A DNA stretch of 33,144 nt, from the IMG/VR virus record IMGVR_UViG_3300031631_000379, positions 1 through 33,144 of that record, one strand, 5' to 3'. The position numbers were made by a program, and so were the translations under genes. The DNA comes from a virus. Below the pieces are notes generated by a model that was not told where the DNA came from, searched no databases, and saw only the letters and a program-made list of their open reading frames with translations. The stretch's first letter is position 1. Each line of letters starts with the position of its first letter. Shown piece by piece: positions 1 to 33,144 of this stretch.

Positions 1-2
1 TA

Positions 3-245
3 GCTAAAACCAGAATGATTGATGTTGAATATGAAAAAAACATGGCAGAAATGGCAAAGAATGAGATTAATTTCACTAGAAAAGCTGCACTAGAAAATGC
101 AGTTATTTTACACGGATTGAATTATTTTGCTGGTCCGAAAGTTCCAAGAAATATACACAAAGAATCTAGTAAAAGGAGAAAAGAACTAAACGAAGCTAAT
201 CAGGAAAAAATCAGTAAGTCAATGAACAGGAAAAGGAGAAAGTAA
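3..245 (+). CDS. Small basic hypothetical protein, probably cut by the window edge
   Basis: I do not recognise this protein. From the first in-window ATG (position 15) it is 76 residues, helical-looking and strongly basic at the C-terminus (ending in a KRRK-type cluster). The frame stays open upstream of that ATG to the window edge and there is no clear ribosome binding site before it, so the gene may start outside the window. Its last bases contain the AGGAG-like site used by the next gene, and its stop overlaps that gene's start by one base (TAATG), which suggests translational coupling to the ssDNA-binding protein. The basic tail would fit nucleic-acid contact, but this is inference only. 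Confidence 0.55.
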   Translation, partial: AKTRMIDVEYEKNMAEMAKNEINFTRKAALENAVILHGLNYFAGPKVPRNIHKESSKRRKELNEANQEKISKSMNRKRRK

Positions 246-1552
246 TGGCAAAAAAGAAAAGTAACAAAAGAAAAAGTATGGGTGCTGGTACACGTTCAGC
301 AGCACAAGCAGCAAAAACAGGAATTGTTTATTTAAATGTTCCTAAAGGAATTAAACTTTTTAAAGAAGAAGCAAACAAAAGATATAATCTTGATATTGTT
401 CCTTCATATGTTAAGAATCCAAAAAACCATCCTGATGCACAGTACATTGATGACATATGGTGGAGAAGACCATTTCTAATTCATAAGAACATTGGCCCCG
501 ATAAAAAAGATATTATTTGTCCAAGATCAATTGGTAAAAAATGTCGTATTTGTGAAGATAGAAAAAAACTATATGAAGATCCTAACGGTGATGAGGATAT
601 TGCCAAATTACTTAAAGCAAAAGATAGGGTACTTTATTATGTAGTCCCAAAGAAAAGTAAAGATTATTCTGAAGAACCGCATTTATGGGAAATTTCATAT
701 CATAATTTTGGTAAGTGCTTAGATAAAGAACTTGAATATGAAGAAGATTGTGCTGGATTTGCTGATCTTGATGGTGGGCACACACTTAAGGCAAGATTTG
801 ATGAGGTAAAAATAGGGAAATTCCCTTTCCCCCAATGTGACAGAATAGATTTTAAACCACGTGATGGTTATGATGAGGATATTCTTGAAGATTTGCCTGA
901 TCTTGAAACATGTTTAGTTGTTCTTACTGATAAAGAAATTGCTAAAATTTACGGCGGTATTGATGATGTGTCTGGTTATGATGATGACAAGGACACTGAT
1001 AAAGATGATAAGGACGAAGAAGAGGAAGAAGAGGAAGAAATAGAAGACGAAGAAATTGATGAGGAAGAAGAAGTTGAACTGTCTGATATGTCCAAAAAAG
1101 AACTACTTGAATATGCTGATAATGAAGACATTGAATTAACCAAAAAAGAAAGAAAACTTCCTAAAAAGAAACTTCTTGAAACCATTGAAGGGCACCTTGA
1201 AGAAGAAGAAGAAGAAGAAGAAGAAGAAGAAGATATTGACATTGATGATGTTGAAGATGGTGATTTGCTTGAATTTGCAGAAGAAAAGGACATAGAACTT
1301 ACCAAAAAGGAAAAGAAATTAAAAGGTAAAAAACTAAGAAAATTGATTGAAAAAGTCCTTGAGAAAGAAGAGGAAGAAGAGGAAGAAGAGGAAGAAGAAG
1401 AACCAGTAAAAAAAGGTAAAGGCAAGTCTAAGGACAAGTCTAAGTCTAAAAACAAATGCCCCCATAAACATAAATTCGGTGATGACAATGGTGAATATGA
1501 TGAATGTACCGATTGTGATGTTTATGATGATTGTCTAGATGCTCTTGAATAA
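245..1552 (+). CDS. gp32-like single-stranded DNA-binding protein with tandem SAP/HeH-like repeats and acidic tail
   Basis: Likely coats ssDNA during phage replication and recombination. The N-terminus is basic (KKKSNKRK). A zinc-binding pattern H80-x11-C92-x7-C100-x2-C103 closely resembles the T4 gp32 ligands H64, C77, C87 and C90, and lies in an OB-fold-like core of about residues 25-225. The C-terminal part is unusual. Two similar segments of about 43 residues (279-321 and 334-378) look like SAP/HeH/LEM-type helix-extended-helix motifs and are joined by long glutamate runs. The last 31 residues carry C405, C421, C424 and C430, a possible second zinc site. Acidic tails of SSB and gp32 recruit partner proteins, so this one may recruit the RecA-like and Mre11/Rad50-like products encoded downstream. 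AAAGGAGAAA precedes the ATG. The gp32-like call is fairly firm; the repeat identification is by eye. Confidence 0.75.
   Translation: MAKKKSNKRKSMGAGTRSAAQAAKTGIVYLNVPKGIKLFKEEANKRYNLDIVPSYVKNPKNHPDAQYIDDIWWRRPFLIHKNIGPDKKDIICPRSIGKKCRICEDRKKLYEDPNGDEDIAKLLKAKDRVLYYVVPKKSKDYSEEPHLWEISYHNFGKCLDKELEYEEDCAGFADLDGGHTLKARFDEVKIGKFPFPQCDRIDFKPRDGYDEDILEDLPDLETCLVVLTDKEIAKIYGGIDDVSGYDDDKDTDKDDKDEEEEEEEEIEDEEIDEEEEVELSDMSKKELLEYADNEDIELTKKERKLPKKKLLETIEGHLEEEEEEEEEEEDIDIDDVEDGDLLEFAEEKDIELTKKEKKLKGKKLRKLIEKVLEKEEEEEEEEEEEEPVKKGKGKSKDKSKSKNKCPHKHKFGDDNGEYDECTDCDVYDDCLDALE
1199..1231 (+). repeat. (GAA)11 microsatellite inside the SSB gene
   Basis: Eleven perfect GAA triplets encode an uninterrupted poly-glutamate linker between the two SAP/HeH-like repeats of the ssDNA-binding protein. 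Other glutamate runs in the gene (about 1016-1075 and 1366-1401) mix GAA and GAG. A pure triplet array can slip in replication and change linker length without breaking frame. Confidence 0.9.
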
Positions 1553-1661
1553 TATTTGATTTAACAGATTGCTGCTAAGTTAGTGGCTGAATGGCGGGTT
1601 GTGTAAGTTCTTCGCCAAGACGATTAATAAATAAACTTACTAAAGATTAAAGGAGAATAAC
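1553..1661 (+). other. 109-base intergenic leader with a weak hairpin
   Basis: This is the longest non-coding gap in the left block. It holds a short inverted repeat, TGGCG (1592-1596) and CGCCA (1613-1617), with a 16-base loop, and the ribosome binding site AAAGGAG just before the ATG at 1662. There is no T-run after the hairpin, so it does not look like a classic terminator. I found no convincing -35/-10 pair and no tRNA fold. It may be a structured leader or processing site. Confidence 0.25.
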
Positions 1662-2045
1662 ATGGCATTTGGACCTAAAGAACCAATTAAACAGAAGATA
1701 ATAGCAACGGTTGTTGATCCACAACTACACAACCGTTTGAAGATGTATGCTTTATATAAAGACACAACAATGTCCGGTGTAATTTTAAAATTAATTAAAT
1801 CCCATATAAAAACAAAACCATCAGAAAAACGACTTGTAACCTTATTGGCAGAAATCGCGTATAAAGAATGGGACAATCTTTGTATACTGAACGCAAAAGA
1901 TAAAAAATGGCAAAGTATCAATATCCCAAAAAGGTGGGATGAGTGGGTAAACAATACTAAAGTGTCTTTACTAAAAAAAGAAATAAATGAAGATGCAACA
2001 AGATTAATTATTCTTGAACTTGAACAAATGGAGATTAATAGATAA
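1662..2045 (+). CDS. Ribbon-helix-helix-like small protein
   Basis: A 127-residue protein. Residues about 12-50 follow a strand-helix-helix pattern (IIATVVDPQLHNRLKMYALY, then a second helix starting at MSGVILKLI), as in Arc/CopG-type ribbon-helix-helix DNA-binding proteins. The rest is helical, with a WxxWxN-type aromatic stretch, and is unknown. A strong AAAGGAG precedes the ATG, and the stop overlaps the recombinase start as TAATG. It could be a regulator or a recombination accessory protein. The fold call is by eye and moderate; the function is unknown. Confidence 0.5.
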   Translation: MAFGPKEPIKQKIIATVVDPQLHNRLKMYALYKDTTMSGVILKLIKSHIKTKPSEKRLVTLLAEIAYKEWDNLCILNAKDKKWQSINIPKRWDEWVNNTKVSLLKKEINEDATRLIILELEQMEINR

Positions 2046-3148
2046 TGCAAAGGAAAAAAGTCAAAATCAAACCATCCACTAAGTTATCTACACAAATAAA
2101 GAAACACATTAAAAATGGCAAAACAGAAGAAACAAAAGGATTGTGGACACCACCTGTTGGTTCCGATAGTTTTATTTTAAGTACAGGCAGTACACTTGTT
2201 GATCTTGCTATATCAGGTAGAAGATTTACTGGTGGTGGTATTCCAATGGGCATCTTTTGTGAGATATTCGGGGCTTCAGCAAGAGGAAAAACTGTTATGA
2301 TGCTCGAAATGGCAGGAATAGTCCAAAGAATGGAAGGGGATTATTTATTCATTGATCCTGAAGCAAGGGTAAATAAGGAATTTGCTAAAATATTCGGGTT
2401 TAACATGAGTAGTGGTAAGTATAAAAAACCTAATACAGTTGAGGAGGCTTTTGATTATGTGCGTAAGTGGGAACCAAAAGGAAAAGGGCCACATACTGTT
2501 TTTATGGACTCCCTTGCAGCGTTTGAGTCTAAAGAAGAAAGTCAAGATAAAGGTGATGAGTATTCCGGTGCAAGAAAGGCAAAAGAATTCTCACAAGAAC
2601 TTAGAAAGATAACAAGGGTTATTGAAGAAAGAAATTATCTAATCTTAGCCACCAATCAGATACGACAAAACTTAGGGGCAGGAATGTATGCTAAGAAAAC
2701 AAAATCAACAGGTGGGGAGGCTCCTAAGTTTTATTCATCACTTAGATTAGAACTTAAAAAGCCATCAAGAGATGGTGAAATTAAAATGGAAAAAACAATC
2801 AGGGGTGTTGTCCATAAAAGGGTAACAGGGGTTCAGACTGATGTGTTTATTGAAAAATCAACTGTGTCTACACCTCATCAAATAGGTTTAATGAGAATAT
2901 TGTTTGATTATGGGGTTGATGATATTGTTCCTAATTTAATGTTCTTAAAAAAGAATACTAAAGGAACTGGATTTACAGTAGGTGGTGTTGATTTAGGTAG
3001 CAATGTGAATAAAGCTGTTGAATACATTGAACATGATAAGCCAAGAACCAGAAGAATAAGAATAGAAGAACTTAAAGAAGAAGTTATTGATGTTTGGACT
3101 GAAATACAAAAGGAACTAACCCCCGATAGAAAAAGGAAACAAAGATGA
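2045..3148 (+). CDS. RecA/UvsX-type recombinase
   Basis: ATP-dependent strand-exchange protein that would form a filament on ssDNA and pair it with homologous duplex. The core shows the RecA landmarks in order: STGSTLVDLAISG, Walker A GASARGKT at residues 76-83, the catalytic glutamate in FIDPEA (E106), Walker B TVFMDS (D155), and the L2/Q-loop region LATNQIRQNLGAG followed by KSTGGEAPKFYSS, close to the NQIR...TTGG...KFYAS segment of bacterial RecA. Its 367 residues are near the family length, with a basic N-terminal extension of about 40 residues and a basic C-terminus. The gene sits between the RHH-like gene (TAATG overlap) and a small ORF (ATGA overlap), downstream of the SSB. Viral type is inferred from context. 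Confidence 0.88.
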   Translation: MQRKKVKIKPSTKLSTQIKKHIKNGKTEETKGLWTPPVGSDSFILSTGSTLVDLAISGRRFTGGGIPMGIFCEIFGASARGKTVMMLEMAGIVQRMEGDYLFIDPEARVNKEFAKIFGFNMSSGKYKKPNTVEEAFDYVRKWEPKGKGPHTVFMDSLAAFESKEESQDKGDEYSGARKAKEFSQELRKITRVIEERNYLILATNQIRQNLGAGMYAKKTKSTGGEAPKFYSSLRLELKKPSRDGEIKMEKTIRGVVHKRVTGVQTDVFIEKSTVSTPHQIGLMRILFDYGVDDIVPNLMFLKKNTKGTGFTVGGVDLGSNVNKAVEYIEHDKPRTRRIRIEELKEEVIDVWTEIQKELTPDRKRKQR

Positions 3149-3450
3149 AAAAAGAAGACGCAAATTTGGTTTTGAGCGCTGCCTCAAGAAGAATAAAGGA
3201 TCTTGAATCAGGCAATATGCCCCCCACAAAATACACCTTTACTAAAAATTTAGGTCGAGAGTTTAACGACAAAATACCTGTCGAGATATCGCCAAGTGAC
3301 TTAGAAAGATTCTACCAAACGTACAAAGCGAAAGCAGAAACATGCAGAGATTATGATACCCAAAAAACGTATCATAAAATTGTTGATTTTCTAAGTCATC
3401 ATTTATCCGAATACCATTCTGAAAGGAAAATATTTGATGCAACTAAATAA
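3145..3450 (+). CDS. Hypothetical 101-residue protein in the recombination operon
   Basis: I do not recognise this protein. It is mainly helical and charged, with a histidine-rich patch (LSHHLSEYHSERK) near the C-terminus and no signal peptide or membrane segment. Its ATG overlaps the stop of the RecA-like gene as ATGA, so it is probably translated with the recombinase. Close linkage suggests a recombination mediator or accessory factor, but nothing in the sequence proves it. Confidence 0.65.
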   Translation: MKKEDANLVLSAASRRIKDLESGNMPPTKYTFTKNLGREFNDKIPVEISPSDLERFYQTYKAKAETCRDYDTQKTYHKIVDFLSHHLSEYHSERKIFDATK

Positions 3451-3474
3451 TTTAATAAATTTAATAAGGTAATT

Positions 3475-3999
3475 ATGAGAAAAAGCATGGGCAGAAAGAA
3501 GTCATTTACATTGCCAGGGGATGGACTATTAAAACAAATAAAATATGAACTGCCTGTTGTTGATGGTGTTTATGCTTGTTATTTTAAACCAGACAATCCA
3601 AGTGCCTGGAGTAATACCTTTCCTTGTGCTGATATGAAAATGATATCATTTAGTAACGGTAAATTCTTCGGCAATGTTCACGTTTTAGCATATATAGGCC
3701 CCTTACCTGTTCTTAGTTTAGATGAATTACATGATAATGAGGAATGTATTAATCGAGTATTTTGCATAGGGACTTTAAAGGGGTTTGCAAAATATTCATT
3801 TACTCATGGCCCTTTTTCTCAATATATGTTGGCTTATTTAGAAGAAGGCAAAAAGGGGGAATTTATATGTGAAATGAATACTCACAAATCAGAACCAAAC
3901 CCTATATCAAAGTATAATACAGATAAAGAAAAGTGGGTAAAGATTAAAAAAGAAAACATCAGTAAATACATCAAAGCAATCCAAAGATTTAAAAAATGA
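3475..3999 (+). CDS. Hypothetical 174-residue protein
   Basis: I do not recognise this protein. It is of mixed composition with several aromatic and cysteine residues (for example VYACYFKP and SNTFPCADMK), is probably globular and cytoplasmic, and ends in a basic helix (IKAIQRFKK). An AAGG-type site precedes the ATG by a normal distance. A second methionine at codon 5 is possible but the first fits the site better. It overlaps the endonuclease VII-like gene by four bases (ATGA), so it belongs to the same transcript and may act with it. Confidence 0.6.
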   Translation: MRKSMGRKKSFTLPGDGLLKQIKYELPVVDGVYACYFKPDNPSAWSNTFPCADMKMISFSNGKFFGNVHVLAYIGPLPVLSLDELHDNEECINRVFCIGTLKGFAKYSFTHGPFSQYMLAYLEEGKKGEFICEMNTHKSEPNPISKYNTDKEKWVKIKKENISKYIKAIQRFKK

Positions 4000-4565
4000 T
4001 TAGAAGAAAACCCCTTATTCAACTTACTCAGAAAGAAACTTCTGAATTAAGAATAAAGTATTATAAAAAACAAAAAAAGAAATGTGCTGTTTTAGGTAAA
4101 ATAATTCCTTTTGATAAGTGTGTTATGGACCATAAACATATGACTAAGGTCGAAGTAAAAGAAAAGAAATATGGAATTGATGGCAAAGGACTTTGTAGGG
4201 GTGTTTTGCACAATCAAGTTAATAGTTTTGAGGGCAAGGTGCTTAAGCAATACAAGAAGCAAGGATTAATGGGAATGATACCGTTGTCTGTGTTATTAAG
4301 GAGATTAGCCCATTACCTTGACAATCCCACAATCCCACAACAGTATATTCATTATACCCATAAGCCTAACGTCAGGACATTTGGCAAACGGGAATACAAC
4401 AAAATACTTAAATATTATTTTAAGATACACCCAAAGGCTAAGAAGATACCTAATTTCCCAAAATCAGGAATTAAAACAAATAAGAAAGGAAAGAAGAAAT
4501 ACAAAGCTAAATTAACCAAAAAATGGAAAAAGATTTTAAACGATATAGAGGATTATTTATGTTAA
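3996..4565 (+). CDS. Endonuclease VII-like Holliday-junction resolvase (His-Me finger)
   Basis: Probably cleaves branched DNA during recombination or packaging, like T4 gp49. The His-Me finger core is visible: D45-H46-x-H48, then GLCRGVLHNQVNSFEGK with N76, matching T4 D40, H41 and N62 in VRGLLCNLCNAAEGQ. The downstream KKQGLMGMIP...LAHYLDN also parallels the T4 protein. The zinc ligands differ: a C30/C42 pair precedes the active site, but the CxxC of the second half is replaced by H and V in LHNQVN. The C-terminal 60 or so residues are lysine-rich and likely bind DNA. It overlaps the upstream gene by four bases and the downstream ATPase gene by seven. Family is fairly sure; zinc binding is doubtful. 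Confidence 0.75.
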   Translation: MIRRKPLIQLTQKETSELRIKYYKKQKKKCAVLGKIIPFDKCVMDHKHMTKVEVKEKKYGIDGKGLCRGVLHNQVNSFEGKVLKQYKKQGLMGMIPLSVLLRRLAHYLDNPTIPQQYIHYTHKPNVRTFGKREYNKILKYYFKIHPKAKKIPNFPKSGIKTNKKGKKKYKAKLTKKWKKILNDIEDYLC

Positions 4566-5638
4566 AATCATTAAGAATAAAAAACTGTATGTGCCATGAG
4601 GATACAAATATAAACTTCCATAAAGGTATGACTGTTTTCATAGGAAAATCCGAACACGGTAAATCAGCTATTTTTAATTGTTTATATAAAGTAATGACAA
4701 ACAGACCTTTAGGTGATGAATGGAGATCATGGGGGGGTGGGGATTCTTTAATTGAATTAAAAGCAGAAAAAGATGTTATTGTTTATAAAAAAGGGAAAAA
4801 TACTCAAGATAAAGGTATTTATACTTTAAATGATACTGATTTTCAAGCAGTTGGGACTACTGTTCCTGAAGAAATTACAAATGTTTTAAAAATAGACAGA
4901 AAAGTAAATATTCAAAAACAATTAGAAAGGGGGGTTCCTATATTTCTAATCTCTGAATCCCCAGGTGACGTTGCTAAGTTTTTCAATAAAGTATCTGGAT
5001 TGTATAAAATAGATGAAACTATTGATGCTGGTAAAGTAGATTTAAAAAAGACAGAAAAAGGATACAATTTAATTAAAGAACAAATAGAAGAAAAAGAATT
5101 AGAATTAAAAAAGTACCAAAATGTTGAATCTTTATTATTGAAAATAACAAAAGCAGAAAAATTAGAAAAAGAAATAACTCAAAAAAAGGATTTAAACCAT
5201 TTTATAGATGGCAATTTAACAACCATAGATCATCTTAAAGTAAGTATCCAAGAAAAAGAAAATAAGTTAGAAGTTAAAAGTAAGATAAATGAAGCAACAA
5301 AAACAGAATTAAAAATATTAAAAATAAGTAAACAGACTTCTGATATAGAAAATCATTTGAAATTAATAAAAACAAAAAGTACCAAAATTAAAAAGTACCA
5401 GAAAAAACTAAAAGTTTCCCCTAAAATAAACAAAGCCTTTAGTTTGTTAAAAACAATCAATCAAATCAAATCAAATTTAAGTGTACTCGATAAGCAATTC
5501 ACACGATTGAATCTAATTATAACAAAAACTGATACCATAGGCACTGCTTTGAGTATAGTAGCACTTAAATTTGATAAATTAATGCCGGGCATTTGCCCTC
5601 TATGTGGGGAAAATACATCATATGAACACAATCCATAA
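4559..5638 (+). CDS. Rad50/SbcC-like ATPase, N-terminal half ending at a CxxC zinc hook
   Basis: This looks like only the front half of a Rad50/SbcC/gp46-type ABC ATPase. It has a Rad50-type N-terminus (LKSLRIKNCMCHEDTNINF), Walker A GKSEHGKS at residues 29-36, a Q-loop-like segment before ISESPGDVAKFFNKVSGL, a coiled coil of about 180 residues, and CPLCG at residues 346-350, the zinc hook motif, followed by only nine more residues. No signature motif or Walker B is present; these lie in a separate gene at 7643-8296. I chose the ATG at 4559 because GAGG lies just upstream at normal spacing and homology starts there. An in-frame ATG at 4523 lies inside the resolvase gene without a site. A paired function with the downstream half is inferred. 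Confidence 0.75.
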   Translation: MLKSLRIKNCMCHEDTNINFHKGMTVFIGKSEHGKSAIFNCLYKVMTNRPLGDEWRSWGGGDSLIELKAEKDVIVYKKGKNTQDKGIYTLNDTDFQAVGTTVPEEITNVLKIDRKVNIQKQLERGVPIFLISESPGDVAKFFNKVSGLYKIDETIDAGKVDLKKTEKGYNLIKEQIEEKELELKKYQNVESLLLKITKAEKLEKEITQKKDLNHFIDGNLTTIDHLKVSIQEKENKLEVKSKINEATKTELKILKISKQTSDIENHLKLIKTKSTKIKKYQKKLKVSPKINKAFSLLKTINQIKSNLSVLDKQFTRLNLIITKTDTIGTALSIVALKFDKLMPGICPLCGENTSYEHNP

Positions 5639-5831
5639 AATCATTATTTTTATTTCATTCATATATGCCGTTTTGTTTGTCTTTGCCCCGTTTGTCTTTC
5701 TAATAAAAGGCAAAACACATGAAAAACACACAATAAACTGGAATAAGATCATGATAGAACAAAATTATCAACCAGTGGAAATTCTTTATAAAAACATTAA
5801 ACCTAAACATAAAAAAGAAAAGGACTACTGA
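5622..5831 (+). CDS. Small single-span membrane protein
   Basis: A 69-residue protein with one strongly hydrophobic helix (IIIFISFIYAVLFVFAPFVF) near the N-terminus followed by a charged, lysine-rich tail, so probably an inner-membrane protein with a cytoplasmic C-terminus. The ATG at 5622 lies inside the end of the Rad50 N-half gene, with GGGGAA upstream; an in-frame GTG at 5604 is a possible longer start. Its stop overlaps the next ATG (TGATG). I do not recognise it. A membrane protein inside a DNA-repair cluster is odd and could mark membrane attachment or an unrelated moron. Confidence 0.5.
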   Translation: MNTIHKIIIFISFIYAVLFVFAPFVFLIKGKTHEKHTINWNKIMIEQNYQPVEILYKNIKPKHKKEKDY

Positions 5832-6001
5832 TGGAAGATTATATTGTAATAAGGGTAACAAAAGAACAAGCTGAAATATTAGTTGATGTTTTACATGAAA
5901 GTAGGTGTAATTCTTTAAAGAATATTATCAAAAAGGCAATACAACTCCAAAAATCACCACTAAAAGAAAGATTAATACAAAATGATAAAAAGAAAATCTA
6001 A
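5831..6001 (+). CDS. Small ORF (56 residues), possible ribbon-helix-helix fold
   Basis: A short ORF from ATG 5831 to TAA 6001. The start overlaps the upstream stop as TGATG, and its end overlaps the nuclease gene by 20 bases, which is what a translated coupling ORF looks like. The product has a short strand (YIVIRV), a helix (TKEQAEILVDVLHE) and a second helix (SLKNIIKKAIQ), compatible with a minimal ribbon-helix-helix protein, then a basic tail. Function unknown. Support is the gapless packing and the lack of any other way to cover this stretch. Confidence 0.5.
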   Translation: MEDYIVIRVTKEQAEILVDVLHESRCNSLKNIIKKAIQLQKSPLKERLIQNDKKKI

Positions 6002-6902
6002 ATTCAAAGTAGACCTAATAGTGAGTGCTGATTGGCACCTAATGGAAAAAGAAAGGAACCCACCTTGTCGGTTAGATTCACATTGGGATGCACAATGGGA
6101 TAAGGTTAAACAAATTACTAAATTAATGGAAGAATATGATTGTGATTGTATTATGGCGGGGGATCTTTTTGAACATTGGAAAACAAGTCCCCAATTACTC
6201 AATAAGTGCCTACATGATCTTCCAGGGGGGGAAACTGCTTATTATCAGTTAAGAACAGTCATAGGAAACCATGACATGCCCCAACACAATTTAGATAATA
6301 TGGATAAATCTGGATTCCAAACACTAAGTGAAGCGAAAAAAATATCTGTTCTAAAAGGTAATCATTGGGGATTTGATAAAGAAGAATCTGAAATAGATAC
6401 ATTATTTACTATGGAACCAGACCAAGAAACTAAAATAGCTGTTGCACATATGATGGTTTGGCAAGGAAAAACCCCTTGGCCGGGGTGTACTGATCCAGAA
6501 GCTGATGAAGTATTTGACATATTCCCTGAAGCTGATTTAATCATTACCGGTCACAATCACAAGACATTTACTGCTAAAAGGGGGAAAAGACTTTTAATTA
6601 ATCCAGGTTCATTACTTCGGCACAAGGCAGACCAAATAGATCACAAACCATGTGTATTTCTTTGGAACGCTGAAACAAATACATGCAAACCACATTATTT
6701 AAAGATCAAAAAGAATGTAATTAGTAGGGAACATATTGAGATAAAGAAAAACAAAAAAGCAAGAGAAGAAGCATTTGTTGAGAAGTTAAAAGATGGGTGG
6801 GATATTACTTTATCTTTTAGGGATAATTTAGAAAAGTCCTTCCAGAAAAATAAAATATCAGATAAAATTAAACAATTAATCTATAAATGGTACGGGGTGT
6901 AA
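5982..6902 (+). CDS. Mre11/SbcD-like DNA double-strand-break nuclease
   Basis: A calcineurin-like metallophosphoesterase, the nuclease partner of Rad50/SbcC (gp47 in T4). The metal-binding motifs appear in order: D17-W-H19 (VSADWHL), GDLFEHW with D61, GNHD at residues 95-98, H156 in VAHMM, and GHNH at 190-193, followed by INPGS as in the family. Length 306 is like phage and bacterial SbcD nucleases. The C-terminal 80 or so residues are lysine-rich and helical and may form the ATPase-binding region. The start overlaps the preceding small ORF and has no strong site, suggesting coupled translation. It lies between the two halves of the Rad50-like ATPase, which strongly supports the complex. Very likely correct as a family call. 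Confidence 0.87.
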   Translation: MIKRKSKFKVDLIVSADWHLMEKERNPPCRLDSHWDAQWDKVKQITKLMEEYDCDCIMAGDLFEHWKTSPQLLNKCLHDLPGGETAYYQLRTVIGNHDMPQHNLDNMDKSGFQTLSEAKKISVLKGNHWGFDKEESEIDTLFTMEPDQETKIAVAHMMVWQGKTPWPGCTDPEADEVFDIFPEADLIITGHNHKTFTAKRGKRLLINPGSLLRHKADQIDHKPCVFLWNAETNTCKPHYLKIKKNVISREHIEIKKNKKAREEAFVEKLKDGWDITLSFRDNLEKSFQKNKISDKIKQLIYKWYGV

Positions 6903-6903
6903 T

Positions 6904-7176
6904 ATGTCAACAAATCAAAATAATTCAACAGAAAAACTATTAAGATACAAAAAAGAAATGAATACCTTACAATCAGAACTTGATCAAGAAAAAGGATCAT
7001 TAACAACTGTTCTTAACTCATTAAAGGAAACATTAGATTTAAAAAAAGGAAACCAAAAAGAAATAGAAAAGAAAGCTCAGTTAACAATTAAAAAACTAAA
7101 AAATGAAGTAGATGAATTAATTGATGTGTTTGATGAATTAATGGAAGAAATAGAAGAAGAATTAGGAGAAGAATAA
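6904..7176 (+). CDS. Small acidic coiled-coil protein
   Basis: A 90-residue protein that is nearly all heptad-like coiled coil (LLRYKKEMNTLQSELDQ, then IKKLKNEVDELIDVFDEL) with an acidic C-terminus rich in EE. It starts one base after the nuclease stop, with GGGGTG upstream, and its stop overlaps the next start as TAATG. I do not recognise a family. Because it sits between the Mre11-like gene and the second Rad50 half, it could pair with the coiled coils of the split ATPase, but this is only a positional inference. Confidence 0.6.
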   Translation: MSTNQNNSTEKLLRYKKEMNTLQSELDQEKGSLTTVLNSLKETLDLKKGNQKEIEKKAQLTIKKLKNEVDELIDVFDELMEEIEEELGEE

Positions 7177-7478
7177 TGGGTGAAGCCAATAGTAGGGGCT
7201 CTTTTGAAGAAAGAAAAAACAAAGCAATTGCAAGGGAAAAAGACATAGATGAAACTATCAAAAGAATAAAACAACACGATGTAGTTCCACCAGCTTTTAT
7301 TAAATTTGAAATAGTTGTGTCACCAGATAAAACACAAATTGCTGTTAGAATAACAGATACAAAACATAAGTGTGTATTGGACCAAATGATATTCCCTTAT
7401 GATATGTATAAAAAAGATAAAGGGCAGAGGTGTGTTAATGTGTTCAGAACAGCACTGAGAGTAAATTATGTAATATAA
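7176..7478 (+). CDS. Hypothetical 100-residue protein
   Basis: I do not recognise this protein. It has a charged, helical first 35 residues and a strand-rich second half (IKFEIVVSPDKTQIAVRITD and a DQMIFPYDMY stretch), so probably a small alpha-beta protein in the cytoplasm. A good AGGAGAAG site precedes the start and the start overlaps the upstream stop (TAATG). It is part of the same transcript as the Mre11- and Rad50-like genes. Confidence 0.6.
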   Translation: MGEANSRGSFEERKNKAIAREKDIDETIKRIKQHDVVPPAFIKFEIVVSPDKTQIAVRITDTKHKCVLDQMIFPYDMYKKDKGQRCVNVFRTALRVNYVI

Positions 7479-7485
7479 GGACAAT

Positions 7486-7665
7486 ATGGAAATAAAGATC
7501 GAGGTACACAAGATACAACAAACAATCATAAACACTGAAGAAGTCTCATTTACATGTACCTTATTTGCTAAAGGGAATAGAAAAGAAATAGATGATTGTT
7601 ATGATCTATTGATTAATGCGTTTAATTTAAAAACAATAACAAATGAGTTTAATTATGAACAATAG
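7486..7665 (+). CDS. Small ORF (59 residues) before the Rad50 C-terminal half
   Basis: ATG 7486 to TAG 7665, with ATAAGG upstream at good spacing. The product begins MEIKIEVHKIQQTIINTEE and looks alpha-beta with two cysteines. It overlaps the next ATPase gene by about 20 bases, as neighbouring pairs in this operon do. No family recognised. The site and tight packing support it as a real small gene. Confidence 0.5.
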   Translation: MEIKIEVHKIQQTIINTEEVSFTCTLFAKGNRKEIDDCYDLLINAFNLKTITNEFNYEQ

Positions 7666-8296
7666 AGAATTAAAAGAATTAAAAGAAGAAATAGTCAAAA
7701 GAAGTAACAATAAAGAATATATCCAGAATGATATAACTTCTTTGTTATTAAAAAAGAAACAATTAAGAAAATATAAATTAATGAAGGAACGTGCCTTAGA
7801 ACTTGTTAAGGATGTTTCTTTAAACACCCAAAAACAATTAGAAGTATATTTAAATGAAATGGTTTCTTCTGCCCTTAATAGTGTGTTTGATCAAGAATAT
7901 GAATTTGTTATTCAGTTTCAAAAACGTAGGGGAAAAACTGAATGTAATTTATATTTTAAAAAAGAGGAACATTTAGTTGATCCGCTTAGATTTAGTGGAT
8001 TAGGAGCATCAGATGTTGCTGCCTTTGCTCTTAGATGTGCATGTTGGTCAATGAATAAGGAATATAGAAACGTACTGATACTTGATGAACCACTGAAACA
8101 TCTTTCTTCAAATTACCATGAACGTGCTGGAAAAATGATGAAAATGCTTTCTAAAGAACTCAATCTACAAATAATAATAGTGTCCCATTCTAAAAAAGTA
8201 ACAGAATATGCAGATAAGGTATATGAAGTTATTATGAAAAATGGGATTAGCAAAGTAAAGGGAATAAGTGGGGTTAATGAGGTTAATGAAATATAA
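7643..8296 (+). CDS. Rad50/SbcC-like ATPase, C-terminal half
   Basis: The complementary half of the split Rad50/SbcC-like ATPase. Residues 8-70 are coiled coil, then FSGLGASDVAAFALR (117-131), which fits the ABC signature position, Walker B NVLILDEP at 143-150 with D148 and E149, a D-loop-like KHLSS, and the H-loop histidine H182 in IIIVSHSKKV. There is no Walker A. At 217 residues it can be an ATPase only when paired with the 4559-5638 product. Start choice is uncertain between ATG 7643 and ATG 7655; neither has a strong site and translation is probably coupled to the small ORF that overlaps it. It is the last gene before the terminator at 8322-8390. Motif assignment is firm; pairing is inferred. 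Confidence 0.8.
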   Translation: MSLIMNNRELKELKEEIVKRSNNKEYIQNDITSLLLKKKQLRKYKLMKERALELVKDVSLNTQKQLEVYLNEMVSSALNSVFDQEYEFVIQFQKRRGKTECNLYFKKEEHLVDPLRFSGLGASDVAAFALRCACWSMNKEYRNVLILDEPLKHLSSNYHERAGKMMKMLSKELNLQIIIVSHSKKVTEYADKVYEVIMKNGISKVKGISGVNEVNEI

Positions 8297-8321
8297 AGGA
8301 TTTGTAATAGTTGCATACAAT

Positions 8322-8390
8322 GGTATCAAGTTAGGCTTAATCTGTGTATTTTAAATGAAAAACCTAACTTGATGCCTGTTTTTGTTTCTT
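8322..8390 (+). terminator. Intrinsic terminator of the + strand operon
   Basis: Stem GGTATCAAGTTAGG (8322-8335) pairs with CCTAACTTGATGCC (8363-8376), 14 pairs with one G-U wobble, around a 27-base loop, followed by a T-rich stretch from 8377 with five T in a row at 8379-8383. It lies 26 bases after the stop of the Rad50 C-half. On the opposite strand there is no T-run after the stem, so it mainly serves the + operon. The long loop is atypical. Confidence 0.7.
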
Positions 8391-8431
8391 ATTTACCTTT
8401 AGGAATTTTTCCCGGCCCTGTCCACCGGTTT

Positions 8432-9244
8432 TTAGTTTACTTTAGAACTCCTTCCGTTGTTTTTCATGAATCTGTGCTTTGTCCCACTTTTCGCTGTGAC
8501 TAAAACTTCCGTTATACTATTTTTTGAATATTCTGGATGAGTAAATACGTATACTTTTTCTATTTGATTATCAATCGGTGTTTCTTTTTTTATATTTACG
8601 CTGTTATTTAAGGTTATCATAGCTTTACGTACCGAGGCTGCTTCTTTCGGGTTATCTTGAACTATTAAACCATCTGAATCAAACAGAGGATCAAGTATTT
8701 GCATATTGATCCCTAATTTATGCTGTAAAAAGTCTCGATAAAAGTAACTCCTGTACCCACATTTCCACATGTTAGCTGATTCAGTTATGTTTAAATTATA
8801 GTGGTATTTATACATTAAAAATATCATTATAAATGTCTTCGTGATCAGCTCGTTTGCTTCGTATTGATACACATATGGCAAGTTTTCTGTAAGAGTCTTT
8901 AAATGCCCAATATCCTTACCTGCCCCCATTATCCTATCTAATTGCTGATGGTGGTCCTGGAAAAATAAATAGTCTACATGCTTATTAAAATATTCAATGT
9001 AGGTTGGAAGCTCTATTGGGTATTCAGGTATTGCTCGGGTATTTTTCCAAAGTGCATTAAGCATCATAGTAAAGTGTAATAAATCAACTATCACAATGTC
9101 ATTAGTTTCTTTGAGCTTTGTCAGGCAATTTAAGTATCCCTGGTTCAAAGCCTGTGGTTTTTGCTTTTCTTCAAAGATCATCCAGCCAACCTTTTTATTT
9201 TCGCAAAGAGTTTGAGCGTCTTTAAAGCTATCAATAATTTCCAT
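8432..9244 (-). CDS. Divergent pantothenate-synthetase (PanC)-like protein with degraded active-site motifs
   Basis: Alignment by eye to PanC runs along most of the first 200 residues: MEIIDSFKDAQ (PanC MLIIETLPLLR), LNQGYLNCL (PanC LHDGHMKLV), NDIVIVDLL (ADVVVVSIF), YPIELPTYIEYFNKHVDYLF ([20 protein letters not shown]), DIGHLKTL (RPGHFRGV), and INMQILDPLFDSDGLIVQDN ([20 protein letters not shown] and following N). The catalytic HIGH-like histidine, the GEKD lysine region and the SSRN loop are all altered, so if the match is right this is a pseudoenzyme or a changed-specificity nucleotidyl transferase. The last 70 residues are not PanC-like. It follows the J-type gene after one base, with GGAGA before the ATG, and is the last gene of the virion operon. 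Fold moderately likely; function unknown. Confidence 0.45.
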   Translation of the reverse strand: MEIIDSFKDAQTLCENKKVGWMIFEEKQKPQALNQGYLNCLTKLKETNDIVIVDLLHFTMMLNALWKNTRAIPEYPIELPTYIEYFNKHVDYLFFQDHHQQLDRIMGAGKDIGHLKTLTENLPYVYQYEANELITKTFIMIFLMYKYHYNLNITESANMWKCGYRSYFYRDFLQHKLGINMQILDPLFDSDGLIVQDNPKEAASVRKAMITLNNSVNIKKETPIDNQIEKVYVFTHPEYSKNSITEVLVTAKSGTKHRFMKNNGRSSKVN

Positions 9245-9245
9245 A

Positions 9246-12200
9246 TTATTCTCCTATTGCAATCCAACTCAAGGAGCCCTCAGCAACTTGAGTTGAGCTT
9301 GAATTAGTGGTAACATAATTTAAGTCTGCATGGGCATAACCAACAATGGCACATCCGCTGTCTGATGTTACTGTACATTTTATAGTCGCTTTTACAAAAC
9401 AAGTTCTGATTGCACCTACCCCAAAATTGAGAGTTTTTGAATAAGAACCCGATATAGTTCCGTTGGTTGCTTTATCCACTACTGTATAATCGACGCCATC
9501 AATATTTATATAGATAGTAACATAACCAGGAGCGCCGGATAAAGAACCACAAAAAGACTTTTCCGAATTGTAGTCCTCTTTCCTTACGGATATAAAGTAA
9601 TCACCAAATACTGTTATACTATCTACATCTGCAATCGACGTTCGTGTGGGTGTTGACTTGGTGCTATACTCATTGCTAAACCATACCTGGTCATTATAGG
9701 TCACTGATCCTGGTGTATCTGAAAGGAGCAAATTCGCAATTGCATCGAAAGAATACACGCCGTCTGCCGTACCTGTTAGATTTTCCGCAGCACACACAAT
9801 TCTTTGATTGGACGTGCTGTGATCCTTATTGTAGACCTGTAAGTCAAATGGTGACACAATTACCTGGGGCTCGGACGAAAAATAGCCTGGTATGGGAACT
9901 GAATTTCCTGATGGTACCTCCCCTCCTTCAATTCGTTTTAAAGACTTTGCGTGCCTGTGTGTAGCATTTATGTACCTGTAAAAATCAATATCTCCAGCAG
10001 TTAATAAACAATAATCAGATACCCCGTCAATATTCCCTATTTGCAACTCTGATCCTGCATGAATCTTTCCACCATCAATTGTGGTAGAATCCTCGGGGTA
10101 CTCCCAGGCTGAATTGTTAGTGGCAAAAGGTGCCCATGAAAGAATCCGAATACCTGCATTATTGGTAACAAAAGAAGAGTCAATATAAAAAGTCTGTCCT
10201 GCCGTTGTAGTATGGTGTTCTGGCTGTTCTACGCCATTGATGTAATACCGAACAGTGCTTATTCCGTCATAAATAATTTCGAATGTATCATCGAGAGTTA
10301 CTGTAACGGAGGTTGTATTCACGGCTGATTGACCAACAGCCCAACAATCTGAAAGAATAGAAGAAGACAGGTACATACAAAACCCAATTGTATCCCAATC
10401 GTGATCACTACTTGGATCGAACAAACTAAAACCCACCATCGTAGTACAGATTGCCTCTCTGCGAAACTCTAACCTGCAAGCACCAGTGATACCTTTTGTC
10501 CCCCAAACTGATTCTCCCCAAGAAGCCCCACCTGTCTTCATGATAACATTACCAACGATTGATGTATTGGCTGTTCCCATTAGAAGTGTAAGAGCTGTTT
10601 TGGTGTAGTCGGTAACATCTGCACCATCAGTGACACCGTCAAGCTTTTCGCCTGCGGCTGGGTCTAAGTCAGACAGAACCACAGAATCGCTCGGCTCGAC
10701 AAAAGAGGACTCATAAGACAATAACAACTGCCCGTCATATTTTGAATAAAGCCGTATCTCATATGCTATCGTCCCGGGGACAATATACCCAAGGACACTG
10801 ACACGGTTTTTACTTGCGGAGTGAAATGTGCCTAAGCTCGTGACTACCAAATCAGATGATACAACTAAGTCTTTCCAGATCCCAGTTATGTCCCAGTTTA
10901 TCGTGCGCCCCAGTTCCCCCCAAGCAACCGTTACATTTTCTATCGCCATGCTGCTTGTCGGGATAATAGCCGTTGTAATCGTTGGGGTGCCGTATACCCC
11001 GTTTTTGTTATAAGGAGTAACTTCAAAATCATACGAACCAGGGGTATACCAAACCATATATTCTGTATTTGTATCCGCACTCACAGATATTGTAATTTCA
11101 TTTAAAGGATCTGTAACATCTTTTAATAGATACCCAACAGCGCCTACGTCTGCAACGCTGTCCCACGTAAAACCAAAACCATCTGCGGTTTGGCTGATAA
11201 CGAAATTGCTTACGTAAACCTCTGAAAAGATATCAACAAACTCAACGTCATCCTGGGAAACATATTTACTAATTGACTGATACCCCACCCTGCCCCATGC
11301 TGAAATAGAAGCCATTGTGAACTCTAACGCCCAATTTTGATCATTCGGACATATATCCGTTACCTCTATTACAAAACCCCCATCTTGTAACGGTTTTCTA
11401 TCGGATCGCCACGCCGTGGGTGCATACTCCCCGCCTAAATGTATCCTATAAAAAAGTATAACTTCCTTTATCGACACTTTATTATCATATGGTAGCAGAT
11501 AATTAATATACAGTTGCTTTTTTATACTTCCGTCATCAAAAAAAGAACCACCCTCTATTTCTCTAAATTCAGGGGGGGCAGGTAAGAGCGTTGTTCCATC
11601 AATGGGCGTCGTAACGTTAGGCTCATACGCCGGTATTTCACCCTGGTCTGCAAGGTGGATATCAGGCGCCGCATCAATTAATGTCAATGTAGCAGACAGA
11701 TCAGGATTGTATTCAATTTCTTTTATTTTTACGTCAATGGACTCTTTGCCGGTTTCACCATAAGTTACAAGGTCACCAACCTTAGCACCGGTGGCGTCTG
11801 CTGATAGGATAATTTCATTATAGGTTCCTGCGGTCATATCAATTGGAATAACTATTTGAGTATTGTCATCTTTTCTGACCCGGACAGCATATGTTTTTCC
11901 GTCCTCAAATAAAAAATCTTCATCTACGACAATTGTTCGCAAGTCTGTAATTTCCCTGATTCGGCCCGCACCTGACCCAACCAATAGAACATCATGAACC
12001 AAGGTAACAAGATCGCCCCTACGGGCCACAAGGTTTTCAAAATCCATACTAACGCTGTATATCTCAGGCCGAAGTTTAGCAGCCGCAAAAAAATACCGCC
12101 CATCTTTATACGCTTGATCCGCACTGGTCACGCCAACCGTTACTAATTCTTCAAATTCTGTCGTGTTTGTAATATCGTATCCGTCATTATACACCACCAC

Positions 12201-14531
12201 AATGTCTTGCTGCCAATTATCGGGATTAATGTATTTAACTTTTAATGCATGTGGAGCTTTTATAAATGTCTTACTTGCAGAAAAACCCCAAGAATTACGA
12301 GGGGAAATTAATTGGTGGGGCACAGTCTGTTCAGTATCCAAAATGATGGAAAAAAACGAATCAGAAACAGACCACTGCCCACGACCCGTTGTTGACACCA
12401 TCTGCAAATAATCCAGCATTGTGAGCCCGCCGTCATGTACGTTATTGTAAGCAATACTATCGGCTGTATTTATATCTGCCCATTCTTTTATTTTTTCCAC
12501 ATTAATTTGTGAGTAAGGAACTTTATTTGTAACTTGTGGACCATGTAATATGTCAGTGTAGATCCACGCGGGGTTATCTGTTTCCTGAGTCCAAACACCA
12601 TCTTCCAAAACAGGATCAATCCAGTCAGTGCCGTCATAAATAGGCAAGCATGATTTGCCCATAATCGTTACATTATTTACCGCCCCCATTAATTGATTTG
12701 TGGCCTTAATTTTCATGGCCAAAAATTGAAAGTTGTGATCTGTATCAAAAACAGGAGCTTCTTTTTTAACAGAACGAATAGAAGTAACATAAAAATCTGC
12801 AAATACATATTTTTCGTACCCTGTTGTCGTTCTTCTGCTAACAATTTTTATTTCAAAACCCGCCGTGAGTGTTTGAAGCTCAAACGATACGTTTTTTCTT
12901 TGTGGATTTATAATATTATCGCTAAATGTTTTTCGAACTACTGTCCCAAATACGTCGGGGGATGCTGCCCTATAAACATAACTTGATATGGGCACAAACC
13001 CGCTTAATGATGTATCGAGATACTGCAATTTCTGATTTGCAGTATTGTACCAGATCGATCCATCTTTGAATATTTCATCTGCATCTGCCGCGAAAAGTTG
13101 AAGATATGTGTAGGGCGTCCCGTCTACATTCCTTCCACCACCATATGTATCATTTACGGTAGTGAGGAAACTAGCAAAATAAGAAGAAAGATAGCCCATC
13201 CACGAAAAATAAGGATTGCTATACCTTGTGTTATATTCACCAATACTCAGATAAGTCTCACCACCATCCGTAAAATCATAAAGCTGTTCAAGATTATTAG
13301 ATGTCATGAAGAAGGAAAAGTAATCATTCGTCCTGCTATGAGATTCATATGCAGAGTAGGCAGCGGCCATTTGGTTGTACAATTCTGTATCTTCCGGGAT
13401 TTCAGTCCAACCAGACACTCCTGAATAAATTAAGATATCCACGCCGTTTTTAAAAACGAAATTGCGGCCTACCCAAGTGGGGTAAAGCGCGGGATTTACT
13501 ATCAGTGTGTAACCAGCTTGTTCATCAGTCTTTTCAAAAAGATTATGAAATTCTTCTTCTATGCTTGTGGCTTCATGTTTAGCAAGTATCTCTATATCAA
13601 CGGACGCATAGGACGAAGACCCTTCTGCACTTAGTGATCTTAATCCCTGGGGAAATTCAAAATCAATCGAAACGGTTCTGTCTGTAACATCATCCTCTAC
13701 CGCCCTGATTAGTTCAGTGGATATCCCTTCATGAGCAGGGTTTGCATCCTGCAAAACACTACCCACATAATATTCAGTTGAGCATAATCGTATATTTTGG
13801 GGGGCCTCCACGACACCGTTTTTATATATATTTATTTCATCAATATTGCCAACTTCGTATGATACTCCCTCATAGCTCTCTATTCCAACGTCCCCTATTT
13901 GGATATCGGAAATATTCATCGGGGCATACCCCAGACAAAACAGGAGGTTGACATATTGATCGTCGCCAATTACCTCGGTATACCCATTAGCCCCAAACGA
14001 AGGTGCATACCGGACAAAGCCGTACAGCTTCTGAACCGCTCCATAATGTCGATAGGCATTTTCTCCAGACGTTATTGAAAAACTTTGAGCCGGTTGCTCT
14101 ATTGCGGTTTGTCCCTGGGCGAGTGTCGCGCTTTGTGGTGGTATTAGTGCATTGACAGCAAGGCCGCCTGCCATTGTGATTGCACCGCTTACCATGGCGC
14201 CTGCCATGTCGGAATACAACCCGGCAACTCCAGCCCCCATATACGCTGCAAACACCGCCACCACGACCATGAGGACAACACGTAAGACATTCTTGCCACC
14301 ATCCCCACCTGCCGGAAAAATAGAGACAACTATCAGATCGTGATCTTTGACTTGATATTTGTCCCACAACCCCCTGGGGATCACTTGGTCGTTTACCATG
14401 ACTTGCGTACCATCCATGGGGTTCGGCCCAACGATATGTGAGATAGTACTACCGGCTGGTGTCACTGCATTATAAAATACATCCGGCGAAAACAGACGGG
14501 GGGCGATGATTATATTTGCATTATCCGACAT
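9246..14531 (-). CDS. J-type central tail tip / host-specificity protein
   Basis: A protein of 1761 residues forming the tail tip and contacting the receptor, like lambda gpJ. The first 90 residues form a beta-grasp (gpI-like) domain ending DLIVVSIFPAGGDGG, followed by a hydrophobic segment (about 95-145) and the conserved J region (YGAVQKLYGFVRYAP; INVEKIKEWADINTAD). A fibronectin III-like domain lies near 1105-1185, a concanavalin-like sugar-binding region near 1345-1500, and a beta-rich C-terminus from 1525. I chose ATG 14531: AAGGA lies 10 bases upstream, inside the codons of a longer TTG frame (14549). It overlaps the NlpC gene by 11 bases. GC content is clearly higher than in the left block and the head genes. 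Family is sure; domain limits are approximate. Confidence 0.88.
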   Translation of the reverse strand: MSDNANIIIAPRLFSPDVFYNAVTPAGSTISHIVGPNPMDGTQVMVNDQVIPRGLWDKYQVKDHDLIVVSIFPAGGDGGKNVLRVVLMVVVAVFAAYMGAGVAGLYSDMAGAMVSGAITMAGGLAVNALIPPQSATLAQGQTAIEQPAQSFSITSGENAYRHYGAVQKLYGFVRYAPSFGANGYTEVIGDDQYVNLLFCLGYAPMNISDIQIGDVGIESYEGVSYEVGNIDEINIYKNGVVEAPQNIRLCSTEYYVGSVLQDANPAHEGISTELIRAVEDDVTDRTVSIDFEFPQGLRSLSAEGSSSYASVDIEILAKHEATSIEEEFHNLFEKTDEQAGYTLIVNPALYPTWVGRNFVFKNGVDILIYSGVSGWTEIPEDTELYNQMAAAYSAYESHSRTNDYFSFFMTSNNLEQLYDFTDGGETYLSIGEYNTRYSNPYFSWMGYLSSYFASFLTTVNDTYGGGRNVDGTPYTYLQLFAADADEIFKDGSIWYNTANQKLQYLDTSLSGFVPISSYVYRAASPDVFGTVVRKTFSDNIINPQRKNVSFELQTLTAGFEIKIVSRRTTTGYEKYVFADFYVTSIRSVKKEAPVFDTDHNFQFLAMKIKATNQLMGAVNNVTIMGKSCLPIYDGTDWIDPVLEDGVWTQETDNPAWIYTDILHGPQVTNKVPYSQINVEKIKEWADINTADSIAYNNVHDGGLTMLDYLQMVSTTGRGQWSVSDSFFSIILDTEQTVPHQLISPRNSWGFSASKTFIKAPHALKVKYINPDNWQQDIVVVYNDGYDITNTTEFEELVTVGVTSADQAYKDGRYFFAAAKLRPEIYSVSMDFENLVARRGDLVTLVHDVLLVGSGAGRIREITDLRTIVVDEDFLFEDGKTYAVRVRKDDNTQIVIPIDMTAGTYNEIILSADATGAKVGDLVTYGETGKESIDVKIKEIEYNPDLSATLTLIDAAPDIHLADQGEIPAYEPNVTTPIDGTTLLPAPPEFREIEGGSFFDDGSIKKQLYINYLLPYDNKVSIKEVILFYRIHLGGEYAPTAWRSDRKPLQDGGFVIEVTDICPNDQNWALEFTMASISAWGRVGYQSISKYVSQDDVEFVDIFSEVYVSNFVISQTADGFGFTWDSVADVGAVGYLLKDVTDPLNEITISVSADTNTEYMVWYTPGSYDFEVTPYNKNGVYGTPTITTAIIPTSSMAIENVTVAWGELGRTINWDITGIWKDLVVSSDLVVTSLGTFHSASKNRVSVLGYIVPGTIAYEIRLYSKYDGQLLLSYESSFVEPSDSVVLSDLDPAAGEKLDGVTDGADVTDYTKTALTLLMGTANTSIVGNVIMKTGGASWGESVWGTKGITGACRLEFRREAICTTMVGFSLFDPSSDHDWDTIGFCMYLSSSILSDCWAVGQSAVNTTSVTVTLDDTFEIIYDGISTVRYYINGVEQPEHHTTTAGQTFYIDSSFVTNNAGIRILSWAPFATNNSAWEYPEDSTTIDGGKIHAGSELQIGNIDGVSDYCLLTAGDIDFYRYINATHRHAKSLKRIEGGEVPSGNSVPIPGYFSSEPQVIVSPFDLQVYNKDHSTSNQRIVCAAENLTGTADGVYSFDAIANLLLSDTPGSVTYNDQVWFSNEYSTKSTPTRTSIADVDSITVFGDYFISVRKEDYNSEKSFCGSLSGAPGYVTIYINIDGVDYTVVDKATNGTISGSYSKTLNFGVGAIRTCFVKATIKCTVTSDSGCAIVGYAHADLNYVTTNSSSTQVAEGSLSWIAIGE

Positions 14532-14910
14532 ATTTATAAAATCCTTCAAAAATATTTTCCCAATTTAAGTCCGTATATTGCTCTATACAGGCGTCTTTTC
14601 CTTTTTCAACGTGAAGCATTTCAACCGGGTTAAGATATATGGCTATGTGCCGGGGATCACCGACAATGTTAAAAACAATAACGTCCCCAAATTCTGGACA
14701 GGATGTGGGCTCCCATTGCTTTTCTGCTTGCTCTCTGATTAGCCTCGAGATAGTAGCTGGTCCTTTGTTTTCTTCCTCTTCAAGCCTGGGTAGTAAAATG
14801 CCGTATTCTGCTTCATAAAAAATACAAACAAGCCCCCAGCAATTAGATCCTTCCCACCCACATGCCCCTTTTCCATACGGTATACCAATGTATTTCCGAA
14901 GGTTAATCAT
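14521..14910 (-). CDS. NlpC/P60-type tail tip peptidase (lambda gpK-like)
   Basis: A 129-residue papain-like cell-wall hydrolase domain carried in the tail tip, which would cut peptide bonds in peptidoglycan during DNA entry. Catalytic residues are visible: C24 in GSNCWGLVCIFY, H88 in DPRHIAIYL and H100 in EMLHV; the PEFGDVIVF strand before the histidine is typical. It lacks the Mov34/JAB domain found fused in lambda gpK. It overlaps the upstream DUF1833 gene by four bases (ATGA) and the downstream J-type gene by 11. The order L-K-J (with I fused to J) follows lambda. Confidence 0.85.
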   Translation of the reverse strand: MINLRKYIGIPYGKGACGWEGSNCWGLVCIFYEAEYGILLPRLEEEENKGPATISRLIREQAEKQWEPTSCPEFGDVIVFNIVGDPRHIAIYLNPVEMLHVEKGKDACIEQYTDLNWENIFEGFYKYVG

Positions 14911-15413
14911 CCAAACAACCCAGGGAAAGACACCGGATCAAAATGATGTTGTATAGCAGGCTCATTCAGGTAATCGGCGTTAAAACCAAGGCTGCCTGTC
15001 ACCTCTGTTGCATTGTATTCCGCATTATTGAGCCGAAATAACATAGGTCCTATCTCCCTGGTAATGCCGCCGGACGTATCCACACGAACAATATTTAATT
15101 CGACATCTGGTGGCGTTGATATCACTCTGATTGATTCGACAATGCTCCTATGAACATTGTCGACCTTAAGCTGTACTGTTGGCATTTTTCCTTCTGCGTC
15201 AGCCGGTAAATTAATCTCAAAAGGCAAGGCTACCCATGTTTTCAGCCCTTCCCCAAAACCCTCATCAAAGTCAAGATCAACCATGTCGTTGACTAATAAA
15301 ATATCTTCTGTGATGTCGGCATGGCTGATTTTCAACAACGCCAAAACAACATCTGCCGTTTCCTCTGCCAGCATCGATTGGACGCCTTCAATTGATATAT
15401 TTCTGTCAGTCAT
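14907..15413 (-). CDS. DUF1833-type minor tail protein (gpL-like position)
   Basis: A 168-residue protein of the DUF1833 type seen next to tail NlpC genes. It opens with a helix (VQSMLAEETADVVLALLKIS), then HADITEDILLVNDMVDL, which fits the LLEITHPDLPEPIRVVNDTED-like family pattern, and a beta-rich rest with LPADAEGKMPTVQLKVDNVHR. It takes the position of lambda gpL, part of the tail tip hub between the gpM-like ring and the J/K genes. The start overlaps the upstream stop as TAATG. GC-richer than the left part of the window. No catalytic residues expected. Confidence 0.7.
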   Translation of the reverse strand: MTDRNISIEGVQSMLAEETADVVLALLKISHADITEDILLVNDMVDLDFDEGFGEGLKTWVALPFEINLPADAEGKMPTVQLKVDNVHRSIVESIRVISTPPDVELNIVRVDTSGGITREIGPMLFRLNNAEYNATEVTGSLGFNADYLNEPAIQHHFDPVSFPGLFG

Positions 15414-15772
15414 TATTCAAAAATCCTCAAAGACATTGATACTTTCCACCGATCAACCCCCATGGGGGCTAAGGAATAAGGCTTTTCAAGCCGGGCATCC
15501 TTTGTCGCGCCGGTTCTGGGGTGTACGAAATTAAATTTAAAAACGCCTGCCTGCAACGTAGTCTCATAAAAAGTTTCAAATGCAGCAAGCTCGGCAACCG
15601 AAAAACTATATACAAGGGCCATTACAGTTGTCCCGGCACTGAACCTGCGCCTCACCTTGGGGGCGCCTTGATCCATATTTGACCTGACTGCCTGGTCTTG
15701 GGGCTCTTCCCCGTATCCCGTATATAGGGGGCTTTTACCTACTAATGCTGTTGGCCAATCTATTAATGCCAT
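15413..15772 (-). CDS. gpM-like minor (distal) tail protein
   Basis: A 119-residue beta-rich protein directly after the tape measure gene (TAATG overlap), the place of lambda gpM/distal tail ring proteins. The stretch VRRRFSAGTTVMALVYSFSV, then FETFYETTLQAGVFKFNFVH, resembles small tail proteins with a fold like the tail tube. It probably starts the tail tip ring that joins tape measure and tail tube to the DUF1833 and J proteins. The assignment rests on order and length more than on a decisive motif. Confidence 0.65.
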   Translation of the reverse strand: MALIDWPTALVGKSPLYTGYGEEPQDQAVRSNMDQGAPKVRRRFSAGTTVMALVYSFSVAELAAFETFYETTLQAGVFKFNFVHPRTGATKDARLEKPYSLAPMGVDRWKVSMSLRIFE

Positions 15773-18700
15773 TATCTTCTAATCCCCTGTCTTTTTGCAC
15801 CATAGTTTAATTGCATCACTTTATCTAAACTCCCATCTGACATCGAGCTTTGGACTGTTTTCTTGATAAGGATGTCAATTTGCTGCTGACCGTTTGGGCC
15901 TTGGCTTGTTTTCGTTTCGGCTGCTGGTGCATCCCCGGATCGTTGGTCTATAATGTTTACGGTTGTGCCACCACCACCACCACCCCAATTACTTGAAGGG
16001 ATAACGGCTTCTGGAACGCCACCCTCTCCGAACTCATAAGAGGCCCCTGATGACATACCAACACCGACAACATGTTCGTTGATTACCCCTCCGCCGGCCA
16101 TGTGAATAGAGTCCCCCATGTTTGGTACTGTTGCTGAACTACCCCCGAACATTCCCACAACAGACGTGGCCACCCCACCCCAGTCTACTCCGTCAACCCA
16201 ATCACCCAGACCGGACATCGCCTTTTGCATTTGCATTTGAGTAAGCATTTTTCCAAAAGATTCAGCGATACTCTCAAAGGACATTTCTGCCCCCCAAACC
16301 ATCTCATTTAGATCGTTGGCGTAACTGTTGGCCCACCCGGAAAAAGCATCACTCCAATCGTTTGTGGTTCCTTCTATAATTTTACTTGTTTCTAAGGCAT
16401 ACCATTCGTCCAGTTTGGTTTTGTCTTTTATACTCTTATCATATTCATCATACCGTTGATTGAGTTGGTCAAGCTCGTATGCTGTGGTGGTCATGGTGGA
16501 TCGTTTATAATCATCATTAAATGTGGCAACTAAGGCAAGTTTATCTTTTTGCATTTCTGCTAAACCATCATTTGTATTTCCAACATCAACCCCATATGTA
16601 TCTGGCATTGCATTTTGTATTTCAATTCTGTCTTCTGTTGCTTGTCTATCATCATCTACTACCTTTAATTTTGCTAAATCAGCTTCTTTTTGTTTTTGTG
16701 CATACCCAGGGGCAGCATCAGTACCATAATCACTTACAATAGTAGGGATGTTTTTTGCAGATGCAATCAAATTTTGAGTTTTTATTGCTATTGCTATTAA
16801 CTCAGCGGATGTATTTTTAGCACCTTTAATTTCTTGACTATTTATTTCTTTAACTTTTGCTAAGTATGCTTCTTTTAAAGCAAAAATGGTAGATTGATAC
16901 TCATCATCTATTTTTATATAATTATCTTTTTGTTTTTCAGCTAACTTTAAACGTTCTGTATATTTTTCCTTAGCTAAAGAAAGTTCATATTCTTTAGAAG
17001 ATAATAGATTCTTATCAATATAGTCTGATATACTTTTTTGATCCTTTTTAAAATCCCTTGAAGTACTCCTTTCTGTTTCCCCCTGTAATCGTCTAATAGC
17101 AGTATACATATCAACAGATTGTTTTACTTGTTTATTACGTTCCCCCTGTGCCTTTGCATTAATCGCATCTGCTGCATTGATATCTTCTTGTAATTGTTTA
17201 ATATTTTTATACATACCAACAGATTTAGACAACCTTTCATTGTGTATACTCTGAATCCCATTACTTTTTTCTTGTAATTTATTAAGGTTTTTATACATAT
17301 CAATAGCTTTTTGTGATTGTATCCCTTTAGGAAGTAAAGCTATATATTCTTTTAATTTCTGTTTTAATTCACTTACAAGTTCTATAGATTCTTGATATCC
17401 TTTTTGATGTGTACTTAAAAAGGCATTTGATGCTTTCTTCAACTCAAATCTGGTTAACTCAATAGCAGCACGTAATTCTTCCTCTGTTTCTATAACACCA
17501 TCAGTTAAATCATGTAAACGGTTTAACCGATTCATTGCTTTTTCAAAATCTTCCTCACTACCGAAAAAATCACTAAATTTTATCTCACCTTGTCCAAGTG
17601 CATCAAGACCTTTCACAAAATTCATAAATTCAGAAGCCAACACACCTATTCCAGCAGCGATTCCTAAAATGGGATTCACAGCCCCAATCATTCCGATTAT
17701 TATACCACCTTTAAACATTTCTGGAGCTGATTGATACAAACTTACTAAATTATTAAACACACCCCCAATTCCTTGCAAAGCCCCAAAAACGCTTTCCAGT
17801 CCCTCCACAACTTTACCAACATCTATATTCTTAATAGTGGTATTAAAGGAATCAGAAATCTTACCCATATATTCCCTTATATCTTTTTCCCTTGCTTCTA
17901 CATTTGTACTCAATTCTTCTAATGATTTTGTGGCCGACCTTGCCAAATCTGCAAAGAACTCAGTGAATCCTGCATTAGCCAAGGATCTTTTAGTATACTC
18001 AACCTCATTACCAAACCTATTAAACGCCCCCCTTGCAAGTTCAGCATTTTTTACCGCTGCCTTTCCAAATCTCTCATGTAACACTTTAGCAAACTTAGGT
18101 AAGAAGTCCTCAGAAACAACTTCCCCCATTTCTAACATCTTATTCAATTCGGCAGTAGTCACCCCCATTGCCTGTGCTGCCATTTGAAAAGCACCTGGTA
18201 ACTGCTCACCTAACTGACGTCTAAGTTCTTCAGTCTGTACCCGTCCTTTTGACATCATTTGTTGTAGGGCATAAAGAGCAGAATGGGTTTGTGTTGCGGA
18301 AAGTTGCATTGCAGTAGAAGCTTCCGCAACAGCATAAAACACATCCCTTGCCCCCTTACCTTCAAGTTTTGTGTTTATACTCGCTGCTGCTAATGTTTTA
18401 TAGGAATCCTCAAGTGCTTTAATATTAAGACCTAAATCGTGTGCAACTGTAGCTGTAAAAGCTAACTCTTCTCTTGCCCCACTGACAGACCCTGTAACAG
18501 CAACAAAAGCGTTTGTTACAGATTCTATCCTAACACCAGCTTCAACAATAGCCTGTCCCCATTCAATTATCTTAGTCGCAGAAAAATAAATAGCAACTGC
18601 TGATCCTATTCTTTTCATATCTGAAGTTATAGAAGTGGAGGATTTTTTATGTTCTTTGTTTACTTTTTTTGAGGATTCTTCATGTTCTTTGTTTACTTTT

Positions 18701-19065
18701 TTTAATGCAGTTTTTGTTTTCTTTACATAACTATTTAAATATTTTTCATATGTGTTAAAATATCTCTGATCGATTTGCAACCGTTTAGCCATTGAAATAC
18801 TTGAAGCTCTTTCTATATCTTTTGCTGAAGATTTTGCATCTTCAGCTATGGTATCATAAGCAGCAGTAGCCTTAGCCTTCATTTTCATAATATCTTGCGT
18901 AGAGGCAGAACCTAAATGTTTCCAAGCTAATTTTGTTTTGTTTATTTCTTTTTTTGTAGTACTAGAAAAATCTTTTAAATGCCCCTCTGCGGTTTTTAAA
19001 CCCTTTTTAAGGCCCCGTATGTCGACACCTATAGTGGCTATTAAACTTCCTACATTTATACTCAT
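15772..19065 (-). CDS. Tail tape measure protein
   Basis: A protein of 1097 residues that sets tail length and is ejected with the DNA. The N-terminus (1-145) is coiled coil with an 11-residue repeat. Residues about 175-335 match the tape-measure N-terminal domain pattern (SALYALQQMMSKGRVQTEEL, then RRQLGEQLPGAFQMAAQAMG). A hydrophobic stretch lies near 452-476 (GGIIIGMIGAVNPILGIAAG), and three degenerate repeats begin at residues 590, 618 and 653 (MYKNLNKLQE, MYKNIKQLQE, MYTAIRRLQG). The C-terminus has the gpH-like EFGEGGVPEAVIP. The gene starts by ATGA overlap with the gpT-like frame. Base composition changes inside it: the last 220 or so codons (below about 16.45 kb) are GC-richer, like the tail tip genes. 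Family is sure. Confidence 0.92.
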   Translation of the reverse strand: MSINVGSLIATIGVDIRGLKKGLKTAEGHLKDFSSTTKKEINKTKLAWKHLGSASTQDIMKMKAKATAAYDTIAEDAKSSAKDIERASSISMAKRLQIDQRYFNTYEKYLNSYVKKTKTALKKVNKEHEESSKKVNKEHKKSSTSITSDMKRIGSAVAIYFSATKIIEWGQAIVEAGVRIESVTNAFVAVTGSVSGAREELAFTATVAHDLGLNIKALEDSYKTLAAASINTKLEGKGARDVFYAVAEASTAMQLSATQTHSALYALQQMMSKGRVQTEELRRQLGEQLPGAFQMAAQAMGVTTAELNKMLEMGEVVSEDFLPKFAKVLHERFGKAAVKNAELARGAFNRFGNEVEYTKRSLANAGFTEFFADLARSATKSLEELSTNVEAREKDIREYMGKISDSFNTTIKNIDVGKVVEGLESVFGALQGIGGVFNNLVSLYQSAPEMFKGGIIIGMIGAVNPILGIAAGIGVLASEFMNFVKGLDALGQGEIKFSDFFGSEEDFEKAMNRLNRLHDLTDGVIETEEELRAAIELTRFELKKASNAFLSTHQKGYQESIELVSELKQKLKEYIALLPKGIQSQKAIDMYKNLNKLQEKSNGIQSIHNERLSKSVGMYKNIKQLQEDINAADAINAKAQGERNKQVKQSVDMYTAIRRLQGETERSTSRDFKKDQKSISDYIDKNLLSSKEYELSLAKEKYTERLKLAEKQKDNYIKIDDEYQSTIFALKEAYLAKVKEINSQEIKGAKNTSAELIAIAIKTQNLIASAKNIPTIVSDYGTDAAPGYAQKQKEADLAKLKVVDDDRQATEDRIEIQNAMPDTYGVDVGNTNDGLAEMQKDKLALVATFNDDYKRSTMTTTAYELDQLNQRYDEYDKSIKDKTKLDEWYALETSKIIEGTTNDWSDAFSGWANSYANDLNEMVWGAEMSFESIAESFGKMLTQMQMQKAMSGLGDWVDGVDWGGVATSVVGMFGGSSATVPNMGDSIHMAGGGVINEHVVGVGMSSGASYEFGEGGVPEAVIPSSNWGGGGGGTTVNIIDQRSGDAPAAETKTSQGPNGQQQIDILIKKTVQSSMSDGSLDKVMQLNYGAKRQGIRR
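18649..18703 (-). repeat. Two 22-base direct repeats at 33-base period in the tape measure gene
   Basis: A 22-base sequence at 18649-18670 recurs exactly at 18682-18703. The period of 33 bases encodes an 11-residue (hendecad) coiled-coil repeat, KKVNKEHEESS followed by KKVNKEHKKSS. This is a recent in-frame duplication, of the kind that changes tail length in tape measure genes. Confidence 0.85.
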
Positions 19066-19538
19066 TTCTTATTCCTCCACTGTAAACGTTTTGGGAGAGT
19101 CTTTCTTTCTTTAGCAAATTCTTCAAGTTTATACTTGTACATTTTACCATTAGTGCCCTTAACCATTATATCATTCAATTCAGTGTGTTTCTCTGCCCAT
19201 TTTTTGGCCTTTTTGTCACCTACCGCGCCCAACACACCCATTAATTGATTTTTCAATTCCTCAGCAGTATTTTTAGGGGGTTGGCCCCCAAATGTAGGTA
19301 TAAAGTCTTCTGGTTTCCATGACTTACCATCTTTTCTTTTCATTTGTGCATTGGCAAACGTACTTGCTATCATTGCTATTTGTATTTTTAATTGTTCTTC
19401 CGGTAATGGGTTTTCAATATTAAATAAGTCCCACTCCCTTGCTTGCTTTACTGTCATTGTGGATAGTGTCTCATCCACATTGTAATTACCTGTTTTTCTA
19501 AATTGTGTTAGCCAGAATTTTCTTCCTGGCCTTCGGAG
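19062..19538 (-). CDS. gpT-like tail assembly chaperone, made by -1 frameshift as a gpG-T fusion
   Basis: The T part of a gpG/gpGT-type tail chaperone pair. The conserved part, TVKQAREWDLFNIENPLPEE and onward, resembles DUF4035-like T domains that recruit tail tube and tape measure proteins. The frame is open, without a stop, from the slippery site at 19538-19544, and is -1 relative to gpG. An independent start (GTG at 19478, 138 residues) has no ribosome binding site, so expression by frameshifting is more likely. The fusion would be about 323 residues (165 from gpG, 158 from here). Its stop overlaps the tape measure ATG (ATGA). Confidence 0.8.
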   Translation of the reverse strand, partial: LRRPGRKFWLTQFRKTGNYNVDETLSTMTVKQAREWDLFNIENPLPEEQLKIQIAMIASTFANAQMKRKDGKSWKPEDFIPTFGGQPPKNTAEELKNQLMGVLGAVGDKKAKKWAEKHTELNDIMVKGTNGKMYKYKLEEFAKERKTLPKRLQWRNKK

Positions 19539-20032
19539 TTTTTTAATAGGGCCTCTTCATCCTCCTCAGTTATGCCATTTAACCTTCTAGATACTGACAA
19601 ACACAGATCAATAGCCCTAACTGACTTTTTGCCTAACGCAATCACATCTTCTTTTTCTGTAAATATCTTATACTGTCCTTCAGGGTCAATGCACAAAACA
19701 CTCACAAGCATGGCAGCTCTCATATTCAAAAGGGACATTGTTTTATTGCCATCCTGATCTTCCAAAAACTGATTTGATTCAAACTCATCTCTTTCAAAAG
19801 CTGTCATGGTTTTGATGTAAACAGGAAAGTCTAAACCCCATTCTGGTACTTTTACCATTTCAACAGGGGCAACAACTGCTATGATCTTGTTTCTGGCTTC
19901 TTTTGCCCTTGCCACATAATCAATAATATCTACTATTTTTTTAATCTCTTCAACATTAACTACTTCTTTAACTTCTTTAACTTCTTTAGTTTCTTTAATT
20001 TCTTTTTTTGTTTTCTTTTGAATCTCAGACAT
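19508..20032 (-). CDS. gpG-like tail assembly chaperone
   Basis: A 174-residue protein translated in the 0 frame upstream of the tape measure gene, where lambda G and HK97 gp14 lie. After a lysine/glutamate repeat region at the N-terminus (KETKEVKEVKEVVNVEE), the globular part includes VPEWGLDFPVYIKTMTAFER, then LNMRAAMLVSVLCIDPEGQ and an acidic C-terminus, features seen in gpG-like chaperones. It probably coats the tape measure protein before the tube assembles. A good AGGAGAT site precedes the ATG. About 9 residues before the end lies the slippery site that yields the gpG-T fusion. Confidence 0.82.
   Translation of the reverse strand: MSEIQKKTKKEIKETKEVKEVKEVVNVEEIKKIVDIIDYVARAKEARNKIIAVVAPVEMVKVPEWGLDFPVYIKTMTAFERDEFESNQFLEDQDGNKTMSLLNMRAAMLVSVLCIDPEGQYKIFTEKEDVIALGKKSVRAIDLCLSVSRRLNGITEEDEEALLKNSEGQEENSG
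19510..19544 (-). promoter_or_regulatory. Programmed -1 frameshift signal (A AAA AAC plus hairpin)
   Basis: On the minus strand, 19544-19538 reads A AAA AAC in the gpG frame (codons 164-165, Lys-Asn), a canonical X XXY YYZ slippery heptamer. After a six-base spacer comes a hairpin: GGCCAG (19531-19526) pairs with CTGGCT (19515-19510) around a 10-base loop. The -1 frame leads without a stop into the T domain, while the 0 frame stops nine codons after the slip. Confidence 0.85.
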
Positions 20033-20092
20033 GATTATCTCCTGTTAATTACTTCATTAAATTACCCATGATTAGAGTTTATTAATTACCGA

Positions 20093-20521
20093 TTATAGTG
20101 GACCAGAATGTGTACCTGAATTAACTGAAACAGTACCAGAAATTTTAATAGAAACATTACAAGAAATGGGACCCTCTGGAACTTCAAGGGGCAATTCTGT
20201 AACGTAACCACTAAACTCTAAGGTTGTATGGTCTACATCTGGAAGAATTAGTTCAAAATCCTGAATTACATCAGATTCAAAAAGAGTTTTCATAGCTGCA
20301 TAATCTGATCTATTGAACCACATAGTGAAGGTCAATGTTCCTGAGTCTTTCAATCCAACAATAAATTCTCTATAACCCCCTGTACTTGCCAGACTTGTCA
20401 CATCATGAGTTTCTTTTGACATACTTGGGCCTGAGATGCTGGTCGCTTCCCCAACACTAACCCAAGATGATGTAAGGTAGTACCTCATCAATGCCCCTAC
20501 CCCTGCGACTGCTTGTGTCAT
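20093..20521 (-). CDS. Major tail (tube) protein
   Basis: A 142-residue beta-rich protein with the pattern of lambda gpV-type tail tube proteins: ETHDVTSLASTGGYREFIVG, then GTLTFTMWFNRSD, and a C-terminal strand pair with PEGPISCNVSIKISG. It would polymerise into the hollow tail tube. It stands between the tail terminator and gpG-like genes, the usual site, and has a strong AAAAGGAGAA site, as needed for a protein made in large amounts. No Ig-like extra domain is present (lambda gpV has one). Confidence 0.85.
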   Translation of the reverse strand: MTQAVAGVGALMRYYLTSSWVSVGEATSISGPSMSKETHDVTSLASTGGYREFIVGLKDSGTLTFTMWFNRSDYAAMKTLFESDVIQDFELILPDVDHTTLEFSGYVTELPLEVPEGPISCNVSIKISGTVSVNSGTHSGPL

Positions 20522-20539
20522 AACTATTCTCCTTTTAAA

Positions 20540-20935
20540 TTATGCAGTTCTATAAATTTGAAAATTAACAGACCATTCAAATCTATTATCTGCGTCCTGC
20601 CCCATAAACCCTATTTCTGAACGATTAATTACACTTATGTAATTAGTACCATTCCATATCTCACCGTTCTTGCCTTCAAGATAATATTTAATATCTTTCA
20701 CTATTTCATATCCTGCCTTATACCCATTGTTCCTGACAACTATTTGAACAGAGGGCCTTTCCATACCATATTTTAATTGATTCATTCCCCCTGAATCCCT
20801 GATCACAACAACATTATTAGGCTCAGGTGGCATAATCGCTATAAAAAGATCTGTTCCAGTAACTAAACCCAATCCAGATCCAGAACTTTCTAACATGTCT
20901 TTTATATCTTCACTTGGTGGATTTATAATTGTCAT
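20540..20935 (-). CDS. Tail terminator protein (gpU / minor capsid Gp12-like)
   Basis: A 131-residue alpha-beta protein expected to cap the tail tube and end its growth. The pattern ERPSVQIVVRNNGYKAGYEI plus VKDIKYYLEG, and the late INRSEIGFMGQDADNRFEWS stretch, fits the tail terminator/minor capsid family found just before tail tube genes. It overlaps the upstream tail completion gene by four bases (ATGA). Identification comes from the pattern together with order. Confidence 0.75.
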   Translation of the reverse strand: MTIINPPSEDIKDMLESSGSGLGLVTGTDLFIAIMPPEPNNVVVIRDSGGMNQLKYGMERPSVQIVVRNNGYKAGYEIVKDIKYYLEGKNGEIWNGTNYISVINRSEIGFMGQDADNRFEWSVNFQIYRTA

Positions 20936-21408
20936 TTTATTTTAGCCTCTTTGCTTATAACTTTTACCATTTCGTCTATATTGTTGTCAATGGCCTTTTC
21001 AAAGAACTTACCACCTGAACCCTTACGTTGCCAATTAACACCAGTCATTTCGTGTACCTCAGCCGCATACTTAGCACTAAAGCCCAAAGCAACCCCCGGC
21101 ATATCTGTTTGATTTAATAATGCTTCAGCACCATTTATAAAACTACTATGGTCTGTTGAAAGTTCCCCTGCTTTTTTTCCTTTAAACGTTGGTGATGCCC
21201 CCATAGGAACACCGCCATTTGATATTATTAATGTTCTTGATGCTCGTAAATTAGTTAAATCCAATGGGGTTAATGGTTCTTTTGTTTCTACACTACGCAA
21301 TACAATAAGCCCTGCACGAATTAAACCCTTAAGACTTCTACCTTCAATCTTTTTAACTTCTTTTTGAAGATTAGCTATAACTGTATTTAATCCACTAAGA
21401 TCAGCCAT
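20932..21408 (-). CDS. HK97 gp10-like tail completion / neck protein
   Basis: A 158-residue protein that resembles the HK97 gp10 family: an N-terminal helical part (ANLQKEVKKIEGRSLKGLIR), a TNLRASRTLI segment and the typical C-terminal SAKYAAEVHEMTGVNWQRKG followed by KFFEKAID. Such proteins complete the tail end that docks on the head. It starts by TAATG overlap with the stopper-like gene and ends by ATGA overlap with the terminator gene, so the three neck genes are translationally linked. Confidence 0.78.
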   Translation of the reverse strand: MADLSGLNTVIANLQKEVKKIEGRSLKGLIRAGLIVLRSVETKEPLTPLDLTNLRASRTLIISNGGVPMGASPTFKGKKAGELSTDHSSFINGAEALLNQTDMPGVALGFSAKYAAEVHEMTGVNWQRKGSGGKFFEKAIDNNIDEMVKVISKEAKIK

Positions 21409-21788
21409 TATGACACCGGACTCCTTCGAACATCCCCACCAAATAAATAAACCTTTCTTAAAGTGTAATTCCCCTTAAGACTTTTTATCTTTATAAAGGC
21501 TTTAACAGAATAAGCTGAATTGACTAATTTTGGATTTGCTTTTTGTTCTGTACTTAAATCAGTTAATCCGCCTAAATACATAAAACCATCAGGGATTATA
21601 TCTTGATTTACATGAATAACTGCTCTTGATGTTAGAACCTTCCCATCTTTACTTGTAAAAGATTCATTTCTATCTTCCCACCTTACAGGTATTTCAGCAG
21701 CAGTAGTAAAAGTTAATTCCCCATAGGCATTTCTGCCTGACAACCCCCAAAGAACCGCTGTATCTCTTAAATATTTTAATATGTTCAT
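21408..21788 (-). CDS. Head-tail stopper-like connector protein
   Basis: A 126-residue strand-rich protein (AVLWGLSGRNAYGELTFTTA, then IPVRWEDRNESF) in the position of the gpFII/gp16-type stopper between adaptor and tail completion genes. The length, beta content and the RWEDR stretch fit this group; I see no decisive motif. AAGGA precedes the ATG. It would close the portal channel after packaging and give the docking surface for the tail. Confidence 0.62.
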   Translation of the reverse strand: MNILKYLRDTAVLWGLSGRNAYGELTFTTAAEIPVRWEDRNESFTSKDGKVLTSRAVIHVNQDIIPDGFMYLGGLTDLSTEQKANPKLVNSAYSVKAFIKIKSLKGNYTLRKVYLFGGDVRRSPVS

Positions 21789-21797
21789 GGGTGTTCC

Positions 21798-22175
21798 TTA
21801 ACTTTCAAAGGATGTAACTGCTGTAATACTTGCCATTTTCTTGTTAATAGCAGCATCCATCAGTCCAGTTGTGTCAAGCATTTTAACAGTTTGCCCATAA
21901 GTAGAGGCACTGAGTCCATGTCCTAATTTAGAATATTGCTCACTGGTATCACCACCAATTTCTTCCCTAATTGTTTGTCTTTCAAAAGACATACTTAAAA
22001 AATGAGCAGATAACCATCTTTCTATTTCTTTTAACAAATCACTTGAAAGACCACTATCAGCTAATATGCTTGTAACGAGTAAATTTGCAGATTCTATAAA
22101 CACATCAATTATATAATCTTCTTGTGTTGTGGTTATAATTTGTTTTACTTCTGTTGCTGTTACTCTTTTAGCCAT
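21798..22175 (-). CDS. Head-tail adaptor (gp6-like connector)
   Basis: A 125-residue helical protein with the layout of gp6/gp15-type adaptors: an N-terminal helix (ATEVKQIITTTQEDYIIDVF), a central LLKEIERWLSAHFLSMSFER, and a C-terminal GLSASTYGQTVKMLDTTGLM that often reads similarly in such connectors. It would form a ring beneath the portal. It is the first gene after the modification cassette; AAGGGG lies before the ATG, only a few bases after the sulfotransferase stop. Confidence 0.7.
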   Translation of the reverse strand: MAKRVTATEVKQIITTTQEDYIIDVFIESANLLVTSILADSGLSSDLLKEIERWLSAHFLSMSFERQTIREEIGGDTSEQYSKLGHGLSASTYGQTVKMLDTTGLMDAAINKKMASITAVTSFES

Positions 22176-22185
22176 AATACACCCC

Positions 22186-22905
22186 TTATTTATTTTGACG
22201 TGCTTTCCACAACTTAGGCTCGACGAAATTCATTATTTCTTTACTTTTCCATTCTAAACCCAACCATTCGATTGTTTCCCTCATTTGCCCATAGTCTGAG
22301 TTTACCATTCTTTCTGGATACACCATTTTAACATTAGCACCACTTTGAACTATTTCATAGAACTTTTCTTCATGCTTATGCACCCATTGCAACCACCCAT
22401 CATATTCATTGTCCACTTTTGCTTGTCTTTGTACTCTTGGTAATGCGTAAGCACTCATAAATCCTGTCTGCATACAAGAATTTATGATGTCAGGTGTTTT
22501 ACGTCTAACAATAATCCATTTACTATCAGGGAAAGCATACTTCCAACAAGGCCACGTTAACGCCATTTTAGCACACTTCCACATCCATGGTGTTTCTTCT
22601 TTCCACCCTTGCTTTTTTATTTCTTTAATTACAGCTTCTTTTAGATCGTGTGGTATAATTATATTTTTAGTTTCGGGTAAAGGAAATTGTCCCTTTCTAT
22701 CTGCCCCAATACTGAATAACAAAGGCTTTATGATGTTTTCTCTTAATGCGTGATTCTCAAACATACCTTTAGCATTGTGCTTGGATGGCCCAACAGTATC
22801 CCCCTTCCAGGCACCACATATATTTATTACCCCTGCCACAAGGGATGTTCCAGAACGAGCACAACCAACAATAATTACGGGCCTATCAGTATGATCTTTA
22901 CGCAT
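22186..22905 (-). CDS. PAPS-dependent sulfotransferase
   Basis: Would transfer a sulfuryl group from PAPS to a sugar or tyrosine hydroxyl. The 5'-phosphosulfate loop appears at residues 10-25 (VIIVGCARSGTSLVAGVI), and the 3'-phosphate site at 131-143 (IIVRRKTPDIINS; R135 and S143 have the R-x7-S spacing of the family). Several Trp and a C-terminal ETIEWLGLEW helix also fit. Length 239 is on the short side of the family. It is the last gene of a five-gene modification cassette and overlaps the GT2 gene by eight bases, with AAGGA before the ATG. No PAPS synthesis genes are in the window, so it would use host PAPS. Family quite sure; acceptor unknown, perhaps a virion-bound glycan. Confidence 0.82.
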   Translation of the reverse strand: MRKDHTDRPVIIVGCARSGTSLVAGVINICGAWKGDTVGPSKHNAKGMFENHALRENIIKPLLFSIGADRKGQFPLPETKNIIIPHDLKEAVIKEIKKQGWKEETPWMWKCAKMALTWPCWKYAFPDSKWIIVRRKTPDIINSCMQTGFMSAYALPRVQRQAKVDNEYDGWLQWVHKHEEKFYEIVQSGANVKMVYPERMVNSDYGQMRETIEWLGLEWKSKEIMNFVEPKLWKARQNK

Positions 22906-23611
22906 GATTACGTATCCTTAGTTTATTTAATTCCATTTGATACAGGTCTTTATTACGTTTTAGCAAAGATCTGTACGCCATTGGTCTTAATTTTTGATGC
23001 CATTGGTGGCAAACAACCATATCACCTTTATCAATAAATTCTAATTTAGCCCTTAAAACACTATCTCTAAAGGAGTTATCATCATAACCATAGCCCACTG
23101 TATACCTTTCATCAAAACCACCAATTTTAGCATAGTTCTTTTTACTTATACCACAACAAAAATGATATTTGGTATCTTTATGAGTAATGTGGTGATACCA
23201 CGTCTTCATTTCTCCATTTTGATCTAAAGATTTACAACTACAAACAACATATTTATCCGGATCTTCATCAAATATCTGGTCCATACCCTTCAAAATATCT
23301 GTTTCATGTAAACATTCTGGATTAGATACAATAATGAAATCACCTTCACTGACATCAAACCCTTCATTGAAAGCTGTACTGGGACTGAAACTCACTTTCG
23401 CTTTTGTTCTTATTAATTTGATAGGGATACAATCTTTATACAAATCAATTAATAAAATTAATCTGAAGTGCATATCATCATTTTGTTTTTGGTCTTCGAT
23501 TATAACAACTTCATAATCATCCCTATCGCTATACCATTTAATAAACGATTCAAAAGTATTACTTAATTGATCTATCCGGTTATAATAAGGGAACAAAATA
23601 GAGTATTTCAT
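22898..23611 (-). CDS. GT2-family glycosyltransferase
   Basis: A 237-residue GT-A glycosyltransferase. It begins YSILFPYYNRIDQLSNTFES, the usual GT2 start, has YEVVIIEDQ for nucleotide binding, FNEGFDVSEGDFIIVSNPEC where the more common DxD is replaced by NPE, and GGFDERYTVGYGYDDNSFRD near the acceptor side. The NPE variant is common in phage and protein-glycosylating GT2 enzymes. It begins at a TAATG overlap with the radical SAM gene and ends by overlapping the sulfotransferase. It probably adds a sugar to the same target that the neighbouring enzymes modify. Confidence 0.82.
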   Translation of the reverse strand: MKYSILFPYYNRIDQLSNTFESFIKWYSDRDDYEVVIIEDQKQNDDMHFRLILLIDLYKDCIPIKLIRTKAKVSFSPSTAFNEGFDVSEGDFIIVSNPECLHETDILKGMDQIFDEDPDKYVVCSCKSLDQNGEMKTWYHHITHKDTKYHFCCGISKKNYAKIGGFDERYTVGYGYDDNSFRDSVLRAKLEFIDKGDMVVCHQWHQKLRPMAYRSLLKRNKDLYQMELNKLRIRNHA

Positions 23612-24576
23612 TATACAAATACCCCATGATCGTAATGTTCCGTTAAGGTCTCCAAAACATCATTATAAGCTGGATAATAGCATTTTTCACAAATAGACCC
23701 ATCAAATATATTTTGTTGACAAAAGTAAGTGGGAATTTCTTTAATAGAGCACATCCTCATTTGTTTTGGGAATAATCCTTCTGAATCAGGTAAAGCATAT
23801 TGAACACCACAACAAGGGTAAACAAACCCATCAGGGGCAATAACAGGCTTTAATAAACTAATTCTACATTCAGAATTACCCCTTACATAATTACTTCTAT
23901 CTTGGTATAAAACCAAACCATCATCTATTCCCATTTCTTCCAATTGAATTTTAATACTTTCCATACTTACTAAATTATCCAAATCTAATAAATCACTTAC
24001 TAATCTAACATGGGTTAATTTATTCAGATTGGCAAATTGAACAATCTTGGCTAATTTATCAATATTGAACTTGGCAGTCACCACATAACTAATTGCCCAA
24101 TCTATATGAACAGTAGGAATTACCTTCTGCAAAACATTAATCAGTTTATCAATATCCCTATCATCACTGGCACTAACCCTACACCAAGTTAAAAGATTTA
24201 AATAATATTTATGTTTTTCTAAAAGTAATCCATTTGAAACCATACCGGAAGATATTCTCAAATCTGATAAAATTTTAAGTAATTCTGATAATTCTTCATA
24301 ACAACAGGGTTCCCCCCCTCCGGTTATTGTAACAGCTTTGGTTCCTAATTTATAAAAATCAATAATAGTTTTTTTCAATTCTTCTATACTTAATTGCTGT
24401 GTTTTTTCTCTTTTGGAACAAGAACAAAAGGAACAGTTTAAATTACAAATATTTGTTGGGCATAATTGAACGTGGATAGGATGAATAAAACCAAAATTAG
24501 ACACACACAATTCCTTTGCTTTCAAAACTTTAGATGGGTATATGTTTGACGATGAGTATGAAGTTGATTTATCCAA
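23611..24576 (-). CDS. Radical SAM enzyme with SPASM-like C-terminal cysteines
   Basis: A 321-residue radical SAM protein. The cluster motif C44-x3-C48-x2-C51 (CNLNCSFC) is intact, followed by TITGGGEP at 83-90 (SAM-binding GGE region). The C-terminal part has KPVIAPDGFVYPCCG and C237, C255, C256, C276, C286, C296 and C299, typical of SPASM/twitch domains that hold auxiliary Fe-S clusters. It starts at TTG 24576 with a perfect GGAGG before it, overlapping the GT8-like gene by eight bases. It lies inside a glycosyltransferase/sulfotransferase cassette in a virion operon, so its target may be a sugar, a nucleotide-sugar or a structural protein side chain. The substrate cannot be read from sequence. 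Confidence 0.85.
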   Translation of the reverse strand: MDKSTSYSSSNIYPSKVLKAKELCVSNFGFIHPIHVQLCPTNICNLNCSFCSCSKREKTQQLSIEELKKTIIDFYKLGTKAVTITGGGEPCCYEELSELLKILSDLRISSGMVSNGLLLEKHKYYLNLLTWCRVSASDDRDIDKLINVLQKVIPTVHIDWAISYVVTAKFNIDKLAKIVQFANLNKLTHVRLVSDLLDLDNLVSMESIKIQLEEMGIDDGLVLYQDRSNYVRGNSECRISLLKPVIAPDGFVYPCCGVQYALPDSEGLFPKQMRMCSIKEIPTYFCQQNIFDGSICEKCYYPAYNDVLETLTEHYDHGVFV

Positions 24577-25270
24577 AATACCTCCAATATTTATCTAAAG
24601 AATTGCTTAATTTATCAGATTCATTTACCAGTGTATGTAACCTTGGTTTACCTGACCAAGTTACAACAGGAGCACCATCTAAACAATCTGGATCGTCTTT
24701 CAATTTCTTTTTGCCCACAATATAATTATCTGGCAAGAAGTCTTGGATTCTTTTGACTTTATCAAATCCAATTGTTTTCCCAATAAATCCCTGATCCCCA
24801 TGTCTCCAATCAAAATGGGAATCATTCATGTGGGTTTCTGGATCAATTTTAAACTGTTCATAAACCTTAGAATACTTATAAAAGGAACCCGTCATTAAAC
24901 CGGAAGCAAAATTTACCCCATTAGGGGGCCTAAATCGTTGATTAAAGCCCTTTAAGGCTAAAAAGGGTGCTTTGGTACTAAGTAACAATAAATCGTCAAT
25001 ATTCCCTTTTATAATCGTGTCCAAGTCAAAGAATACAGAAGGGGCTTTTGACAGGTCTGGTCTAAACAATTCTATTTTAGACCACCACCCAGGCCAATTA
25101 TGTTTCAATGGGATTGTTTCACAAAAATCTACTGAAAGATCATCAGTTAAACAAACAAAGTCAAAAGGAACATCAGTATTAAGTTTACAGGCTTTTTTCA
25201 ACCTATAAACATAATCCTGGTCATAAGAACCACCTGATTTTAAAACACACCTAATTTCTATTTTCTTCAT
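24569..25270 (-). CDS. GT8-like glycosyltransferase
   Basis: A 233-residue GT-A glycosyltransferase. SVFFDLDTIIKGNIDDLL contains the metal-binding D82-L-D84, and HNWPGWWSKIELFRP before it and HGDQGFIGK later fit GT8-like enzymes that use UDP- or similar nucleotide sugars. It begins inside the end of the MptE-like gene (20-base overlap) after a GGGG-rich site. There is no membrane segment, so it acts in the cytoplasm where virions assemble. Donor and acceptor are unknown. Confidence 0.75.
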   Translation of the reverse strand: MKKIEIRCVLKSGGSYDQDYVYRLKKACKLNTDVPFDFVCLTDDLSVDFCETIPLKHNWPGWWSKIELFRPDLSKAPSVFFDLDTIIKGNIDDLLLLSTKAPFLALKGFNQRFRPPNGVNFASGLMTGSFYKYSKVYEQFKIDPETHMNDSHFDWRHGDQGFIGKTIGFDKVKRIQDFLPDNYIVGKKKLKDDPDCLDGAPVVTWSGKPRLHTLVNESDKLSNSLDKYWRYFG

Positions 25271-26012
25271 CCATCATCCCCATAACATCAGATAAACTCA
25301 TTTTAAGAAAAGCATTTATGTTACTTTTTGGATTAACATTTATTATTTCAATACCTAATTTTTTTGCATCAGTCGCCACCCTACCCCAACCAACGGATTG
25401 TTTTTTAAAAAGATATTCTGATTTTTCTTTATCAGGAGTACTTTTAGGGCACTTCTTGCCCCTTTTTGTTTGAAAAAAATTAGGTGTTTTGCTTTTATCA
25501 GGGTATCCAGTATGCCAATGCACTCTGCCATCATTAAAAGAATACATATCTAATCCTAATATAAAAATACGTGTTGCCCCTAAATGATGGGCCAAGTCAA
25601 TTGCACTCCCACCTGAATTTTTAGTTATCCAAGAAACTTGACTTCTATTCTTTGTCAGCCCCTTAGACATATTTCTGTGTAGGTACTTTATGCTATCAAA
25701 AGAATCACTAGAAAACTTACCAGCACTTGACACCTTTAAACCTGCATATGTATTGAATTGGGACTTATGTTCAGTGTAGGTATCACTATCACCCCAATAC
25801 GCAACGTCAACCCAATTTCCTAAGAAAGCTGCTATGTTTACACCTATTACCCTGTACTTATGAATACAGGACATATAATCACCATAAGTTTTAAATTCTT
25901 CTGGTGATTCTGGAATAAAATCATCTGGAATGTTGAATTGTTCGGAAACGGAACTTCCGCCTCCTATAATCCAACAAGATCCAGACCAAATTTTAGGTGC
26001 TAACCATTCCAT
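25251..26012 (-). CDS. MptE/DUF115-like protein (MAF glycosyltransferase-type fold)
   Basis: A 253-residue protein with the pattern of the DUF115/MptE-like group, which includes motility-accessory-factor sugar (nonulosonic acid) transferases. CWIIGGGSSVSE (13-24) is the nucleotide loop, and KNSGGSAIDLAHHLGATRIF then ILGLDM (about 131-156) is the second conserved block. The YRVIGVNIAAFL and DVAYWGDSDTY stretches fit too. It is the first gene of the five-gene cassette and starts two bases after the preceding stop. It may attach or prime a sugar on a structural protein. The fold call is fair; an alternative is another type of Rossmann-fold transferase. Confidence 0.65.
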   Translation of the reverse strand: MEWLAPKIWSGSCWIIGGGSSVSEQFNIPDDFIPESPEEFKTYGDYMSCIHKYRVIGVNIAAFLGNWVDVAYWGDSDTYTEHKSQFNTYAGLKVSSAGKFSSDSFDSIKYLHRNMSKGLTKNRSQVSWITKNSGGSAIDLAHHLGATRIFILGLDMYSFNDGRVHWHTGYPDKSKTPNFFQTKRGKKCPKSTPDKEKSEYLFKKQSVGWGRVATDAKKLGIEIINVNPKSNINAFLKMSLSDVMGMMDEENRN

Positions 26013-26014
26013 AC

Positions 26015-26419
26015 TTATTCTGTTGTATCCGTGCCTAAAGGATCACTACCATCTTCATTTACAACTTTCTCATCGTCTTCTGTATCTTCTTCCTCTTCTT
26101 CCTCTTCACCAGTAATGAACTGTTTTGCATCTTTAGCTCGCATAGCTTCATCATTAAGTGTCTCACCAGTAACCTTATTGATTACATCATACCAACCGTT
26201 ACCCCTGGACTTAATACCTAAAGAAATTCCCCCGTTTAATGTGCTATTAGCAGGAGGATTCAAACATTCAAATCCTTCAGCAATCAATGGGCTTAACTCA
26301 TTGGCATACAAATACTCACCCTTCCTGACAACCTGCCCATCTCTATGATTATGAACCCCACCCCTGATCTTTTTCCACTTCAGCATTCCTTCAAATTTAC
26401 TCTTTTTTCTTTTAATCAT
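26015..26419 (-). CDS. Acidic capsid-linked hypothetical protein
   Basis: A 134-residue protein just after the major capsid gene. It has a basic N-terminus, GEYLYANELSPLIAEGFECL, and a GWYDVINKVTGETLNDEAMR stretch of a type common in small phage proteins near capsid genes, followed by a very acidic tail (a run of glutamates, then DTEDDE). AAGGA precedes the ATG. Its role is unknown; it may be a minor capsid or linker protein, and by position a candidate acceptor of the glycans made by the next five genes. Confidence 0.6.
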   Translation of the reverse strand: MIKRKKSKFEGMLKWKKIRGGVHNHRDGQVVRKGEYLYANELSPLIAEGFECLNPPANSTLNGGISLGIKSRGNGWYDVINKVTGETLNDEAMRAKDAKQFITGEEEEEEEDTEDDEKVVNEDGSDPLGTDTTE

Positions 26420-26476
26420 TTTATGTTTCCTTAATTAATGGGTTGATTACCATGTTTTACACCAAACCTATGCAGA

Positions 26477-27565
26477 CTACGCCAATACACAAATCCCACT
26501 ATTACCATCCTGATCAGCCCTTGTCTGAATCACCTGAATAGCCATGACTTTAAAATGGTGCATCAGACCACCCTGTGTACTCCACTGGAGAACTGTAGGT
26601 GCAAATCCATTTACAAGACGTACTGTACTTGAAGTCATTTCTACCATAACAACTGTATCAGCAGCAAGACTATCAGCAACTTTGATGGATTCAATATTAG
26701 AAATTTCAAGGATTCTTGTTCTGGTTGTTTTGGAGTAACCTGTTGTGTAATCCTCATCAAGAACAGTCTCATATGCAGTAGGAATATAAATAACATAAGG
26801 ACCATAATGCTTAGCATCAATCATAGCCTGTTTCATGGCAATTACATCAGCAATAATCAATGCGCCCGTAATACCGGAATCATTCCAATCAATAGACAGG
26901 GATACAGTGTTCTTATCAGAATTTGCTACATATCCTTTTATAGAACCACCACCGTAAGTCAAAAGACTACTTGAACCAAAGATCATGGTTTCAAGTTTTT
27001 CAGCAACCCTGCGTGTACAGGCCTCAGCCATAGTAGTATCAATGGCATCCCCATAAGTTCTGGATGCTTCCAACACTCTCTGAGAAATAGTAAAATCAGA
27101 ATGAATGATAGGAATCGGTAAATACTTTGTTGCAAATACCGGCCTATCATTTTTGTGTTGTGTGGTGGCATCCATGTCAATGTTTGCCTCTCCAGGATCA
27201 TTCATGTCCTGATACTCAAGAACAGTCTTTCCCATTGGATTAGTTAGATTGTAAGTAAGACCTCTGCTTAGAAGATCAGCAGCACCAACCAACCTTTCCC
27301 TTGCAATCTTCTGAACAACTCTATCAATCTCAATCCATTCATCACGTAAGAGTACAGCATTGTTCACCATGCTATTGCCTTTAAACTCAACAGCAATCTG
27401 AGTACCCTTATTATCAATAACCTTATTGACATATGATTTGCCATTTACCATATAAGGTCTAAGATTGTTGGCACTGAACCTACCAGACAATTTTGAACCT
27501 ACCTCTGAATCTGAAAAAGAACCACTTTCCGGATCTACATAGGTTACATTTGTTTCTATTTCCAT
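26477..27565 (-). CDS. Major capsid protein (HK97 fold, encapsulin-like sequence)
   Basis: A 362-residue major capsid protein. The block YLPIPIIHSDFTISQRVLEA, then TYGDAIDTTMAEACTRRVAE, reads like the corresponding region of encapsulin-type HK97-fold shells (PLPIIHxDF, followed by a row of A and R). The gene has the strongest site in the block, AGGAGGAG, as expected for the most abundant virion protein, and follows protease/scaffold and decoration genes. There is no obvious N-terminal delta domain of the classic HK97 type; the first 50 residues are short and polar, so scaffolding may come from the DUF2213 protein. Confidence 0.85.
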   Translation of the reverse strand: MEIETNVTYVDPESGSFSDSEVGSKLSGRFSANNLRPYMVNGKSYVNKVIDNKGTQIAVEFKGNSMVNNAVLLRDEWIEIDRVVQKIARERLVGAADLLSRGLTYNLTNPMGKTVLEYQDMNDPGEANIDMDATTQHKNDRPVFATKYLPIPIIHSDFTISQRVLEASRTYGDAIDTTMAEACTRRVAEKLETMIFGSSSLLTYGGGSIKGYVANSDKNTVSLSIDWNDSGITGALIIADVIAMKQAMIDAKHYGPYVIYIPTAYETVLDEDYTTGYSKTTRTRILEISNIESIKVADSLAADTVVMVEMTSSTVRLVNGFAPTVLQWSTQGGLMHHFKVMAIQVIQTRADQDGNSGICVLA

Positions 27566-27618
27566 TTAAAACTCCTCCTATTTCATTTATTAAAAAAACA
27601 CATCTTTTGTATTAACTA

Positions 27619-28206
27619 TATTGCCTATATTGCCTATACAACCATAACCCAAATACGTTTGTCATATCCCAATGTGGCATCAGGTGTTTCCGCACCACTT
27701 GAACCAGAAAGATCAAGTGCTTCCATTGCAATAGCAACTATTTGTTTGTCATAAACAGTAATAGGATCGTCTGAATCAGCAGTATCAGCAACATGCAATG
27801 TTAAGTTACCATTACCAGCACTTTCAAGTTTAGCACCAATAACAACAGCAGCAGAATCATCATTCAAGATTGCAAGAACCCAATCCCCTCTTTGGGGAAT
27901 CCAACACACTGCCCTGCCTGATGTTCCAAAAACAACATCAATACCATTACCCTGATTCTCATCTTCAATGGCAAACATAGGAAAAGCTGAACCACCAGCA
28001 GTTGAGTGTTTCTGAACCTTATCAGTGCTGATAAGTTCTACCATATGCCCAGGATAAAAAGCAGCAGCAGGAATCTTCTCCAATTCTACTCTTTGTGCCT
28101 GTCCCTGTCTTAAAACAATTGTATTTTCAGCCATTTTACTTCCTCCTAATTAATTAATAACCTATCTTATTTAGTAAATTTTACTATTCTTAATCTGTAT
28201 TGCCTA
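27619..28206 (-). repeat. TAGGCAATA 9-mers at the stops of two neighbouring head genes
   Basis: On the minus strand TAGGCAATA begins at the TAG stop of the decoration gene (27636-27628), is repeated directly after it (27627-27619), and occurs once at the TAG stop of the DUF2213 gene (28206-28198). The decoration gene is thus bounded by the same short sequence. It could be a recombination scar or simply chance. Confidence 0.6.
27634..28134 (-). CDS. Head decoration / stabilisation protein
   Basis: A 166-residue small beta-rich protein directly before the major capsid gene, the usual position of capsid decoration proteins such as lambda gpD. VELEKIPAAAFYPGHMVELI and the strand-turn pattern with GTSGRAVCWIPQRGDWVLAI fit this group. 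AGGAGGA lies before the ATG, in line with high expression. It is a second candidate target for the modification cassette because it would be exposed on the capsid surface. Confidence 0.72.
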   Translation of the reverse strand: MAENTIVLRQGQAQRVELEKIPAAAFYPGHMVELISTDKVQKHSTAGGSAFPMFAIEDENQGNGIDVVFGTSGRAVCWIPQRGDWVLAILNDDSAAVVIGAKLESAGNGNLTLHVADTADSDDPITVYDKQIVAIAMEALDLSGSSGAETPDATLGYDKRIWVMVV

Positions 28207-29664
28207 TTTCTTTTCTTCTTCTTCCCAACTGTTAGTTATAGGCAAAGGTTCTATTTTAACACCACCAGAAGTCTCAGGACTTCCACCATTTGGAGCATAG
28301 TTTGCCCTTACTATTGGACTCATATTTGACAATTTATCCAACATATCAAGATCAAAGGAATCCAAATCTTCATCACTAAATGAATTGTTTTTATTGGTTT
28401 TGATTTTCGCAATTAAAGTTGCTTTGTTCTGTGCAAGTACCTTATTGCCATAATTAATCGAATCTTGCATTTCTTTAGGAAGATCATTCATTGTGATAGG
28501 TTTTTCTTCATGAGTAGGGGTTGCATTATCAACAACTTTAACATCTTTTGCAACAACTTTAACATCTTTTGCAACATTAACTGTCAGTGCAAATTGATCT
28601 TCTGTCATCCCCAAAAGACTTTCTTTATGTTCATCAGTAAAGTTAGAATTGTTTTTAATCAACTCATCTACCTTATCGGGACAACATTCTTTCATGGTTT
28701 TAATTTCCATCTCTTTTTTCTCCTTTTTTGAATTATTATTAATTTCTGTATAAGTGATATTCTCAATAACTTGTACAGGATCGGAAGTCCATTCTACAAC
28801 ATCATTCACAATCCTGTAATTCCTTTTTACAGTTTTGTTTGGTTCATTGGATTCTCTGTAATTAATGGAATAAATAACATAACTCGGATATGCTTTTTTT
28901 AAATAGTTATATTTTTCACCCCTGACATCCATAGAATCTATCTTACTACTCAATATATCCAAAATCTGAGTATATTCCAATTCATTAATTGTAAATTCTT
29001 CTGTATTTACAAAAAACTTATCCCATTGTTTTTCTTCACCATTCACTAACATCTTTTTCTTTCTAATCATACCCTCACCCCCTTCTTTATTATTAGCCCT
29101 AACCCCACAACCATCTTCCCAAGAACAAGCCCCTGTTCCCCCTGGTAATAGTGCTAAATGATCCGGTCTTATGTTGGTTGCAATGGAAGTATAATCTACA
29201 TTATTAAAGGTCCCAGGTACTTGATTATCTTCACAAAACAGCCCTGTACTAACTTCCAATCTTTCACCATTCATTAGACTATTCCGCAAACCAGGGGTAA
29301 GTAAATCAATCATAGTGTTTCTCAGCCAAATTTCAGCCTTTAATTTCCCGTTTTGGTATATGGTGTTGAACAGTGTGCCCATAACTTGATTTTCGTAAAT
29401 CTCAGGGGAATTAGCACTTACAGGTGTGCCATTAATATCAGGGTGTTGTAATGTCACAGGCACGCCATTCCAAGATTCAACAAATTTAGATAATTCTTCA
29501 GCAGTATATAAAGTTGGTCCCCCTGATCCGGCATGAACACCTTCTGTTAAGATAACAACAGGATAAACAATATAACGTTCATCATGTATTGTTTCTTCCC
29601 TTCCATGTTCAATATTGTGTTTAATGGTGATTAGTTTGCTTTTACCTTTGTTGGTAATAATCAT
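28204..29664 (-). CDS. DUF2213 prohead protease with scaffold-like C-terminus
   Basis: A 486-residue protein. Residues 25-190 are a clear DUF2213 domain: VYPVVILTEGVHAGSGGP, VESWNGVPVTLQHP, GTPVSANSPE, ERLEVSTGLF and IRPDHLALLPGGTGACSWED. H74 and S139 lie in the places expected for the His and Ser of an HK97-type prohead protease. A region of about 200-290 with strands is an insertion, followed by a helical, lysine- and glutamate-rich C-terminal part (about 310-486) that is a plausible internal scaffold. It would help the capsid to assemble and then cut itself and the scaffold. AGGAGAA precedes the ATG. Protease activity is inferred from family. Confidence 0.8.
   Translation of the reverse strand: MIITNKGKSKLITIKHNIEHGREETIHDERYIVYPVVILTEGVHAGSGGPTLYTAEELSKFVESWNGVPVTLQHPDINGTPVSANSPEIYENQVMGTLFNTIYQNGKLKAEIWLRNTMIDLLTPGLRNSLMNGERLEVSTGLFCEDNQVPGTFNNVDYTSIATNIRPDHLALLPGGTGACSWEDGCGVRANNKEGGEGMIRKKKMLVNGEEKQWDKFFVNTEEFTINELEYTQILDILSSKIDSMDVRGEKYNYLKKAYPSYVIYSINYRESNEPNKTVKRNYRIVNDVVEWTSDPVQVIENITYTEINNNSKKEKKEMEIKTMKECCPDKVDELIKNNSNFTDEHKESLLGMTEDQFALTVNVAKDVKVVAKDVKVVDNATPTHEEKPITMNDLPKEMQDSINYGNKVLAQNKATLIAKIKTNKNNSFSDEDLDSFDLDMLDKLSNMSPIVRANYAPNGGSPETSGGVKIEPLPITNSWEEEEKK
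28531..28572 (-). repeat. Perfect 21-base tandem duplication in the DUF2213 gene
   Basis: The 21-base unit at 28531-28551 is repeated directly at 28552-28572. In the protein this gives VAKDVKV twice in a row, in the predicted scaffold part, where length changes are likely to be tolerated. Confidence 0.9.
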
Positions 29665-29665
29665 T

Positions 29666-30589
29666 TTAATTCTCCTGAGCTTTTAGTTTATCTAATAATA
29701 TTTTATTATCTGTTATGTCAAGAGGAATTGCAATACAACGGCAACGTGGGTGAAGTGGTATTAGTCCCATTACCTGGTCTATTGTGTATACACCAGAACC
29801 AAATCCGTTATCTCTATTTGCTTTCTTTTTACACAAAGGACACACTCTTGAATCTCCTGCTGTTATCCATTCTGCTAAAACTGTAACACCAGCTACCCCC
29901 CAATTTTTAAATTCCTGCATCATAGATTGATGGTGGGATCGTACCATTTCTGTTTGTGCTAAAGTTTTTGCCCTTGTTAATCCTATCTTATCAACTCTAT
30001 TATTTATACGTCTTGCGAGTTCTAAAGGCCCTTCACCAGTTGCCATACCTTCTGCAAGTATTTCTGCAATTTGTTTTGACATCTCATCTGTGATTCCTTT
30101 TAACCCTGTGAAATTTCTCGTATATAGTAAACCTACTCTGTCTATATGAAGTGGCATTTGCATTGCAGATACAACATTTACTGTTGCTGGTATTGTATAT
30201 CCGGCTGCTATCATTTCTTGATGACTCCTACCTATGCCTTTTTCATATGATGTTCTTATGTATGTGTTCATCCATGCTTCTTCAATTGAAGAGCCTAATT
30301 GGTTTCCATAATATACTTCCAGTATATTATTGTCAACTTGTTTTTGTAGCCACGCTAAGAATGATACAAGTTTTTCAGGATCTCTTTCAAATACAAATTG
30401 TCTACTTGCTAAAGGAGTATTAATTACTGGTTGGTTTAAGGCAAAACAATCATTAGTAAAAACAGAAGTCCATATATCACTTTTTAACTGTCTAAATCTT
30501 TTAGACAGCGCAGTCTCATATCTTTTACGCAATGTCAAAGTACGTGTAGGATCACCCCTAAACATTGTATTTATATTAGATAATATCAT
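29666..30589 (-). CDS. MuF-like / SPP1 gp7-type head morphogenesis protein
   Basis: A 307-residue minor head protein. The C-terminal MuF domain is clear: LTRAKTLAQTEMVRSHHQSM, then WITAGDSRVCPLCKKKAN and HPRCRCIAIPLD, where the Cys and His residues may bind a metal. The N-terminal half is helical. Such proteins sit inside or near the portal and aid assembly or go out with the DNA. It begins by a four-base ATGA overlap with the portal gene and ends two bases before the DUF2213 start. Confidence 0.85.
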   Translation of the reverse strand: MILSNINTMFRGDPTRTLTLRKRYETALSKRFRQLKSDIWTSVFTNDCFALNQPVINTPLASRQFVFERDPEKLVSFLAWLQKQVDNNILEVYYGNQLGSSIEEAWMNTYIRTSYEKGIGRSHQEMIAAGYTIPATVNVVSAMQMPLHIDRVGLLYTRNFTGLKGITDEMSKQIAEILAEGMATGEGPLELARRINNRVDKIGLTRAKTLAQTEMVRSHHQSMMQEFKNWGVAGVTVLAEWITAGDSRVCPLCKKKANRDNGFGSGVYTIDQVMGLIPLHPRCRCIAIPLDITDNKILLDKLKAQEN

Positions 30590-32058
30590 CTATTTTTTCT
30601 TACCATTTTACTCGGTGTAGTGACATTAATTATTTTATTAACAGAATTAACTATATCCACAACCTCTTCTTCACCAGGAACAATATCCTCAAACTCAGTA
30701 CCATCCAATTCATCAATCTTACCTATTTCCCCTACTATGGATTGAATCTGTTTTATCTGATCTTCATTATACCCAAACTCATCCCTTAACCATATTTCAG
30801 GGGGGACTAACATATCTGAACCAGGGGTTTTTAAATACTCTGCAAGTGCTTGTGATCTTGTCTTTGTTACTTCTGATTTTTCCTTTTCACCCATAGCTGA
30901 CATTTTAGGCCATGTAAGTATATAATCATCTTTATTTGTCTTTAAAACACCAGAATCAATCAATTTATCAATCAAAGGTCTGAGTATTTGTATCTCAGCG
31001 AAGATTAACATTCTATTTTTAATCAAAGCGTTCCACATTTTTTCATCTTGTGTACTTGCAAGTTCCCCACGTTCAGAACCAGTTAATATCCTTTTTGGTA
31101 TCCCTGTAACAATAGATATCATCATTACCTGCACATCTATGTGTTCTTTTGGTGATGATACTTGTGGGGATAATGCTGTTATATCAACACCTTGTGGGGT
31201 TAACCATCTCCTTAAGTTGTTTTCAAATTCATCAAACTGATCCTGCATTGCTTTTGCATCAATAGTACCAAATGAAGCATCAGCATCAGCTTTAGCAACA
31301 TAACCTGGTCTTGCCCCCCTCCAGAACATTTCAGCACTACCACCTAATAGTTTTTGTAAATCTTCAAGTCTATTAAATATAGCCTCAAGTCTTGGTGTTC
31401 CAAATACTGGACTTTCTAGTGTATCCTCTACTACATGCAACACCCTACTGTGATGTACTTTTATTGATGCTAATTTTGTAGCAGCACCAGCACCGGGATT
31501 GGAAATAGACAATTGGTACATTGTTGGGTGTCCATACCTTGGATTTGTATGGTCTGTTTCATACTCGATTATGCTTATATTGTCTTCACCATAAGGGGAT
31601 ACATATAAAAGATCAGCTTCTTCAGACAATTCACTACCAAAATCCGCACTATCATCAAACCCGAATAACAAAACAGCAAATCTTCCCAATCCTAATAACT
31701 TATCTAATCGCATTAATTGGGAATAAAGATTCAATTCTTTAGTCAGTTTCTTCCACTGATTTTTTAAACTTGTTTCATCAGTATCAATAACCTCTCTGTC
31801 TTCTTCACTCAAAACAGGGGTGTTCCCCCATAAAGCATCTGCCGGTTTAGATATAATTATTTTGGCTATGTCTGCTCTTTTATATTTTTGATAGTAATCT
31901 TGATATGTTAATTCTTTCTTGTATCCCAATGCTTGATATATGTCCCTACTTCCCCCATATGTTTGTCCTAATGATTCAGCATATTTCATTCTAGAAGAAA
32001 CGACACTCAGTGTTTGTATCATTTTATTCATTTTATTCTCATTTCTTACAATAGCCAT
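30586..32058 (-). CDS. Portal protein (DUF1073 type)
   Basis: A 490-residue portal protein that forms the dodecameric ring at the DNA entry vertex. Typical stretches include ADIAKIIISKPADALWGNTP, LGLGRFAVLLFGFDD, VHHSRVLHVVEDTLESPVFG, MISIVTGIPKRILTGSERGE and LASTQDEKMWNALIKNR, which fit the DUF1073-type portal family. GGAG lies nine bases before the ATG; a second start nine codons later is less likely. No terminase gene is present next to it in this window; the upstream neighbours are lysis-type genes instead. Confidence 0.88.
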   Translation of the reverse strand: MAIVRNENKMNKMIQTLSVVSSRMKYAESLGQTYGGSRDIYQALGYKKELTYQDYYQKYKRADIAKIIISKPADALWGNTPVLSEEDREVIDTDETSLKNQWKKLTKELNLYSQLMRLDKLLGLGRFAVLLFGFDDSADFGSELSEEADLLYVSPYGEDNISIIEYETDHTNPRYGHPTMYQLSISNPGAGAATKLASIKVHHSRVLHVVEDTLESPVFGTPRLEAIFNRLEDLQKLLGGSAEMFWRGARPGYVAKADADASFGTIDAKAMQDQFDEFENNLRRWLTPQGVDITALSPQVSSPKEHIDVQVMMISIVTGIPKRILTGSERGELASTQDEKMWNALIKNRMLIFAEIQILRPLIDKLIDSGVLKTNKDDYILTWPKMSAMGEKEKSEVTKTRSQALAEYLKTPGSDMLVPPEIWLRDEFGYNEDQIKQIQSIVGEIGKIDELDGTEFEDIVPGEEEVVDIVNSVNKIINVTTPSKMVRKNR

Positions 32059-32077
32059 ATGTCATTTCTCCGTATGA

Positions 32078-32656
32078 TTATACTGTTTTTTCTGTTAAAA
32101 ATATATCTTGGCTATCACCCTTAAGTTGGCAAATGCCCGTATAAATAGGAAATGCAACAACATCTGCTGGTGTGGCCTCACTTGCATTAATATCATTCAA
32201 AACACCAACACTTTCTAATGCTGCTGTGACAAGTTCAGAACAAAACAATTTATTAAGATCTTCTTTTTGATCAGGCAAAAAATCAACTGCTGACCCTATT
32301 GCTTGTGGTGTGTCATATTCTTTGTCCTTTTGGGATAAACAAAAATCCACTAAATGTTGTTTATCTATTTTAATGTTCATTTGCAACCACCATACCATGC
32401 CACCATATTCAGACAGTCTCTCACTCATACGCCAAACCTGTGTTCCTGTCAATCCTTTCTTCTTTCCATTAGATTCAATGATCTGATTTATAAAAATACC
32501 ACCTTGAAGAACTGTTTGCATAATAATACCAACATGGGAAACTGGACTGTTTGTTACACCCTTTATTATGCCAGAAATCAATCCTTTTCCACCAAAAGCA
32601 ATCACATCCCCCGGTTTCATTTCATTTCTGATATCTTTATAGTTTACTTTTATCAT
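32078..32656 (-). CDS. YiiX/NlpC-type permuted papain-fold hydrolase
   Basis: A 192-residue protein of the circularly permuted papain fold. MKPGDVIAFGG near the start, H41 in NSPVSHVGIIM, E61 in IIESNG and C139 in LFCSELV make up the His-Glu-Cys set of YiiX-like hydrolases. The substrate may be an amide bond in peptidoglycan, lipid or protein. I chose the ATG at 32656 because AAGGGGGG lies directly upstream; a longer frame from 32698 has no site and overlaps the holin-like gene further. It follows lysozyme and holin-like genes and precedes the portal, so it may help lysis, or be a virion protein. Confidence 0.7.
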   Translation of the reverse strand: MIKVNYKDIRNEMKPGDVIAFGGKGLISGIIKGVTNSPVSHVGIIMQTVLQGGIFINQIIESNGKKKGLTGTQVWRMSERLSEYGGMVWWLQMNIKIDKQHLVDFCLSQKDKEYDTPQAIGSAVDFLPDQKEDLNKLFCSELVTAALESVGVLNDINASEATPADVVAFPIYTGICQLKGDSQDIFLTEKTV

Positions 32657-32825
32657 CCGCCCCCCTTGCTTTGTGATAACACAACATAGCCAACCCAATA
32701 AAAATTGTTTTTGCTTCTTCTTTCATACCAAGTTGATAAAGCCCGGCAGCAGCAGCAAAAGCAAGAAACATATAGATAAGTCTGGAACCATGGCCGTACC
32801 AAAAATCACTCCACCATTTTTTCAT
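32637..32825 (-). CDS. Holin-like small membrane protein
   Basis: A 62-residue protein with two hydrophobic stretches, RLIYMFLAFAAAAGLYQLGM and TIFIGLAMLCY, and a charged C-terminus. Its size, the membrane segments and the place right after a T4-type lysozyme suggest a small class II-like holin, which would open the inner membrane for the lysozyme. It overlaps the lysozyme stop by four bases (ATGA) and the next gene start by 20 bases. Not proven: it could be another membrane accessory of lysis. Confidence 0.6.
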   Translation of the reverse strand: MKKWWSDFWYGHGSRLIYMFLAFAAAAGLYQLGMKEEAKTIFIGLAMLCYHKARGADDKSKL

Positions 32826-33144
32826 TCGATAAAACCCTCCACCATTTTAATTAAATCATTTGCCCTGGCAGGTACTTGATGAAACCACTTGCTATCTTTC
32901 ATCTGTTTTACCGCCTCTTCTAAATCCAATTTTTTATAAGCCGTAATCATTTTTTTGAAATTTCTGAACCCCGTGTGACCTAATTGAAAACGCATATCAA
33001 TCAGAACATGCTGAATGTCATCCGGAAAATCTTCAAATTGACCAAGAAAAACCCTTTGGCTTAGATCAACAATGCATTCATCCATATCGTTATGAAGCAG
33101 GTATTCTGCTTCTTCTTTCGTTATTCCCTTATCCTGGATGTTGC
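32822..33144 (-). CDS. T4-type lysozyme (GH24), C-terminal part, cut by the window edge
   Basis: Endolysin that cuts the peptidoglycan sugar chain. The in-window 107 or so residues match the T4 lysozyme C-terminal lobe: KGITKEEAEYLLHND (T4 GVITKDEAEKLFNQD), HVLIDMRFQLGHTGFRNF (T4 ALINMVFQMGETGVAGF), and KDSKWFHQVPARANDLI (T4 AKSRWYNQTPNRAKRVI). The frame is open to the window end; an internal ATG at 33085 is not the true start. The catalytic Glu, Asp and Thr of the N-terminal lobe lie outside the window. It overlaps the holin-like gene by four bases. Confidence 0.85.
   Translation of the reverse strand, partial: NIQDKGITKEEAEYLLHNDMDECIVDLSQRVFLGQFEDFPDDIQHVLIDMRFQLGHTGFRNFKKMITAYKKLDLEEAVKQMKDSKWFHQVPARANDLIKMVEGFIE

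Follow-up and report, generated by a model that had tools for sequence, protein, structure and literature searches.

Why does a phage head operon contain a run of enzymes for glycan chemistry? The question is raised by a viral contig of 33,144 nt (IMGVR_UViG_3300031631_000379, hereafter the window), in which five genes encode, in order of transcription, an MptE-like protein, a GT8-like glycosyltransferase, a radical SAM enzyme, a GT2 glycosyltransferase, and a sulfotransferase (Table 1). An initial annotation made from the sequence alone placed this set between the capsid genes and the head-tail adaptor, with overlapping reading frames and no promoter-like gap, and proposed that the enzymes are made together with the virion proteins and build a sulfate-capped glycan on one of them. 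We found the layout to be as described. All five reading frames are intact and on the minus strand, and overlap by 20, 8, 1, and 8 bases; gaps of 2 and 10 bases separate the set from the small acidic gene upstream and the head-tail gene downstream, and promoter-like and terminator-like matches did not exceed those in shuffled sequence. The radical SAM gene starts with TTG, preceded by GGAGG. The head-tail connector gene matched (HMM, E 1e-26) a gene of Brevundimonas phage MaInes that lies behind the major capsid protein (MCP) gene and a small gene. Since catalytic residues of the cassette enzymes are conserved across 89–160 homologues, we consider these reading frames to be real genes.

Table 1. 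Genes of the cassette and its neighbors in the window
Feature	Coordinates	Strand	Matches and remarks
Head-tail connector gene, downstream slot end	21798..22175	-	phrog_302 weak, E 0.03
PAPS-type sulfotransferase, 239 aa	22186..22905	-	Sulfotransfer_3 PF13469 9e-10; usual last slot gene
GT2 family glycosyltransferase, 237 aa	22898..23611	-	PF00535 2e-10; interior, exchangeable
Radical SAM enzyme, 321 aa	23611..24576	-	PF04055 6.5e-14; interior, exchangeable
GT8-like glycosyltransferase, 233 aa	24569..25270	-	phrog_1962 2e-34; DxD motif D82/D84
MptE/DUF115-like protein, 253 aa	25251..26012	-	phrog_4603 3e-23; first gene of slot
Small capsid-linked protein, acidic C-terminal tail, 134 aa	26015..26419	-	possible acceptor
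Major capsid protein (MCP), 362 aa	26477..27565	-	DUF6260 4.5e-18, phrog_771 2e-23; possible acceptor
Head decoration protein, 166 aa	27634..28134	-	phrog_766 5e-6; possible acceptor

The initial family assignments held for the GT2 and sulfotransferase proteins and in part for the radical SAM enzyme. Pfam matches of the GT2 (41.3 bits, cut-off 23.3), radical SAM (52.9 bits, cut-off 29.5), and sulfotransferase (39.6 bits, cut-off 27) proteins all exceeded the gathering score. The GT8-like protein had no Pfam match and a weak PDB match to the GT8 structure 5gvv (E 0.04); the PHROG that it matches is annotated as glycosyltransferase, and its DxD motif is conserved at D82 in 97% and at D84 in 99% of 160 homologues. 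In the sulfotransferase, the 5' phosphosulfate loop (R17, S18, G19, T20) and the 3' phosphate-binding pair R135/S143, eight residues apart, are conserved in 93%–100% of 136 homologues, as expected for PAPS binding; a PDB profile search returned no match. The sulfotransferase is predicted to be the capping enzyme. For the proposed radical SAM/SPASM enzyme, the first half of the label stands: the CX3CX2C motif (C44/C48/C51) is present in 100% of 89 homologues, and the closest solved relative in a PDB profile search is MoaA (1tv7, E 1e-12). The SPASM half does not, as the seven-cysteine SPASM pattern is absent (there are four to five auxiliary cysteines) and no SPASM Pfam match was found. Seven cysteines are invariant in the 89 homologues, the auxiliary ones conserved being C237, C255, C256, C296, and C299 only, and the pattern CX17C...CX2C appears compatible with one auxiliary cluster.

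The first enzyme of the set also departs from its initial label. Its score against the Pfam MptE-like family, 12.9 bits, is below the curated cut-off of 34.6, and the PHROG that it matches is annotated as alpha-2,3-sialyltransferase. An AlphaFold2 (AF2) model (pLDDT 91.9, pTM 0.89) had as its best PDB match the flagellin glycosyltransferase Maf (5mu5, Z 13.7 over 200 residues, chain 260–516), followed by GT42 sialyltransferases including CstI/CstII (2p2v, 1ro8, and others, Z 10.4–12.1) and by MptE/HPPK (Z 9.8), with unrelated entries below 5. Maf was found by a second-look aligner; plain Foldseek ranked MptE/HPPK top (E 0.002) and did not have Maf among its best 50. The likeness to CstI/CstII, which act on lipooligosaccharide, is one of fold without a sequence-level match, and no GT42 chain was recovered in a PDB profile search up to E 10. 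The three-domain architecture of Maf is absent: the protein has 253 residues compared with 632 in 5mu5, and the central region alone aligns. Because the N- and C-terminal accessory domains are absent, we describe the protein as working like Maf and do not file it as Maf. We note that the same fold is also common to the MptE kinase and to sialyltransferases acting on glycans rather than proteins. A pterin kinase role was considered and rejected, given the sub-threshold Pfam score and the sugar-gene context.

Homologues of the MptE-like protein have no evident membrane helices, and in three relatives (L008, L010, L011) it forms a single reading frame with the GT8-like protein. Maf enzymes O-glycosylate Ser/Thr, and their donors can be CMP-Neu5Ac or CMP-Kdo (PMC11339370). 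On the strength of the modeled fold, we predict that the MptE-like protein is a Maf/GT42-like glycosyltransferase, and it is a candidate initiator acting on a head protein. The initial annotation had missed this fold, which among the features of the enzymes points most specifically to a protein acceptor.

Comparison with related contigs indicated which parts of the set are constant. Scans gathered 163 non-redundant contigs; when viral contigs were scanned with the radical SAM sequence alone, one poor locus (L002) came up, and alignments were needed. The MptE-like gene was present in 91 of 97 contigs with this MCP, in 80 of them two genes downstream of it, and was directly preceded by the small acidic gene in 81 of 91. 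Conversely, the MCP was found in 64 of 68 non-redundant contigs retrieved with the MptE-like query. At the other end, 21 of 24 contigs retrieved with the sulfotransferase as query had it immediately ahead of the head-tail adaptor, and it was the last gene before the adaptor in 45 of 59 complete slots, which ranged from 1.5 to 10.8 kb. Only the MptE-like gene at the start of the slot is constant, and, to a lesser degree, the sulfotransferase gene at its end. Co-occurrence of all five families elsewhere in phages, a check set beforehand, was found in this same slot (11 of 59 complete slots, the window included). The families therefore do co-occur, but they are not a fixed unit: the genes for the GT8-like, radical SAM, and GT2 enzymes can be exchanged. 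A radical SAM gene is missing from most slots, and the nearest relative (L018, capsid 80% identical) has neither this gene nor the GT2 gene.

The cassette was absent from isolated phages with related capsids, and no cultured member bearing it was found; single-protein tblastn searches of isolate phages, with the radical SAM or the MptE-like protein as query, returned remote matches only. Scans of genome contigs found no relative with the sulfotransferase and three phage-like contigs (L210–L212), binned in metagenome-assembled genomes of three phyla, with the MptE-like protein. Halorubrum phage Hardycor1, which lacks the cassette, has a remote homologue of the small acidic gene. The tail of the small acidic protein is predicted to be disordered, the model of the protein was poor (pTM 0.41), and its Foldseek list contained no trustworthy match.

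Divergence patterns set the first enzyme apart from the interior genes. MptE-like divergence follows that of the MCP (r 0.74; Mantel, 0/500 permutations) as closely as decoration protein divergence does, and r was 0.60 once the decoration protein was removed. Correlations with the MCP were -0.13 for the GT8-like protein, -0.01 for GT2, and 0.11 for radical SAM. Genomic linkage alone could raise the MptE-like value, but the protease gene, equally near the MCP on its other side, reaches only 0.47. Radical SAM and GT2 identities were correlated with each other (0.40, 1/500 permutations), and GT2 tends to travel with radical SAM. With the slot fixed behind the coat gene, one enzyme passed on together with the coat, and the others freely exchanged, these viruses probably put a changeable sugar coat on their own particles.

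Genes for donor supply and other cargo were consistent with glycan building. The sulfate donor is made by APS kinase, which scored above cut-off (PF01583) in 12 of 50 contigs; in 9 of the 10 slots inspected, its gene immediately adjoined that of the sulfotransferase. One contig (L082) encodes the CMP-Kdo synthetase KdsB (TIGR00466, above cut-off) between the terminase and portal genes of the head operon. CMP-sugar synthetases are all but missing (1 of 98 records), and NeuB was found in none of 46, which leaves only the host as source of the donor; that donor may be something other than a CMP-sugar. Cargo in relatives includes UDP-GlcNAc 2-epimerase, GDP-mannose dehydratase, PfkB kinase, GT11, and methyltransferases, and the recognizable genes mostly serve the chemistry of sugars, methyl groups, and sulfate.

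We consider it likely that the slot is a phage-encoded virion glycosylation island, in which a Maf-like enzyme starts a glycan on a head protein, exchangeable enzymes elongate and alter it, and the sulfotransferase caps it. Following late expression, the Maf-like enzyme would act in the cytoplasm of the host and place the first sugar on Ser/Thr of the capsid, decoration, or small acidic protein, perhaps with host CMP-Kdo or another CMP-sugar as donor. The GT8-like and GT2 enzymes would lengthen the chain, the radical SAM enzyme would alter a sugar or modified residue, and the sulfotransferase would add a terminal sulfate. Swapping the inner genes would yield a different glycan and leave the protein-recognizing step matched to the capsid, giving different surface coats among phages of one capsid lineage. 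Such coats would likely shield particles from binding agents or grazers, or serve adhesion. Slot position, fold, co-inheritance, the MptE-like/GT8-like fusion, donor genes, cargo, conserved catalytic residues, and the lack of a flippase or lipid-carrier initiator (below) fit this reading. Points against it are the scarcity of CMP-sugar synthetases and NeuB, the breadth of the first enzyme's fold, the possible effect of linkage on the MptE-like correlation, and the presence of a small acidic gene homologue in Hardycor1. The initial proposal of a sulfate-capped virion glycan thus fits all findings, except that the five genes do not form a fixed unit.

A different target for the same chemistry would be the host surface: lipopolysaccharide or capsule would be altered in the infected cell, for instance as a block to superinfection, and the late-operon position would reflect timing only. 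Soluble GT8 and GT2 enzymes can use lipid acceptors at the inner membrane, host lipopolysaccharide among them, which is a point against the virion as target, and the cargo resembles O-antigen gene clusters. Pelagimyophage hypervariable regions with glycosyltransferase and radical SAM genes have been read in this way (PMC7029224). However, neither a Wzx flippase nor the undecaprenyl-phosphate initiating transferase (PF02397) was found in 48 records, the first enzyme is co-inherited with the capsid, and the slot has its fixed place directly after the capsid genes, not among early or lysogeny genes; we regard host-surface modification as unlikely. Somewhat less likely still is modification of a tail or connector protein, or of a peptide with radical SAM maturation as the main step. 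Radical SAM relatives occur among neck and tail genes of other phages (L171, L185, L150), the MptE-like gene lies behind tail genes in Caulobacter phage CcrSC, and several solved radical SAM relatives are peptide maturases. In this phage group, however, the gene of the first enzyme follows the capsid genes and diverges in step with them, and the radical SAM step cannot be the main one because most slots lack its gene.

Phage glycosyltransferases are also known to modify DNA (discussed in PMC7029224), and nucleotide sulfation has been suggested (PMC10829341), so hypermodified, glycosylated, or sulfated bases could be the product. The head-operon position and the first enzyme's fold, which points to Maf and sialyltransferases, make this very improbable. 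Thymidylate-synthase homologues, typical of base-modification pathways, occurred in only 2 of 48 records, an absence that weighs little given that the window is a fragment. That unrelated morons have gathered loosely at a tolerated insertion site would agree with the exchangeable interior and variable slot length, but it is scarcely credible given the prevailing sugar, methyl, and sulfate chemistry, the fixed slot ends, the MptE-like/GT8-like fusion, the APS kinase adjoining the sulfotransferase, and the conserved active sites.

If virion glycosylation is correct, glycan-decorated heads would be common among uncultured phages, and surface chemistry could be swapped, with a single enzyme linking it to the capsid. 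This would bear on environmental survival of phages and on adhesion and recognition of their particles, and it would add a compact, lipid-free system of protein glycosylation and sulfation. Going further, the evidence leaves roughly even chances that a broad tailed-phage lineage has dedicated protein O-glycosylation, with a single-domain Maf-like enzyme co-evolving with the capsid and a capsid-linked slot restocked with glycan-building genes, resulting in phage "serotypes" of sulfated surface glycans.

Glycosylation of phage particles is known from a few mycobacteriophages. In Che8, Corndog, and Myrna, the phages' own glycosyltransferases are described as modifying capsid and tail-tube proteins and shielding the particle from antibodies (Freeman et al. 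2023, cited in PMC12363180). The likeness lies in phage-encoded glycosyltransferases, here tied to structural genes. The mycobacteriophage system, as outlined in PMC12363180, rests on individual enzymes (Che8 gp110, Corndog gp38), and that outline makes no mention of a Maf-like enzyme behind the capsid gene, a sulfotransferase or APS kinase, a radical SAM enzyme, or an exchangeable multigene slot. Since virion glycosylation is already known there, the cassette would be a new, widespread variant. Chloroviruses likewise encode carbohydrate enzymes for capsid glycosylation, but in the accounts consulted they are eukaryotic algal viruses unrelated to the head operon of the window (PMC5408694, PMC9614988). 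Pelagimyophage hypervariable regions share variable GT8 and radical SAM content but are placed with tail fibers, are read as modifying the host O-chain, and have no capsid-linked slot (PMC7029224). With the Maf flagellin O-glycosyltransferases (PF01973), the likeness is the predicted fold, and a further parallel would be that a self-assembling surface protein is modified in the cytoplasm before it assembles; the MptE-like enzyme differs in having the central Maf-like domain only and in being encoded in a phage head operon. Bacterial O-antigen variation follows a comparable logic, but the proposed phage glycans would need no lipid carrier and would be built on a virion protein.

The window's modification cassette occupies a recurrent slot between capsid and head-tail genes. 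Viral contigs were scanned with four query proteins (capsid, sulfotransferase, MptE-like, and radical SAM), which drew 203 sequences (163 once redundancy was removed), many of them fragments and some related to each other (L008 to L011, L031), and family HMMs made from these were used to read gene order. The recurrent order was portal, MuF, protease, decoration, major capsid protein (MCP), acidic capsid-linked gene, MptE-like gene, a variable section, sulfotransferase, and head-tail genes. The MptE-like gene was present in 91 of 97 contigs with this capsid gene and lay two genes behind the capsid in 80. Among 59 complete slots, the sulfotransferase was the final gene in 45, the MptE-like, GT8-like, and sulfotransferase genes occurred together in 28, and all five families co-occurred in 11 (the window included), as a neighbourhood search proposed in the initial annotation had sought. 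Since loci drawn with a gene contain that gene by construction, cross-query counts are the fair numbers: a capsid gene of the window's type was present in 64 of 68 loci drawn with the MptE-like query, and 21 of the 24 loci drawn with the sulfotransferase query place this gene beside the head-tail adaptor.

Within the window, the five minus-strand ORFs and their overlaps of 20, 8, 1, and 8 bases were as initially described. The cassette begins 2 bases past the acidic gene and ends 10 bases ahead of the head-tail gene, and no promoter or terminator signal there rose above chance. Domain searches placed the radical SAM, GT2, and sulfotransferase proteins above curated cut-offs, the GT8-like protein in a phage glycosyltransferase family, and the MptE-like protein in a phage "alpha-2,3-sialyltransferase" family. 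The 33-kb record also encodes portal, MuF, protease, decoration, capsid, tape measure, and J-like tail proteins. Further features are located below.

Coordinates of features in the window and related loci
Location	Strand	Feature	Remarks
Window 9246-14549	-	1767-aa tail protein, lambda J relative	phrog_31, E 8e-65; TTG start in mechanical ORF call
Window 8432-9244	-	270-aa ORF past J-like gene	Unmatched in PHROG and Pfam; candidate fibre or receptor-related protein
L213:4981-5679 (IMGVR_UViG_3300017971_000301; contig of L082)	-	KdsB (CMP-Kdo synthetase)	TIGR00466, 159.6 bits vs 155.2; between terminase and portal
L209:4893-5543 (Caulobacter phage CcrSC gp516)		MptE-like gene	HMM E 8e-41; directly behind tail and tail-fibre genes
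L200:15543-16253		Second MptE-like ORF	Past head-tail adaptor; likewise in L163
L171:3464-4483		Radical SAM relative	Phage with other structural genes; lies amid neck/connector and tail genes; GT2 gene nearby here and in L185
L185:10001-10978		Radical SAM relative	As L171; GT2 gene nearby
L150:6428-7414		Radical SAM relative	As L171
L099:8378-9214		ORF between capsid and acidic genes	Resembles GIY-YIG homing endonuclease by eye
L102:8904-9650		ORF between capsid and acidic genes	As L099

Co-inheritance, measured as the correlation of pairwise protein identities between families, separated the first enzyme from the inner ones. The MptE-like protein followed the capsid (r 0.74) as closely as the acidic (0.73) and decoration (0.70) proteins did, with lower values for the protease (0.47) and head-tail gene (0.46) and no correlation for the GT8-like (-0.13), GT2 (-0.01), or radical SAM (0.11) proteins; radical SAM and GT2 travelled together (0.40). 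For the sulfotransferase, the correlation was weak against the capsid (0.28) and higher against the MptE-like protein (0.42). Restricted to single-copy contigs, the capsid correlations were 0.75 for MptE-like, -0.12 for GT8-like, and 0.18 for the sulfotransferase, the last no longer clear (23/300). The partial MCP/MptE-like correlation, with decoration held constant, was 0.60. Such a pattern would be expected of a first enzyme constrained to match a head protein while glycan-building genes swap, and genomic linkage could add to the MptE-like/capsid correlation.

An AlphaFold2 model of the MptE-like protein, built from 73 sequences (pLDDT 91.9, pTM 0.89), matched the Maf flagellin glycosyltransferase 5mu5 best (Z 13.7, 200 residues, rmsd 4.8), followed by GT42 sialyltransferases CstI/CstII (Z 10.4-12.1), a Pasteurella sialyltransferase (10.2), M. 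jannaschii HPPK/MptE (9.8), and a human sialyltransferase (8.3); subsequent matches fell below Z 5. Maf O-glycosylates flagellin Ser/Thr, can use CMP-Neu5Ac or CMP-Kdo as donor, and has a central domain, PF01973, that resembles CstII (PMC11339370). The window's protein has solely this central type of domain, and the protein is therefore Maf-like rather than a Maf. MptE-like and GT8-like domains are fused in a single ORF in three loci (L008, L010, L011). The second MptE-like copies in L163 and L200 perhaps serve a second acceptor protein. Hypothetical proteins and a methyltransferase lie downstream of CcrSC gp516, and this may be a corresponding island that serves tail proteins.

Active-site residues were conserved among homologues, including the DxD motif of the GT8-like protein and, in the sulfotransferase, the RSGT loop and the pair R135/S143. 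Across 89 radical SAM homologues, CX3CX2C and C237, C255, C296, and C299 were invariant. The initial radical SAM/SPASM assignment thus holds for radical SAM and fails for SPASM, whose seven-cysteine pattern is incompatible with these cysteines; the auxiliary residues are compatible with one auxiliary cluster. MoaA is the nearest solved relative. In other phages, relatives of the radical SAM gene occupy different places in the virion operon, as in L171 and L185. Radical SAM/GT2 pairs also lie upstream of the portal gene in L169 and L174.

APS kinase produces PAPS, the sulfate donor. Of 50 contigs, 12 carried it with a score above cut-off, and in 9 of the 10 slots inspected, among them those of L003 and the window's closest relative, L018, it was the immediate neighbour of the sulfotransferase. 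The window contains none, so its sulfotransferase would use host PAPS. KdsB was found in 1 of 98 contigs and NeuB in 0 of 46, and sugar donors are therefore normally host-made. The site of KdsB is unusual for a sugar-nucleotide gene, and that phage bears the cassette. Further cargo included UDP-GlcNAc 2-epimerase, Polysacc_synt_2 dehydratase, GDP-mannose dehydratase, PfkB kinase, GT11, and numerous methyltransferases.

The most probable reading is that these enzymes together equip a head protein with a sulfate-capped glycan: the Maf-like enzyme would start the glycan, exchangeable inner enzymes would build it, and sulfate would cap it. Genes, order, conservation, predicted fold, co-inheritance, and cargo chemistry are direct results; we infer acceptor, donor, glycan, sulfate position, and role. 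Modification of the host surface is a weaker but conceivable reading; pelagimyophages carry GT8 and radical-SAM genes, and their glycosyltransferases were interpreted as modifying host O-chains (PMC7029224). Neither a Wzx flippase (PF01943) nor a PF02397 initiating transferase was found in 48 records, and hydropathy gave no membrane helix in radical SAM, GT2, or sulfotransferase homologues. Also weaker are modification of DNA, modification of tail proteins or peptides, and carriage of the genes as loose cargo.

In the isolate phages whose capsids are most similar (Brevundimonas MaInes, Halorubrum Hardycor1, and Mannheimia 587AP2), no cassette separates the capsid gene from the head-tail genes, and in Citrobacter K1M, too, the capsid gene is followed by genes other than those of the cassette; the cassette is therefore a mark of an uncultured lineage. 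Phage-like contigs of the group (L210, L211, L212) were binned, possibly wrongly, in MAGs assigned to Deltaproteobacteria, Crocinitomicaceae, and Spirochaetota.

We found no description of a Maf-like/sulfotransferase/radical-SAM slot in the openly accessible literature, of which coverage was incomplete; phage protein glycosylation is already known, and within that literature we therefore call the slot a new form of it. According to PMC12363180, which cites Freeman et al. 2023, mycobacteriophage glycosyltransferases glycosylate capsid and tail-tube proteins and shield them from antibodies.
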